A DNA stretch of 57,182 nucleotides, taken from the NCBI RefSeq assembly GCF_900491935.1, contig NZ_UEXK01000004.1, positions 3,363,599 through 3,420,780 on the forward strand. The letters are read 5' to 3'. This DNA is from Klenkia terrae (lineage in GTDB: Bacteria > Actinomycetota > Actinomycetes > Mycobacteriales > Geodermatophilaceae). Below are positions 1-57,182 of this stretch, in pieces. A program made the position numbers and the translations under genes. The first letter of the stretch is position 1; each line of letters starts with the position of its first letter. The notes beneath the pieces are model-generated. The model was not told the origin of the DNA, did not search any database, and saw nothing but the letters and a program-made list of their open reading frames with translations.

Positions 1-62
1 TAGGCGTGCCGGCGGTAGACCACCGTCGGCTGGGCGGGTCCGGGGCGGGGGGCCTGGGTCAT
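1..62 (-). CDS. N-terminal fragment of an unidentified protein
   Basis: An ATG at 62 on the minus strand opens a frame that runs off the left edge (about 20 codons, beginning MTQAPRPGPAQPTVVYRRHA). A GGGAGG sequence about nine bases upstream is a good ribosome binding site, and the stop of the VOC gene lies 52 bases upstream, so it may be the next gene of the same transcript. Too little is present to assign a family. Confidence 0.4.
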   Translation of the reverse strand, partial: MTQAPRPGPAQPTVVYRRHA

Positions 63-114
63 GCGGTGTGCCTCCCGGGCGGTGGTACGGCGGGTCAGGG
101 GGCCAACCCGGAGA

Positions 115-609
115 TCAGAGCACGTGTTCCCCGTACATCTCGCCCAGCGGGTCGGCGATGAGCTCGATGCGGGCGCCGTCGGGGTCGCGGAAGTAGACCG
201 AGACGCCGCTGTGCACCGCGTGGTCCACGCCGGCCTCGGTCAGCTTGGCCACCAGGGCCTCCCAGCGGCTGGGCTCCACGCTGATCGCCACGTGGTGCAG
301 CCCGCCGAGCACCTCGGCGTAGGGGCCGACGTCCAGGCCCGGGAAGTCGAAGAACGCCAGCAGGTTCGAGTTGCCGATGTCGAAGAAGAAGTGCGAGCTG
401 CCCGGGTAGTCGCGGTTGTCGATCAGCTCGGTGAGCGGGAAGCCGAGCACGCCCTGGTAGAAGGCGATCGTGCGCTCGACGTCGCTGCTGATCAGCGCGG
501 TGTGGTGCAGGCCGCGGGCGGTGGAGGCGGGGCGCTCGCCGGCCGGCCGCAGGTGCTGGTCGCGGATCCGGGCGCGGGTGGCCTCGATGGCGGGGAGGTC
601 GACGGTCAT
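115..609 (-). CDS. VOC family (glyoxalase/dioxygenase-like) protein
   Basis: A 164-residue metal-site protein of the vicinal oxygen chelate superfamily. After an N-terminal helical stretch, a first beta-alpha-beta-beta-beta module begins at 'LHHTALISSDVERTIAFYQ' and a second ends in 'VYFRDPDGARIELI', the usual last strand that carries a metal-ligand Glu. The residues typical of VOC metal sites (His in LHHTA, His in LHHVAI, Glu in RIELI) are visible. The substrate cannot be read from sequence; glyoxalase, extradiol dioxygenase and antibiotic-resistance members share this fold. It is divergent from a MarR regulator 58 bases away, which suggests ligand-controlled expression by that protein. The ATG at 609 is the only sensible start. 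Confidence 0.85.
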   Translation of the reverse strand: MTVDLPAIEATRARIRDQHLRPAGERPASTARGLHHTALISSDVERTIAFYQGVLGFPLTELIDNRDYPGSSHFFFDIGNSNLLAFFDFPGLDVGPYAEVLGGLHHVAISVEPSRWEALVAKLTEAGVDHAVHSGVSVYFRDPDGARIELIADPLGEMYGEHVL

Positions 610-628
610 GGGGACAGCGTGCGCCCGG

Positions 629-667
629 TTTGGTGACGTGTCAACGACAGCGGTCTAGGCTGTCGCC
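629..667. promoter_or_regulatory. Divergent VOC/marR control region with dyad and marR -10
   Basis: The 58-base space between the divergent VOC and MarR genes holds a dyad TGAC-gt-GTCA (634-643), a candidate operator for the MarR protein. TAGGCT (656-661) is a good -10 element that ends six bases before the marR GTG and would put the start of transcription on the start codon, giving a leaderless message. No ribosome binding site precedes the GTG, which agrees. The -35 is not clear. Confidence 0.35.
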
Positions 668-1114
668 GTGACCTGGTTGGACGACGAGCAGCAGCACCTG
701 TGGCGGCGGTGGCTGCTGCTGACCACCCGGCTGCCCGCGGCGCTGAACCGCCAGCTGCAGGCCGACAGCGACCTCTCCCTGGCCGACTTCGACGTGCTGG
801 TGAAGCTGTCGGAGACCGACGGCGGGCGGGTGCGCTCGCGCGAGCTGTGCGCAGCGCTGGGCTGGGAGAAGAGCCGGCTGTCCCACCACCTGACCCGGAT
901 GGGCGCCCGCGGCCTGGTCGAGCGGACCGGCGCCGCCGGCGACGCCCGCGGCTCCGACGTCGTGCTGACCCCGGCCGGCCGGGCCGCGATCGAGGCCGCG
1001 GCGCCCGCGCACGTGGACACCGTGCGGGAGCTCTTCTTCGCCGACCTGACGCCGGCGCAGCTGCAGGCGCTGACCGCGCTGACCGACCGCGTGCTGGACC
1101 GGCTGCCCGACTGA
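668..1114 (+). CDS. MarR family transcriptional regulator
   Basis: A 148-residue dimeric winged-helix regulator. The core reads 'LADFDVLVKLSETDGGRVRSRELCAALGWEKSRLSHHLTRM' (recognition helix, about residues 45-80), followed by the wing 'GLVERTGAAGDARGSDVVLTPAG' with the Asp-x-Arg-Gly wing tip of MarR proteins, and a C-terminal dimerisation helix. Start: GTG at 668 without an upstream ribosome binding site but with a -10 element six bases away. MarR proteins usually repress their own gene and a divergent neighbour in response to phenolic or oxidising ligands; here the neighbour is the VOC gene. The ligand is unknown. Confidence 0.9.
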   Translation: MTWLDDEQQHLWRRWLLLTTRLPAALNRQLQADSDLSLADFDVLVKLSETDGGRVRSRELCAALGWEKSRLSHHLTRMGARGLVERTGAAGDARGSDVVLTPAGRAAIEAAAPAHVDTVRELFFADLTPAQLQALTALTDRVLDRLPD

Positions 1115-1132
1115 GCTGTCGAGGTCCGAGCC

Positions 1133-1939
1133 TCAGCCGCGGTGGCGGAGGTCCTCGGTGATGTCCGCGGCGGCCTGCAGCACGGCCGGCAGCAGCCGTC
1201 CGCGCAGCTCCTCGGGGGTGACCCGGGTGGTGTGCGAGGAGACGGTGACCGCCGCGACGACGCCGCCGTCCCGGTCGTGCACGGGGGCGGCGACGCACTG
1301 CACGCCGGCCTCCAGCTCCTGCTCCAGCACGCAGACGCCGGACTCCCGGACGTCGGCGACCACCGCCCGCAGCTGGTCGACCGAGGTGAGCGTCTGCGGG
1401 GTGATCGGGGCCAGCTCGACCCCGGCCAGCACGCCGTCCAGCTCGGCGGGGGGCAGCCCGGCCAGCAGCACCCGGCCCATCGAGGAGGCGTAGGCCGGGA
1501 TCCGGGTGCCCACCTCCACGTTCATGCTCATGATCCGGCGGTAGGGCACCCGCACCGTGTAGAGCACGTCGGAGCCCTCGAGCACGCCGGCCGACGCGGT
1601 CTCCTCGACGTCGGCGGCCAGCCGGGTCAACCGCTCCCGGACGACGTCCCACACCGTGGTGGTCGCCAGGTAGGCCTGGCCCAGCTCGAGCACCCGTGGC
1701 CGCAGCGACCAGGTCTGCCCGTCGGTGACGACGTAGTCCAGGGACTGCAGGGTGTGCAGCAGCCGGCGCGCGGTGGCCGGGGCCAGCCCGACGGCGCGGG
1801 CGACCTCGGCCAGCGTGCGGCGCGGGTGCTCGCGGTCGAAGGCCCGGATGACGGCCAGCCCGCGGTCCAGGGCCCGCACGTACTCCGTGCCCTCGCTGGT
1901 CCGCGGGTCGACCAGCCGGGGTGCAGCGGTCAGGCTCAT
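1133..1939 (-). CDS. IclR family transcriptional regulator
   Basis: A 268-residue two-domain regulator. The N-terminal winged helix ('YVRALDRGLAVIRAFDREHPRRTLAEVARAVGLAPATARRLLHTL') has the family's typical opening. The C-terminal effector-binding domain contains 'RIPAYASSMGRVLLAGL' and ends with 'VAAPVHDRDGGVVAAVTVSS'. This resembles the PcaR/PobR branch that controls aromatic-acid catabolism, whose targets usually lie next door; here only a GT2 gene and methionine/cysteine genes are adjacent, so the target is open. The start chosen is ATG 1939 (MSLTAA); the same frame stays open further upstream but there runs antisense-like through the glycosyltransferase gene. It converges with marR, leaving 18 bases between the stops. 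Confidence 0.9.
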   Translation of the reverse strand: MSLTAAPRLVDPRTSEGTEYVRALDRGLAVIRAFDREHPRRTLAEVARAVGLAPATARRLLHTLQSLDYVVTDGQTWSLRPRVLELGQAYLATTTVWDVVRERLTRLAADVEETASAGVLEGSDVLYTVRVPYRRIMSMNVEVGTRIPAYASSMGRVLLAGLPPAELDGVLAGVELAPITPQTLTSVDQLRAVVADVRESGVCVLEQELEAGVQCVAAPVHDRDGGVVAAVTVSSHTTRVTPEELRGRLLPAVLQAAADITEDLRHRG

Positions 1940-2039
1940 CGTTCTCCTCTGCGGACGGCGGGGCACGAGGGTGCGGCTTCGCCTGGCGAACGGTACGGGA
2001 CGCCGGACGCGTCTGGCCAGGTCGCCGTCCTCCCGGGGG

Positions 2040-2897
2040 TCACCCCAGCGGGCGCTGGGCGGCGGCGAACCGGTCGGCGAGCGCCCGCGGGACCGGCCGG
2101 CGGCGGGCCAGCGCGGCCGGCAGCAGGCGCAGCACACCGGCGAGGGCGCGGGCCGCGGCGGGTTCCCGGACCGCCCGGGCGCCCAGCGCCGCGGTGTGCC
2201 GCAGCGCGGTCGCAACCGGGAGCCGGAGCCAGGTGACCAGCAGGTCGTTGCGGGTCTGCCGGGCCCAGCGGTCCGGTGCCACGTCCCCCGCGGCCGGGTC
2301 GTGCCGGGCGACGACGTCGGCGCAGTGGGCCAGCTGCCAACCGGCGGCGGCGAGGTCCAGGGCGAGCAGGTGCTCCTCGCCGCCGAAGAACAGCAGCCGG
2401 GAGAAGCCGCCGGTGGCCAGGTAGGCCTCCCGCCGGAGGACGGCGGCGAAGGCCGGGAAGCTGAGCGCGTCCGGGCCCGGTGCACCGGGGGAGCGGCCGA
2501 GCGGGGCGCGGGCGAGCTCCTGGCTGACGGCGTCCTCCCGGCCGTCGGCCAGCAGCACCCGGGCGACGACGACGCCGAGCCGGGGGTGGGCCTCCAGCAG
2601 CTCGACGGCCCGCTCCAGCGCGCCGGGCGCCCACCACGAGTCGTCGTCGGCGAAGGCGACGTAGGGGGTCCCGGCCCGGCGGACGCCGTCGGTGCGGGCG
2701 GCCGCGCCGGCGTTGCGCGGCAGGGCCAGCACCGTGGCGCCCAGCCGGCGGGCCGCGGTGGCCGAGCCGTCCTCGGACCCGTTGTCCACCACGACCACCT
2801 CGGGACCGGCGGGCAGGGCGTGCAGCGTGCGCAGCAGCGATGCCCGGCGGTCCCGGGTGGCGACGACGACGGACACGCGGTCGGCGAGGGTGCTCAC
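2040..2897 (-). CDS. Glycosyltransferase family 2
   Basis: A 285-residue GT-A fold enzyme that transfers a sugar from a nucleotide donor. Seen: an N-terminal nucleotide-binding strand 'RVSVVVATRDRRASLLRTL', then 'VVVVDNGSEDGSATAARRLGATVLALPRNAGAAAR', and the metal-binding acidic motif 'YVAFADDDSWW' at about residues 85-95. A central 'LSFPAFAAVLRREAYLATGGF' is typical of rhamnosyl-/mycofactocin-type GT2 proteins. No transmembrane segments, so it is probably cytoplasmic. It follows the cystathionine gamma-synthase gene by 43 bases on the same strand, but no functional link is obvious. Donor and acceptor are unknown. Confidence 0.85.
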   Translation of the reverse strand: MSTLADRVSVVVATRDRRASLLRTLHALPAGPEVVVVDNGSEDGSATAARRLGATVLALPRNAGAAARTDGVRRAGTPYVAFADDDSWWAPGALERAVELLEAHPRLGVVVARVLLADGREDAVSQELARAPLGRSPGAPGPDALSFPAFAAVLRREAYLATGGFSRLLFFGGEEHLLALDLAAAGWQLAHCADVVARHDPAAGDVAPDRWARQTRNDLLVTWLRLPVATALRHTAALGARAVREPAAARALAGVLRLLPAALARRRPVPRALADRFAAAQRPLG

Positions 2898-2940
2898 CGG
2901 ACCGCGGTGCCCACCTCCGCCGGCCGGCCATGCAGGGATC

Positions 2941-4104
2941 TCAGGCGAGCATCTGCTCCAGGTCCGCCAACAGGTCGGTGGCGTCCTCGATGCCGACGGA
3001 CAGCCGGACCAGGTCGGCGGGCACCTCCAGCGCGGAGCCGGCGACCGAGGCGTGCGTCATCCGGTGCGGGTGCTCGACGAGGGACTCCACGCCGCCCAGG
3101 GACTCGGCGAGGGTGAACACCTGGGCGCGCTCGCAGACGGCCAGCGCCGCCTCCTCGCCGCCGCGCAGGCGGAACGACAGCATCCCGCCGAAGCCCGACA
3201 TCTGCTTCGCCGCGATCTCGTGGCCGGGGTGGTCCGGCAGCCCGGGGTACAGCACCGAGGAGACCGCCGCGTGGGAGGTCAGGAACTCGGCCACCTCCCC
3301 GGCGTTCGCCTGGTGCCGGTCCATCCGCACGCCGAGGGTCTTGATGCCGCGCATGACCAGCCAGGCGTCGAAGGGCCCGGCGACCGCGCCCATCGCGTTC
3401 TGGTGGAAGGCCAGCTGCTCACCGAGCTCGGCGGTGCCGGCGACCAGCGCCCCGCCGACGACGTCGGAGTGCCCGCCCAGGTACTTCGTCGTGGAGTGCA
3501 CGACCACGTCGGCGCCCAGGGGCAGCGGCTGCTGCAGGTAGGGCGAGGCGAAGGTGTTGTCCACCGCGAGCAGCGCGCCGTGCTCGTGGGCCAGCTGGGC
3601 CAGCGCGGCGATGTCGGCGATGCCCAGCAGCGGGTTGGTCGGCGTCTCGCACCAGACCAGCTTCGTGGTCGGCCGGAACGCGGCCCGGACGGCGTCCAGG
3701 TCACCGAGGTCGACCGGGGTGTGGTCGACGCCCCAGCGCTGCAGCACCTTGCTGATCAGCCGGAACGTGCCGCCGTAGGCGTCGATCGGGATGACCAGGT
3801 GGTCGCCGGGGTTCAGCACGGTGCGCAGCAGGGCGTCCTCGGCGGCCAGCCCGGAGGCGAACGCCAGGCCGGTGGCGCCCTGCTCCAGGGACGCCAGCGC
3901 GTCCTGCAGCGCGGTGCGGGTCGGGTTGGCGCTGCGGCTGTACTCGTAGCCCTGGCGCAGCCCGCCGACACCGTCCTGCTTGTAGGTGCTGGTCAGGTGC
4001 AGCGGGACGACGACGGCGCCGGTGGTCGGGTCGGGCTCCTGGCCGGCGTGGATCGCCCGGGTGCTGAAGCCGTGCGTCGACGCGGGGGAGTGCGGGTCGG
4101 TCAT
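2941..4104 (-). CDS. metB: Cystathionine gamma-synthase / gamma-lyase (PLP enzyme)
   Basis: A 387-residue Cys/Met-metabolism PLP enzyme of fold type I. The Schiff-base lysine is Lys207 in 'VVHSTTKYLGGHSDVVGG'; the phosphate-binding 'YSRSANPTR' (about 55-63) and 'FASGLAAEDALLRTVL' are intact. It makes cystathionine from an activated homoserine ester and cysteine, or cleaves cystathionine; sequence alone does not settle the direction. It is coupled to the cystathionine beta-synthase gene through an ATGA overlap (4101-4104), as in other actinomycetes where the pair forms the reverse transsulfuration route. That context favours cystathionine gamma-lyase/synthase activity. Start ATG 4104 is fixed by the overlap. 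Confidence 0.93.
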   Translation of the reverse strand: MTDPHSPASTHGFSTRAIHAGQEPDPTTGAVVVPLHLTSTYKQDGVGGLRQGYEYSRSANPTRTALQDALASLEQGATGLAFASGLAAEDALLRTVLNPGDHLVIPIDAYGGTFRLISKVLQRWGVDHTPVDLGDLDAVRAAFRPTTKLVWCETPTNPLLGIADIAALAQLAHEHGALLAVDNTFASPYLQQPLPLGADVVVHSTTKYLGGHSDVVGGALVAGTAELGEQLAFHQNAMGAVAGPFDAWLVMRGIKTLGVRMDRHQANAGEVAEFLTSHAAVSSVLYPGLPDHPGHEIAAKQMSGFGGMLSFRLRGGEEAALAVCERAQVFTLAESLGGVESLVEHPHRMTHASVAGSALEVPADLVRLSVGIEDATDLLADLEQMLA

Positions 4105-5516
4105 GCCGTCACCGTAGGAGGCACGGCGGCGGGGATGCCGGCGAGGTGGCCGAGCACGTCCTGCCGGGTGACCACGCCGGCGGGCTTCCCGTCCTCGTGC
4201 ACCAGCAGCGCGTCGGCGCCGCCGAGGGCGGCGACCGCGGCGGACACCGGCTCGCCGGAGCCGATGATCGGCAGCGGCGCGCTCATGTGCTTCTCCAGGG
4301 TGTCCGACAGTGCGGCGGCACCGGAGAACAGCGCGTCCAGCAGCGCCTTCTCCTCGACCGAGCCGACCACCTCGCCGGCGGTGACCGGCGGCTCGGCCCG
4401 CACGACCGGCATCTGGGAGACGCCGTACTCGCGCAGGATGTCGATGGCCTCGCGGACGGTCTCGGTGGGGTGGGTGTGCACCAGGGCCGGCAGCGCGTCG
4501 CCGTCGCCGGACTTGGCCCGCAGCAGCTCGCCCACGGTCTCGCCGTCGGCGGCCTCGACGAAGCCGTAGTCGGCCATCCACTCGTCGTCGAAGATCTTCT
4601 TCAGGTAGCCGCGGCCGCCGTCGGGCAGCAGCACCACCAGGACGTCGTCCTTGGTCAGCTTCTCCGCCACCCGCAGCGCGGCGACCACGGCCATGCCGCA
4701 GGAGCCGCCGACCAGCAGGCCCTCCTCGCGGGCCAGCCGCCGGGTCATCGCGAAGGAGTCGCCGTCGCTGACCGCGACTATCTCGTCGGCCACGGTCTGG
4801 TCGTAGGTCGAGGGCCAGAAGTCCTCGCCGACGCCCTCGACCAGGTAGGGCCGCCCGGTGCCGCCGGAGTAGACCGAGCCCTCCGGGTCGGCGCCGATGA
4901 CCTGCACCGCACCGCCGGAGGCCTCCTTGAGGTAGCGCCCGACGCCGGAGATGGTGCCGCCGGTGCCGGCACCGGTGACGAAGTGGGTGACCCGGCCGTC
5001 GGTCTGCGCCCAGATCTCCGGGCCGGTGGTCTCGTAGTGGCTGCGCGGGTTGTTCGGGTTGGAGTACTGGTCGGGCTTCCAGCCGCCGGGGGTCTCCCGG
5101 GCGAGCCGGTCGGAGACCGAGTAGTAGGACCGCGGGTCCGACGGGTCCACCGCGGTCGGGCAGACCACGACCTGCGCGCCGTAGGCCCGCAGCGTGTTGA
5201 CCTTGTCCGCGCTGACCTTGTCCGGGCAGATGAAGATGCACTTGTAGCCGCGCTGCTGGGCCACGATGGCCAACCCGACACCGGTGTTGCCGCTGGTGGG
5301 CTCCACGATCGTGCCGCCGGGCTGCAGGGCCCCCGACGCCTCCGCGGCGTCGATCATCCGCACGGCGATGCGGTCCTTGACCGACCCGCCCGGGTTGACG
5401 TACTCGACCTTGGCCAGCACCAGCGGGGCGTCAGGACCCAGGTGCTCGGTGACCTTGGTCAGGCGCACCAGCGGGGTGTTCCCGATGAGGTCGACGACGG
5501 ACTCGGCGTACTGCAC
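4101..5516 (-). CDS. cbs: Cystathionine beta-synthase with C-terminal CBS pair
   Basis: A 471-residue PLP enzyme that joins serine (or O-acetylserine) and homocysteine to cystathionine. The catalytic domain (about 1-320) has the PLP lysine Lys47 in 'PGGSVKDR', the phosphate loop 'TSGNTG' (74-79) and the glycine loop 'GAGTGGT' (182-188). Two CBS motifs follow (about 335-465; 'LREYGVSQMPVV', 'GKPAGVVTRQDVLG'), the module that binds adenosyl ligands in other CBS enzymes. Start: GTG 5516, preceded by GGAGGACC; the frame remains open upstream, but that part overlaps the divergent aldo-keto reductase gene and looks non-coding. Its stop overlaps the start of metB. Confidence 0.93.
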   Translation of the reverse strand: MQYAESVVDLIGNTPLVRLTKVTEHLGPDAPLVLAKVEYVNPGGSVKDRIAVRMIDAAEASGALQPGGTIVEPTSGNTGVGLAIVAQQRGYKCIFICPDKVSADKVNTLRAYGAQVVVCPTAVDPSDPRSYYSVSDRLARETPGGWKPDQYSNPNNPRSHYETTGPEIWAQTDGRVTHFVTGAGTGGTISGVGRYLKEASGGAVQVIGADPEGSVYSGGTGRPYLVEGVGEDFWPSTYDQTVADEIVAVSDGDSFAMTRRLAREEGLLVGGSCGMAVVAALRVAEKLTKDDVLVVLLPDGGRGYLKKIFDDEWMADYGFVEAADGETVGELLRAKSGDGDALPALVHTHPTETVREAIDILREYGVSQMPVVRAEPPVTAGEVVGSVEEKALLDALFSGAAALSDTLEKHMSAPLPIIGSGEPVSAAVAALGGADALLVHEDGKPAGVVTRQDVLGHLAGIPAAVPPTVTA

Positions 5517-5616
5517 GGGAGGTCCTCCAGCGTGGGTGTGCGGGGCGGCCGGGGTCCCCGGTCCGTGCCGACGATCCCACGTGTCGGTGCCGCCGTCCCC
5601 GGGCAGGGCACCGGGC

Positions 5617-6399
5617 ATGACAGCGACGCAGCAGCCCACGGCCGCACTGCCCGGCGGCGGAGCCATGCCGCTGCTGGGGTTCGGCACCTGGCAGATCACC
5701 GGGACCGCGTGCACGGACGCCGTCCGGGCCGCCCTGGACGCCGGGTACCGGCACCTGGACACCGCCACGATGTACCGCAACGAGGCCGAGGTCGGCCGGG
5801 CGCTGGCGGACTCCGACGTCCCCCGCAGGGAGGTCTTCGTGACCACCAAGCTGCCCCCGGAGCGGGCCTCGGCCGCCCGGTCGACGCTGGAGGCATCGCT
5901 GTCCGCCCTCGGTGTCGAGCAGGTCGACCTGTGGCTGGTGCACTGGTCCACCGGGGACGACGACGTCGCGCTGTGGCGGGAGTTCATCGCGGCGCGGGAC
6001 GCCGGCCTGGCCCGGGACGTCGGCGTCTCGAACTTCTCCCTGGCCCAGCTCGACGAGCTGGCCGAGGCGACGGGGGTGATGCCGGCGGTGAACCAGGTGC
6101 GCTGGGCGCCCTCGCTCTTCGACGCCGACGTGCTCGAGGGCCACCGGCAGCGCGGGGTGGTGCTCGAGGGCTACAGCCCGTTCAAGTCCACCGACCTCGA
6201 CGACCCGGTGCTGGTGGAGATCGCCGGGGCGCACGGGGTGACCACCGCCCAGGTCGTGCTGCGCTGGCACCTGGACCACGGCGTCGTCGTCATCCCCAAG
6301 TCGGTCACCCCGGAGCGGATCGCGGCCAACGCCGACGTGCTCGGCTTCGCGCTGACCGGGATCGAGCGCGGTCGGGTGGACGGCCTGGCCCGGTCGTGA
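5617..6399 (+). CDS. Aldo/keto reductase (2,5-diketo-D-gluconate reductase type)
   Basis: A 260-residue (beta/alpha)8 NADPH-dependent reductase. The catalytic tetrad is complete: Asp48, Tyr53 ('[13 protein letters not shown]'), Lys78 ('VFVTTKLP') and His109 ('LWLVHW'). The C-terminal cofactor motif is '[13 protein letters not shown]'. It lies in the group that reduces small carbonyls such as diketogluconate or methylglyoxal; the physiological substrate is unknown. It begins 100 bases from the divergent CBS gene and is followed after 13 bases by a second, distinct aldo/keto reductase, so the two probably share a transcript. Confidence 0.92.
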
Positions 6400-6412
6400 G
6401 CAGGATCGACCC

Positions 6413-7414
6413 ATGACCACACCGATCAGCCGGCGCCGGCTTGGCGACCTCGACGTGTCCGCGGAGGGCCTGGGCTGCATGGGGATGAGCCAGTCCTACG
6501 GGACGGCGGACCGCGACGAGTCCCTCGCGACCCTGGACCGGGCCCTCGAGCTGGGCATCCCCTTCTGGGACCCCCCCGACGTCTACGGCGACGGGCACAA
6601 CGGGGAGCTGCTCGCCGAGCGCCTGCGCCCCCGCCGGGACGACGTCCAGCTGGCCACCAAGTTCTCCATCTCCCGCCAGCCCGACGGCGTGATGGCCATC
6701 GACGGCCGACCGGAGAACGTGCGGGCCCGCTGCGAGGCCAGCCTGCGCCGCCTGGGCGTGGACACCATCGACCTCTACTACCAGCACCGGGTGGACCGGC
6801 AGGTCCCGATCGAGGACACCGTCGGGGCGATGGCCGAGCTGGTGCAGGCCGGCAAGGTCCGGCACCTGGGGCTGTCGGAGGCCTCCGCCGACTCGGTCCG
6901 CCGGGCCGCCGCGGTGCACCCGATCACCGCGCTGCAGAGCGAGTGGTCGCTGTGGACCCGCGACCTGGAGAGCAGCGGCGTCCTCGCGGTCGCCCGCGAG
7001 CACGGGATCGGCATCGTGCCGTTCTCCCCGCTGGGCCGCGGGTTCCTCACCGGGGCGATCACCAGCCCCGCCGACTTCGGCGACGACGACTTCCGGAAGG
7101 GCATGCCGCGGTTCCAGGGCGAGGCGTTCGACGCCAACCTGCGGCTGGTCGACGCCGTCCGGGCGCTGGCGACGGAGAAGGGCGTCACCGCCGGGCAGCT
7201 GGCGCTGGCCTGGGTGTCGGCGCAGGGCGAGGACGTCGTCCCGATCCCGGGCACCAAGCGGCGCAGCTACCTGGAGGAGAACGCCGGGGCCGACGCGGTC
7301 GAGCTGACTGCCGACGACCTGACCCGGCTGGAGCAGATCGCCCCGCCCGGGGCGGCCGAGGGCGGCCGGTACGCCGACGCCGGCTACGCCTACGGCGACA
7401 GCCCGGCCCGGTGA
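6413..7414 (+). CDS. Aldo/keto reductase (YhdN/AKR13-like)
   Basis: A 333-residue aldo/keto reductase from a different branch than its upstream neighbour. The tetrad is Asp53 and Tyr58 ('[11 protein letters not shown]'), Lys83 ('LATKFS') and His125 ('YYQHRVD'). It contains '[10 protein letters not shown]' and '[12 protein letters not shown]', hallmarks of the Tas/YhdN-like reductases that act on aldehydes and pyridoxal-type substrates. In most relatives the first motif reads F-D-T-A-x-x-Y; here it is WDPPDVY, a conservative change around an intact Asp. Its stop overlaps the GTG of the XdhC-like gene (GTGA, 7411-7414). Confidence 0.92.
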
Positions 7415-7920
7415 CCGCCGACCCGAACTGCGGGGTCGCGCACGGCGACGCGGCGGACCCGGTGACCGACCGGGTGCTGGTGGCCGTGTTCGCCTCGCCG
7501 GTCGCCGCGGCCCTGCTGCGGCTGGGCGCGGAGTGCGGCTACGCCCCCGTGCTGGTCGAGCCCGGGGACCGCGAGGTGGACGGGCTGCCCGCCGGCACGA
7601 CCCGGCTGACCGCGGTGCCCGCCGAGCCGCACGCCGACGTCGTCGTCTGCGACCACCACCGCGACGAGCTGGGCGAGGTGCTGCGCGATGCCCTCGCGAC
7701 CTCCACCCGGTGGATCGGGCTGATGGGCAACCCCCGGCACGTGGGCCCGCACGTGGCCGCGCTGGCCGCGCTCGGCGTGCCGCCGGCCGAGGTCGCGCGG
7801 GTGCACCGGCCGATCGGGCTGGACATCGGCTCGCGCGCCCCGGCGGAGATCGCGGTGTCCACGCTGGCCGGGCTGCTCGCCGACCGCAACGGCCGGGCCG
7901 GGGGCTTCCTGGACGGCTGA
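7411..7920 (+). CDS. XdhC C-terminal-type Rossmann domain protein
   Basis: A 169-residue protein that matches only the C-terminal Rossmann half of XdhC/CoxI proteins, which help insert molybdenum cofactor into xanthine dehydrogenase-like enzymes. Seen: an N-terminal Rossmann strand '[21 protein letters not shown]', '[16 protein letters not shown]', the block '[15 protein letters not shown]', and the family signature '[18 protein letters not shown]' (about 132-150). The usual N-terminal XdhC_CoxI domain is missing and no molybdenum hydroxylase gene is nearby, so a role in cofactor insertion is not supported by context. It is coupled to the aldo/keto reductase; it may be a redox or nucleotide-binding accessory. 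Confidence 0.8.
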
Positions 7921-8004
7921 CCTGCGGAACGCCGGGCGACCTGCCACCGTTGAGGATCCTGGGAGGACCCGCTCGCAGGTCCCGCACACGGAAGGTGACC
8001 CCTC

Positions 8005-8181
8005 GTGGCATCGCTGATCAGCAAGCTCACCCAGTTCGCCAAGAGCCCCCAGGGCCAGCGCGCCATCCGCACGGCCACCGACAAGGCCCAGCAGTTCGCG
8101 AAGGACCCGAAGAACCGCGCCAAGATCGACCAGGTCCGCAGCAAGCTGCAGGGCGGCAAGGGCGGTGGCACCGCCCGCTGA
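8005..8181 (+). CDS. Small basic helical protein, 58 residues
   Basis: A GTG-started frame with a GGAAGG sequence upstream encodes MASLISKLTQFAKSPQGQRA..., continuing with 'KAQQFAKDPKNRAKI' and ending in a Gly-rich, basic tail 'GGKGGGTAR'. The spacing of Ala, Leu and Lys suggests two amphipathic helices; two 'QFAKxP' units (TQFAKSP, QQFAKDP) form an internal repeat. I recognise similar short proteins in actinomycetes but know no function. Its stop directly abuts the stop of the convergent HisN-type gene with no base between them. Confidence 0.65.
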   Translation: MASLISKLTQFAKSPQGQRAIRTATDKAQQFAKDPKNRAKIDQVRSKLQGGKGGGTAR

Positions 8182-8976
8182 TCAGCGGGTGGGCAGCGCC
8201 GCCAGGACGGCGGGGTGCAGGTGGCCGTTGCTGGCCACCGCACTCCCGCCGGCCGGGCCGGGGGTGCCGTCGAGGTCGGTGAACCGGCCGCCGGCCTCCC
8301 GCACGATGATGTCCAGGGCGGCCAGGTCCCACAGCGACACCTCGGGTTCGCAGGCGACGTCCACGGCCCCCTCGGCCACCATCGTGTAGCTCCAGAAGTC
8401 GCCGTAGGCCCGGGTCCGCCACACCGACCGGGTCAGGTCGAGGAAGCCGTCGAGCCGGTCGCGCTCCTCCCAGCCCGACAGCGACGAGTAGGACAGCGAG
8501 GCGTCGGCCAGCTCGGTCACCCCCGACACGTGGCAGCGGGTCGCCGACTCCAGCCGGCGGCCGGTGTAGGCGCCCACCCCGGCGGCGGCCCACCAGCGCC
8601 GGCCCAGCGCCGGGGCGCTGACCATCCCCACGACCGGGGTCTCGCCGTCCAGCAGGGCGATGAGCGTCGCCCAGACGGGGACGCCGCGGACGAAGTTCTT
8701 CGTGCCGTCGATCGGGTCGATGACCCACCGCCTGGAGCCGTGCCCGGTGGTGCCGAACTCCTCGCCCTGGACGGCGTCCCGGGTGCGGGTGCGGGCCAGC
8801 GAGCTGCGCAGCTGCTGCTCCACCGCGCGGTCGGCGTCGGTGACCGGCGTCAGGTCCGGCTTGGTGTCCACCACCAGGTCCTGCGCCTTGAACCGGTCCA
8901 TGCTGATCGAGTCGGCCTGGTCGGCCAGCACGTGCGCCAGTTGCATGTCCTCGGTCCACCCGCGAGCGCTCGTCAC
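8182..8976 (-). CDS. hisN: Histidinol-phosphatase / inositol monophosphatase family
   Basis: A Mg-dependent phosphatase of the IMPase superfamily, about 264 residues. The metal sites are intact: '[10 protein letters not shown]', 'GEEFG' and '[15 protein letters not shown]', with '[19 protein letters not shown]' near the C-terminus. '[17 protein letters not shown]'-like wording is typical of actinobacterial HisN (histidinol-phosphatase), which supports the histidine-pathway call over inositol phosphatase; no other his gene is nearby. Start: GTG 8976 (VTSARGW) or the internal ATG 8946 (MQLAHVLAD), the latter closer to family length. It is divergent from the DUF2087 gene with only 24 bases between the starts. 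Confidence 0.85.
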
Positions 8977-9000
8977 CGGGTGACCGTAGCGTCGAGCACC

Positions 9001-9549
9001 GTGGGTACCGATCCGGATGCCGCCAAGCTGGCCGGCCTGCTGGCCGACGAGGTGCGCCTGGCCGTGGTCGCCGCGCTCGCGCTGGGCGCCGCCGACATCG
9101 ACGGGGTGGCCGCGGCCACCGGCCGCACGCCGACGGAGGTGGCGCTGGCCGCCCGCCGGCTCGGCCGGGGCGGGTTGGTCCGCCGGGACGGCGCGGCCCT
9201 GCAGCTGCGCACCGAGGTGTTCGCCGCGGCGGCCCGGGCGGCGGGGGAGCACCGGCCGCCCCCGGAGCCGCTGTCGCCGGACCCGGCGGCCGACGCGGTC
9301 CTGCAGTCCTTCGTGCGCGAGGGCCGGCTGACGTCGATCCCGGCGCACCGCGGCAAGCGGCTGGTCGTCCTGGACCACCTGGTGCGGGTCTTCGAGCCCG
9401 GCGTGCGCTACCCCGAGCGGGAGGTCAACGCGCTGCTGGCGGTCTGGCACCCGGACACCGCGGCCCTGCGCCGCTACCTGGTCGACGAGGGGCTGCTGTC
9501 CCGTGACGCCGGGGTCTACTGGCGCAGCGGGGGCACCGTCGAGGTCTGA
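9001..9549 (+). CDS. HTH + DUF2087 domain protein
   Basis: A 182-residue protein with an N-terminal ArsR-like winged helix ('[41 protein letters not shown]', about 10-60) and a C-terminal DUF2087 domain (about 108-178). The C-terminal domain is recognisable from '[26 protein letters not shown]' and '[22 protein letters not shown]'. DUF2087 proteins are thought to be transcriptional regulators; the ligand is unknown. Start GTG 9001, just 24 bases from the divergent hisN start. Its last 34 bases overlap the end of the convergent GGDEF-EAL gene. Confidence 0.85.
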
Positions 9550-11297
9550 GCCGACGCGGGCAGCAGGGCCTCGACCTCGGCGATCGGGACCGGTCGGCTG
9601 AAGTGGTAGCCCTGCGCGTAGAGGCAGCCCAGCGAGCGGAGCAGGTCGGCCTGGGCCGGGGTCTCCACGCCCTCGGCGATGAGCTGCAGCCCCAGGGCGT
9701 CCGACAGCGCCATGATGCTGCGCATCAGCCGGGCCCGCTTCGACGACGTGGTCAGCGCCGAGACGAACGAGTGGTCCAGCTTGAGGAAGTCCGCCGGCAG
9801 CGTGTCCAGCCGGGCCAGCGACGAGTAGCCGGTCCCGAAGTCGTCGATGGCCACCGACAGACCCTGCTCGCGCAGGGTGTCCAGGGCCGCCACCGCGGCG
9901 GGGGACTCCGCCTCGAACAGGTTCTCCGTCACCTCGATCACCGTGGACCCGGCCGGCCACCCGGTGCCGGCCAGCGCGGCGCCGACCAGGTCGGGGAAGT
10001 CGGGGTCGCACAGCTGGTGGCCCGAGACGTTCACGGTGAGCAGCAGCCGGCGGCCGGTGCGCGCGTGCAGGTCGGCCAGGTCCGCGCAGGCCGTGCGCAG
10101 CACGTGGGCGCCCAGCGCCCCGATGAGCCCGGTCTGCTCGGCCAGCGGGATGAACCGGGCCGGCGAGAGCGGGCCGAGGGTGGGGTGCGCCCAGCGGGCC
10201 AGCGCCTCCACGCCGACGACCGCGCCGTCGGCGAGGGTGACGATGCCCTGGTAGTGGACCTGCAGACCGGCGGCGACCGGGTCCCCGGCCAGCGCGGCCG
10301 CGAGCTCGGTGGCCAGCGGGTCGGGGCCGGAGTCGTCGAGCACGCTGCGCGCCCGCCCGGCCGCCTTGGCCTGGTACAGCGCCCGGTCGGCCCGGCGCAT
10401 CAGCTGCGACGCGGTCTCCCCGGGCTGCAGCTGGGTCACCCCGCAGGACAGCCCGACCTCGGGCACGGCGTTGCGCAGCTGCTCCACCACGGCCAGCGCC
10501 ACCGGCCCGGCGGAGTCGGGCAGCAGCAGGGAGAACTCGTCGCCGCCGTGCCGGGCCAGCACCGCGCCCGCGGGCAGGGCCGGTGACCAGCGGTCGGCCA
10601 CCAGGCGCAGCAGGTCGTCCCCGACGGCGTGCCCGTGGGTGTCGTTGATCGCTTTGAAGTGGTCGATGTCGAGCAGGGCGGCCGACAGCGGGGTGCCGGT
10701 GCGGGCGCACAGCGGCAGCAGCCGATCGACCGCGTCGTCGAACCCGCGCCGGTTGGCCAGGCCGGTCAGCGGGTCCTGGCTGGCGCTGGAGGCGCGGCGC
10801 ACGAGTGCCCCCACGACCACGGCGACCGCCACGCACACCAGGCACAGCGCGACCGGGACGGCGTCGGGCACGTCCGGGCGGACCAGCAGCACCGCCGTGC
10901 CCCCGGCCATGGCACCCAGCAGCTGCAGCACGGCCCCCAGGCCGGCGAAGTAGAAGAACGAGTCCAGCGCCACGAAGACCATCAGCCCGGCCAGCGCGGT
11001 GGCCGTGGCGGGGTGCTCGGCCAGCAGCGAGGCGGCGGCGATGAGGACGGTGCCGGCGGCGACCAGGAGGTGGGAGACGCCCCGGCCCAGCAGGCGGCCC
11101 CAGCGCAGGCAGGCCAGCCCGGTGAGCACCGACAGCACCCCGAGGGCCAGCAGGCCGACCACGGCCGGGGTGACCGGCAGCCCGTCCAGCCCGGCGGCGA
11201 GGACGACGGACCCGCCGGCGCAGTACAGCGACCCGGTGACGGCGGCCATCACGCGGGGGGTGGCCACCTCGGGTGGGCTCGGCAGGAGACTCGGCAC
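9516..11297 (-). CDS. Membrane GGDEF-EAL protein (c-di-GMP turnover)
   Basis: About 593 residues: six or seven N-terminal membrane segments (roughly 15-180), a GGDEF domain and an EAL domain. The cyclase motif '[12 protein letters not shown]' is intact; the inhibitory RxxD site usually found just upstream is absent. The phosphodiesterase domain keeps '[12 protein letters not shown]' (EAL), 'VTENLF', '[12 protein letters not shown]', 'FLKLDHSFV' and 'IAEGVET', so both activities could be real. Start is uncertain: GTG 11297 is chosen; a TTG at 11348 adds 17 residues and an ATG at 11249 begins just before the first membrane helix. Its 3' end overlaps the DUF2087 gene by 34 bases. Confidence 0.9.
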
Positions 11298-11393
11298 GCC
11301 GTGGTCATCGGCACGGTCACCGTGCGGTTGAGGCCTACGGAACGGCAACGGTCGTTTTCTCGCCCGCCGGGGTGATCTCCCGGTGGGCGGGGG

Positions 11394-12428
11394 TCACCAG
11401 TTCGGCGTCTGGGTGACCGCCGCGACCAGCCGCCGGAAGCTGGCCAGCCGCTCGCCGCGGGCCGGCGGGCCCTCGGCGGCCCAGTCGTCCAGCGCGCAGT
11501 CGGGGTCCTCGGCGGTGTGCGCGCACAGCGGCGGGCAGTCCCGGGCCACCGCGGCCAGGTCGTCGAAGGCGGCCAGCACGTCGGCCGGGTCGGTGTCGGC
11601 CAGCCCGAAGCTGCGGATGCCCGGGGTGTCGATGACCATCCCGCCGCCGGGCAGGTCGAGCAGCACCGCCGAGGACGACGTGTGCCGGCCCTTGCCGACC
11701 TTGCTCACCCCGCCGGTGGCCCGGTAGGCGTCGGGCACCAGCCGGTTGACCAGGGTGGACTTGCCGACCCCGGACTGGCCGACGAACACCGAGATCCGGC
11801 CGTCCAGCCGGGGCTGGAGCTCGTCGAGGTCGGTGTCCCGGCTGACCGCGATCGCCTCGACCTCCAGCCCGGCGTACCTGGCCAGCAGCTCGTCGGGGCT
11901 GCCCAGGTCGGCCTTGGTCAGGCACAGCAGCGGGGTCAGCCCGCCGGAGAAGGCAGCCACCAGACAGCGGTCCAGGAAGCCGACGTGCGGCTCGGGGTCG
12001 GTGATCGCGGTGACGACCACCAGCTGCTCGGCGTTGGCCACGACGACCCGCTCGGTGGGGTCGGTGTCGTCGGCCGTGCGGCGCAGCGTGGTGGCCCGCG
12101 GCTCGATGACCACGATCCGGGCGAGGGTGTCGGTGCGGCCGCTGGTGTCCCCGACCAGGCGGACCCGGTCGCCGGTGACCACGCCGTGCTTGCCCAGCTC
12201 CCGGGCCCGCATGGCGGTGACCTCGACGTGGCCGCCGCCCGGGTCCTCGACCCGTACGGTCATCCGGCCGCGGTCGACCCCGACCACCAGCCCGGGGACG
12301 GCGTCGTCGTGGCTGGGCCTGGTGCGAGTGCGGGGCCGGGAGCCCCGCCGGCCCGGGCGGACCCGGACGTCGTCCTCGTCGGAGCGGCTGTCGAACGTGC
12401 GACCGGACACCTGCTCAGCCCATCGCAC
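11394..12428 (-). CDS. rsgA: Ribosome small subunit-dependent GTPase A
   Basis: A 344-residue circularly permuted GTPase that checks late 30S assembly. The G motifs occur in the permuted order: 'TKAD' (G4, 171-174), 'GQSGVGKS' (G1, 217-224) and 'DTPG' (G3, 267-270). An OB-fold precedes them and a zinc knuckle (Cys298, Cys302, His304, Cys311) follows, with the C-x3-C spacing I associate with actinobacteria. Start GTG 12428 overlaps the end of aroA by 14 bases; GTG 12410 gives a length closer to relatives and is equally possible. It is coupled to aroA as in mycobacteria. Confidence 0.94.
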   Translation of the reverse strand: MRWAEQVSGRTFDSRSDEDDVRVRPGRRGSRPRTRTRPSHDDAVPGLVVGVDRGRMTVRVEDPGGGHVEVTAMRARELGKHGVVTGDRVRLVGDTSGRTDTLARIVVIEPRATTLRRTADDTDPTERVVVANAEQLVVVTAITDPEPHVGFLDRCLVAAFSGGLTPLLCLTKADLGSPDELLARYAGLEVEAIAVSRDTDLDELQPRLDGRISVFVGQSGVGKSTLVNRLVPDAYRATGGVSKVGKGRHTSSSAVLLDLPGGGMVIDTPGIRSFGLADTDPADVLAAFDDLAAVARDCPPLCAHTAEDPDCALDDWAAEGPPARGERLASFRRLVAAVTQTPNW

Positions 12429-13692
12429 CGACGCCGGGGGCCAGCAGCTGCGCCCACCGGTCGGTGAAGTCGGGCAGCGTCTTGGCGACCGCGCCGGGGT
12501 CCCGGACGACCACGCCCTCGACGGCCAGGCCGAGCACCGCGGCGGCCATGACCATCCGGTGGTCGGCGTAGGAGTCCAGCTCGGCCGCGCGGAGCGGACC
12601 GGGGGTGATCTCCAGGCCGTCGGGCAGCTGGGTGACCGTGGCGCCGACCGCGGTCAGCACCTCGTCGAGCGCCTGCAGCCGGTCGGTCTCGTGCCCGCGC
12701 AGGTGCGCGATGCCGGTCAGCCGGGACGGGCCGTCGGCCAGCGCGCACAGCGCGGCCAGCACCGGCGTCAGCTCGCCGACCTCGCCCAGGTCGGCGACCA
12801 GCGGCCGCACGGTCTCCCCGCCGGTGACCTGCAGGCCGTCGGCCGTGCGCTGCACGTCCGCGCCCATGACGACCAGCAGCTGCTCGAGCTGGGCGCCGGG
12901 CTGGGTGGTGCGCAGCGGCCAGTCGCGGACGGTGACCCGCCCACCGGTGACCAGCGCGGCGGCCAGGAACGGGGCGGCGTTGGACAGGTCGGGCTCGACC
13001 ACCCGGTCCACCGCGGCCACCGGCCCCGGGTGCACCCGCCAGCCGGTGTCGGTGCGCTGCACCAGCACCCCGTGCTCGGCCAGGGTCTCCACGGTCATCT
13101 GCACGTGCGGCATGGACGGCACGCCGCCGGCCAGCCGCAGGTCCAGGCCGTCGGTGAACCGGGCCGCGGCCAGCAGCAGGCCCGACACCACCTGGCTGGA
13201 CTCGCTGGCGTCGACGGTGACCGTGCCGCCGCGCACCGCCCCGGTGCCGTGCACGGTGAACGGCGCCCGGCCACGACCGCCGTCGTCGACGGTGACCCCG
13301 CAGCCGCGCAGGCCCTCGATCAGCCCGGCGTTGGGGCGCTCGCGCAGCCGCTCGTCGCCGTCCAGGGTGACCGGCCCGTCGGCCAGCGCCGCGACCGGCG
13401 GCAGGAAGCGCAGCACGGTCCCGGCCAGCCCGGCGTCGACCGTCGCCGGGCCGCGCAGCGGGCCCGGGACGACCAGCCAGTCGTCGCCGTCCTCGGTCAC
13501 CCCGACGCCCAGGGCGCGCAGCCCCGCCGCCATCAGGTCGGTGTCGCGGGCCCTCAGCGGCCGGACCAGCCGCGACGGGCCGTCGGCGACCGCGGCCAGG
13601 ACCAGGGCCCGGGCGGTGATCGACTTGGAGCCGGGCAGGGAGACGACGACGTCGACCGTCGGGGGGGCGAGGGGCGTCGACCAGCTGTCCAT
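12415..13692 (-). CDS. aroA: 3-phosphoshikimate 1-carboxyvinyltransferase (EPSP synthase)
   Basis: A 425-residue enzyme of the shikimate pathway that transfers the enolpyruvyl group of PEP to shikimate 3-phosphate. Seen: the N-terminal 'LPGSKSITARALVLAA' loop, 'DAGLAGTVLRFLPPVAAL' (a variant of the usual G-N-A-G-T PEP-binding loop), 'ERLRERPNAGLIEGLRGCG', 'SSQVVSGLLLAA' and the C-terminal 'LDSYADHRMVMAAAVLG'. Start ATG 13692 has GGGCAGG about ten bases upstream; an ATG three codons earlier sits right against that site. The gene is followed directly by rsgA. Confidence 0.94.
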   Translation of the reverse strand: MDSWSTPLAPPTVDVVVSLPGSKSITARALVLAAVADGPSRLVRPLRARDTDLMAAGLRALGVGVTEDGDDWLVVPGPLRGPATVDAGLAGTVLRFLPPVAALADGPVTLDGDERLRERPNAGLIEGLRGCGVTVDDGGRGRAPFTVHGTGAVRGGTVTVDASESSQVVSGLLLAAARFTDGLDLRLAGGVPSMPHVQMTVETLAEHGVLVQRTDTGWRVHPGPVAAVDRVVEPDLSNAAPFLAAALVTGGRVTVRDWPLRTTQPGAQLEQLLVVMGADVQRTADGLQVTGGETVRPLVADLGEVGELTPVLAALCALADGPSRLTGIAHLRGHETDRLQALDEVLTAVGATVTQLPDGLEITPGPLRAAELDSYADHRMVMAAAVLGLAVEGVVVRDPGAVAKTLPDFTDRWAQLLAPGVGAMG

Positions 13693-13753
13693 GCCGGTCA
13701 TCCTGCCCTGCACCCGCACCGGTGGCGCCCGGCCGCCGTCCCCTGCCCGGGGG

Positions 13754-15208
13754 TCACCCGACGACCGGGGCCGCGGGCGCGCTGGCCTTGGCCGCGGGCA
13801 TCGTGCGCACCAGACGCCGGTTGGCGAACTCGAACATGCCCAGCTCGGAGAGCTCACGGCCGTAGCCCGAGCGCTTCACGCCGCCGAAGGGCAGCTCGGG
13901 CGAGGACCCGGACGGCTGGTTGATCCAGACCATCCCGGACTCCAGCCGGTCGGCCACCTCGCGGGCCTTGTCGGCGTCACCGCTGTAGACCACCGCGGAC
14001 AGCCCGTAGCTGCTGTCGTTGGCCAGCCGCACGGCCTCGTCGGCGTCGGCGACCTTGTAGAGCACCGCGGCCGGGCCGAAGAGCTCCTCGGAGTAGGCCC
14101 GCATGTCCGGGGTGACGTCGGCCAGCAGCGTGGCCTCGACGAACGCACCGGGGCGGTCGGGGCGGCCACCGCCGGCCAGCACGGTGGCGCCCTTGTCCAC
14201 CGCGTCCTGGATCTGGGCGTGCAGGTCCTGCGCGGCCTTCTCGGTCGACAGCGGGCCCAGCGTGGTGGCCGGGTCCGCGGGGTCGCCGGGGGTGAACGAG
14301 CCGAAGGCCTGCTGCATGCCGGCCACGAAGTCGTCGTACACGTCCTCGACCACGATGATCCGCTTGGCGGCGATGCAGGCCTGGCCGGTGTTGGCCATCC
14401 GGCCCATCGTGGCGGCCTTGACCGTGCGGGCCAGGTCGGGGCTGTCCAGGACGACGAACGGGTCGCTGCCGCCGAGCTCCAGCACCGACTTCTTCAGGTG
14501 CTTGCCGGCCAGCGAGGCGACCGATGACCCGGCCTTCTCGCTGCCGGTCAGGGTCACGCCCTGCACGGCCGGGTGGCTGATCACCTGCTCGGTGTCGGAG
14601 ATCTTGAGGAAGACGTTGGTGTAGACGCCCTCGGGTGCCCCGGCGTCGCGGAAGAGCTCCTCCAGGGCCAGGGCGCACTGCGGGTTGAGCTCGGCGTGCT
14701 TGAGGACGATGGTGTTGCCCAGCGTCAGGTTCGGGCCGGCCACCCGGACCACCTGGTACAGCGGGTAGTTCCACGGCTCGATGGCGAACAGCACGCCGGT
14801 CGGCTCGTTGACGACGACGGCCTCGCCCTTCATCACCTCGATGGTGCGCGGGGCCAGGAACTGCTCGGCCTTGTCGGCGTAGTAGCGCAGGATGCTGGCG
14901 GCCAGCTGCACCTCCCCGGCGGCCTCCTGGATGCGCTTGCCCATCTCCTTGGTGATCAGGGCGGCGAACGCGTCGGTGCGCTCGAGCATCAGGTCCGCGG
15001 CCCGGCCGACCACCGCGGCCCGCTCGGCCACCGAGCGCCCGCGCCAGTCCAGGTACGCGGTGTGGGCTCGGTCGACCACGGCGGTCACCTGGTCGCTGGG
15101 CAGGGAGTCGAACTCGCGCTCGGTCTCGCCGGTGAAGGGGTTGACCGTGGCGTAGGCCCGGTCGGTGGTGCCGCTGTCGGTCTTCGCGCTGTCCTGCGTG
15201 CTCGTCAC
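13754..15208 (-). CDS. gabD: NAD(P)-dependent succinate-semialdehyde dehydrogenase-like
   Basis: A 484-residue aldehyde dehydrogenase. The general base Glu244 ('LELGGSDPF') and nucleophile Cys278 ('[11 protein letters not shown]') are present, with the cofactor motif '[11 protein letters not shown]' and the C-terminal '[19 protein letters not shown]'. The wording is closest to the GabD1-type semialdehyde dehydrogenases of actinomycetes. In organisms that use Kgd, such an enzyme can turn succinic semialdehyde into succinate, and Kgd is encoded at 35.8 kb. Start GTG 15208 with GAGAGG nine bases upstream; the frame continues upstream without support. It is transcribed towards aroA, 61 bases away. 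Confidence 0.92.
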
Positions 15209-15381
15209 GTCGTCGTGCCTCTCGTCGCTGGTGGGTCGGGTCTGTCCTACCCGCCCGGGCCGACGGCACTCCGACGTCGTCCACCGGATCCCGCTGTCCA
15301 CAGCGGCAGGTCGTCGGTGTCGGACCCCGGCCCTACAGTCGGGTCGAGTCGTCGGAGCAGTGCGGAGCAGGGGAGGCCACC

Positions 15382-16128
15382 GTGTGCGGGCGCTATGCAT
15401 CCAGCCGCCGTCCGGAGGACCTGGCGGCGGAGTTCGAGGCGGTCCCGGCCCCGGGCCAGCCGCCGCCGGCCGCGGACTACAACGTCGCGCCGACCAAGGA
15501 CGTCTACGTCGTCCGGCAGGCCCGCGAGCGGGACGCCGAGGGCGCGCCCACCGGGGCCAGCCACCGCGAGCTCCGGGTGGTCCGCTGGGGCCTGGTGCCC
15601 TCCTGGGCCAAGGACGTCTCGGTGGGCAACCGGATGCTCAACGCCCGGGTCGAGTCGCTGACCAGCAAGCCGGCGTTCAGCAAGGCCGCCCGCTCGCGGC
15701 GCTGCCTGGTGCCCGCCGACGGCTGGTACGAGTGGTCCCCGAAGCCGCACGCGCCGGGCAAGCAGCCCTGGTACGTGACCCCGCAGGACGGCTCGGAGCT
15801 GGCCCTCGCCGGGCTCTGGGAGGTCTGGGGCCGGGGGGACGACCGGCTCTACAGCTGCACCGTGGTCACCGCCCCGGCCGTCGGGGCGCTGGCCGACATC
15901 CACGACCGGATGCCGCTGGTGCTGCCGCGCGACCGCTGGGCCGACTGGCTGGACCTGGACCGGGAGGACGTCGAGACCCTGGCCGCACCGACCCCGCCCG
16001 AGGTGGTCGAGGGCCTGGAGATCCGCCCGGTGGGCCCCGCCGTGGGCAACGTGGCCAACGGCGGCGAGCAGCTCACCGCCCGCCAGGAGTCGGTGGCCGA
16101 GCCCGCCGACCAGCCGGCGCTGTTCTGA
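15382..16128 (+). CDS. yedK: SRAP domain protein (YedK/HMCES), abasic-site sensor
   Basis: A 248-residue SRAP protein that forms a stable thiazolidine crosslink to abasic sites in single-stranded DNA. The catalytic Cys2 directly follows the start (M-C-G-R-Y), which settles the GTG at 15382; GGGGAGG lies eight bases upstream. The other family landmarks are '[12 protein letters not shown]', '[11 protein letters not shown]', '[32 protein letters not shown]' in overlapping parts, and '[10 protein letters not shown]', which contains the active-site His. It is divergent from the aldehyde dehydrogenase and is followed by the spermidine synthase-like gene after one base. Confidence 0.92.
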
Positions 16129-16129
16129 G

Positions 16130-17668
16130 GTGACCGCCGCAGCCGGCGCCGGGGACCCCGGCGCGGACGTCGTCGTGCCCGGCTCCCGCGCGCTGCCGGG
16201 CTGGGTCGCGGCTGCCGTCACGTTCCTGGCGTCGGGCGCGGTGCTCGTGCTCGAGATCGCCGGGCTGCGGCTGATCGCGCCCTACGTGGGCATCACCCTG
16301 CAGACCAACACCGCGGTGATCGGGTTCGCCCTCGCCGCCATCGCGGTGGGGGCCTGGGCCGGGGGAGCGGTCGCCGACCGGCGGGACCCCCGCGGGCTGC
16401 TGGCCCCGCTGCTGGTCGCCGGCGGAGCTCTCGTGGTCGCGGTCGTGCCGGTGGTCCGGTTCGCCGGCGCGCTGCTGTCCGGGGCCGCGGCCGGGAACGT
16501 GCTGCTGCTGGCCGCGGTCGCCGTCGTGCTCCCGGCCGCGCTGCTGTCGGCGGTGCCGCCGATGGTGGTCGCCCTGCAGCTGGGCAGCCTGCGCGAGACC
16601 GGCACGGTGGTCGGGCGGCTGTCGGGCATCGGCACGCTGGGCGGCATCGCGGCCACCTTCGGCACCGGGTTCGTCCTGGTGGCGGTCCTGCCGACCAGCG
16701 TGATCCTGGTCGGCACCGGCCTGGTGGTGGTGGCGACCGGGGTGGGCCTGTGGGTGGTGCTGCGGCGCAGCGCCGTCGCCGCCCGGCTGCCCGGCGCGCT
16801 GCTGGTGGCCACGCTGGCCGGCACCGGGCTGGCCGTGGTGGCCCCGCAGCCGTGCCAGGTCGAGACGACGTACCACTGCGCCCGGGTGGTGGCCGACCCC
16901 TACCGCGACGGCGGCCGGACCCTCGTCCTGGACACCCTGCGGCACTCCTACGTCGACCTCGACGACCCCACCCACCTGGAGTTCGGCTACGTCCGCGCGG
17001 TCGCGTCGGTCACCGACACCCTGGGCCGGCCGGGTGAGGCGCTGTCCGCGCTGCACATCGGCGGGGGAGGGCTGACCCTGCCCCGCTACCTGGCCGAGGT
17101 CCGGCCCGGCACCACCAGCCGGGTCCTGGAGGTCGACGCCGGCGTGCTGGCCGTCGACCGGGACGAGCTGGGCCTGGAGACCTCGGCGCAGCTGCGGGTC
17201 GACGTCGGCGACGCCCGGACCGGGCTGACCCAGGAGCCGCCCGGCACCCGGGACCTGGTCGTCGGCGACGCCTTCGGCGGGCTCGCCGTGCCCTGGCAGC
17301 TGACCACCGTCGAGGCCCTGCAGCTGGTCGACACCGCCCTGGCCGACGACGGCGTCTACGCGGTGAACCTCATCGACCACGGCCCGCTGTCCTTCCTGCG
17401 GGCCGAGCTGGCCACGATGGCCGAGGTCTTCCCGCACGTCGCCCTGCTCGCCCGGGCACCGGTCGTGGCCGGGCAGGACGGCGGCAACGTGGTCGCGGTG
17501 GCCTCGCGGAGCCCGTTGGACACCGAGGCGATCGCGGCGGCGCTGGCCGGGCGGGCGCTGCCCTGGCAGGTGGTCACCGGCGCGGACCTGGCCGCCTTCG
17601 TCGGCGACGCCCCGGTGCTCACCGACGACTTCGCCCCGGTCGACCAGCTGCTGACGCCCTACGGCTGA
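16130..17668 (+). CDS. Membrane-fused spermidine synthase-like protein
   Basis: A 512-residue protein: about seven membrane segments (residues 20-240) fused to a cytoplasmic Rossmann domain of the spermidine synthase family. The latter shows 'ALHIGGGGLTLPRYLAEV' (nucleotide loop), 'SRVLEVDAGVLAVDRDELG' (acidic Asp after strand 2) and 'RDLVVGDAFGGLAVPWQLT' (the D-A-F position). The strict polyamine-binding residues are not evident, so polyamine synthesis is not assured; such fused proteins are common in actinomycetes and largely uncharacterised. GTG start 16130 sits two bases after the yedK stop, so the pair is probably co-transcribed. Confidence 0.85.
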   Translation: MTAAAGAGDPGADVVVPGSRALPGWVAAAVTFLASGAVLVLEIAGLRLIAPYVGITLQTNTAVIGFALAAIAVGAWAGGAVADRRDPRGLLAPLLVAGGALVVAVVPVVRFAGALLSGAAAGNVLLLAAVAVVLPAALLSAVPPMVVALQLGSLRETGTVVGRLSGIGTLGGIAATFGTGFVLVAVLPTSVILVGTGLVVVATGVGLWVVLRRSAVAARLPGALLVATLAGTGLAVVAPQPCQVETTYHCARVVADPYRDGGRTLVLDTLRHSYVDLDDPTHLEFGYVRAVASVTDTLGRPGEALSALHIGGGGLTLPRYLAEVRPGTTSRVLEVDAGVLAVDRDELGLETSAQLRVDVGDARTGLTQEPPGTRDLVVGDAFGGLAVPWQLTTVEALQLVDTALADDGVYAVNLIDHGPLSFLRAELATMAEVFPHVALLARAPVVAGQDGGNVVAVASRSPLDTEAIAAALAGRALPWQVVTGADLAAFVGDAPVLTDDFAPVDQLLTPYG

Positions 17669-17687
17669 CGGCCCACGGCCGACCGGC

Positions 17688-18164
17688 TCAGCGGCCGACG
17701 TCGGCGGTGGTCGCCCGGGTCAGCGCCACCAGGTCGGCGGGGGACAGCTCGACCTGCAGCCCCCGCCGGCCGCCGCTGACCAGCACGGTGGCGAACCCCA
17801 GCGCGGAGGAGTCCACGACGGTGGGCAGCGCCCTGCGCTGGCCCAGCGGGCTGATGCCCCCGCGGACGTAGCCGCTGCTGCGCTCGGCGTCGGCCGGGTC
17901 GGCCATCGCCGCCTTCCGGCCGCCCACCGCGGCGGCCAGCGCCTTGAGGTCCAGCTGGCCGGCGACCGGGACCACCGCCACGGTCAGCGCGCCGTCCACC
18001 CGGGCGACCAGGGTCTTGAAGACCTGCGCCGGGTCCGACCCCAGCGCCGCGACCGCCGCCTCCCCGAAACCGATGCCGTCGGGGTGGTCGTCGGGGTCGT
18101 AGGTGTGCAGGACGTGGGCCACCCGGGCCTGGACCAGCACCCGCACCGCAGGGGTCGCCGCCAT
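17688..18164 (-). CDS. ybaK: Cys-tRNA(Pro)/Cys-tRNA(Cys) deacylase
   Basis: A 158-residue YbaK/EbsC editing domain that hydrolyses mischarged Cys-tRNA(Pro). Visible: 'VFKTLVARVDG', which holds the conserved catalytic Lys, '[30 protein letters not shown]' in pieces, and the C-terminal 'YVRGGISPLGQRRALPTVVDSSA', the family's Gly-rich substrate loop. It converges with the spermidine synthase-like gene (19 bases between stops) and is divergent from sigR. The ATG 18164 start follows a clean family alignment. Confidence 0.92.
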   Translation of the reverse strand: MAATPAVRVLVQARVAHVLHTYDPDDHPDGIGFGEAAVAALGSDPAQVFKTLVARVDGALTVAVVPVAGQLDLKALAAAVGGRKAAMADPADAERSSGYVRGGISPLGQRRALPTVVDSSALGFATVLVSGGRRGLQVELSPADLVALTRATTADVGR

Positions 18165-18184
18165 GACCGGACACCCTAGGGAGG

Positions 18185-18211
18185 GGGAATGCCGCAGCGG
18201 GCGAGGGTCTT
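18185..18211 (+). promoter_or_regulatory. Candidate SigR-type promoter of sigR
   Basis: GGGAAT (18185-18190) followed after 18 bases by CTT (18209-18211) is a one-mismatch match to the GGGAAT-N18-GTT promoter recognised by SigR/SigH. It lies about 160 bases upstream of sigR, whose relatives activate their own promoter. The spacing fits; the last element is imperfect. Confidence 0.35.
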
Positions 18212-18373
18212 GTAGAGGGCGTGACCAGCTCCTCCGCACCGACCCGGGCCCGACGGCCCGCGACGTCCCCGGACGTCGTCGTCACCCGTCGACCGCCCGG
18301 CCGACCGGTGGCCGCCCGGCTAGGATCGTCCGACGTGGTGTCCCGTCTGCGGGCGCCGCAGAGAGGACGGCCG

Positions 18374-19072
18374 GTGCCCGACGAGAGCACGGAAGACACG
18401 ACCGCGGCGGTGCCCGCGGTGCCGGTGGTGGCCGAGACCCCCGAGGCGCGGGCCGACGGCAGCCGCAGCGAGCAGACCGAGACCCGGACCCAGCGCGACG
18501 CCCGCTTCGAGCGCGACGCCCTGCCCTTCCTGGACCAGCTGTACCCGGCGGCCCTGCGGATGACCCGCAACCCGGCCGACGCCGAGGACCTGGTGCAGGA
18601 GACCTTCGTGAAGGCCTACTCCGCGTTCCACCAGTTCGCCGAGGGCACGAACCTCAAGGCCTGGCTGTACCGGATCCTGACCAACACCTACATCAACAAC
18701 TACCGCAAGAAGCAGCGGCAGCCGCAGCAGTACCCCACCGACCAGGTGCAGGACTGGCAGCTGTTCGCCGCCGAGGAGCACAGCTCCAGCGGTCTGCGGT
18801 CGGCGGAGATGGAGGCGCTGGACCACCTCCCCGACACCGACATCAAGGACGCCCTCCAGCAGCTGCCGGAGGACTTCCGGCTGGCCGTCTACCTGGCCGA
18901 CGTCGAGGGGTTCGCCTACAAGGAGATCGCCGAGATCATGGGCACGCCCATCGGCACGGTGATGTCCCGGCTGCACCGCGGACGGCGCGGCCTGCAGAAG
19001 CTGCTGGCCGGCTACGCCCGCGAGCGCGGGTTCGCCCGGGCGGGAGCGTTCGAGGAGGGATCGGCATCGTGA
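18374..19072 (+). CDS. sigR: ECF RNA polymerase sigma factor SigR (SigH/RpoE family)
   Basis: A 232-residue group IV sigma factor for the thiol-oxidative stress response. Region 2 is '[33 protein letters not shown]' (with the DAED motif) and '[22 protein letters not shown]'; region 4 is '[45 protein letters not shown]'. An acidic, low-complexity N-terminus precedes them. Start: GTG 18374 with GAGAGGA seven bases upstream; a longer frame from 18221 has no such site, although SigR-type genes can make a longer form from an upstream start. The stop overlaps rsrA by GTGA, giving coupled production of sigma and anti-sigma. Confidence 0.93.
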
Positions 19073-19377
19073 GCGACAGCGAGATCACCAGCTGCGACGA
19101 CGTGCTCACCCACGTCTTCGAGTTCCTGGACCACGAGACCGGCGACGCCCGGCGTGCGGTCATCGCCGAGCACCTCGAGGACTGCTCGCCGTGCCTGCGC
19201 GAGTTCGGCATCGAGCAGGAGTTCAAGGCCCTGGTGCGCAACCGCTGCGGCGGTGACCCCACGCCGATGGGGCTCAAGGACCGGATCAAGATGCAGCTGA
19301 CCCAGGTGTCGTTCGAGGAGAACGGCACCACGGTCACCGTCGAGCAGGTCACGGTCGACCGCACCACGGAGCGGTAG
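19069..19377 (+). CDS. rsrA: Zinc-binding anti-sigma factor RsrA/RshA
   Basis: A 102-residue redox-sensing anti-sigma factor that holds SigR inactive until its thiols are oxidised. The ZAS signature H-x3-C-x2-C is His35-Cys39-Cys42 ('EHLEDCSPC'); Cys9 ('[17 protein letters not shown]') is the likely disulfide partner and zinc ligand. A further Cys60 is present. The C-terminal tail beyond residue 80 is longer than in Streptomyces RsrA. The start GTG 19069 overlaps the sigR stop. A strong hairpin terminator follows 21 bases after the stop. Confidence 0.93.
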
Positions 19378-19398
19378 CACCAGCGCACCCCGCACGAC

Positions 19399-19433
19399 AG
19401 AGGGCCCGGACGACGTCGTCGTCCGGGCCCTCT
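19399..19433. terminator. Perfect 17-bp palindrome, bidirectional terminator
   Basis: Two 17-base arms (19399-19415 and 19417-19433) are exact reverse complements around a single T. The arm reads AGAGGGCCCGGACGACG. It lies between the convergent ends of rsrA and the bL37 gene, so it can end both transcripts. There is no T-run, as is common for actinobacterial terminators. Confidence 0.8.
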
Positions 19434-19445
19434 CTGCGACCGCAC

Positions 19446-19520
19446 CTAGGCGTTGGGCCGCTTGCCGTGGTTGGCGCCGCTCTTCTTGCGGGCGCGCCGC
19501 TTGCGTCCACGCTTGGACAT
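19446..19520 (-). CDS. Ribosomal protein bL37 (24 residues)
   Basis: A 24-codon frame on the minus strand, beginning MSKRGRKRRARKK and ending ANHGKRPNA, followed by TAG. This is the very basic actinobacterial large-subunit protein bL37 first seen in cryo-EM maps of mycobacterial ribosomes; the K-R-G-R-K start and HGKRPNA end match what I recall of that protein. The ATG at 19520 has an exceptionally strong ribosome binding site (GGAGAGGAGGG, about seven bases upstream). The gene is too short for most ORF callers. It converges on rsrA across a shared terminator. Confidence 0.85.
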   Translation of the reverse strand: MSKRGRKRRARKKSGANHGKRPNA

Positions 19521-19735
19521 CGCTGCCCTCCTCTCCTCACGGGGGTCCCGAGGTCCTCGGGCTCCGGCCGTCCAGGGTCTCACGAGCCCTGGTCGGGCTG
19601 CCGGCCCGCGCGCCGGACGGCGCACCGACGAGCAGTGGTCCAGGGTGTGCGGGACCCAGGTCGGGGCATGGACCGGGGGAGCACGGGGGATCCGTCCCCC
19701 GGCGGGCAGGTCGACGCAGGACGAGGGGGCGCGCT
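19521..19735. other. Intergenic control region of bL37 and the biotin-carboxylase-like gene
   Basis: A 215-base gap between two divergent starts. It contains a perfect palindrome CCCGAGG-T-CCTCGGG (19547-19561), 26 bases upstream of the bL37 start, and a hairpin GGGGGA-tccg-TCCCCC (19685-19700) 35 bases upstream of the plus-strand gene; the TCCG loop fits the stable UNCG tetraloop class. No convincing -10/-35 pair stands out on either strand. Confidence 0.5.
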
Positions 19736-20767
19736 GTGGCGGACACCGGCGGGACGGGCATCGGGAGCGTCCTGGTGGCGGGGCGGGGGCCGATGGCGTG
19801 CGCCGTCATCCGGGCCGCGGAGGCGCTCGGGGTCAAGACGGTGGCCGTGCACTCGGCCAGCGAGCGCGACGCCCGGCACGTGCGGCTGGCCGACGACGCC
19901 GTGTGGCTGGGGCCCGCGCCGGCGGCGGAGTCCTACCTGTCGGTCCCGCGGCTGGTGGAGGCCGCCCGCCGCAGCGGGGTGGACGCGGTGCTGCCCGTCC
20001 CGCCGGCGCTGGCCGGCAACGTCGAGCTGGCGTCGGCCGTGGTCGCCGCCGGGCTGACCTGGGTCGGCCCGTCCGCCGCCGTCCTCGAGCGGCTGGGCGG
20101 GGACGGCGCCGAGCCGGCCAGCGAGCAGGGCTTCCTGGCCGTCGTCACCGCCGAGGGCCTGCGGTACGTGACCCCCGTCCGCCGCGACCGGGACGCCGGC
20201 ACCGCCCGGGTGTCCTGGACGCCGGTGGGCTGGCCGGCCGCCGGTGCCCCCGACCTGCCGCGCGCGGCCCGGCGGCTGGCCGAGGTGGGCTGGCGGGGCC
20301 TGGTCACGGTGGGCATCGACCCCGACGGCGCGCTGGCCGAGGTGGCCGCGGGCTTCTCCCTGGACCTCGCGGTCCTGGAGCGGGCGCACGGCGTGGACGC
20401 CGTCGACCTCGCGCTGCGCTGCGCGACCGGTCGGCTGCGGCCCGGGGCCAGCACCCCGCCGCGGCCGGCCGTGGTCGCCCAGCTGCGGGCCACGCTGCCG
20501 CCCGGGGTGGCCGGGCGGGTGACCGGCCGGCTGCCCGACCTGCCCGGCCCGGTCGACGCCGAGGTGGTGGCGGTGGGCGGCTACGCCCCGGGGGACCGGG
20601 TGGACGGCTGGTACGACGCCCTGCTGGCCACGGTGAGCGCCGGCGGACCGGACACCCGGACCGCGGCGGGCCGGGTGGCCGACGTCCTCACCGGGCTGCC
20701 CGAGACCGGCGTGCCGCACGACGGGGCGGCGGTGTGCCAGGTCCTGCACCACCTGGCGGCGGACTGA
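19736..20767 (+). CDS. Catalytically degenerate biotin carboxylase-like protein
   Basis: A 343-residue protein that follows biotin carboxylase from end to end but in reduced form. Residues 10-115 match the N-terminal domain ('VLVAGRGPMACAVIRAAEALGVKTVAVHS', 'RDARHVRLADDAVWLGPAPAAESYLSVP', 'GLTWVGPS'). The ATP-grasp lid is missing: only about 60 residues bridge to 'VGWRGLVTVGIDPDGALAEVAAGFSLDLA', where the real enzyme has its catalytic E-M-N-x-R segment. The end ('VAVGGYAPGDRVDGWYDALLATVSAGGPD') matches the C-terminal domain. ATP and bicarbonate residues are absent, so carboxylation is very unlikely. It precedes the orphan biotinyl protein by 52 bases and probably binds or regulates it. GTG 19736 is the start. 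Confidence 0.8.
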   Translation: MADTGGTGIGSVLVAGRGPMACAVIRAAEALGVKTVAVHSASERDARHVRLADDAVWLGPAPAAESYLSVPRLVEAARRSGVDAVLPVPPALAGNVELASAVVAAGLTWVGPSAAVLERLGGDGAEPASEQGFLAVVTAEGLRYVTPVRRDRDAGTARVSWTPVGWPAAGAPDLPRAARRLAEVGWRGLVTVGIDPDGALAEVAAGFSLDLAVLERAHGVDAVDLALRCATGRLRPGASTPPRPAVVAQLRATLPPGVAGRVTGRLPDLPGPVDAEVVAVGGYAPGDRVDGWYDALLATVSAGGPDTRTAAGRVADVLTGLPETGVPHDGAAVCQVLHHLAAD

Positions 20768-20819
20768 CCGGGTGGTTGGATGGTGCCGACATCCGCACGC
20801 TGCACGAGGAGGTCCGCCG

Positions 20820-21041
20820 GTGGCGGTCGAGGAGATCCACGCCGAGATGGTCTCCAGCGTCTGGAAGGTGCTGGTCGCCCCCGGCGCCGAGGTCGCGGCC
20901 GGTGACACGCTGGTGATCCTGGAGTCCATGAAGATGGAGATCCCGGTGCTGACCGAGCGGGCGGGCACCGTCACCGAGCTGCACGTGGTGGAGGGCGAGG
21001 TCCTCCAGGAGGGCGACCTCATCGCCACCGTCACCGCCTGA
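20820..21041 (+). CDS. Stand-alone biotinyl (biotin/lipoyl attachment) protein, TB7.3 type
   Basis: A 73-residue barrel-sandwich hybrid domain with the biotinylation motif 'ESMKM' (Lys38) and the flanking 'GDTLVILESMKMEIPVLTERAGTVTELHVVEGEVLQEGDLIATV'-type pattern in consecutive parts. It corresponds to mycobacterial TB7.3 (Rv3221c), a free biotinylated protein whose partner enzyme is unknown. The GTG at 20820 has GAGGAGG eight bases upstream. It sits between the pseudo-biotin carboxylase and pdtaS on one strand, 52 and 14 bases apart, so the three are probably one operon. Confidence 0.93.
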   Translation: MAVEEIHAEMVSSVWKVLVAPGAEVAAGDTLVILESMKMEIPVLTERAGTVTELHVVEGEVLQEGDLIATVTA

Positions 21042-21055
21042 GCCCGGGGCCGCAG

Positions 21056-22546
21056 GTGACGCCGCCGCGCAGCAGCCTGTCCGACCGGCTCTCCCGCGCA
21101 CCGGCGGTCAGCCCCTCCCAGGCCGACCACGCACGCCGGCTGGTGGCCGACTGGCAGCTGCTCGCCGACCTGTCCTTCGCCGACCTCACCCTCTGGGTGC
21201 CGCTGGCCGGCGGCGCGTGGTGGTGCGTGGCCCAGGTCCGCCCGCTGACCGCGCCGACCACCCAGCCCGAGGACCTGGTCGGCATCGAGGTCCAGGGCGA
21301 GGCCGCGGCCTCCTTCGTCGAGGTGCACCAGGGCGGCCGGCCGGTGGTCGAGGAGCCCGACGGGTCGGGGTCCGCTCCCCGCCGCCGGGAGGTGCTGCCC
21401 GTGCGGCACGAGGGCGCGGTGGTCGCGGTGCTCGCCCGGGACACCCGGATCTCGGCCAGCCGGCCGCCGTCGGAGCTGGAGCTGACCTACCTGGACATCG
21501 CGGCCGAGCTCGGCCAGATGGTCTCCGCGGGCACCTTCCCGCCCCGCATGCTCGAGGACGCCGAGATGAGCCCCCGGGTGGGCGACGGCCTGGTCCGGCT
21601 GGACGGCGCGGGCCGGGCGGTCTACGCCAGCCCCAACGCGCTGTCGGCCTACCGGCGGATGGGCCTGACCGGGGACGTCGTCGGGGCCGACCTGGCCGAG
21701 CTGACCCGCCGGACGGCGACCGACCGGGTGGCGGGCGAGGTGGTCGCCGCGCACATCGCCGCCGCCGTGGCCGGCCGGTTCCCCGACCCGCTGGACGTCG
21801 AGGGCCAGGCCGCCACGATGCTGGTGCGCGCGCTGCCCCTGCAGGCCCCCGGCGGCGAGCACGGCGCGCTCGTGCTGGTCCGGGACGTCACCGACGTCCG
21901 GCGCCGCGACCGGGCGCTGATGACCAAGGACGCGACCATCCGGGAGATCCACCACCGGGTGAAGAACAACCTGCAGACCGTCGCGGCGCTGCTGCGCCTG
22001 CAGGCCCGCCGGGTGGCCGAGCCCGCGGCGCGCGACGCACTGCTGGAGGCGGTCCGCCGGGTGGCGTCGATCGCGGTGGTGCACGAGACCCTGGCCGGCA
22101 GCCGGGAGGACGTCGTCGACGTCGACGAGGTGCTCGACCAGGTGCTGCCCATGCTGGGCGACGTGGCGTCGGTGGGTCCCTCGGCGGTGATCCGGCGGAC
22201 CGGCCGGTTCGGCGAGCTGCCCGCGGTCAACGCCACCCCGCTGGTGCTGGCGGTGACCGAGCTGCTGCACAACGCGGTCGAGCACGCCTTCGTCGACGGC
22301 CCCGCCGGCAGCATCGAGCTGGTCGCCGAGCGCGACGGCCACGACCTGGTGGTCCGGATCGCCGACGACGGGCGCGGCCTGCCCCCGGGGTTCGACGCCA
22401 CGGCCAGCCGGGGGCTCGGCCTGCAGATCGTGTCGACGTTGGTCACCAGCGAGCTGCACGGACGGCTGGCGATCAGCGCGCCGCCGGAGGGCCCGGGCAC
22501 CCTCGTGGTCCTCGAGCTGCCCGGTGCCGGCCGCGCCCGCCGCTGA
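21056..22546 (+). CDS. pdtaS: Sensor histidine kinase PdtaS
   Basis: A 496-residue soluble histidine kinase: GAF domain (about 25-165), PAS domain (about 175-290), HisKA_2 dimerisation helix and an ATPase domain. The phospho-acceptor motif is 'REIHHRVKNNLQTVAALLRLQ' (His at about 299). The ATP site shows 'LLHNAVEHAF' (N box), 'IADDGRGLPPGF' (G1) and 'GLGLQIVSTLV' (G2). In mycobacteria PdtaS phosphorylates the ANTAR antiterminator PdtaR; that gene is not in this window. The gene is oriented towards whiB1, and a perfect hairpin separates them. GTG start 21056 lies 14 bases behind the biotinyl gene. Confidence 0.93.
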   Translation: MTPPRSSLSDRLSRAPAVSPSQADHARRLVADWQLLADLSFADLTLWVPLAGGAWWCVAQVRPLTAPTTQPEDLVGIEVQGEAAASFVEVHQGGRPVVEEPDGSGSAPRRREVLPVRHEGAVVAVLARDTRISASRPPSELELTYLDIAAELGQMVSAGTFPPRMLEDAEMSPRVGDGLVRLDGAGRAVYASPNALSAYRRMGLTGDVVGADLAELTRRTATDRVAGEVVAAHIAAAVAGRFPDPLDVEGQAATMLVRALPLQAPGGEHGALVLVRDVTDVRRRDRALMTKDATIREIHHRVKNNLQTVAALLRLQARRVAEPAARDALLEAVRRVASIAVVHETLAGSREDVVDVDEVLDQVLPMLGDVASVGPSAVIRRTGRFGELPAVNATPLVLAVTELLHNAVEHAFVDGPAGSIELVAERDGHDLVVRIADDGRGLPPGFDATASRGLGLQIVSTLVTSELHGRLAISAPPEGPGTLVVLELPGAGRARR

Positions 22547-22597
22547 CGCACCCGCTGCAGCCGCGCCTGCTGGAGACGTACCTGCCCCGGACGCACA

Positions 22598-22632
22598 CGG
22601 AGCCGGTCACCACGTCGTGGTGACCGGCTCCG
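22598..22632. terminator. Perfect 17-bp palindrome between pdtaS and whiB1
   Basis: Arms 22598-22614 and 22616-22632 are exact reverse complements around one T (arm CGGAGCCGGTCACCACG). It lies between two convergent genes and can serve both. Its 17-1-17 layout copies that of the rsrA/bL37 terminator. Confidence 0.8.
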
Positions 22633-22656
22633 GGGTCGGTGCGGGGGCGCGTCGGG

Positions 22657-22905
22657 TCAGGTGCGGACGCGGGCGCGCTGGGTTCGGCGCTTGAGGGCGC
22701 GGCGCTCGTCCTCGGAGAGCCCACCCCAGACGCCGGAGTCCTGGCCGGAGGTGAGTGCCCACTCGAGGCAGGACTGCACCACCGGACAGCGGTGGCACAC
22801 AGCCTTGGCCTGCTCGATCTGGGTGACCGCAGGGCCCGTCGTCCCGATCGGGAAGAAGAGCTCGGGGTCCTCGTCCCGGCAGAGGGCGCGGTGGCGCCAG
22901 TCCAT
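22657..22905 (-). CDS. whiB1: WhiB1 iron-sulfur transcription factor
   Basis: An 82-residue Wbl protein that ligates a [4Fe-4S] cluster through Cys9, Cys37, Cys40 and Cys46 ('ALCRDED', 'VCHRCPVVQSC'), followed by the turn 'GVWGG' (58-62) and a basic C-terminal 'RRALKRRTQRARVR' for DNA. WhiB1 is essential in mycobacteria, binds the principal sigma factor and reacts with nitric oxide. Start: ATG 22905 with GAGGAG nine bases upstream and the expected family length; a longer frame to 23007 is not supported. Position beside pdtaS matches the mycobacterial order. Confidence 0.95.
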   Translation of the reverse strand: MDWRHRALCRDEDPELFFPIGTTGPAVTQIEQAKAVCHRCPVVQSCLEWALTSGQDSGVWGGLSEDERRALKRRTQRARVRT

Positions 22906-22980
22906 GTCGGTGTGCTCCTCGGTGTCGTCTACGGTGTGCCCGGACCCCGGTGCCGGCGCGAGCCGGTCCTGGTCGGCCGA

Positions 22981-23075
22981 CGACGGCTGGATCGCCGTCG
23001 GCGGCACATCGCACGCTGGTGTTACCAGCGGGTTGCGTTCGTGGTCGATCGTTTCACGCGACGGGGAGCTGTCAA
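22981..23075 (-). promoter_or_regulatory. whiB1 promoter and leader with two dyads
   Basis: On the minus strand TTGACA (23070-23075) and AACGAT (23048-23053) are separated by 16 bases, a good -35 and a fair -10. Transcription would start near 23041 and leave a leader of about 135 bases. The leader holds a perfect dyad CGCTGGT-gtt-ACCAGCG (23014-23030) and a second, CGACGGC-tggatc-GCCGTCG (22981-23000). Either may be an operator or an RNA hairpin. The rest of the 298-base gap up to 23203 shows nothing I can name. Confidence 0.5.
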
Positions 23076-23203
23076 GCAGTTCAGCCGCTCGCCATCCCTC
23101 CGTATGAGCAACCTCACCACGCCACTACCAGGTCCGCCACCCCGGCGGGCCACCGGGTACCCCGCGCAGCTGTCAGCAGCCTGACCGCGGGCTGCCGTGC
23201 GGA

Positions 23204-24178
23204 TCAGACGACGACGTCCAGGGCGTCGGGGACGCCGCGCACCCGCAGGGCCGTCGCCGGGCCGAGGTGGTCACCGTCGAGCTGCCACTCCTGCGGGCGG
23301 CTGGACGTCACCTCCAGCTCGGCCAGGTCGTGCCGCCGGTGCACCCGCCGGCCCGCGGCGTGCGGGCGGTCGGACATCGCGGTGCGCAGCGTGCCCAGCA
23401 TCGACACCGCACCGACCCGGCCCATCGCGAACGCCGCCAGCCCGGTGTCGAAGCCGGCCTCGGGGCTCGGCGCGATGGGGCGGGCGCCGAGGTAGGTCCA
23501 CGGGTTGACGTTGGCGACCAGGCAGAGGAAGAGGTCGGCCACCGGCGGCTGGCCCGGGACCCGCAGCGTCATCGAGGGGCGGCGGCGGTCGGGCCCCAGC
23601 AGGAAGGCCCGGGTGCCGGCGCGCACGTACAGGCTGCCGGTGGAGCGCCGCCCGCGGGCCCGCTGCTCCTCGACCCGGCGGATCACGTCGGCGTCGAACC
23701 CGAGGCCGGCGGAGAAGACGAACCACCGCGGCGCGGTCCACCCCGGTCCCCACGCGATGTCGGTCTCGGTGGCGACCTGCGCGCTCGCCGTCCCCAGGGA
23801 GATCCGGCGGGTCCGACCGGCCCGCAGCGACTCCAGGATCTCCGCGGTGGCCTCCACCGGGTCCCGGGAACGGCCCAGCGCCCGGGCGACGACGTTGGTC
23901 GACCCGCCCGGGACGACAGCGAGGGTGGGCACGTGTGCGCCGGGGCCGTCGGCGAGCATGCCGTTGACCGTCTCGTTGACGGTCCCGTCGCCGCCGAGGG
24001 TGACCACGACGTCCACGCCGTCCGCGGTGGCCTGCGCCCCCAGCTCGTGGGCGTGGCCCCGGTGGGTGGTCTCGGCGACGTCGACCTTGAGGTCGCTGGA
24101 CAACGCCCGGACCAGCACGTCGCGGACCTTCGCGGTGGTGGTCGTCGCCGCCGGGTTGGTCACCAGGAGCGCGCGCAT
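23204..24178 (-). CDS. Diacylglycerol kinase-like lipid kinase
   Basis: A 324-residue protein of the DAGK/NAD-kinase-like fold. The nucleotide motif 'VVVTLGGDGTVNETVNG' (GGDGT at 62-66) and 'LAVVPGGSTNVVARALG' are intact, and the C-terminal half ('VFSAGLGFDADVIRRVE', 'QEWQLDGDHLG') matches bacterial lipid kinases such as DgkB/YegS, which act on diacylglycerol or related lipids at the membrane. The lipid substrate is unproven. It lies immediately behind whiB1, as does a comparable gene in mycobacteria. ATG start 24178. Confidence 0.88.
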   Translation of the reverse strand: MRALLVTNPAATTTTAKVRDVLVRALSSDLKVDVAETTHRGHAHELGAQATADGVDVVVTLGGDGTVNETVNGMLADGPGAHVPTLAVVPGGSTNVVARALGRSRDPVEATAEILESLRAGRTRRISLGTASAQVATETDIAWGPGWTAPRWFVFSAGLGFDADVIRRVEEQRARGRRSTGSLYVRAGTRAFLLGPDRRRPSMTLRVPGQPPVADLFLCLVANVNPWTYLGARPIAPSPEAGFDTGLAAFAMGRVGAVSMLGTLRTAMSDRPHAAGRRVHRRHDLAELEVTSSRPQEWQLDGDHLGPATALRVRGVPDALDVVV

Positions 24179-24227
24179 GACCCCGACAGTAGCCAGCGGG
24201 GCGGGGCGCCCCGCGTAGCCTCGGGCC

Positions 24228-24707
24228 GTGGCAGCAGGTGGGCAGGACCCCGGTGGCCGGCGGTGGACCGAGCGGCTGCTGGGCGGCACCGCCCGCGAGT
24301 CCGCCCCCCGGCCGGCCCGGGCGCCGGCGGACGCCGCACCCCGCGCGGTGCGCCTGGCGGCGCTGCTGGTGGGCCTGGAGGCCGCCGCGACGCTCGTGGT
24401 GGCCGGCGTCGTGCTCTGGCTGACGCTGACCGGCGACCCCGACAGCGTCGGCCGGGCGCTGGCCGAGGTGGTCTACGTGCTGCTGGGTGCCGGGGCGCTG
24501 GCCGCGTGCGCCGGCGGGCTGCGCCGGGTGGCCGGCTGGGCGCGCGGGCCGGTGGTCGTGCTGCAGGTGCTGCTGGGCGCGCTGGGCTACGTGACCGCGT
24601 TCGAGGCCGACCGCCCGCTGCTGGGCCTGCCGGTGCTGGCCTGCGTGGCCGGCGTGTGCTGGTTCCTGGCCACCCCCGAGGCCCGGCTGGCGTACTCCGA
24701 CCGCTGA
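24228..24707 (+). CDS. Small integral membrane protein
   Basis: A 159-residue protein with a basic, Pro/Ala-rich cytoplasmic N-terminus (1-45) and four predicted membrane helices: about 45-67, 80-97, 105-122 and 128-145. Nothing in it suggests an enzyme. A similar membrane gene lies next to the diacylglycerol-kinase-like gene in mycobacteria, so it is probably a conserved neighbour of unknown role. GTG start 24228, divergent from the lipid kinase with 49 bases between them. Confidence 0.75.
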   Translation: MAAGGQDPGGRRWTERLLGGTARESAPRPARAPADAAPRAVRLAALLVGLEAAATLVVAGVVLWLTLTGDPDSVGRALAEVVYVLLGAGALAACAGGLRRVAGWARGPVVVLQVLLGALGYVTAFEADRPLLGLPVLACVAGVCWFLATPEARLAYSDR

Positions 24708-24717
24708 GGGTCCTTCC

Positions 24718-25497
24718 TCAGACCAGGTCGATGACGTCGGCGATGGAGTCGACGACCCGGCTGGGCCGGAAGGGGAAGCGGGACACGTCCTCGGCCCGGG
24801 TGGAGCCGGTCAGCACCAGCACGGTCTCCAGGCCGGCCTCGATGCCCGCGACGATGTCGGTGTCCATCCGGTCGCCGATCATCGTGGTGGACTCCGAGTG
24901 CCCGTCGATCCGGTTGAGGGCCGAGCGGAACATCATCGGGTTGGGCTTGCCGACGAAGTAGGGCTCGGCACCGGTGGCCTTGGTGATCAGCGCGGCGACC
25001 GACCCGGTGGCCGGCAGCGAGCCCTCGGGCGAGGGGCCGGTGACGTCGGGGTTCGTGGCGATGAAGCGCGCCCCGGCCTCGACCAGCCGGATGGCCCGGG
25101 TGATCGCCTCGAAGCTGTAGGTGCGGGTCTCGCCGAGCACCACGTAGTCCGGCTCGGTGTCGGTGATGGTGTAGCCGGCCTCGTGCAGCGCGGTGGTCAG
25201 CCCGGCCTCGCCGACGACGTAGGCCGACCCGCCGGGCAGCTGGGCGGCCAGGAAGTCCGCGGTGGCCAGCGCCGAGGTCCAGATGGCTCCCTCGGGCACG
25301 TGCAGGCCCGAGCGCTGCAGCCGGGCGGCGAGGTCGCGCGGGGTGAAGATCGAGTTGTTGGTGAGCACCAGGAAGCGCCGCTCCCGGTCGACCAGCCGCT
25401 GCAGGAAGTCCGCCGCACCGGGCAGGGCCAGGCCCTCGTGCACCAGGACGCCGTCCATGTCGGTCAGCCAGCACTCGCTCGGCCTGCGCTCGCTCAC
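24718..25497 (-). CDS. HAD-IIA family phosphatase (NagD-like)
   Basis: A 259-residue haloacid dehalogenase-type phosphatase. The nucleophile motif '[12 protein letters not shown]' (Asp13, Asp15), motif II 'FLVLTNNS', the large C2 cap and motif IV '[19 protein letters not shown]' are all present. This class hydrolyses sugar phosphates, nucleotides or glycerol phosphate; the substrate cannot be told. The GTG start overlaps the GNAT stop (GTGA 25494-25497), placing it last in the psd-pssA-GNAT-HAD chain, where a phosphatase for phospholipid-type head groups is a possible role. Confidence 0.9.
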
Positions 25498-25982
25498 GTC
25501 GTCGTCCTCTCCCGGGCGAACTCGGTCAGTGCGGTGTCGGTCAGCCGGAAGACCGACCAGCCCTCCTGCGGGCGGGCGCCGGCGGCGCGGTAGAACTCCA
25601 CGGCGGGGGTGTTCCAGTCCAGCACCGACCACTCCAGCCGGGCGTAGCCGCGGTCCACGCACAGGGCGGCCAGCGTGCGCAGCAGCTCGCGGCCCAGGCC
25701 GGTGCCGCGCTGGGCGGGGGAGACGTAGAGGTCCTCCAGGTGCACCCCGTGCGTGCCGCGCCAGGTGGAGAAGCTCAGGAACCACAGCGCGAGCCCGACG
25801 ACGGCGCCCTCGTCGTCCACCGCGACGTGGCCGAACAGCGCCGGGGAGTCGCCGAACAGGGCGGTGTGCAGCTGGGCCGAGGTCATCCGCGCCTCGTCCA
25901 GGCTGCGCTCGTACTCGGCGAGCTCGCGGACCAGGGCGACGACGGCGTCGACGTCGCCCGGCCCGACCGGTCGCACCGTCAC
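25494..25982 (-). CDS. GNAT family N-acetyltransferase
   Basis: A 162-residue acetyl-CoA-dependent transferase. The signature '[28 protein letters not shown]' contains the Q/R-x-x-G-x-G acetyl-CoA loop, and '[23 protein letters not shown]' is typical of the diamine/polyamine N-acetyltransferase (SAT-like) branch. Acceptor specificity is inferred only from that resemblance. Coupled at both ends: its GTG overlaps the pssA stop (25979-25982) and its stop overlaps the HAD start. Confidence 0.88.
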
Positions 25983-26785
25983 GACAGCAGCTCCTTGACC
26001 CGGGCCGGCACCAGCCGCCCCAGCGGGGACACCACCGGCACCAGCAGGGGGGAGAGGAGGTAGCCGTAGGCCACCACGCAGAAGGTCAGCACCGGGACCG
26101 TGGCCAGACCGACGGCGATCAGCACGGCGGCGGTGACCAGACCGTAGGGGCGCCGGCTCTTCGGGCTGACCAGCGACCGGAACGACCGCCAGCGGATCGT
26201 GGAGATCATCAGCAGCCCGGGGACGAGCACGACCAGCAGCACCCACAGCCGGTCGCGGCCCTCCAGGACGTCGGAGAAGGCGAACACGCTGGCCATCACC
26301 ACCCCGGCCGCGCCGGGGCTCGGCAGGCCGACGAAGAACCGCTTGTCCGCGGTCGGGTCGACCGTGGTGTTGAACCGGGCGAGCCGGATCGCCGCGCAGG
26401 CCACCCACACGAAGCAGGCGATCCACCCCAGGGGGTCGAAGCCGTCGCGGCCGGCGGAGAACAGCGCGAAGGTCAGCAGCGAGGGCGCCAGGCCGAAGGA
26501 CACCAGGTCGGCGAGGGAGTCGAACTGCAGGCCGAAGGGGGAGACGGCGCCGACCATCCGGGCGACCGCGCCGTCGGCGATGTCCAGGACCACCGAGGCG
26601 CCGATCAGCACGCAGGCCAGGCCGTACTGGCCGCGGAAGGCCACCAGGATCGCGGCGAACCCGCACAGCATGTTGCCCAGCGTGAACAGGCTGGGCAGCC
26701 ACGAGCGGGCCCGGCTGCGGCCCCGGCGGGAGGAGCTGCGGACGAACTCGACCGTCTGCGTCCGCCGCGTGCCCTCGCGGGTCAC
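25979..26785 (-). CDS. pssA: CDP-diacylglycerol-serine O-phosphatidyltransferase
   Basis: A 268-residue membrane enzyme that makes phosphatidylserine from CDP-diacylglycerol and serine. The CDP-alcohol phosphotransferase motif D-x2-D-G-x2-A-R-x8-G-x3-D-x3-D is exact: Asp68, Asp71, Gly72, Ala75, Arg76, Gly85, Asp89, Asp93. About eight hydrophobic segments follow a basic N-terminus. Its start GTG 26785 overlaps the psd stop, so synthesis of the two enzymes that make phosphatidylethanolamine is coupled. Confidence 0.94.
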
Positions 26786-27474
26786 GGTCTCCCGCCGTCG
26801 CTCGAGGTGCCCCAGCGGGCGATGACCGTCTCGCCGCCCCGGACCCGCTGGCCCTTGGTGACCGCCAGCACGGCATCGGCGGGCAGGAAGACGTCCATCC
26901 GCGAGCCGAACTTCATCAGGCCCATCCGCTCGCCGGTGGCCAGCTGCGCGCCCGGGCCGGTGCGGGTGACGATCCGGCGGGCGAGCACGCCGACGAGCTG
27001 CCGGAAGACCACGGTGCGGTCCCCGTCGGCCAGCCAGATCTCGCTGCGCTCGTTGCGGTGCGCGCTCTCGGCCCGGTAGGCGGCCAGGAAGCTGCCGGGG
27101 GTGTAGCTGCTGCTGGTGACCGTGCCGCGGTAGGGCGACCGGTTCACGTGCACGTCGACCACCGACAGGAAGATGCTGACCTGCTGCCAGCCGCCCTCGG
27201 GGGCCGGTTCGGGGGCGACGCCCTCCTGCGCGGGGCCGGCGACCATCACCATGCCGTCGGCGGGGGAGACCACGTCGTCCCCGCCGACGGGGGCGGTGTC
27301 GCAGCTGCGCTGCGGGTCCCGGAAGAACAGCGCCATGTAGGCGGACAGGCCGACCAGTGGCCAGGCCGCCAGCCGCGCGCCGCGCGCACCGGTCACCCGA
27401 CCCAGCACCCCCAGGGCGACCGCCGGGGCGAGCGGGACGGTGATGAAGGGCCAGCCGGCCCGGTCGATGCGCAT
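26782..27474 (-). CDS. psd: Phosphatidylserine decarboxylase
   Basis: A 230-residue proenzyme of the short (archaeal/actinobacterial) type that decarboxylates phosphatidylserine to phosphatidylethanolamine. Self-cleavage between Gly190 and Ser191 ('LMKFGSRMDVFLP') creates the pyruvoyl group on Ser191; the motif is F-G-S, where proteobacterial enzymes have L-G-S-T. 'VVSPADGMVMV' and 'FLSVVDVHVNRSP' are the other landmarks. One or two N-terminal hydrophobic stretches anchor it. ATG 27474 is the first gene of the four-gene chain. Confidence 0.94.
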   Translation of the reverse strand: MRIDRAGWPFITVPLAPAVALGVLGRVTGARGARLAAWPLVGLSAYMALFFRDPQRSCDTAPVGGDDVVSPADGMVMVAGPAQEGVAPEPAPEGGWQQVSIFLSVVDVHVNRSPYRGTVTSSSYTPGSFLAAYRAESAHRNERSEIWLADGDRTVVFRQLVGVLARRIVTRTGPGAQLATGERMGLMKFGSRMDVFLPADAVLAVTKGQRVRGGETVIARWGTSSDGGRP

Positions 27475-27515
27475 CGAGGTCCGAGGCTACCGGGACCGCG
27501 GCCCGGCGGTCCGCC

Positions 27516-28748
27516 TCACCGGGAGGCGTGACCGGCGCTGGCGCCGTTGTCGCTCTCCCGGAGGCGTGACTGGCCGCCGTACCAGTCCAGGCAGACCACG
27601 GTGGCGTCGTCGCCGAGCTCGGTGTCCGAGGACGCGACCACGGCGGCGCCCAGGGCGTGCACCAGCTGCCGGGGGTGCATCGCCGCGGTGCCGGACAGCA
27701 CGGTGCCGATGTCGACGGCCTCGGCCTCGCGCTCGAGCATGCCGTCGGTGAGGAGGACGAGGCGGTCCCCGGGCAGCAGCTGGACCTCCTGCACGCGGTA
27801 CCCCCGATCGGGCTCGACCCCGAAGGGGAGGTCGACCAGCAGCTCGACCTCCTCCACGACGCCGTCGCGCAGCCGCAGCGGCAGGGGGTGCCCGGCGTTC
27901 ACGATCCGGGCGATGCCCGTCGCCAGGTCCACCTCCAGCACCTGGCCGGTGACGAACTGCCCCGGCGGCAGGTGCCGCTCGACCGACTCGCTGGCGACCC
28001 GGGCCTGGGTGCGGAGGTCCGAACCCGCCCGGCGCTCGTTGCGCAGGCTGCCCACCAGCAGGGTCGCCAGCAGGGACGCCGCGACGTCGTGGCCCACGGC
28101 GTCGGTGATCGACACCCGCAGCTGGTGCCGGTCCAGCGACCAGTCGAAGGTGTCGCCGCCCACGGTCGCGGCCGGTTCCAGCCAGCCCGACACGGTGAAC
28201 TGCCCGGCCTCGCAGGTGAAGGAGGCGGGCAGCAGCCGGCGCTGGATCTCCGCGGCCAGGGAGAACGGCGTCGTCCGCTGGCCCCACTCGAACAGGTCGG
28301 TGTGCCGCCGGTTGGCGATCAGCACGTAGGCCAGCGCATGACCGGCGGCCGCGACGTCGGCGAGCACCTGGGTGTCGGGCTCGACGGGCAGCACCAGCTC
28401 GAGCACGCCGAGCGCGTCGCCGCGGTCGGTGACCGGGACCAGCACGCGGCTGCCGGTGTCGAGGTCGACGACCGCGGCCCGTTGGGTGCGCAGCACCTCG
28501 CCGTAGTCGCTGCCCTCCAGGGGGACGGTGTCGGCGCTGTCCGTGCCCGACCTGCGGGTCGCGGTGCCGGCGGGCGTGACCGTGCCCAGCCGGACCAGGG
28601 CGTGCCCGGAGAAGTCGGCGATCAGGAAGGAGACGGCCCGGGCGCCCAGCGCGGCGGACAGCTCGGCGGCCACCACCATGACGGCGTCCACCGGGGCAGC
28701 CGCCTCGACCCGCTCCAGCAGGGCGCGCAGGTCAAGACGTGAGCTCAC
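27516..28748 (-). CDS. GAF-PP2C (SpoIIE-type) serine phosphatase
   Basis: A 410-residue soluble phosphatase: an N-terminal GAF-like sensor (about 15-150) and a C-terminal SpoIIE/RsbU-type PP2C domain (about 185-390). PP2C landmarks are 'ATVGGDTFDWSLDRHQLRVSITDAVGHDVAASLLA' in consecutive parts, 'GIARIVNAGHPLPL', 'RLVLLTDGMLER' and 'DDATVVCLDW'. The metal Asps are present, although the first motif reads GGDTFD rather than GGDWYD. Such proteins dephosphorylate anti-anti-sigma factors; no partner lies here. GTG 28748, downstream of sodN and separated from it by a terminator. Confidence 0.9.
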   Translation of the reverse strand: MSSRLDLRALLERVEAAAPVDAVMVVAAELSAALGARAVSFLIADFSGHALVRLGTVTPAGTATRRSGTDSADTVPLEGSDYGEVLRTQRAAVVDLDTGSRVLVPVTDRGDALGVLELVLPVEPDTQVLADVAAAGHALAYVLIANRRHTDLFEWGQRTTPFSLAAEIQRRLLPASFTCEAGQFTVSGWLEPAATVGGDTFDWSLDRHQLRVSITDAVGHDVAASLLATLLVGSLRNERRAGSDLRTQARVASESVERHLPPGQFVTGQVLEVDLATGIARIVNAGHPLPLRLRDGVVEEVELLVDLPFGVEPDRGYRVQEVQLLPGDRLVLLTDGMLEREAEAVDIGTVLSGTAAMHPRQLVHALGAAVVASSDTELGDDATVVCLDWYGGQSRLRESDNGASAGHASR

Positions 28749-28779
28749 TGGGCCACCTGGTCCGGGGGGAGAGAAGGGC

Positions 28780-28813
28780 GATGCCGGGCCGCCCCGTGGG
28801 GCGACCCGGCATC
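28780..28813 (-). terminator. sodN terminator hairpin
   Basis: Arms 28780-28795 (GATGCCGGGCCGCCCC) and 28798-28813 pair over 16 positions around a two-base loop, with one non-Watson-Crick pair, which is a G-U pair in the minus-strand RNA. It starts 14 bases after the sodN stop and ends transcription before the phosphatase gene. Confidence 0.75.
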
Positions 28814-28826
28814 GGTCGTGCAGGGA

Positions 28827-29231
28827 TCAGGCCGCGGCCTTGGTCTCCCAGAAGATCGTGTCGATCTCGGCGATGTAGTCCAGCAGCTTCTGGCCCTCGG
28901 CGGGGTCCACGGACTGCTTGGCACCGGAGGCACCGGCCTGCTTGGTGGCCTTGTTGAACAGCTCGTGCAGCTGCGGGTACTTCTCGAAGTGCGGGGGCTT
29001 GAAGTAGTCGGTCCACAGCACCCACAGGTGGTGCTTGACCAGGTCGGCCCGCTGCTCCTTGATGATGAGCGCGCGCGTCTTGAACACCTCGTCGTCGCTG
29101 CCCTGGTACTTCTCCTGCAGGGCCTTGACCGACTCGGCCTCGATGCGTGCCTGGGCGGGGTCGTACACGCCGCAGGGGAGGTCGCAGTGCGCGGTGGCCT
29201 CCACGGCGGAGAACAGGCTGAACAGCCGCAT
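28827..29231 (-). CDS. sodN: Nickel superoxide dismutase
   Basis: A 134-residue precursor of the hexameric Ni-SOD. The nickel hook 'HCDLPCGVY' begins at His15: after removal of a 14-residue leader His15 becomes the N-terminus and ligates nickel with Cys16 and Cys20. The rest is the four-helix bundle of the family and the length is normal. ATG 29231 with GGAGGAA upstream. A -10 TAGGGT about 40 bases upstream fits transcription from the shared sodN-sodX region. In Streptomyces sodN is induced by nickel through Nur; I did not identify a Nur box. Confidence 0.96.
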   Translation of the reverse strand: MRLFSLFSAVEATAHCDLPCGVYDPAQARIEAESVKALQEKYQGSDDEVFKTRALIIKEQRADLVKHHLWVLWTDYFKPPHFEKYPQLHELFNKATKQAGASGAKQSVDPAEGQKLLDYIAEIDTIFWETKAAA

Positions 29232-29317
29232 GGGGTGTTCCTCCGTAGCTCGTGGGATGGGTCGTCTGGGACCCTACTCGCGCAGATCATCGCGGACACG
29301 TCGAGCGGAGGCCGGTG

Positions 29318-29650
29318 GTGACCGACGTCCCGCCACTGGCCACCCGGTGGGCCCTGGTGCGGGTGACCGGACCCTCGATGTCGCCGACCGTGCGGCACGG
29401 GGACCGGCTGCTGGCCGCCCGGGCGACCACCGCCCGGCCCGGGCAGGTGGTGCTCGCGAGGTTTCCCTCCCGGCCCGGCCTGCTGGTGGTCAAGCGGTGC
29501 GTCCGCGAGGTGCCCGGCGGGTGGTGGGTCGAGGGCGACAACGAGCTGGTGACCGACGACAGCCGGGCGTTCGGGCCGGCGGTCGTGGTGGGTCGCGTGC
29601 TGGCCCGCATGGGCCCGCGGCCGGGGCGGCTGCCCGCCGCGCGTCGCTGA
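29318..29650 (+). CDS. sodX: Ni-SOD maturation protease SodX (S24/S26 family)
   Basis: A 110-residue signal-peptidase-like Ser/Lys protease that trims the SodN leader so that the nickel hook can form. The catalytic Ser20 is in 'VTGPSMSPTVRHGD' and Lys59 in 'GLLVVKRCV'; 'WWVEGDN...TDDSRAFGPA' is the family end. It has no membrane anchor, as expected for SodX. GTG 29318 follows GGAGG by six bases. It is divergent from sodN with 86 bases between, the standard sodN/sodX arrangement. Confidence 0.92.
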   Translation: MTDVPPLATRWALVRVTGPSMSPTVRHGDRLLAARATTARPGQVVLARFPSRPGLLVVKRCVREVPGGWWVEGDNELVTDDSRAFGPAVVVGRVLARMGPRPGRLPAARR

Positions 29651-29691
29651 CCGGTCTGTGACCTGGGTCGCTGCTCTACGCTCCCGGTCCC

Positions 29692-30888
29692 ATGAGCTCA
29701 ACGGAGAGTGTCATGCCCGGCTCGACCGACCGGTTCACCGACGACCCCGCCTTCGCGGTGCACGAGGGCGGCAAGCTCTCGGTGCGCACCAAGGGTGCGA
29801 TCACGTCGATCGAGGACCTCGCCCTGACCTACACCCCGGGTGTGGCCCGGGTGTCCAGCGCCATCGCCGCCGAGCCCGAGCTCGCCCGCCGCTTCACCTG
29901 GGCCCCGCGGGTGGTGGCCGTGGTGTCCGACGGCACCGCGGTGCTCGGCCTGGGCGACATCGGCCCGGCCGCCGCGCTGCCGGTCATGGAGGGCAAGGCC
30001 TGCCTGTTCCGCGAGTTCGCCGACCTGGACTCCGTGCCGATCGTGCTGTCGACCACCGACGTCGACGCGATCGTGGACACCGTGCTGGCCATCGCGCCGT
30101 CCTTCGGCGGGATCAACCTGGAGGACATCAGCGCGCCGCGCTGCTTCGAGGTCGAGGCCCGGCTGAAGGAGCGGCTGTCCATCCCGGTCATGCACGACGA
30201 CCAGCACGGCACGGCGATCGTCGTCCTGGCTGCGCTGCGCAACGCGGCGAAGGTGGTCGGCCGACCGCTGTCGGACCTGCGGGTCGTGGTCTCCGGGGCG
30301 GGCGCCGCGGGGGTGGCGTGCACCAAGATCCTGCTCGAGGCCGGCATCGGCGAGATCGCCGTCGCGGACTCGCAGGGTCTGCTGCACGCCGGCCGCGAGG
30401 GCCTCACCGAGACCAAGCAGTGGCTGGTCGAGCACACCAACCCCACCGGGCGCACCGGCACGATGGTCGAGGCCCTCGCCGGCGCCGACGTCTACCTGGG
30501 GCTGTCGGGCGGGTCGGTGCCGGAGTCGGCGATCGCGGCGATGGCGCCGGGCTGCATCGTGTTCTCCCTGGCCAACCCCACGCCCGAGGTGGACCCGGAG
30601 ATGGCCGCCCGGTACGCCGCGGTGGTGGCCACCGGGCGCAGCGACCTGGCCAACCAGATCAACAACGTGCTGGCGTTCCCCGGTGTCTTCCGCGGGGCCA
30701 TCGACGCCGGCGCCACCGGCATCACCGAGGGCATGAAGCTCGCGGCCGCGACCGCCATCGCCGACGTGGTCGGCGACGACGTCCGGGCGGACTACATCGT
30801 GCCTTCGCCGCTGGACCGGCGGGTGGCCGAGGCCGTGGCCGCCGCGGTGGCCGCCGCGGCCCGCGCCGAGGGCGTCGTCCGCGGCTGA
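29692..30888 (+). CDS. NAD-dependent malic enzyme
   Basis: A 398-residue short malic enzyme that decarboxylates malate to pyruvate. The N-terminal domain has '[17 protein letters not shown]' and '[23 protein letters not shown]'; the metal/substrate region reads '[17 protein letters not shown]' and '[18 protein letters not shown]'; the Rossmann loop is '[18 protein letters not shown]'. No phosphotransacetylase domain follows, unlike the long proteobacterial MaeB. Start: ATG 29692 lies nine bases after a TACGCT -10 element and might be leaderless; ATG 29713 has a ribosome binding site (GGAGAG) and would shorten the protein by seven residues. Confidence 0.93.
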
Positions 30889-30889
30889 C

Positions 30890-31594
30890 CTACCCGGCGG
30901 CGGTGAGTCCCTCGAGGACCGCCGCCGCCGGCAGGTTCAGCCACAGCAGCACCAGCGTGGCGACGACGAACGCCGGGACGAGCACCACCTTCTCGGTGAA
31001 GCCCCCGGTCCGCATCGGGGAGAACGCCACCGTCGCGCGCGGCCGCGCCAGCCAGACCAGCGGGACCGGGACGCCGCCGCAGGTCAGGAAGTCCCCGGCG
31101 ATGTGCACCAGCACGCCCAGGGCCACCGCCCACGGCAGCCAGGTCGGCGAGGGGCTGTGCGCCAGCAGCAGCCAGGCCCCGCCCCAGGACAGCACCAGGT
31201 TGCCGATCACGGTCTCCTCGAACCGCCCCGGCACGACGACGTGCAGGGCACGCAGCGCCAGGCCGATGGCCAGCGCGAGCAGCAGCAGGGAGGCCCACGT
31301 CGCCTGCGCGGCGGCGAGCGCCAGTCCGCCGGCGGCCAGCGGGGCGAGGAGGGCGTCGTGGGTGCCGTGCCGGTGACCGCCGGTGAGCTTGCCGACCAGC
31401 CCCGAGGGCACCTCGGTCAGCGGTCCCCACATGCGGGAGATGGTCGAGCCGCGCTGGTCGAGGTCGGGCAGCATCGCCATCCCGCCGACCGCGGCGACCC
31501 AGCCGAGCTGGGCGACGGTGCCCGTCAGCGGTGCCACTGACAGCGTCGCGGCGCCGACGGCGAGCCCGGACAGGGCGTGGGAGTGACCGAGCAC
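30890..31594 (-). CDS. YdjM-like membrane-bound metal-dependent hydrolase
   Basis: A 234-residue membrane protein of the YdjM (LexA-regulated hydrolase-like) family. The N-terminal 'MLGHSHALSGLAVGAA' holds two His, 'AMLPDLDQRGSTISRM' an Asp pair and 'GGHRHGTHDALLAPLAAGG' the His-rich motif, all probable metal ligands; 'VHIAGDFLTCGGVPVP' adds another. Five or six membrane helices alternate with these. The reaction is unknown; relatives have been suggested to act on lipids. It converges with malic enzyme with one base between the stops. Confidence 0.85.
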   Translation of the reverse strand: MLGHSHALSGLAVGAATLSVAPLTGTVAQLGWVAAVGGMAMLPDLDQRGSTISRMWGPLTEVPSGLVGKLTGGHRHGTHDALLAPLAAGGLALAAAQATWASLLLLALAIGLALRALHVVVPGRFEETVIGNLVLSWGGAWLLLAHSPSPTWLPWAVALGVLVHIAGDFLTCGGVPVPLVWLARPRATVAFSPMRTGGFTEKVVLVPAFVVATLVLLWLNLPAAAVLEGLTAAG

Positions 31595-31640
31595 CCACCC
31601 ATGGTGACGCCCGGACCCCGCCGAGGCCGGGAGGGCGCGC

Positions 31641-33080
31641 TCAGCGGGTGGGGCGGTAGACCCGGTCCAGGACGCCGGTGAGCAGCCGCTCGGCCACCGG
31701 GCGGGGGAGCGCCGCGACCAGGGCGTGCACCGGGGCCATCCGGGCCGGCAGCGGACCGCCGTCCAGCCCGGCGAAGGCCAGCAGCCCGTCCACGTCGGCG
31801 ACGGTGAGGGCGGCCGGGTCCAGCCCCTCGGCGGCCGCGACCAGGCCGGGGTCGGGCACCGGGGGCGGCAGCTGCACCGCGGCCCGCGCGGCGTCGGCCA
31901 GGTCGGCGAGCAGGGCGGGCACCCGGTCGGCGGTCGCGGCGGTGACGGTCAGGTGCAGCGTGGCCGGCAGCCGGGTGCCGTCGGGCTGGTCGAAGGGCGG
32001 CTGGGGCTGCAGCAGCCAACCACGGGCGGTCATCTCGTCGGCCAGGTGCAGCACGTCCAGCCCGTCCTCGCCGGCCAGCGCGACCAGCGTCGTGGCCGGC
32101 TCCCCGACCACCCGCACCCCGGGGACGGTGGCCAGCCCGGCCACCAGCTGCTCGGTCGCCGTCCGGGCTTCCCGGGCCAGCCGTCGGTAGCCCTCGGTGC
32201 CCAGCCAGCGGTGCACGGCCCAGGCCGCGGCCATCGGCCCGGCCGGGCGGGTGCCGGCCAGCGTCGGGTTGACCACCGGGTAGCCGGGCCAGCCGGCCGT
32301 GGCGAACCAGTGGCCGACCCGGAACTCCGGGTCGACGGTGAGCAGCAGGGAGACGCCCTTGGGGGCGTAGCCGTACTTGTGCAGGTCCACCGACAGGCTG
32401 GTCACGCCGGGCACCGACAGGTCGAAGGGTGCGGGGTCGAGGAAGGGCAGCAGCCAGCCGCCGATGCAGGCGTCGACGTGGCAGGGCACCCCCGCCGCCC
32501 GGGCCAGCGCCGCCACCTCGGCCACCGGGTCCAGCACGCCGTGCGGGTAGGACGGCGCGGAGACCACCACCAGCGCGGTGCGGGTGGACAGCAGCTGCTC
32601 GACGTCCCCGGGCCGCACCCGGCAGGTGACCGGGTCGACCCCGACGTCCACGACCGCCAGGTCGAACAGGTGCGCGGCCTTGCGGAAGGCCGCGTGCGCC
32701 GTGACCGGCAGCAGGAGCTGCGGACGGCGGTCGTCGCCGGGGTGGGCGGCCCGCCAGCGCGTCCGGGCGGCGAGGACGGCGAGCAGGCAGCTCTCGGTGC
32801 CGCCGGAGGTCACCGTGCCGACCGCGGCCGGCCCGCCGCCCAGCAGCCCGAGCCCGGCGGCCACCAGGTCGTCCTCGACCCGGGCGACGCTCGGGAACGC
32901 CGTGGGGTCCAGGGCGTTCGTCCACTGGAACGCCGCCTGCGCGGCCGCGGCCAGGCCGTCGACCTCGGCCAGCCCCGAGTCGTAGACGTAGGCCATCGTG
33001 GCGCCGCCGTGGGTGGGCACGTCCCCGGCGGTCAGCGCGGTGAGCTCGGCGAGGACGTCTCGGGGGGTGCGGGGGGTCAC
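31641..33080 (-). CDS. PLP-dependent decarboxylase / sphingosine-phosphate lyase-like
   Basis: A 479-residue fold type I PLP enzyme of the group II decarboxylase superfamily. The Schiff-base lysine is Lys235 in 'SVDLHKYGYAPKG'; 'GTVTSGGTESCLLAVLAART' (91-97) binds the phosphate, His129 stacks on the cofactor and Asp203 ('HVDACIGGW') contacts its nitrogen. 'DPTAFPSVARVEDDLVAAG' and the H-K-Y-G-Y-x-P-K-G wording place it nearer sphingosine-phosphate lyase and aspartate/tyrosine decarboxylases of actinomycetes and archaea than to GadB. It is translationally coupled to a GPH transporter (GTGA 33077-33080), which may bring in its substrate. The substrate is unknown. Confidence 0.85.
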   Translation of the reverse strand: MTPRTPRDVLAELTALTAGDVPTHGGATMAYVYDSGLAEVDGLAAAAQAAFQWTNALDPTAFPSVARVEDDLVAAGLGLLGGGPAAVGTVTSGGTESCLLAVLAARTRWRAAHPGDDRRPQLLLPVTAHAAFRKAAHLFDLAVVDVGVDPVTCRVRPGDVEQLLSTRTALVVVSAPSYPHGVLDPVAEVAALARAAGVPCHVDACIGGWLLPFLDPAPFDLSVPGVTSLSVDLHKYGYAPKGVSLLLTVDPEFRVGHWFATAGWPGYPVVNPTLAGTRPAGPMAAAWAVHRWLGTEGYRRLAREARTATEQLVAGLATVPGVRVVGEPATTLVALAGEDGLDVLHLADEMTARGWLLQPQPPFDQPDGTRLPATLHLTVTAATADRVPALLADLADAARAAVQLPPPVPDPGLVAAAEGLDPAALTVADVDGLLAFAGLDGGPLPARMAPVHALVAALPRPVAERLLTGVLDRVYRPTR

Positions 33081-34408
33081 GGGGCGGGCTCCAAGCGGTA
33101 GCGGGCGATCAGCGGCAGCGAGGCGAGCACGAGGGCGGCCGGCAGCAGGCTGAAGCCCAGCAGCACCGTGGTGTCGGCGGCCGCGGTCTGGGTGACGACG
33201 GCGTCCCCGACCGACGAGCGGTAGCCGGCCAGCGCGAGCAGCCCGCCGAGCAGACCGGGCCCGACGGCCAGCCCGAGGGTCTCTGCCGCCGTCCAGACGC
33301 CGGTGAACACCCCGGCCCGGCGGCGGCCCGAGGCGGCCTCGTCGGCGGCGACCACGTCGGGCAGCATCGCCAGCGGGAACATCTGCAGGCCGGCGTAGCC
33401 GATGCCGACGACCACGACGAGGCCCAGCACCAGCGCGGTCCGGCCGGGTGCACCGAGGGACAGCCCGGCCGCGCCGACGGCGAAGACCGTGCCGGCGGCC
33501 AGCAGCCCGGTGCGCTTGCCCACCCGGCGGCCCAGCCGCAGCCACAGCGGCATGACCACGATCGCCGGCCCGACGAGCGCGGCGAACAGCAGCGTGCCGG
33601 CGGCCGGGTCGCCCAGCACCTGCCGCGCGTAGTACGGCACGCCGGCCAGCATCACGCCGATCCCCAGTGCCTGGACGACGAAGGCGGCCAGCAGCAGCCG
33701 GAACGGCCGGACCCGGGCGGCCACCCGGAGCGTGTCGCGCAGCCGGCCCTCGCTGTGCACCCGGGTGAGCGTGCGGGCCGACCGGGTGCCCACGACGGCG
33801 CCCAGCATCCCGACGGCGAGCAGCACCGCCACGAACCCGGCCATGGCCAGGTACCCGGCCCGGCCGCCGCCGGCCAGGTCGAGCACGGCGGGGGCGCCGG
33901 CCCCGGCGAGCAGGATCCCCAGGGCCAGCGCGGCCACCCGCCAGGAGACCAGGGTGGACCGCTCACCGGGGTCCAGCGTGATCTCGGCGGGCTGGGCGAC
34001 GTAGGGCACCTGGAACAGCCCGTACGCGGTGGCCGCGAGCAGGAACGCCACGGCGACCCAGGTGGCGGCCAGCCAGGTCGGGCCCCCGGGGCCGGCGAAC
34101 ACCAGCACGAACAACGGCGGCAGGGCGAGCCCGCCGGCCAGCATCCACGGCCGGCGGGGACCCCAGCGGTGCGTCGTCGAGTCCGAGCGGGCGCCGACCC
34201 ACGGGTTGAGCAGGACGTCCCACGCCTTGGGGGCGAACACCACCAGCCCGGCGACGCCCGCACCCACCCCGCGGACGTCGGTGAGGTAGTACAGCAGCAG
34301 CAGACCCGGCACCGTGCCGAAGGCGGCGGTGCCGACCGAGCCGAGCGCGTAGCCCAGGTGGGTGCCGCGGCCCAGCGACGGCGCCGACGTGAGGGGGAGG
34401 CCGGCCAC
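33077..34408 (-). CDS. GPH-type MFS transporter (MFS_2)
   Basis: A 443-residue 12-helix transporter of the glycoside-pentoside-hexuronide:cation symporter branch. Evidence: 'LGYALGSVGTAAFGTVPGLLLLYYLTDV' in helix 1, the cation-site pattern 'FAPKAWDVLLNPWVGARSDSTTHRWGPRRPWML', and 'LQMFPLAMLPDVVAADEAASGRRRAGVFTG' in helix 10, in consecutive parts. Such carriers take up sugars or lipids with sodium or protons. The stop overlaps the start of the PLP decarboxylase, suggesting import of that enzyme's substrate. GTG start 34408. Confidence 0.88.
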   Translation of the reverse strand: MAGLPLTSAPSLGRGTHLGYALGSVGTAAFGTVPGLLLLYYLTDVRGVGAGVAGLVVFAPKAWDVLLNPWVGARSDSTTHRWGPRRPWMLAGGLALPPLFVLVFAGPGGPTWLAATWVAVAFLLAATAYGLFQVPYVAQPAEITLDPGERSTLVSWRVAALALGILLAGAGAPAVLDLAGGGRAGYLAMAGFVAVLLAVGMLGAVVGTRSARTLTRVHSEGRLRDTLRVAARVRPFRLLLAAFVVQALGIGVMLAGVPYYARQVLGDPAAGTLLFAALVGPAIVVMPLWLRLGRRVGKRTGLLAAGTVFAVGAAGLSLGAPGRTALVLGLVVVVGIGYAGLQMFPLAMLPDVVAADEAASGRRRAGVFTGVWTAAETLGLAVGPGLLGGLLALAGYRSSVGDAVVTQTAAADTTVLLGFSLLPAALVLASLPLIARYRLEPAP

Positions 34409-34419
34409 GCGGCTGGACG

Positions 34420-35595
34420 CTAGTCGGGGACCGGCCCCGGCGGGGTCCGCGCGGCGCGCGGCACGCGCAGACCGGCGACCAGCCCGAGGGCCGACGCCCC
34501 GGCCATCACCACCGCCATCGGCAGCAGCGCGCCGGCCGTGCCCAGCCCGGCCAGCGGCGCGATCGCCCCGGCGACGGCGAACTGGCCCACCCCGACCAGC
34601 GCCGAGGCGGTGCCGGCGGCCCTAGCCGCGTCGGCCATGGCCAGCGCCGTGGCGTTGGGTAGCACCAGCCCGGTGGCGGCGACCACGACGAAGAGCACCG
34701 GGAGCAGCACCGGCAGGCCGCCGTCGGCCAGGGCGGTGACCACCAGCCCGACGCCGCCGGCGACCTGGGCGGCCAGGCCGCCGACCAGCAGGGTGCGCGG
34801 GCCGAGCCGGGCGACCAGGACCCGGGACAGCTGGCCGGCCGCGACGATGCCGGCGCCGTTGACCGCGAACACCAGGCTGAACTGCACCGGGGTGAGCCCG
34901 TAGCCGGTCTGCAGCACGAACGAGGACGTGGAGATGTAGGTGAACAGCGCCGCGAACCCCAGGCCCTGGGCGAGCACGGCGGTGCGGAACGCTCGGCGGC
35001 CGACCAGCTCGCGGGTGGCTCGGACCGTCGCGCGGGCGCCACCGCGGACCCGGCGCTCCGCCGGCAGCGTCTCGGGCAGCCAGCGCGCGGCGACCAGCAG
35101 CACCAGCCCGATGAGCGCCAGCACGCCGAAGACCCCGCGCCAGTCGGTGACCCGCAGCAGCTGGCCGCCCAGCACCGGGGCGAGCACGGGTGCGGCACCG
35201 CCGATGGAGGCCAGCAGGGCGAAGGCCCGGGCCGCCTCGGTGCCCTCGGTCCGGTCCCGGACGACGGCCCGGGCCAGCACGATGCCGGCCGCCCCGGCCA
35301 GTCCCTGCAGCAGCCGGATGCCCACCAGCAGCCACACCGAGGGCGCCAGCGCGCACAGCACCGAGGCCAGGGCGTACGCGCCGACGCCGACCAGCACCGG
35401 CACCTTGCGGCCGAACCGGTCCGACAGCGGGCCGGCCACCAGCTGCCCGACCGCCAGGCCGACCGCGACCGACGTCAGGGTGAGCTGGACCGCGCCCTGC
35501 CCGGCCCCGAACTCCGCCTCCAGCGAGGGCAGCGCCGGCAGGTAGAGGTCCATCGACAGCGGACCGAACGCCGACAGCGCCCCCAGCAGCACCAT
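34420..35595 (-). CDS. Bcr/CflA family multidrug exporter
   Basis: A 391-residue MFS drug/H+ antiporter with 12 predicted helices. The opening 'LLGALSAFGPLSMDLYLPALPSLEAEF' and motif A 'LVAGPLSDRFGRKVPVLVG' are diagnostic of Bcr/CflA; motif C is in 'RLLQGLAGAAGIVLARAVVRD'. Likely exports antibiotics or other toxic small molecules; the substrate is not predictable. ATG 35595 lies 22 bases behind the DUF6104 stop and has no strong ribosome binding site, so translation may depend on the upstream gene. It is separated from the GPH gene by 11 bases. Confidence 0.9.
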   Translation of the reverse strand: MVLLGALSAFGPLSMDLYLPALPSLEAEFGAGQGAVQLTLTSVAVGLAVGQLVAGPLSDRFGRKVPVLVGVGAYALASVLCALAPSVWLLVGIRLLQGLAGAAGIVLARAVVRDRTEGTEAARAFALLASIGGAAPVLAPVLGGQLLRVTDWRGVFGVLALIGLVLLVAARWLPETLPAERRVRGGARATVRATRELVGRRAFRTAVLAQGLGFAALFTYISTSSFVLQTGYGLTPVQFSLVFAVNGAGIVAAGQLSRVLVARLGPRTLLVGGLAAQVAGGVGLVVTALADGGLPVLLPVLFVVVAATGLVLPNATALAMADAARAAGTASALVGVGQFAVAGAIAPLAGLGTAGALLPMAVVMAGASALGLVAGLRVPRAARTPPGPVPD

Positions 35596-35617
35596 CGTGC
35601 TGCTGCTGAGGCGCTGG

Positions 35618-35803
35618 TCAGTCCTCGTCGGGGTCGTCCGTGCCGCCACGGGCCAGCCAGGTGGCCAGCCGCTCGACCGGCACCTCGAAGTCGGGGTGCT
35701 GGTCGACGAAGGCCTGCAGCTGGTCACCCAGCCAGGCGAGGGAGACCTCCTCCTCGCCCCGGCGGGTGACCAGCTCCTCGATGCCGCGGTCGGTGAAGTA
35801 CAT
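35618..35803 (-). CDS. DUF6104 family protein
   Basis: A 61-residue acidic protein (MYFTDRGIEELVTRRGEEEVSLAWLGDQL...) with two probable helices and a charged tail 'GGTDDPDED'. This short family is regularly found directly behind kgd in actinomycetes, as here (five bases after the kgd stop), which suggests a link with the 2-oxoglutarate enzyme, but no function is known to me. ATG 35803. Confidence 0.85.
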   Translation of the reverse strand: MYFTDRGIEELVTRRGEEEVSLAWLGDQLQAFVDQHPDFEVPVERLATWLARGGTDDPDED

Positions 35804-35808
35804 GCCGA

Positions 35809-38800
35809 CTACTGCGCGAAGGCGCGGGTGACCAGGTCCTTCTGCTCGGCCTCGTGGATCTTGGCCGACCCCACCGCGGGGCTGGCCGAGGCCTTGCGGC
35901 TGACCGCCGACAGCGTCTTCCCGGCCGGCAGCTCGGCGGGCAGGTTGATCGCCATGAATTGCCAGGCACCCATGTTGGCCGGCTCCTCCTGGACCCAGAA
36001 CACCTCGGTGGCGTTCGGGTAGCGGTCCAGGGCCTCCACCAGCTCACCGGCGGGCAGCGGGTACAGCTGCTCCACCCGGAGCACGGCGACGTCGTCGATG
36101 CCCTGGGCCTCGCGGGCGGCCAGCAGGTCGTAGGAGACCTTGCCGCTGCACAGCAGCACCCGGCGCACGGCGCCGCCGTCCAGCGGGTCCCCGCCGACAC
36201 CCGGGTCGGCCAGGACGGGGCGGAACCGCTCCTCGGTGAAGTCCTGCACCGCGCTGACCGCGGCCTTGGCGCGCAGCAGCGACTTGGGGGTGAAGACGAC
36301 CAGCGGGCGGTGGGTGTCCGACAGCGCCTGGCGGCGGAGCAGGTGGAAGTAGTTCGCCGGGGTCGAGCAGTTGGCGACGGTCATGTTGTTCTCGGCGCAC
36401 ATCTGCAGGAAGCGCTCGGGCCGACCGCTGGAGTGGTCGGGACCCTGGCCCTCCAGGCCGTGCGGCAGCAGCAGCACGACGCCGGAGCGCTGGCCCCACT
36501 TGGCCTCGCCGGAGGAGATGAACTCGTCGATGATCAGCTGCGCGCCGTCGACGAAGTCGCCGAACTGCGCCTCCCACAGCACCAGGGCGTCCTTGCGGGC
36601 CACCGAGTAGCCGTACTCGAAGCCGAGCGCGGCGTACTCGCTGAGCAGGGAGTCGTAGACGAAGAACTTCGCCTGGTCCTCCGAGAGGTTCGCGATCGGC
36701 GTGTACTCCTTGGCGTCCTCCCGGTCGATCAGGACCGAGTGGCGCTGCACGAAGGTGCCGCGGCGGGAGTCCTGGCCGGCCAGCCGGACCGGGACGCCCT
36801 GCATGAGCAGCGACCCGAAGGCCAGCAGCTCGCCCATCGCCCAGTCGACGCCGCCCTCGCTGACCATCGCGGCCCGGCGCTCGAGCATCTTCTGCAGCTT
36901 CGGGTGGACGGTGAAGTCCTCCGGGAGCGAGACGTGCGCGTCGCCGATGGCCTTGAGCACCTCGGGGGTGATGGCGGTCTTGGCCGACTCCGAGGGCCGC
37001 TGGTCCACCGGGCGGACCTGCTTGGAGGAGTCCTGCGCGTCGTGGGTCTCCGAGAACGCCCGCTCCAGCTGCCCGCGGTAGTCCTTGAGCGCCTCCTCGG
37101 CCTCGGCCAGGGTGATGTCGCCGCGACCGACCAGCGCCTCGGTGTACAGCTTCCGGACCGAGCGCTTGCGGTCGATGATGTCGTACATCAGCGGCTGGGT
37201 CATCGAGGGGTCGTCGCCCTCGTTGTGGCCCCGGCGGCGGTAGCAGACCAGGTCGACCACGACGTCCTTGCGGAAGGCCTGGCGGTAGTCCACGGCCAGC
37301 CGGGCCACCCGCACGCAGGCCTCGGGGTCGTCGCCGTTGACGTGGAAGACCGGTGCCCCGATCATCCGCGCGACGTCGGTGGAGTAGAGGCTGGAGCGGG
37401 CCGCGGCCGGGCTCGTGGTGAACCCGACCTGGTTGTTCACCACCACGTGCACGGTGCCGCCGGTGCGGTAGCCGCGCAGCTGGGACAGGTTGAGGGTCTC
37501 GGCGACCACGCCCTGGCCCGCGAACGCGCTGTCGCCGTGCAGCAGCACCGGCAGGACGGTGAAGCCGTGCTCGCCCTTGTCGATCATGTCCTGCTTGGCC
37601 CGCACGATGCCCTCGAGGACGGGGTTGACCGCCTCCAGGTGGCTGGGGTTCGACGTCAGCGACACGGTGATCCCGGCGTCCCGCGAGGGGTGCTGGAAGT
37701 GGCCGGTGGCGCCGAGGTGGTACTTCACGTCGCCGGAGCCCTGCACGGTGCCCGGGTCGATGTTGCCCTCGAACTCCCCGAAGATCTTCGAGTAGGGCTT
37801 GTGCAGCACGTTGGCCAGCACGTTCAGCCGGCCGCGGTGCGGCATGCCGATGGCGACCTCGTCGAGCTCGTACTCGGTGGAGGCCAGCAGCACCTCGTCC
37901 AGCAGCGGGATGACGGACTCACCGCCCTCGAGGGAGAACCGCTTCTGCCCGACGTACTTGGTCTGCAGGAAGGTCTCGAAGGCCTCGGCGGCGTTGAGCC
38001 GGCCCAGGACGTGCTTCTGCTTGTCCCGGTTCGGGGCGTCGTGCTTGACCTCGATGCGCTTCTGGAGCCACTCGCGCTCCTCGGGGTCGGTGATGTGCAT
38101 GTACTCGACGCCGACCGTGCGGCAGTAGGAGTTGCGGAGCACGCCCAGGACGTCGCGCAGCGGCATGACCTTCTCGCCGGCGAAGCCGCCGACCGGGAAC
38201 TGCCGGTCGAGGTCCCACAGCGTGAGGCCGTGCTGGGTGATGTCCAGGTCGGGGTGGGTGCGGACCTTGAACTCGAGCGGGTCGGTGTCGGCCATCAGGT
38301 GGCCGTTGCGCCGGTAGGCCTCGATCAGCTCGACGACCCGGGCGCCCTTGTCGATCTGGCCCTCGTGGCGGACGGTGACGTCGGGGACCCAGCGGACCGG
38401 CTCGTAGGGGATCCGCAGCGAGGCGAAGATGCCGTCGTAGAACCCGTCCTCGCCCAGCAGCAGCCCGTGCAGCCGGCGCAGGAAGTCCCCGGACTGGGCG
38501 CCCTGGATGATCCGGTGGTCGTAGGTCGAGGTGAGCGTGATGGTCTTGGCGACCGCCAGGTCGGTGAGCGTCTCGGGGCTCATCCCCTGGAACTCGGCCG
38601 GGTAGTCCATCGCGCCGACGCCGACGATTGTGCCCTGGCCGGTGGTCAGGCGGGGCACGGAGTGGTTGGTGCCGACGGTGCCGGGGTTGGTCAGGCTGAC
38701 CGTCGTCCCGGTGAAGTCGTCCATGGTCAGCTTGCCGCCGCGGGCCCGGCGGATGACGTCCTCGTAGGCGCCCCAGAAGGCGGCGAAGTCCATCTCCTCG

Positions 38801-39630
38801 GCGCCCTTGATGTTGGCGACCACGAGCGAGCGGGTGCCGTCGGGCTTGGGCAGATCGATGGCCAGGCCGAAGTTGACGTGCTCGGGCTGGACCAGGTTCG
38901 GCTTGCCGTCGATCTCGGCGAACGCCGCGTTCATCTCGGGGAAGTCGTCCAGCGCCCGGACCAGCGCGTAGCCGATCAGGTGGGTGAAGGACACCTTGCC
39001 CCCGCGGGAGCGGGCCAGGTGGTTGTTGATCACGATGCGGTTGTCGACCAGCATCTTGGCCGGCACCGCCCGCACGCTGGTGGCCGTGGGCACCGTCAGC
39101 GAGGCGTTCATGTTCTTCACGACGCTGGCGGCGGCACCGCGCAGCACGGTCTGCTTCGGGCCGGACGTGGCGTCGGCGGCAGCGGCCTTCGGCGCGGGCT
39201 TGGCGGCCGGCTTCGGCGTGGACGGCGCGGCGGGGCGCTGGTCGGCGGCCTTCTCGGCGGCTTGGGCGACCACCGGGGCGGTGGCCTTCGGCTCGACCGG
39301 GGTGGCCCGGGGAGCCGGTGCCGGGGCGGCGGCCGGCGTGCCGGTGGTGCTGGGCCGGGTGGCCGAGGCCTCTGCGTCGGCCTGGGCCGGCTTCGCGGCC
39401 GGCTGCTGCTCGGGCTGCCGCGCCGCGGGCTCGGCCGGGGCGTCGGACTGCTCGGCGGCCTGGCCGGTGGGGGCGTAGTCGTCGAAGAAGTCGTGCCAGG
39501 CCTGGTCGACGCTCCCGGGGTCGGCGAGGTACTGCTGGTACATCTCCTCGACCAGCCACTCGTTGGTTCCGAATCCGCCGGCCGCGGTGGACGCGGTGGG
39601 GGAGGGCTGGGATGAGTTCACGCTTGACAC
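35809..39630 (-). CDS. kgd: Multifunctional 2-oxoglutarate decarboxylase/dehydrogenase Kgd
   Basis: A 1273-residue actinobacterial fusion of an E2 acyltransferase core and an E1 thiamine-diphosphate enzyme, central to the TCA cycle. In order: an E1-type N-terminal tail ('[25 protein letters not shown]'-type, in parts, residues 20-50), an Ala/Pro-rich linker (about 50-160), the E2 domain with the catalytic D-H-R at about 370, and the E1 domain with '[14 protein letters not shown]' (about 595) and the ThDP segment 'GDSAFAGQG' (about 698). It lacks a lipoyl domain. Relatives are inhibited by unphosphorylated GarA/OdhI, encoded elsewhere. Start GTG 39630. A TAGCAT -10 lies about 50 bases upstream (39679-39684). 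Confidence 0.96.
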
Positions 39631-39760
39631 GGGGTCGAGTGCCTTCTTCGTCTGTGGACGTCGTTGGACCGGTTGCCGATGCTACCGGCCGGGGGTGCGG
39701 TGGGCCGTGCCCAGGTGACGCGTGTGACGTGGTGCGGCTCACCTCGGGCCGGCCGAGGGG

Positions 39761-40612
39761 TCAGCCGGCGGTGCCGCCGCCCTCGAGGAGGTCGACCAGG
39801 GCGTCCTGCCCGGTGGGGGAGCCGTCGCCGCCGGCGCGGTCGCGGGCCGCGGCCACCCGGGCGATGTCCAGGGCGCTGGCGCCGTCGGAGGTGGTGGTCT
39901 CCACGTCCGCCCCGGCGGCCAGGAGCACCCGGACGACCTCGAGCCGCCCGCCGTCGGGCCCGGCGGCGACCGCGGCGTGCAGCGCGGTGTGCCCGGTGTC
40001 GGCGTCCCGGCGGTCGACCACGGCACCGGCGTCCAGCAGCAGGGAGACGATCTCGACCTGCCCGGCGCCGGCGGCCGCCCGCAGCGAGCCGTCGTCGGGG
40101 TCGGCGCCGCGGTCCAGCAGCAGGCGGACCGCCTCGACCGATCCGCCCAGGGCGGCGAACCCGAGCAGCGAGGTGTCGGCGTCGTCGTGGACGGCGGACT
40201 CCCCGGCGTCCAGCCGGGCGGTCAGCCGCGCGGTGTCGCCGAGGTAGGCCGCGGCCGCGCCGTCGGGCTCGGCACCGCGGGCCAGCAGCTGGTCGACCAG
40301 GCCGGGGGCGAACTCCAGCGCGACGTGCAGCGGGGTGCGGCCGTGCCCGGTGGTGGCCTCCAGGTCGGCCCCGGCGGCCAGCAGCAGCTCCACGACCTCG
40401 CCCTGGCCGGCGGCGACCGCGACGTGCAGCGGCGTCCAGCCGTCCTGGTCGGCGCGCTCGACGGTGCTGCCCAGCAGGCGCGGCTGGGCCTCGACCGCGG
40501 CGCGCACGGCGGCGGCGTCCCCGGCTTCGACCAGCCCCGCCAGGCGCTGCCCGGTCATCCGCAGGGCGCGCAGCTCGCCGGTGCTCGGGCCGGAGGGTGT
40601 CCGATCGGTCAT
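39761..40612 (-). CDS. Ankyrin repeat protein
   Basis: A 283-residue protein made almost wholly of ankyrin repeats (about seven, residues 25-270). Good repeats include 'DGWTPLHVAVAAGQGEVVELLLAAGADLEA', 'HGRTPLHVALEFAPGLVDQLLARGAEPD' and 'TGHTALHAAVAAGPDGGRLEVVRVLLAAGADVE', quoted in parts. No signal peptide or membrane segment, so probably a cytoplasmic protein-interaction module; the partner is unknown. It lies behind kgd on the same strand with 148 bases between, and precedes the ABC operon's 3' end by 63 bases. Confidence 0.88.
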   Translation of the reverse strand: MTDRTPSGPSTGELRALRMTGQRLAGLVEAGDAAAVRAAVEAQPRLLGSTVERADQDGWTPLHVAVAAGQGEVVELLLAAGADLEATTGHGRTPLHVALEFAPGLVDQLLARGAEPDGAAAAYLGDTARLTARLDAGESAVHDDADTSLLGFAALGGSVEAVRLLLDRGADPDDGSLRAAAGAGQVEIVSLLLDAGAVVDRRDADTGHTALHAAVAAGPDGGRLEVVRVLLAAGADVETTTSDGASALDIARVAAARDRAGGDGSPTGQDALVDLLEGGGTAG

Positions 40613-40675
40613 CGCGTGGACCTCGTTCGCTCGTCGGTGGGTCTGCAGGGCGTCGCGGCGGGTCGTCGGGAGGGG

Positions 40676-41425
40676 TCAGACCACGTCGCGGCGGACGGCC
40701 AGGACGGTCCCCAGCACGGCGGCGACCAGACCGTAACCGAGCAGGAGCAGCCCGCCCTGCCAGGTCCCCAGCAGGTCGCCCGGTCCGTCGCCGGAGGTCA
40801 GCGCGGCGAGCGCGCCGCCGGGCAGGTAGGCGTAGGCGTCGGCCGTGGCGGGGACGCTGGCGATGATCGGCTCGACCACGAACAGGTAGACCAGCGCGCC
40901 CACGACGGCGCCCACCTGGTTGCGCACCAGGGCGCCCACCCCGACCCCGATGACGGCGTAGACGACCAGCGCGAGCCCGGAGCGCAGCAGCACGCCGGGG
41001 GCGTCCCCGCTCCAGTCCGGCGCGCCCCCCCGCGCGCTGCCGTAGACCGTGGCGACCAGGACGGTCACCGCGACGACGGCGACGGCGACCACCAGCCCGG
41101 CGACGGCGTAGGCCAGCAGCTTGGCCACCACCACCCGCCCCCGCTGCGGGCTGACCAGGAAGGTCGGGGTGGCGGTGCGGTGCCGGTACTCCTGGGTCAT
41201 CCCGATGACGCCCAGGACCAGGGCGATCACCGCGACCTGCGCGGGGATGCCCGCGACGACGTCGGCGAACTCGGTGGTGCCGACCGGGGGCAGGCCGTTC
41301 TCGGCGCCGGCCAGCCCGGTGAACAGGGCGGTGAAGCCGCCGGCCATGAGGCAGGCGACGACCAGCAGCCAGAGGCCGACCCTGGTGCTGAGGAGCTTGG
41401 TCCACTCCGCGCGGACGAGGTTCAC
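40676..41425 (-). CDS. ABC-2 type transporter permease
   Basis: A 249-residue membrane subunit with six predicted helices. The N-terminus 'NLVRAEWTKLLSTRVGLWLLV' is the common start of actinobacterial ABC-2 permeases, and 'VIGMTQEYRHRTATPTFLVSPQRGRVVVAKLLAY' is their conserved coupling region. It pairs with the ATPase encoded just upstream (GTGA overlap 41422-41425) to form an exporter; the cargo, possibly a peptide, drug or lipid, is unknown. Confidence 0.9.
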   Translation of the reverse strand: MNLVRAEWTKLLSTRVGLWLLVVACLMAGGFTALFTGLAGAENGLPPVGTTEFADVVAGIPAQVAVIALVLGVIGMTQEYRHRTATPTFLVSPQRGRVVVAKLLAYAVAGLVVAVAVVAVTVLVATVYGSARGGAPDWSGDAPGVLLRSGLALVVYAVIGVGVGALVRNQVGAVVGALVYLFVVEPIIASVPATADAYAYLPGGALAALTSGDGPGDLLGTWQGGLLLLGYGLVAAVLGTVLAVRRDVV

Positions 41426-42393
41426 GCGACGCTCCCCGGGGTCGTGGCGGCGTACTGCTCGGCCCCGGCGGTGAGCCGGAAGTAGACCTCTTCCAGGCCG
41501 GAGGTGTGCGACCGCAGCTCGTGCAGCTCGACCCCGGCGGTGAATGCCCGTGCACCGACCTCGTCGGTGGTCAGCCCGGTGACGGTGAGCGCGCCCGGGC
41601 CGGTCGCCTCGACCACGGCGCCGGTGCCGGCGAGCGCGGCGGTCAGCTGCTCGGCGGCGGGGGTGCGGACCAGGACGGTGCCCGCGGACTCGCCGCGCAG
41701 CTCGTCCAGCGTGCCCTCGCGGACCAGCTTGCCCGCCCCCACGATCACCACCCGGTCGGCGGTCTGCTCCACCTCGGCCAGCAGGTGGGAGGAGATGAGG
41801 ACGGTCCGGCCCTGGTCGTGGGCCAGGTGCCGGAGGAACCCGCGCAGCCACTGGATGCCCTCGGGGTCCAGCCCGTTGGCCGGCTCGTCGAGCACCAGCA
41901 CCTGCGGGTCGCCCAGCAGGGCCGTGGCCAGGCCCAGCCGCTGGCGCATGCCCAGGGAGTAGTTGCCGGCCTTGCGCTTGCCGGCCGGGGCCAGGCCCAC
42001 CTGGGCCAGCACCTCGTCGGCCCGCGAGGTCGGCAGACCGGCGGCGCGGCAGTAGACCCGCAGGTGGTCGCGGCCTGTGCGGCCGGGGTGGAAGGCCGTC
42101 TCCAGCACGGCGCCGACCTGGCGGGTCGGCTGGGGGGGCGCGGCGTAGGGCGTGCCGCCGATCGTCGTCGTCCCGCGGGCGGGGGTGATCAGGCCCAGGG
42201 CCATCCGCAGGGTGGTGGTCTTGCCGGCCCCGTTCGGGCCCAGGAAACCGGTCACCTGGCCGGGCTCCACGGTGAAGCTCAGGGAGTCCACGGCGGTGAC
42301 CGAGCCGAAGGTCTTGGTCAGGTCGCGGACCTCGACGCGACCGTCGACCGGTCCGTCGACGGTGCTGCCGACCGCTGGCGGGCTGCTCGTGAT
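41422..42393 (-). CDS. ABC transporter ATP-binding protein (exporter)
   Basis: The ATPase of a two-gene ABC-2 exporter, about 323 residues. Walker A 'GPNGAGKTT', signature 'YSLGMRQRLGLATALLG', Walker B 'VLVLDEPANGLDPEG' and the switch 'LISSHLLAEVEQ' are intact; a C-terminal regulatory part of about 90 residues follows. The start is unusual: a strong GAGGAGG (42399-42405) stands five bases before an ATC codon at 42393, and no ATG/GTG/TTG follows before the ATPase core. In-frame GTG codons at 42441 and 42477 are the conventional alternatives. Confidence 0.88.
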   Translation of the reverse strand: MTSSPPAVGSTVDGPVDGRVEVRDLTKTFGSVTAVDSLSFTVEPGQVTGFLGPNGAGKTTTLRMALGLITPARGTTTIGGTPYAAPPQPTRQVGAVLETAFHPGRTGRDHLRVYCRAAGLPTSRADEVLAQVGLAPAGKRKAGNYSLGMRQRLGLATALLGDPQVLVLDEPANGLDPEGIQWLRGFLRHLAHDQGRTVLISSHLLAEVEQTADRVVIVGAGKLVREGTLDELRGESAGTVLVRTPAAEQLTAALAGTGAVVEATGPGALTVTGLTTDEVGARAFTAGVELHELRSHTSGLEEVYFRLTAGAEQYAATTPGSVA

Positions 42394-42507
42394 GGAAGCC
42401 TCCTCGGTGGTCCCCCGTGGCGTGCTGCCATCCAACCGCACCCGGGCCGGACGGATTCGTCTGTGACCACTGGACACACCTGGCGCGCGGGCCGTCGTCC
42501 GGTCCGC

Positions 42508-42523
42508 TAGGTTCCGCTCCGTG
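42508..42523 (+). promoter_or_regulatory. -10 element of a probable leaderless uspA transcript
   Basis: TAGGTT (42508-42513) ends seven bases before the uspA GTG and would put transcription start at the start codon. No ribosome binding site precedes the gene. The -35 is weak. Confidence 0.35.
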
Positions 42524-42979
42524 ACTGCCTATCGGACCGTCGTCGTCGGCACCGACGGCTCGGAGTCCTCGCTGCGCGCGGTGACCCGGGCCGGCGCCCT
42601 CGCAGGGGCCTGCGGGGCCACCCTGGTGATCGCCTGCGCCTACCTGCCGACCGATCCCGACGACCGGGACGTCCGCGGCGCCGCGGACGTGCTCAAGGAC
42701 GAGGCCTACCAGGTGATGGGGTCCTCGCCCGCCGAGGAGACGGTGCGCACGGCGCACGAGCGCGCGTCGGCGGCCGGGGCCGGCGACGTCCGCACCGTCG
42801 CGGTGGTCGGGTCGCCGGTGGAGGCGCTGCTGGACGTGGTCAAGCGGGAGTCCGCCGACCTGCTGGTGGTGGGCAACCGCGGGCTGGCCGGGATCAAGGG
42901 GCGGCTGCTCGGGTCGGTCCCGGCCGACGCCACCCGCCGCTCGGCGGTCGACGTGCTCGTCGTCCACACCACGGACTGA
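42521..42979 (+). CDS. Universal stress protein (UspA)
   Basis: A 152-residue single-domain universal stress protein. The N-terminal 'RTVVVGTDGSESSLRAVTRAGALAG' and the ATP-binding 'LLVVGNRGLAGIKGRLLGSVPADATRRSAVDVLVV' (G-x2-G-x9-G-S/T type, quoted in parts) suggest a nucleotide-binding member. In mycobacteria several such proteins bind ATP or cAMP. The adenylate cyclase gene follows directly, which makes a cAMP connection worth considering. GTG 42521 appears to be leaderless. Confidence 0.9.
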   Translation: MTAYRTVVVGTDGSESSLRAVTRAGALAGACGATLVIACAYLPTDPDDRDVRGAADVLKDEAYQVMGSSPAEETVRTAHERASAAGAGDVRTVAVVGSPVEALLDVVKRESADLLVVGNRGLAGIKGRLLGSVPADATRRSAVDVLVVHTTD

Positions 42980-43036
42980 CCGGAGGGTCGAGCCCTGCCC
43001 GCGGACCCCGCCGGCGTCCCGGACGCCCGGGAGGCG

Positions 43037-44083
43037 ATGGACCGGCTGCTGCTGGGCGGCCCGCGCCGCTGGACCCGGCTGGAGGTCGCGCAGCGGTCCG
43101 GGGTCGACCCGGCGCGCACGCAGCGGCTGTGGCGGGCCCTGGGCTTCGCCGACGTGGGCGACGACGACGAGGTCTTCACCGACGCCGACGTGGAGGCGCT
43201 GCGGGCGCTGGGCGCGCTGATCGACTCCGGGTTCGTCGACCTGGACACCGAGGCGTCGATCGCCCGGGCGATGGGGCAGTCGCTGTCCCGGCTGGCCGAC
43301 TGGCAGACCGACATGCTGGCCGCGCTGCTGCGCGAGCACCCGGGCGAGCCGGTGGACGCGGTGCGGGCGGCGGAGATGCTGCTGCCGCTCATGCGCGACG
43401 TGCAGGACTACGTGTGGCGCCGGCACCTGTCGGCCAACGCCGAGCGGTTGCTGGCCGCCGGCCCGGACGAGGCGACCGACCGGCGCGAGCTGGCCGTCGG
43501 GTTCGCCGACCTGGTCGGCTACACGTCCCGCAGCCGCGGCATGGGTGGCCGCGAGCTCGGTGCGATGGTCGAGGACTTCGAGGGGCTGACGGCCGACCTG
43601 GTGGCCCGGCACCACGGCCGGGTGGTGAAGACGGTGGGCGACGGCGTGCTGTTCACCTGCACCACGGCGGTGGACGCGGTGGAGATCGGGCTGCGGCTGC
43701 CCGAGGAGTGGGCCGCGGCCGACCGGCCGCCGCTGCGGGTGGGTGCGGCGTTCGGCCCGGTGCTGACCCGGCTGGGCGACGTCTACTCCCCGGTGGTCAA
43801 CCTGGCCAGCCGCCTGACGTCGCTGGCCCGGCCGTCCACCCTGCTGGTCGACCAGGACCTGGCCCGCCTGCTGCGGGGCGTGCGGGCCTACCGGGTGCGC
43901 CCGCTGCGCCGGGTGTCGGTCCGCGGCTACGACCACCTGCAGCCCTGGCTGGTCCGCCGCCGCCCCGGCACCCCGGTCCCCGGCGAGGACACCGGCCCCT
44001 TCGAGGACTTCCTCGACGACTACACCGACGAGGTGCTCGGTTCCCCGGACCCGGACCACCCGCACGACCCCCGGACCACCTGA
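43037..44083 (+). CDS. Class III adenylate cyclase with regulatory N-terminal domain
   Basis: A 348-residue cyclase making cAMP. The N-terminal part (about 1-150) starts with a MerR-like helical unit ('WTRLEVAQRSGVDPARTQRLWRALGF') and resembles the autoinhibitory, pH-sensing domain of mycobacterial Rv1264/Rv2212. The catalytic domain (about 155-320) keeps both metal Asps ('VGFADLVGYTSRSRGM' and 'KTVGDGVLFTC'), the adenine-selecting Lys (VVKTVGD) and Asp (GDVYSPVVNLASRL), and the transition-state Asn and Arg. Start ATG 43037 has GGGAGG close by; a CTG at 42995, eight bases after GGAGG, would add 14 residues and fits the 57-base gap better. Confidence 0.9.
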   Translation: MDRLLLGGPRRWTRLEVAQRSGVDPARTQRLWRALGFADVGDDDEVFTDADVEALRALGALIDSGFVDLDTEASIARAMGQSLSRLADWQTDMLAALLREHPGEPVDAVRAAEMLLPLMRDVQDYVWRRHLSANAERLLAAGPDEATDRRELAVGFADLVGYTSRSRGMGGRELGAMVEDFEGLTADLVARHHGRVVKTVGDGVLFTCTTAVDAVEIGLRLPEEWAAADRPPLRVGAAFGPVLTRLGDVYSPVVNLASRLTSLARPSTLLVDQDLARLLRGVRAYRVRPLRRVSVRGYDHLQPWLVRRRPGTPVPGEDTGPFEDFLDDYTDEVLGSPDPDHPHDPRTT

Positions 44084-44233
44084 CCGAGCCACCCACCAGG
44101 CGAGACACCGACGCGACGCGCCCCCTCGAGTCCCCGACGAGCGGGCGGCCGGAGGCCTCCCCGAGGAGGGGCGGATCGGCTCCACCGTCGCCGGGAACGG
44201 CACCTGAACGCGGTGGGAGCGCGAAGCGCGACA

Positions 44234-45874
44234 ATGCACACCGTGTCCGCCACCCTCGTCGCCCGTGGCCTGGCCGCCGGGCACGGCGCCAAGGTCCTGT
44301 TCGCCGACCTCGACCTGGTGGTGGCCCCCGGGGACGTGGTGGGACTGGTGGGGGTGAACGGGGCGGGCAAGTCGACGCTGCTGCGCACGCTGGCCGGGCT
44401 GCTGCCGGCGGAGGACGGCGGGATCAGCCTGTCCCCGCCCTCGGCCACGGTGGGCTACCTGCCGCAGGAGCACGAGCGCCGGGACGGCGAGACGGTGCTC
44501 GGGGCGCTGGCCCGGCGGACCGGTGTCGCGCCGGCGCAGCAGGAGATGGACGACGCCCTGGAGGCGCTGACCGCGGGCACGCCGGACGACGGGTACGCCG
44601 ACGCCCTGGAGCGCTGGTTGGCCCTGGGCGGGGCGGACCTGGAGGAGCGGGCCGGCGAGGTGCTGGCGACGGTGGCGCCGGGGGTGGCGCAGGACGCGCT
44701 GATGACCGGGCTGTCGGGCGGGCAGGCGGCCCGGGTGGGGTTGGCCGCGCTGCTGCTGTCCCGCTACGACGTCCTGCTGCTGGACGAGCCGACCAACGAC
44801 CTGGACCTGGCCGGGCTGGACCAGCTGGAGTCCTTCGTGCAGGGCCTGCGTACCGGGGTGGTGGTGGTCAGCCACGACCGGGAGTTCCTCTCGCGCACGG
44901 TGACCCGGGTGGTCGAGCTGGACCTGGCCCAGCAGCTGGTGCGGGTGCACGACGGGGGCTACGAGGCGTACCTGACCGAGCGCGAGGTGGACCGCCGGCA
45001 CGCCCGCGAGGAGTACGAGGAGTTCGCCGACACCAAGTCCGGGCTGGAGGCGCGGGCCCGGATGCAGAAGAACTGGATGGCCAAGGGCGTCCGGGACTCG
45101 ATCAAGAAGAGCAAGGACGGCGACAAGCACATCAAGGCCGCGCAGCGGGCGTCGTCGGAGAAGCAGGCGGCGAAGGCCAAGCAGACCCAGCGGCGGATCG
45201 AGCGGCTGGAGGTGGTGGAGGAGCCCCGCAAGGAGTGGGAGCTGCGGATGGAGATCGCCGCCGCGCCGCGGGCGGGCTCGGTGGTCGCCGTGCTGCGGGG
45301 TGCCGTCGTCCGGCGGGGCGGGTTCCAGCTGGGTCCGGTGGACCTGCAGGTCGACTGGGGCGACCGGCTGGCGATCACCGGCGGCAACGGGGCGGGGAAG
45401 TCCACGCTGCTGGCGGCGCTGCTGGGCCGGGTCGAGCTCGACGAGGGCTCGTCGTCGCTGGGCTCGGGGGTGCGGCTGGGCGAGGTGGACCAGGCCCGGC
45501 GCAGCTTCCTGGGCGACCTGCCGCTGTCGGCGGCCTTCGGTGCCGAGGTGCCCGACCTGCCCGACGCCGAGGTGCGGACGCTGCTGGCGAAGTTCGGCCT
45601 GCGGGCCGACCACGTGCTGCGGCCGGCGGGGTCGCTGAGCCCGGGGGAGCGGACCCGCGCGGCGCTGGCCCTCCTGCAGGCCCGCGGGGTGAACGTGCTG
45701 GTCCTCGACGAGCCCACCAACCACCTGGACCTGCCGGCCATCGAGCAGCTGGAGCAGGCGCTGGCCGACTACACCGGCACGCTGCTGCTGGTCACCCACG
45801 ACCGGCGGATGCTCGACGCCGTCGCGGTCACCCGCCGGCTGGCGGTCAGCGGCGGACGGGTGACCGAGGGCTGA
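44234..45874 (+). CDS. ABC-F family ATPase
   Basis: A 546-residue cytosolic protein with two ABC domains and no membrane part. First domain: 'GVNGAGKSTLLR', 'LSGGQAARVGLA', 'VLLLDEPTNDLDLAG'. Second: 'GGNGAGKSTLLA', 'LSPGERTRAALA', 'VLVLDEPTNHLDLPA'. The charged linker between them (about 255-345, rich in Lys, Arg and Glu) is the P-site tRNA interaction motif region that reaches into the ribosome. ABC-F proteins act in translation or protect ribosomes from antibiotics; which applies is unclear. Start ATG 44234 or GTG 44243. Its last 29 bases overlap the convergent acyltransferase-like gene. Confidence 0.92.
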   Translation: MHTVSATLVARGLAAGHGAKVLFADLDLVVAPGDVVGLVGVNGAGKSTLLRTLAGLLPAEDGGISLSPPSATVGYLPQEHERRDGETVLGALARRTGVAPAQQEMDDALEALTAGTPDDGYADALERWLALGGADLEERAGEVLATVAPGVAQDALMTGLSGGQAARVGLAALLLSRYDVLLLDEPTNDLDLAGLDQLESFVQGLRTGVVVVSHDREFLSRTVTRVVELDLAQQLVRVHDGGYEAYLTEREVDRRHAREEYEEFADTKSGLEARARMQKNWMAKGVRDSIKKSKDGDKHIKAAQRASSEKQAAKAKQTQRRIERLEVVEEPRKEWELRMEIAAAPRAGSVVAVLRGAVVRRGGFQLGPVDLQVDWGDRLAITGGNGAGKSTLLAALLGRVELDEGSSSLGSGVRLGEVDQARRSFLGDLPLSAAFGAEVPDLPDAEVRTLLAKFGLRADHVLRPAGSLSPGERTRAALALLQARGVNVLVLDEPTNHLDLPAIEQLEQALADYTGTLLLVTHDRRMLDAVAVTRRLAVSGGRVTEG

Positions 45875-46634
45875 GCCCGGCACCGTCGTGCGTGCGGGGT
45901 CGGCGTGGGTGGCTGACCGGCCGCGGCGGGTCGACCTCGAGCACCTGGGCCACCGCGTACTCCGCCAGCGCCGCGACCTCGGCGGCGGTGCCGTGCCGCG
46001 GGGCGATGGCCGGCAGCAGGTGGACCTCGAGCACCAGCTCGGTCGTGCCGACGACCCGGGCCGCGCTGCGCCACCAGGTCTCGCCGTCCAGCTGGGCGGT
46101 GGCGGTGGTGGGCCGGCCCGCCTGCCGGGCGCGGACGGCGACCGGGCAGACCGGCACGCCGGCGGCCAGGGCGGGGGCGAACCGCGCGGGCACGAACCGG
46201 CCGATCTCGGTCCCGCAGGTGGTGGTCGCCTCGGGCCGGACGAGCACGCTGCGCCCGCGGAGCAGCTCGGTCTCGACCTGGTCGCCGCGCAGGGTGGCCA
46301 GGCCCGGCCAGATGGTGCCGTCGTCGGCCGGCAGCGCGGCGACCGCGGTGCGCAGGGCGAGGTCGTCGACCCAGGAGACCCGGTTGGCCACGACCAGGCG
46401 CGGGCCGGTCGGCCAGGGCGTGGCCGGCTGCACCACGACCACCCGCACGCCGGCGGCGGTGAGCAGGCGGGCGGCGGTGCAGACGGCGTGCCGGCGGCCG
46501 TCGCCGGCCGGCGGGCGGGTGGCCGCCCGGGCGAGCGCCGCGGCCAGCGCGGCCGAGCGCCGGCGCCGGAGCCCGGCGGGGGCGGTGGGGGAGACGTCGG
46601 CGAGGCAGGCGGTCGAGCAGGGCTGCGTGCTCAT
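45846..46634 (-). CDS. Degenerate PlsC-like lysophospholipid acyltransferase
   Basis: A 262-residue protein of the glycerolipid acyltransferase superfamily. The region that should carry the catalytic N-H-x4-D box reads 'VVANRVSWVDDLAL': Asn and Asp are kept but the catalytic His is an Arg (codon CGG). The second motif, usually F-P-E-G-T, reads 'VRPEATTTCGTEIGRF', also altered. The remainder ('FAPALAAGVPVCPVAVRARQ') follows the family. It may have lost activity or act as a binding subunit. ATG 46634; it is followed on the same strand by nothing coupled, and it converges on the ABC-F gene. Confidence 0.75.
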   Translation of the reverse strand: MSTQPCSTACLADVSPTAPAGLRRRRSAALAAALARAATRPPAGDGRRHAVCTAARLLTAAGVRVVVVQPATPWPTGPRLVVANRVSWVDDLALRTAVAALPADDGTIWPGLATLRGDQVETELLRGRSVLVRPEATTTCGTEIGRFVPARFAPALAAGVPVCPVAVRARQAGRPTTATAQLDGETWWRSAARVVGTTELVLEVHLLPAIAPRHGTAAEVAALAEYAVAQVLEVDPPRPVSHPRRPRTHDGAGLSPRSPVRR

Positions 46635-46711
46635 GGGCACCACGGTCGGGTCCCCAGGTGGCCGTCGGGTGTCCGCCGTCCCACCGCGACACGTCGACCC
46701 GCGGAAGGTCC

Positions 46712-47908
46712 TCAGGTGCGGTCGACCGTCGTCCAGGCCAGGGTCAGCGCGGCCAGACCGGCCAGGACGGCGAGCAGGACCGGGTAGGGCGCCACGGCGG
46801 TGAGCGCGGCCAGCACCAGCGGGGCGGCGAACCCGAGGTAGGTCAGCGCGTAGAACACCCCGGTCAGGCCGGCCAGCTCGTGCGGGGCGGCCACCCGCTG
46901 GGTCTCCAGCAGACCGGCCACCAGGCAGCAGCCGTAGCCGGCCCCCAGCAGCAGCGCGGTGGGCACCAGCAGCCAGGGCGTCGGCGCGGCGGCGTACGCG
47001 ACGGCGACCACCAGCCCGGCGACGACGGCGGCGGTGCCCAGCCGGGCGGCCGGGCGGGTGTCGGCGGCGGCCAGCCGGCGGGCCAGCGGCTGCACCAGGA
47101 CGCCGGTGCCCAGGGTCAGCCCGGCCACCACGGCGTTGACCGCCACGGCGTACTCGGCGGCCACCCCGCCGCCGTCGGCCAGCAGACCCGGCAGGACGGC
47201 GAGGGACACCGTCGCCGCGGTGAACACCCACGGGGCGACCGGGGTGACCAACCGCCGGAACCGCGGCTGGCGCACCGAGGCGATCCGCACCGCCGTGCGC
47301 AGCGGCACCCGGGTGTCGCTGCGCGGCACGGTCTCCGGTGACCGCCACAGCGGCACGAGGACGGCGAGGCCGAGGACGAGGTGCGGCAGGTAGGCGACGG
47401 TGAGCGGGTGCGGGGCCCACTGGGCGACCAGCCCGGCGACCAGCGGGCCCAGCCCGAAGCCGGCCGACAGCGCGGTGGCGGCCCGGCGGGCGCCGGTGCC
47501 GGGCACGGTGGTGGGGTCCCACGCGGGGCCCGACAGCTCGCGCACCCAGGCGCTGCCGGCGGCGAAGGCGGCCCCGCTGGCCACCCCGGCGAGCAGCCGC
47601 CCGGCGTACAGCGCCCAGAGCTGGTCCAGCAGCAGGACGGCGGTGGCCAGCACCGAGACCACCGCGGCAGCCCGCAGCACCGGACCGCGCCCGCGGGCGT
47701 CGGACACCGGGCCGAGCAGCAGCAGGGCCGGGATGAGCCCCAGCGCGTAGACCCCGACCAGCGCCGAGACGTCGACCGACGACAGCCCCTCGTCGCGCCG
47801 GTAGGCGACCAGCAGGCTGACGAACTGGTTGGCGCCCCACCCGATGGCGAACATGGCCAGCGCCACCGGGACCCAGGCGCGGGGCCGGGGCTGCGCGGGC
47901 GCGCTCAC
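46712..47908 (-). CDS. MFS transporter
   Basis: A 398-residue major facilitator with 12 predicted helices. The N-terminal half contains 'GWGANQFVSLLVAYRRDEGLSS' and motif A-like 'LLLLGPVSDARGRGPVLRAAAV', followed by 'LYAGRLLAGVASGAAFAAGSAWV'. Most like actinobacterial drug-efflux carriers; no substrate can be given. Its GTG start overlaps the stop of the SRPBCC gene (GTGA 47905-47908), so the two are translated together. Confidence 0.88.
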   Translation of the reverse strand: MSAPAQPRPRAWVPVALAMFAIGWGANQFVSLLVAYRRDEGLSSVDVSALVGVYALGLIPALLLLGPVSDARGRGPVLRAAAVVSVLATAVLLLDQLWALYAGRLLAGVASGAAFAAGSAWVRELSGPAWDPTTVPGTGARRAATALSAGFGLGPLVAGLVAQWAPHPLTVAYLPHLVLGLAVLVPLWRSPETVPRSDTRVPLRTAVRIASVRQPRFRRLVTPVAPWVFTAATVSLAVLPGLLADGGGVAAEYAVAVNAVVAGLTLGTGVLVQPLARRLAAADTRPAARLGTAAVVAGLVVAVAYAAAPTPWLLVPTALLLGAGYGCCLVAGLLETQRVAAPHELAGLTGVFYALTYLGFAAPLVLAALTAVAPYPVLLAVLAGLAALTLAWTTVDRT

Positions 47909-48420
47909 GCCTCGACGTCCGCCTCGACGACGGCCCTGAGCCGCTGCAGGCTGGTGGCCAGGTTGCGTCGCTGGAAGTCCGCGAACGGCCCCCGGGTGGC
48001 GACGGCGTCGAACAGCCGGGCGACCGGGTCGGGCATCGTGCGCTCGTCGGTCCAGGTCTGGGTCACCCGGGTGCCCGGGGTGCCGTCGGGCAGCACGGCG
48101 GGCTCGAGCAGGTGCTCCCACCCGGCGATGCCGGCGCGCACCCGCCGGCGGGCGCCGCCGATGGCCCGCACCCGGAAGGCGAAGCGCTGGTCGGGGTCGG
48201 CCGCGGTCCCCCCGCCCTCGGTGATCCAGCGGAACCCGCGGCGCTCGTTGCTGCCGGTGAACACCGCCCCGACCGGCAGGGCCCCGGCGTGGTCGGTGCG
48301 TGCGCCCCGGTTCTCCGGGCTGTACTCCGGGGTCCGGGTCGGGTCGCTGACCAGCGCGTAGACCGCCGAGGGCGGGGCCGCCACCAGCACCGAGTCGCTG
48401 ACCGTGCGCCGGCGTGCCAC
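47905..48420 (-). CDS. SRPBCC family (polyketide cyclase-like) protein
   Basis: A 171-residue START-like fold protein that encloses a hydrophobic ligand cavity. The start 'VSDSVLVAAPPSAVYALVSDPTRTPEYSPENRGA' and the end 'LFDAVATRGPFADFQRRNLATSLQRLRAVVEA' are characteristic, in parts. Function is unknown; ligand binding or aromatase/cyclase activity is possible. It is coupled to an MFS exporter, which might carry the same ligand. GTG 48420 start, just downstream of the tRNA-Arg terminator. Confidence 0.87.
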   Translation of the reverse strand: MARRRTVSDSVLVAAPPSAVYALVSDPTRTPEYSPENRGARTDHAGALPVGAVFTGSNERRGFRWITEGGGTAADPDQRFAFRVRAIGGARRRVRAGIAGWEHLLEPAVLPDGTPGTRVTQTWTDERTMPDPVARLFDAVATRGPFADFQRRNLATSLQRLRAVVEADVEA

Positions 48421-48444
48421 GTCGTCCCCCGTCGGTGGTCGAGA

Positions 48445-48483
48445 CGCACGAAGGGCCGGACCCTGGCGGATCCGGCCCGTGCG
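48445..48483 (-). terminator. Hairpin downstream of tRNA-Arg
   Basis: GGGCCGGA (48453-48460) pairs with TCCGGCCC (48471-48478), extended by CGCAC (48445-48449) with GTGCG (48479-48483). It begins four bases after the 3' end of the tRNA on the minus strand and probably ends that transcript. Confidence 0.65.
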
Positions 48484-48487
48484 CTGG

Positions 48488-48559
48488 TGCCCCCGGCAGG
48501 ATTCGAACCTGCGCCCCTGCCTCCGGAGGGCAGTGCTCTATCCCCTGAGCTACGGGGGC
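48488..48559 (-). tRNA. tRNA-Arg (anticodon CCG)
   Basis: On the minus strand a full cloverleaf begins GCCCCCGTAGCTCAGGGGAT. The acceptor arms GCCCCCG/CGGGGGC pair completely and the discriminator is A; the anticodon stem CTGCC/GGCAG encloses the loop CTCCGGA with anticodon CCG, reading the Arg codon CGG. The T arm has GGTTCGAATCC. CCA is not encoded. A GATAAC sequence about 30 bases upstream (48589-48594) may be its -10. It lies 1.8 kb from argS. Confidence 0.95.
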
Positions 48560-48601
48560 TCGTGTGGTGCTGGGGAAGCGACGGGAACGTTATCGCACGG
48601 C

Positions 48602-49264
48602 TCAGGGGGCCGGGAGGGGGGACCCCCCGCGGGCGACGAGCATCGCGGCCATCGTCGTGCTCTCCGCGCTCTGGGTCGTCGCGATCGACCGGGCGAGGCC
48701 GCGGACGACGGCCTCGGCGGCGCGCGCCTCGCCCTGCTGCGCCATCTCCAGGCCGCCCTGGTGGTGCCGGATCATCAGCTGCAGGAACAGCACGTCGAAG
48801 GCCGTGCCGGTGGCGGCCCGCAGCTCGGTGAGCTCGTCCTCGGTGGCCATCCCGGGCATGAGGCCGCCGGCGGACATGGCGTCGTGCTCGGAGGAGCCCA
48901 TCCAGGCCATGGTGTCCCGATTGGTCACCGGCTGGCCCCAGAGGGTCAGCCAGCCCTGCATGCGACCGGTCTGGTTGGTCTGCGTGGCGGAGATGTCGAA
49001 CGCGAGCTGCCGGACCTCGGGGTCCTGGCTGCGAGTGCCCGCGAGGTTGGCCATCTCGACCGCCTGCAGGTGGTGCCGGCTCATGTCCTGGGCGAAGCCG
49101 ACGTCCACGCTGCCCGCCGCGGGCGGATCGGTGCGACCGAGGCCCAGGGCCACCGCGAGGCCGCCCCCCGCGACGAGCAGGCCTACGGCGATGACCGCGA
49201 CGAGGACGGTGCTGAGCAGCTTGCGGGTATCACCGGTCGCGGAGTCGGACATCATCTCGGTCAC
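48602..49264 (-). CDS. DUF305 family membrane-anchored protein
   Basis: A 220-residue protein with one N-terminal membrane helix (about 15-45) and an extracytoplasmic DUF305 domain. The domain has the two paired-His motifs of the family, 'SRHHLQAVEMANLA' and 'IRHHQGGLEMAQQG', plus several Met-rich patches ('MAWMGSSEHDAMSAGGLMPGM') that could bind copper. Ferritin-like four-helix bundles of this kind are often found with copper-resistance genes; here the neighbour is a DUF3105 protein 50 bases upstream. Start GTG 49264, or ATG 49255/49252. Confidence 0.88.
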   Translation of the reverse strand: MTEMMSDSATGDTRKLLSTVLVAVIAVGLLVAGGGLAVALGLGRTDPPAAGSVDVGFAQDMSRHHLQAVEMANLAGTRSQDPEVRQLAFDISATQTNQTGRMQGWLTLWGQPVTNRDTMAWMGSSEHDAMSAGGLMPGMATEDELTELRAATGTAFDVLFLQLMIRHHQGGLEMAQQGEARAAEAVVRGLARSIATTQSAESTTMAAMLVARGGSPLPAP

Positions 49265-49313
49265 CTCAGGGTTCGTGCCCGGGCCCGCTGCGGACGGGCC
49301 CGGGGCGCCGCGG

Positions 49314-50186
49314 TCAGCCCGCAGCGGTGGGGGTGGTCTCGGCGTCGGTCGGCACGCTGGCCGCCGCCGACCGGCTGTCGTCGCCGACCACCAGCGGGTC
49401 GGAGATGAACACCGGGTTCTCGCAGCTGGCCCCCGGCTCGGGGAAGAGGGCCTCGCCCTCGGCGTCCTGCCCGAAGACGAAGAAGTCGACGTACTGCTCG
49501 ACGCGCGGGTCGGTGGCTGAGTCCACGGCCAGCTGGTGGTTCCACGACTGCAGGCTGATCGTCGACCCCAGACCGGCGTACGGGGACAACAACAGGCCGG
49601 AGTTGCCCTCGACCAGGTCGGTCAAGGTGGTGAGGTCGTCGTCGTTGATCGCGTCCGGGTCGTAGGTGATCCAGACCGCGCCGTGCTCCATCCCGTGGAC
49701 GGCGTTCTCGTGCCGGATGTCCTGGTCGTAGACGGTGCCGGTGCAGTCGGCCCACTCGCCGTCGTGCGGGCCGCCCACCGGCGGTGACTCGGTGTAGTCC
49801 ACCGGGGTGGTCACGTGCTGCTGGCCGGCGGCGTAGTCGAAGACCTGCACGCCGTCGATCTGGTCGGCCGCGGTGATCCGGTCGGCCTCGCTGCGGTTCA
49901 CCGCGTAGACGGCGTAGCCGATGACGGCACCGGCGAAGACCACGACGGCGACGGCGGCGGCGATCAGGCCCCACGGCTTGGGCTTGGCGACCACGGCCTG
50001 CTGCGGTCGGGTCCGGCCGCCCTTGCCGCCGGGCCGGTTGCCGGCGCCCTTGCCCGCGGCGCCCAGGCCCTTCCCGGCCGGGGTGGCCTGCCGGCCACCG
50101 GCGCCCTTGCCCGGCGTGCGCTTGGCCGCCGAGGCGCCACCAGCGGGCTGATCGGCGTTCGTGTCGGGCTTCGGGTCCTCGGGCAA
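49314..50186 (-). CDS. DUF3105 family membrane-anchored protein
   Basis: A 290-residue protein: a Lys/Gly/Ala-rich cytoplasmic N-terminus (1-80), one membrane helix ('[24 protein letters not shown]' in parts, about 90-115) and an exported DUF3105 domain. That domain carries '[31 protein letters not shown]', with several His that may bind metal, and a second Cys ('GASCENPVF'). Function is unknown; it pairs with DUF305 in many actinomycetes. Start: TTG 50186 behind GGAGAGG gives a sensible N-terminus; an upstream open frame to 50303 is not convincing. Confidence 0.85.
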
Positions 50187-50356
50187 GGCCTCTCCAGTCT
50201 CGATCGGGGGTGGACCGCGCGGCGCACCGTGAGGCGGCGGGCCGGTCCCGGCGGGGGAGTCTAGATGGCGGAGCTGTGCGGACGGCCCCGTGTGACGGTG
50301 CACACCGGTCCTGCCTGCTGGTCAACGGCGCGGCGAAGTCGGTGGTTCCGCTCTTC

Positions 50357-50371
50357 TACGATCACCCGGTG
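50357..50371 (+). promoter_or_regulatory. -10 element of a probable leaderless argS operon transcript
   Basis: TACGAT (50357-50362) ends six bases before the argS GTG (50369), so the G of the start codon would be the first transcribed base. No ribosome binding site is seen. The remaining gap (50187-50356) holds only a weak GTGTG-n6-CACAC dyad at 50290-50305. Confidence 0.45.
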
Positions 50372-52042
50372 ACGCCCGAGCAGCTCAGTTCCCTCGTCCG
50401 CTCCGTCGTCGCCGCGGCCGTCGAGCGCGGCACCCTCGCGGTCGCCGTCCCCGACGACGTCGTGGTGGAGCGCCCGCGCAACCCCGAGCACGGCGACTAC
50501 GCCACCACCGTGGCGCTCAAGCTGGCCAAGCAGGCCGGCCGGCCGCCCCGCGAGGTGGCCGAGCTGCTGGCCGCCGACCTGCGCGAGCAGCCCGGTGTCG
50601 AGCGGGTCGACGTGGCCGGTCCGGGGTTCCTCAACGTGACGTTCACCTCCGGCGCGCTGGGCCAGATCGCCGTCGACGCGGTGACGGCGGGGGAGGCCTA
50701 CGGCCGCACCGACGCGTTCGCCGGGTTGAAGGTGAACCTGGAGTTCGTGTCGGCCAACCCGACCGGGCCGGTGACCCTGGGGTCCACCCGGTGGGCGGCG
50801 GTCGGCGACGCGCTGGGCCGGCTGCTCACCGCGACCGGGGCTCAGGTCAGCCGGGAGTACTACTTCAACGACGCCGGGTCCCAGATCGACCGGTTCGCCC
50901 GCAGCCTGATGGCCGCCGCGGCGGGCCGCCCGGTGCCCGAGGACGGCTACGCCGGTGACTACGTCGCCGACATCGGTGCGCAGGTCGTGGCCGCGGAGCC
51001 CGGCGTCCTGGACCTGCCCGAGGACCAGCAGCAGGAGCGGTTCCGGGTGCGCGGCGTCGAGCTGATGTTCGCCGAGATCAAGACCTCCCTGGCCGACTTC
51101 GGCGTCGTGTTCGACACCTACTTCTCCGAGGCCACGCTGCACGCCAGCGGGGCGCTGGAGAAGGCCATCGGCACGCTGCGCGAGCGGGGCCACGTCTACG
51201 AGGCCGACGGCGCCACCTGGCTGCGCACCACGACCTTCGGCGACGACAAGGACCGGCCGCTGGTCAAGAGCGACGGGGACTACACCTACTTCGCCGCCGA
51301 CTGCGCCTACTACCAGGACAAGCGCTCCCGCGGGTTCGACCGGGTGGTGATCATGCTGGGCGCCGACCACGCCGGCTACGTCGGCCGGTACAAGGCGCTG
51401 GTCGCCGCGCTCGGCGACGACCCCGACCAGAACCTGGAGATCCTGCTCGGCCAGCTGGTCAACCTGGTCAAGGACGGCGAGACCGTCCGGATGAGCAAGC
51501 GCAAGGGCAACTTCGTGCTGCTGGCCGACCTGGTGGAGGCCGTCGGCGCCGACGCCGCCCGGTACGCCCTGGCCCGGGCCTCGGTCGACCAGCAGATCGA
51601 CCTGGACCTGGACCTGTGGAGCAGGGCCGCCAGCGACAACCCGGTCTTCTACGTCCAGTACGCCCACGCCCGGATCGCCTCGCTGCTGCGCGGTGCGGCG
51701 GACCTGGGCATCGCCACCGGGCTGGACGCCGGGGACCCGGCGGCGGTGGACGCCACCCAGCTGGCCCACCCGCGGGAGGTCGACCTGCTGCGCGCGGTCG
51801 CCGAGTTCCCCCGGGTGGTCACCGCGGCCGCCGAGCTGCGCGCCCCGCACCGGGTGGCCCGCTACCTGGAGGAGCTGGCCGGCACCTACCACCGGTTCTA
51901 CGACGTGTGCCGGGTGCTGCCGCGCGGCGACGAGGAGGTCACCCCGACCACCGTCGCCCGGCTGTGGCTGTGCGCGGCCACCGCGCAGGTGCTGCGCAAC
52001 GGCCTGGCCGTGCTCGGCGTGCACGCCCCGGAGCGGATGTGA
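50369..52042 (+). CDS. argS: Arginyl-tRNA synthetase
   Basis: A 557-residue class I synthetase. Domains: the N-terminal Add-1 tRNA-binding domain (1-105), the Rossmann catalytic core, and the C-terminal DALR anticodon domain ending '...[15 protein letters not shown]'. The KMSKS loop reads '[11 protein letters not shown]'. The HIGH-motif region reads '[20 protein letters not shown]': the first His, kept even in the H-I-G-G variant of other actinomycetes, is Thr and the last residue Ser. The rest is well conserved, so the gene is likely functional. It starts the argS-lysA-hom-thrC-thrB operon, and its stop overlaps lysA. Confidence 0.95.
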
Positions 52043-53520
52043 GGGCGCACCCGGCAGGTCCGCTGCACGGCAACCTGACCCCGCCCTCGGCCGCCGGTGC
52101 CCCGCCGGCGTCGCTCGGCGAGCTCGACGGCCAGGTCTGGCCGCGCAGCGCCACCCGGGTCGACGGCGAGCTGCACCTGGGCGGCCGCCCGGTGACCGAG
52201 CTGGCCCGCGACCACGGCACGCCGCTGTTCGTGCTGGACGAGGCGGACTTCCGCGGCCGGGCCGCGGACTTCTCCGCTGCTTTCGAGGGCGCCGACGTGC
52301 ACTACGCCTCCAAGGCGTTCCTGTGCGGCCAGGTGGCCCGCTGGGTCGCCGAGGACGGGCTGCACCTGGACGCCTGCAGCGGCAACGAGCTGGCCGTCGC
52401 GCTGGCCGCCGGGTTCCCGGCGCACCGGATCGCGCTGCACGGCAACAACAAGTCCGTGGTCGAGCTGGCGCTGGCGGTGGACTCCGGCATCGGGCACGTG
52501 GTGCTGGACTCCTTCGACGAGATCGACCGCCTGGTGCCGCTGGCCGCCGCCCGGGTCGCCGCCGGCGGCGCACCCGTGCCGGTGCTGATCCGCTCCACGG
52601 TCGGCATCGAGGCGCACACCCACGAGTTCATCGCCACCGCCCACGAGGACCAGAAGTTCGGGTTCTCCCTGGCCACCGGGGACGCACTGGCCGCTGCGGT
52701 GCGCTGCGTGTCCGAGCCGGCGCTGGAGCTGGCCGGGCTGCACAGCCACATCGGCTCGCAGATCTTCGACACCGCGGGCTTCGAGGCCGCCGCGCACCGG
52801 GTCGTGGGCCTGATGGGCGCCGTCCGGGACGCGACCGGGGTGGTGCTCCCCGAGCTCAACCTGGGGGGCGGCTTCGGCATCGCCTACCTGCCCGACGACG
52901 ACCCGGTCGCCGCGCACGACGTGGCGGTCAAGCTGCGGTCGGTGGTCGCCGCCGAGTGCGCCGAGCTGGACCTGCCGGTGCCCCGCCTGGCCGTCGAGCC
53001 GGGCCGGGCGATCGCCGGCCCCGGCACGGTGACGCTCTACGAGATCGGCACGATCAAGCCGGTCCGGCTGGGCGCCTCGGGCTCCCCGGGCACGCCGATG
53101 GTGCGCAACTACGTCTCGGTGGACGGCGGGATGAGCGACAACATCCGCACCGCGCTCTACGACGCCTCCTACACCTGCGTGCTGGCCAACCGGGTCTCCG
53201 CGGCGCCCCCGGCGCTGTGCCGGGTCGTGGGCAAGCACTGCGAGAGCGGGGACGTGCTGGTCCGCGACCTGTGGCTGCCCTCGGACGTGGTCCCCGGGGA
53301 CCTGCTCGCGGTGGCCGCCACGGGTGCCTACTGCTGGTCGATGGCCTCGAACTACAACTACCTGCTCAAGCCGCCGGTGGTCGCCGTGCGGGACGGGGTG
53401 TCGTCGGTGGTCGTCCGACGGCAGACACTGTCCGACGTGTTCGCCCTCGACGCCGTCCTCACCGACGTCCCCCCGCCGGTGCCCGCGCCCTCCCAGCCCT
53501 CGGTGGGGGTGCAGCGGTGA
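52039..53520 (+). CDS. lysA: Diaminopimelate decarboxylase
   Basis: A 493-residue fold type III PLP enzyme that makes lysine from meso-diaminopimelate. The PLP lysine is Lys92 ('VHYASKAFL'); other landmarks are '[13 protein letters not shown]', '[11 protein letters not shown]', '[11 protein letters not shown]' and the C-terminal '[14 protein letters not shown]' with the active-site Cys across the dimer, plus '[14 protein letters not shown]'. It is longer than typical (about 430) because of an N-terminal extension of some 30 residues. GTG 52039 overlaps the argS stop; its own stop overlaps hom. Confidence 0.95.
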
Positions 53521-54833
53521 CCCCGCCCGTGGACGCGCCCGCGCCGGAGCCGCTGCGGGTGGCCCTGCTGGGCTGCGGCACGGTCGGGTCGGCGGTGCTC
53601 CGGCTGCTGGCCGACCAGGCCGCCGACATCACCGCGCGGGTCGGCCGCCCGGTCGAGGTCGCCGGGGTCGCCGTCCGGCGCCCGGACCGGCACCCCGAGG
53701 TCCCCGCCGAGCTGCTGACCACCGACGCCCACGCCCTGGTCACCCGGCCCGACGTCGACCTCGTGGTCGAGGTCATCGGCGGCATCGAGCCCGCCCGCGA
53801 GCTGATGCTCGCCGCGTTCGCCGCGGGCAAGAGCGTGGTCAGCGCCAACAAGGCGCTGCTGGCCGACGACGGGGTCGCGCTGCACGCCGCGGCCGCCGAC
53901 GCCGGCGTCGACCTGTACTACGAGGCCGCCGTCGCCGGGGCCATCCCGCTGCTGCGCCCGCTGCGCGAGTCCCTGGCCGGGGACCAGCTCACCCGGGTGG
54001 TCGGCATCGTCAACGGGACGACGAACTACATCCTGTCCCGGATGGCCGAGACCGGTGCCGGCTTCGCCGAGGCGCTGGCCGAGGCCACCGAGCTGGGCTA
54101 CGCCGAGGCCGACCCGACCGCCGACGTCGACGGCTTCGACGCCGCGGCCAAGGCCGCCATCCTCGCCTCGCTGGCCTTCCACTCCCCGGTGGTGGCGAGC
54201 GACGTCTACCGCGAGGGCATCTCGGCGGTGTCCTCGACCGACGTGGCCCGGGCCGCCGAGATCGGCTGCACGGTCAAGCTGCTGGCGATCTGCGAGAAGG
54301 TCGCGGGGGAGTCCGGCGACGCGATCGCCGTCCGGGTGCACCCCGCGATGATCCCGACCAGCCACCCGCTGGCCGCCGTCGGCGGGGCGTTCAACGCCGT
54401 GTTCGTCGAGGCCGAGGCGGCCGGGCAGCTGATGTTCTACGGCCAGGGCGCCGGCGGGCAGCCGACCGCGTCGGCCGTGCTGGGCGACCTGGTCGCGGTG
54501 GCCCGCAACCGGGTCGCCGGGGTCGCCGGACCGGGGACGACGAGCTACGCGGGGCTGCCGGTCGCGCCCATGGCCGACACCCCGACCCGCTACCACGTCA
54601 GCCTCGACGTGGCGGACAAGCCGGGCGTGCTGGCCACCGTGGCCCAGGAGTTCGCCGCGCAGGGCGTGAGCATCTCGACCGTCCGCCAGGACGGCGCCGG
54701 CGAGGCCGCGACCCTGGTCATCGTCACCCACCGGGCCCCCGACGCCGCCCTGTCTGCCACGATCTCCCGGCTGCGCGGGATGCCGGCCGTCCGGGCCGTG
54801 ACCAGCGTGCTCCGCGTGGAGGGACTGCAATGA
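53517..54833 (+). CDS. hom: Homoserine dehydrogenase with ACT domain
   Basis: A 438-residue enzyme that reduces aspartate semialdehyde to homoserine. The NAD(P) loop is '[15 protein letters not shown]' (19-24), followed by '[11 protein letters not shown]', the substrate site '[13 protein letters not shown]' and '[19 protein letters not shown]', which holds the catalytic Asp/Lys. The ACT domain at the end ('[28 protein letters not shown]', in parts) usually mediates threonine feedback. The start overlaps the lysA stop and the stop overlaps thrC (ATGA), fixing both ends. Confidence 0.95.
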
Positions 54834-55903
54834 CCGCGTCACCGTTCTGGCCGGGGCTGATCGAGGCCTACCGCGACCGCCTGCCGGTGAGCGCCACGAC
54901 CCCGGTGGTGACGCTGCAGGAGGGCGCCACCCCGCTGGTGCCGGCGCCGGAGCTGTCCCGCCGGACCGGGTGCGAGGTGTTCCTCAAGGTCGAGGGCGCC
55001 AACCCGACCGGGTCGTTCAAGGACCGCGGCATGACGATGGCCATCACCAAGGCCGTCGAGGAGGGCGCGCAGGCGGTCATCTGCGCCTCCACCGGGAACA
55101 CCTCGGCCAGCGCCGCGGCCTACGCGGCCCGCGCCGGGCTGGTCTGCGCCGTCCTGGTGCCGCAGGGCAAGATCGCCACGGGCAAGCTGGCCCAGGCGCT
55201 GGTGCACGGGGCCAAGCTGCTGCAGGTCGAGGGCAACTTCGACGACTGCCTGGCGCTGGCCTCCAAGCTGGCCATCGACTACCCGGTCAGCCTGGTCAAC
55301 AGCGTGAACCAGTACCGCATCGAGGGGCAGAAGACGGCGTCGTTCGAGATCGTGGACGTGCTCGGCGACGCCCCGGACATCCACTGCCTGCCGGTCGGCA
55401 ACGCCGGCAACATCACCGCCTACTGGCAGGGCTACCGGGAGTACTCCATGGATTCCGACACCCCCGGCCCGGCGACCCACCGCCCCCGCATGTTCGGGTT
55501 CCAGGCCGCCGGCGCCGCCCCGATCGTGAACGGGGCCGTGGTCGAGAACCCGAGCACCATCGCGACCGCGATCCGGATCGGCAACCCCGCGTCCTGGACC
55601 AAGGCGCTGGCCGCCCGCGACGAGTCCGGCGGCCGGATCGACGCCGTCACCGACCGGGCGATCCTGGCCGCCTACCGGCTGCTGGCCCGCACCGAGGCGG
55701 TGTTCGTCGAGCCGGCGTCGGCCGCGTCGGGGGCCGGCCTGCTGCAGGTGGCCGCCGCCGGCGAGCTCGAACCCGGGCAGCGGATCGTGTGCACGGGGAC
55801 CGGCAACGGCCTCAAGGACCCCGAGTGGGCCATCTCCGGCGCCCCCGCGCCGGTGACCATCCCGGTGGACGCCGCCGCCGCTGCCGGGCAGCTGGGCCTG
55901 TGA
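54830..55903 (+). CDS. thrC: Threonine synthase
   Basis: A 357-residue fold type II PLP enzyme that converts phosphohomoserine to threonine. The PLP lysine is Lys64 ('[11 protein letters not shown]'), the phosphate loop is in '[13 protein letters not shown]' and the Asn/Ser loop in '[15 protein letters not shown]'. It is the short class of about 350 residues found in Gram-positive bacteria. It overlaps hom by ATGA and thrB by GTGA, so the last three threonine steps are made in step. Confidence 0.96.
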
Positions 55904-56820
55904 GCACCGTGATGGGGCCCTCGGTCCGCATCCGGGTGCCGGCCACCAGCGCCAACCTCGGGCCGGCCTTCGACAGCGCTGGCTTGGCGCTGAGCCTCTA
56001 CGACGAGCTCGAGGTCTCCGTCGCCGACGGCCTGGAGGTCGTCGTCGAGGGGTACGGCGCGGCCGACCTGCCCCGCGACGAGGACCACCTCGTGGTGCGG
56101 GCCTTCCGGGCGGCCTGCGCCGACCTCGGCTGGGCACCGCCTGGCCTGGCCCTGCACGCCCGCAACGGCATCCCGCAGGGCCGCGGCCTGGGGTCCTCGG
56201 CCGCCGCGGTGATCGCCGGCATCCTCGCCGCCTGGGCGCTGTGCCCGGCGGTCGTCGGCGTCGACGACGAGCGGGTGCTCGCCCTCGCCGACGCGATCGA
56301 GGGCCACCCCGACAACGTCGCGGCCTGCCTGCTGGGCGGGCTGACGCTGTCCTGGTCCGGCCCCGACGGCGTGCGGGCGACGTCGCTGACGGTCCACCGG
56401 CAGGTCACCCCCCTGGTGTGCGTGCCGACCTCGACGCTGTCCACCCACGTCGCCCGCGGCCTGCTGCCCGACCTGGTGCCGCACGGCGACGCCGCGTTCA
56501 ACGCCGGCCGGTCCGCGCTGCTGGTGCACGCGCTGACCACCGCGCCCACCCTGCTGATGGAGGCGACCGAGGACCGGCTGCACCAGCCGCAGCGGGCCTC
56601 GGCGATGCCGGGGACGGCGGCGCTGGTGGCCGACCTGCGCGACGCCGGGCACGCCGCGGTGGTCTCCGGGGCCGGGCCGGGCGTGCTGGTCGTGGACGCC
56701 CGCCCCGAGGACGCCGCCCTGGTGCGCACCGTCGTCCCCGAGGGGTGGGAGGTGCTGGACCTGGCGGTCGAGCCCGCCGGCGCGCGCATCCGGTACGGAG
56801 ACCGTGCTGTATCGTCCTGA
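55900..56820 (+). CDS. thrB: Homoserine kinase
   Basis: A 306-residue GHMP kinase that phosphorylates homoserine. Motif 1 '[22 protein letters not shown]', the ATP loop '[14 protein letters not shown]' (91-104), '[15 protein letters not shown]' and the C-terminal '[13 protein letters not shown]' are all present. The second codon run also offers ATG 55912 (MGPSVR), but GTG 55900 overlaps thrC in the manner of the whole operon. It is the last gene before rho. Confidence 0.95.
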
Positions 56821-56833
56821 TCGCCTGGGAAGG

Positions 56834-56881
56834 CACCGGGGGCAGCCGGTGTCGTGGGCTGCACCGGCCGGTGTCTAGGCT
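56834..56881 (+). promoter_or_regulatory. thrB-rho junction: paired CACCGG/CCGGTG repeats and a -10
   Basis: CACCGG (56834-56839) and CCGGTG (56846-56851) form one hairpin; CACCGG-CCGGTG (56862-56873) forms a perfect 12-base palindrome right after it. Any copy can pair with either partner, so the hairpins can exclude one another or act together as a terminator of the thr operon. TAGGCT (56876-56881) is a candidate -10 for rho. Confidence 0.4.
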
Positions 56882-56903
56882 GGCCGCACAGCCGCCCTCG
56901 GGC

Positions 56904-57077
56904 GTGCCTCATCGCGAGACGTCGACGACGTGCGACTGCCGTCCTTCGCCTCGTCCCCACAGCCCCGTTCCCCCTCCTCGGTCCCGCCGCGGCCTCGTCG
57001 CGGCGAACCCGAGAGGGCACCGGGTCACCTCCTGCGCCAGTTGGTGCAGGTCACCGCAGGGAAGGACCTGTACGTGA
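56904..57077 (+). CDS. Possible Cys-rich upstream ORF coupled to rho
   Basis: A GTG-started frame of 57 codons (VPHRETSTTCDCRPSPRP...) runs through the rho leader and its TGA (57075-57077) overlaps the rho GTG in the same GTGA pattern as the real operons upstream. It has five Cys and many Pro/Arg. In GC-rich DNA such a frame can occur by chance and its own ribosome binding site is poor, so I regard it as a candidate leader peptide only. Confidence 0.25.
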   Translation: MPHRETSTTCDCRPSPRPHSPVPPPRSRRGLVAANPRGHRVTSCASWCRSPQGRTCT

Positions 57078-57182
57078 GCGAGACCACCTCTCTGGTCGCG
57101 ACGTCCGAGCCGGAGGTGGCGCCGTCGCGGCAACGGGCTGTCGGCGATGCTGCTGCCCGAGCTCCAACGACTGGCCGCCGAA
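57074..57182 (+). CDS. rho: Transcription termination factor Rho, N-terminus (partial, apparent frameshift)
   Basis: GTG 57074, seven bases behind AGGGAAGGA, opens VSETTSLVATSEPEVAPSR, the usual acidic start of actinobacterial Rho. The Rho N-terminal RNA-binding helix 'GLSAMLLPELQRLAAE' follows, but in the next frame (codons from 57135), and that frame has a stop at 57075 and no good start of its own. One extra base between about 57115 and 57134, or two missing, would explain it. The gene runs off the window. Position behind thrB is the same as in mycobacteria. Confidence 0.8.
   Translation, partial: MSETTSLVATSEPEVAPSRQRAVGDAAARAPTTGRR

Follow-up and report, generated by a model that had tools for sequence, protein, structure and literature searches.

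In plants, the BADC proteins are non-biotinylated relatives of BCCP which reportedly assist the assembly of plastid ACCase or inhibit it (PMC11926652). In some organisms, PII proteins bind BCCP and inhibit ACCase, and the PII of M. tuberculosis has been tested with AccA3; this work (PMC11001197), which is not among the open-licence papers containing 'TB7.3' or 'Rv3221c', shows that a biotin carrier can have a partner that is no enzyme. As for TB7.3, a conserved free biotinyl protein, one paper (PMC3048393) goes no further than to call it a putative carrier subunit of ACC. In the open-licence literature, neither an enzyme for TB7.3 nor a conserved biotin carboxylase (BC) homologue deprived of its catalytic parts (hereafter dead BC) was found described.

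The window, i.e. the whole stretch of 57,182 nucleotides from Klenkia terrae analysed here, encodes such a protein on its forward strand (19736..20767, GTG start, 343 amino acids), as recognized by Pfam, AlphaFold2, Foldseek and alignments. Residues 10-117 match the BC N-terminal domain (PF00289, E 1.4e-27), while the BC C-terminal domain (PF02785) is matched weakly (17.3 bits for a cut-off of 32.4, E 0.0053). Among the four Pfam families with E<=1, the usual BC ATP-binding domain, which we take to be CPSase_L_D2, is absent. Because profile-profile comparison (hhalign) with five intact TB7.3-linked BCs gives a probability of 96.1 and an E-value of 3.1e-9, the middle and C-terminal half are still BC-derived, and the C-terminal domain is recognized by this comparison and by its fold despite the sub-cut-off Pfam score. 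Indeed, the AlphaFold2 model of the protein alone, a check proposed by the first-pass annotation, is confidently BC-like (mean pLDDT 90.5, pTM 0.91), and all 50 PDB matches shown by Foldseek are BCs or BC-containing carboxylases (query TM 0.74-0.82), in agreement with the N- and C-terminal BC domains which that annotation had read. The fold of both domains is thus shared with stand-alone BCs, be they of the E. coli AccC type or the TB7.3-linked BCs of Actinomycetes, and with the latter the protein also shares its gene place and its side of the tree. The 343-residue product is thus related to BCs but has lost the ATP-grasp lid and almost every catalytic residue.

It differs from stand-alone BCs in having neither lid nor glycine-rich loop and in its active site. 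Residues 120-150 (20093..20185, + strand; exact junction alignment-dependent) cover the region of the missing helix and lid, and in 80/80 Geodermatophilaceae dead BCs 52 of the 76 lid positions (E. coli 130-205) as well as the glycine-rich loop (E. coli 163-166) are gapped, which confirms the loss of the lid first read in the window. The few residues aligned inside the lid region are placed differently by two alignments. Further along, EVAAGFSLDL (residues 202-211, 20339..20368, + strand, by alignment) replaces E. coli 288-EMNTRIQVEH. The reading of VAAGFSLDL in place of the catalytic segment therefore holds, though the Glu equivalent to E288 (E202) is kept in all 80 sequences: N290 has become A (79 sequences) or S (one), R292 G, E296 D and R338 Q. 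Out of 23 positions that we take to form the active site, only two (E288 and D382) are unchanged from E. coli in the majority of the 80 dead BCs. With the lid and catalytic residues gone, the protein should not carboxylate biotin, and since R338 and E296 of the biotin site have both been substituted, it may not bind biotin itself.

Directly behind this gene lies a TB7.3-type free biotin carrier protein of 73 amino acids (20820..21041, + strand), a clear member of the TB7.3 / Rv3221c family (NF004547, E 1.2e-32, 112.0 bits for a curated cut-off of 75; PF00364, E 1.6e-16) with an ESMKM biotinylation motif around Lys38 (20922..20936, + strand). The free biotin-attachment protein with an intact motif noticed at first reading is thus confirmed; ESMKM is present in 78/78 named family loci having TB7.3. 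Moreover, the linkage, which was to be checked in relatives, proved to be a family trait, TB7.3 being directly downstream of the dead BC in 78 of the 80 named loci.

Where a lineage has no BC at this locus, TB7.3 stands alone; in Geodermatophilaceae it follows the dead BC, and in other Actinomycetes the same slot often holds an intact enzyme. The order sigH-rsrA-BC-TB7.3 with an intact BC is found in three genomes (G132, G149 and G117), and an intact BC is directly upstream of TB7.3 in G119. Outside the order of Geodermatophilaceae, a same-strand BC match is located at most 1.5 kb upstream of TB7.3 in 16/21 loci, and each of the 19 linked BCs included in the tree matches 20-22 of the 23 active-site positions, as well as all 11 positions that we presume to be the core catalytic set. 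In one comparison the 20 loci were hand-picked, partly for coordinates suggesting a BC beside TB7.3, so that the five found among them are not a rate; in G036 TB7.3 sits at a contig end where the upstream gene could not be judged, and the G072 locus was left out. One of the families, f8, appears mycobacteria-like. Because intact BCs fill the slot beside TB7.3 in other families, the two seem to be partners of long standing, and the partnership proposed by the first-pass annotation is strengthened in this ancestral sense, present-day binding staying tentative. Beside intact BC-TB7.3 pairs, no carboxyltransferase (CT) gene was recognized by eye when the 60 N-terminal residues of every called frame were read across 20 regions; in G009, however, a CT-like frame is located close to the BC-carrier pair. 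SixA, HMG-CoA lyase, PilT, acyl-CoA ligase and CT are presumptive names given to frames read in this way. In 11 of 12 chosen family genomes, no live stand-alone BC of the TB7.3-linked clade was found.

In a tree of 48 sequences, picked by hand from a larger set (L046 was aligned but not chosen), a branch with 100/99 support separates 12 other BCs from all dead and TB7.3-linked BCs. A branch supported at only 77/83, where long branches meet, sets the 17 dead rows apart, so that the loss may have happened once or several times. As long branches among the dead rows were flagged by the tree program and the intact BC of G149 adjoins the other BCs (91/79), the inner order is unsure. Alignments reveal a graded decay from family f12 to Geodermatophilaceae, and a dead copy is retained by Geodermatophilaceae and a second family. 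Taken with the shared slot, the 100/99 branch points, long-branch warning included, to an ancestor shared with the intact BCs found upstream of TB7.3, an origin that the first-pass annotation had not noticed: the dead BC almost certainly descends from a stand-alone BC, the enzyme partner of TB7.3, with its catalytic parts lost. We infer the direction of change, with the intact BC ancestral, from distribution rather than from a species-tree reconstruction, the alternative being that BC was gained beside TB7.3 in some lineages. TB7.3 was probably the carrier of this stand-alone BC, which some lineages lost or moved, leaving an orphan TB7.3.

What this descendant does today is necessarily more conjectural. 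Our best guess is that, without catalysing anything, it helps to dock or assemble biotinyl-TB7.3 or another carboxylase, and we give the whole explanation, a descendant of the TB7.3-linked BC serving as non-catalytic docking partner of biotinyl-TB7.3, a probability of roughly 45%. Both terminal domains and what is left of the core are retained under selection, and the protein would most likely still dock the biotinyl domain of TB7.3 as a non-catalytic subunit, a mechanism for which we hold a tentative preference. It might keep hold of holo-TB7.3 or offer it to an active carboxylase encoded elsewhere in the genome (AccA-type BC plus carboxyltransferase), or shield holo-TB7.3 from one. By analogy with BADC, both would be carboxylase subunit homologues having lost catalysis and kept as non-catalytic partners; BADC is a dead carrier with a live BC, whereas the Geodermatophilaceae pair is a dead BC with an intact carrier, a mirror image by analogy only. 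PII, going by its fold, is not known to be related to the dead BC. More speculatively, a BC could have turned, on one or perhaps several occasions, into a protein devoted to binding the free biotin carrier, dead BC and holo-carrier forming a non-carboxylating module for biotin or CO2/acyl-CoA status. Mycobacterial TB7.3 would then be what remains of that ancestral enzyme, retained for a job that requires no BC of its own.

A different reading is that the cleft of the former active site now accommodates another ligand, metabolite or peptide, after remodelling, the linkage to TB7.3 being merely inherited gene order. Near-invariant new motifs indeed occupy the old active-site loops (AGRGP for ANRGE, LPVPPALAGN for HPGYGFLSEN), and conservation is higher in the 17 of 23 former active-site columns still present (0.932) than in the other columns (0.837), from which excess the cleft looks remodelled and not decaying, a point that speaks for the docking partner too; the excess is modest, however, 391 of 20000 random draws being as high. 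TB7.3 is missing from G032 and from G058 (whose locus is L130), yet both genomes retain a dead BC whose identity, 72%, is ordinary; the protein may therefore work without TB7.3, which weighs against the docking explanation. Against this stands the linkage in 78/80 loci, though gene order alone is no proof of shared function, and we regard a new ligand as possible but unlikely.

More doubtful still is a role as non-catalytic subunit of another BC complex, for instance paired with an AccA-type BC as a heterodimer, in which it would regulate acyl-CoA carboxylases and not TB7.3. It would suit the retained N- and C-terminal domains and the several further BC-type frames of family genomes, but R16, R19, E23, F363 and R366, which we take to be dimer-interface residues of E. 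coli BC, are mostly replaced in the alignment; E23 and F363 are changed in intact TB7.3-linked BCs too.

The first-pass annotation had also placed dead BC, TB7.3 and pdtaS in one operon and suggested that biotin or acyl-CoA status is reported to PdtaS or WhiB1. The kinase is correctly identified (21056..22546, + strand; PF12282, E 7e-38), and only 5-14 bp separate TB7.3 from pdtaS in the window and in four named Klenkia, Klenkia loci being the window's nearest among relatives. This spacing is not a family feature, with gaps below 60 bp in 6/77 loci and below 100 bp in 7/77, so that co-transcription with pdtaS, judged by spacing only, is not conserved. The reporting role fared worse, and we consider it very improbable because an opposite-strand frame, presumably GNAT-like, separates TB7.3 from pdtaS in 65/77 loci; the whiB gene (22657..23007, PF02467, E 8.5e-28) is on the other strand. 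Moreover, PdtaS does not track the dead BC, since pdtaS also follows TB7.3 in 11 of 15 BC-less loci from the 20 hand-picked ones, and we view it as a neighbour rather than a functional part. Like whiB, the upstream genes for a SigH-type sigma factor (18221..19072, + strand, TIGR02947) and an RsrA-type anti-sigma factor (19069..19377, + strand, TIGR03988), both profile matches, serve as conserved locus markers. A transcript shared with sigH-rsrA is doubtful, because a 24-codon gene for a small basic protein intervenes on the opposite strand (19446..19520 in the window, with a similar antisense frame in 77/78 family loci), as does, in the window, a hairpin. The small product is presumably ribosomal protein bL37. 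The hairpin, read by eye between rsrA and the convergent small gene (19400..19432, 15-bp stem, 3-base loop), was not reported by the T-run scan and is a possible transcription boundary. A promoter search over 19000-22700 returned no sigma-70-type site.

Full-length orthologues occur in 96 of 112 Geodermatophilaceae-family genomes, and the gene is real and under purifying selection, its median dN/dS (0.298) being close to that of RsrA (0.283) and PdtaS (0.232). A sequencing or assembly artefact is rejected because the frame is open in 80/80 named loci. One dead BC, in G070, has an in-frame TGA; this locus (L043, with an 8-residue piece) was excluded from the alignments and tree. A decaying pseudogene, to which the lost lid and catalytic residues, the TGA of G070 and the C-terminal third (highest median dN/dS, 0.399) might point, is already largely refuted by the open frames, the overall dN/dS, a mean column identity of 74% with many invariant columns, and the confident fold.

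Within Geodermatophilaceae, an enzyme that once loaded carbon dioxide on a biotin protein thus seems to have been stripped of its catalytic parts, yet conserved beside its carrier, which hints at the origin of the mycobacterial 'orphan' TB7.3. The suggested origin is that of a carrier of a stand-alone BC that is now, depending on the lineage, beside TB7.3, elsewhere, lacking or turned dead, and this natural series of BC states makes the role of TB7.3 without its BC testable in harmless soil actinomycetes.

Downstream of sigH (TIGR02947) and rsrA (TIGR03988), the 343-aa open frame at window positions 19736-20767 on the plus strand encodes a biotin carboxylase (BC)-like protein, and is followed by the gene of a 73-aa TB7.3-type free biotin carrier (112 bits against the NF004547 cut-off of 75) and by pdtaS, with whiB on the opposite strand. 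Klenkia species are the closest named relatives, K. soli reaching 89% across the BC-like protein. Between rsrA and this frame lies a 24-codon minus-strand gene (19446-19520) for a small basic protein presumably resembling ribosomal protein bL37; a similar antisense frame is present in 77/78 family loci.

In Pfam searches, the product carries the BC N-terminal domain (PF00289, E 1.4e-27), while the C-terminal domain (PF02785) scores 17.3 bits, under its cut-off of 32.4; residues 8-124 have a biotin carboxylase as top PDB sequence match. In an alignment with E. coli AccC, all 80 family sequences share gaps at 52 of the 76 positions from 130 to 205, as expected from the first-pass annotation, which described a BC relative lacking the ATP-grasp lid. 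Among 23 positions that we take to form the active site, only two (E288, D382) are kept by most of these 80 proteins; each of 19 intact BCs found beside TB7.3 (hereafter linked BCs) keeps 20-22, including all 11 core catalytic residues. The anticipated BC-type fold was also obtained by AlphaFold2 (pLDDT 90.5, pTM 0.91; alignment of the 80 family members only). Among 282 Foldseek matches in the PDB at E<=0.001, the best 50 are all BCs or BC-containing carboxylases, the top one being AccA3 (5mlk_B; E 4.1e-25, query TM 0.78) and the highest query TM among the matches listed being 0.82 (2gpw_A). Profile comparison with intact linked BCs also gave a match for the middle and C-terminal half by itself (probability 96.1, E 3.1e-9). 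Judged by its sequence, the protein appears dead as a carboxylase and, by its predicted fold, it is BC-like.

This dead BC is a real gene. A search of 112 Geodermatophilaceae genomes gave a match in all of them, ordinary BCs counted: 96, the window's own included, hold a full-length orthologue at >=69% identity, six hold pieces at contig ends or on split contigs, four (G067-G070) a full-length orthologue at just 41-43%, and six (G036, G071-G075) BC-type matches at best. Of the latter, four (G071, G073-G075) have a strongly degenerate BC (28-32%) upstream of TB7.3, and in G036 TB7.3 is the end of the contig. A contig scan retrieved 95 named relatives, of which the best 80 were used (Klenkia, Modestobacter, Blastococcus, Geodermatophilus and Trujillonella, with a few looser or doubtful labels including one UNVERIFIED 'Bacillus'). 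All 80 loci have an open frame of at least 320 codons, and in 78 a same-strand TB7.3 gene starts 66-176 bp past the matched part, in agreement with the proposed tie to a TB7.3-type gene. As for the two exceptions, locus L176 stops soon past the dead BC, and L130 has no TB7.3 up to pdtaS, as judged from the three reading frames of L057, which is the same locus. This interval lacks TB7.3 in genomes G058 (L057/L130 1580-2400) and G032 (L056 4740-6000); in G032 it holds a frame that we read by eye as SixA-like, and the pdtaS match is split over two frames. The median dN/dS (counting method) is 0.298 for the dead BC (N-terminal part 0.222, middle 0.268, C-terminal 0.399), 0.143 for TB7.3, 0.232 for PdtaS, 0.202 for SigH and 0.283 for RsrA, 3217 of 3240 pairs, which are non-independent, falling at dS 0.1-0.9, with dS possibly saturated.

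Intact BCs occupy the same place elsewhere. Among 20 hand-picked loci, three from other families of Mycobacteriales (G132, G149, G117) show sigH-rsrA-BC-TB7.3 with a full-length BC, two have an intact BC at a different place, with TB7.3 lying ~3.8 kb (G152) and ~2.5 kb (G173) downstream of it, and 15 gave no BC match. In G117, one 560-codon open frame spans BC and TB7.3 (L063 3998-5680, minus strand), a candidate natural fusion. A further 30 genomes yielded 19 loci centred on above-cut-off TB7.3 matches: one has an intact BC directly 5' of TB7.3 (G119), one a degenerate BC (G122), and 17 no upstream BC match within the stretch covered. Class-wide, TB7.3 scores above cut-off in 153/246 genomes and, among the 21 loci from outside the order within the 30 best, 16 have a same-strand BC match within 1.5 kb upstream. 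Outside the family, a frame that we read by eye as a PilT-like ATPase is often near TB7.3 (L229-L233, L237, L239, L242, L062, L072).

Degenerate BCs occur in family f12 (G135, G122), in G071, G073-G075 and G067-G070, and in Geodermatophilaceae proper; that of G135 has lost the lid and retains R292, R338 and D382. In a tree that combines 19 linked BCs with 17 dead ones and 12 others, and in which several dead sequences form long branches, the 12 other BCs stand alone across a branch supported at 100/99, hence dead and linked BCs belong together. The intact BC of G149 adjoins the other BCs (91/79), and the function may have been lost once or more, the 17 dead sequences being set apart by a branch supported at 77/83 only. 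From the distribution rather than a reconstruction, we infer that a BC was ancestral at TB7.3.

We favour a putative role of the dead BC as a non-catalytic docking subunit for biotinyl-TB7.3. The likely ancestral partnership, the linkage, the kept domains and a near-invariant but altered cleft speak for docking; its retention in the two genomes without TB7.3 (G032, G058) speaks against. Conservation is higher in the active-site columns that are left than in the other columns (0.932 vs 0.837; 391/20000 draws), which fits docking or a cleft binding a new ligand alike. The nearest precedent known to us is that of the plant BADC proteins (PMC11926652), mirrored with respect to the dead BC; the accessible portions of the open-licence literature, PMC3048393 and PMC11001197 included, yielded no known dead BC or enzyme for TB7.3.

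The suggestion that the dead BC reports to PdtaS fares poorly: the TB7.3-pdtaS gap is <60 bp in 6/77 named loci and <100 bp in 7/77, an opposite-strand gene, GNAT-like in our by-eye reading, separates the two in 65/77 (e.g. L122, L125, L150, L187) and was not found in Klenkia loci, and 11 of the 15 hand-picked loci without a BC match likewise have PdtaS after TB7.3, so that a special signal is unlikely. Tight spacing of TB7.3 and pdtaS is seen in the window (14 bp) and four named Klenkia (5-12 bp), and is not a general feature of the family.

Finally, a live replacement was sought as a linked-type BC in 40 chosen genomes. Among 12 proper Geodermatophilaceae, such a BC (68%) turned up only in G009, paired with a separate carrier; the best matches of the other 11 (57-61%, frames of at least 673 codons) look as expected of fused carboxylases. 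This second, intact BC-carrier pair of G009 (L247 3791-5349) has near it frames that we read by eye as acyl-CoA ligase and carboxyltransferase. Six other genomes encode a BC away from TB7.3 (65-71%, frames of 457-526 codons), 33 kb off in G210 and farther or on another contig in G126, G158, G161, G130 and G231. That of G126 (L248 609-4601) lies near a frame presumably of HMG-CoA lyase type, and may use its distant TB7.3 in trans. In three genomes of family f8, which we infer to be mycobacteria-like, TB7.3 looks orphan, since the best BC match is at 56-57% with frames of at least 696 codons. As the window's TB7.3 shares 50-76% identity with those of other families, with or without a BC alongside, the carrier's own job seems to have been kept.
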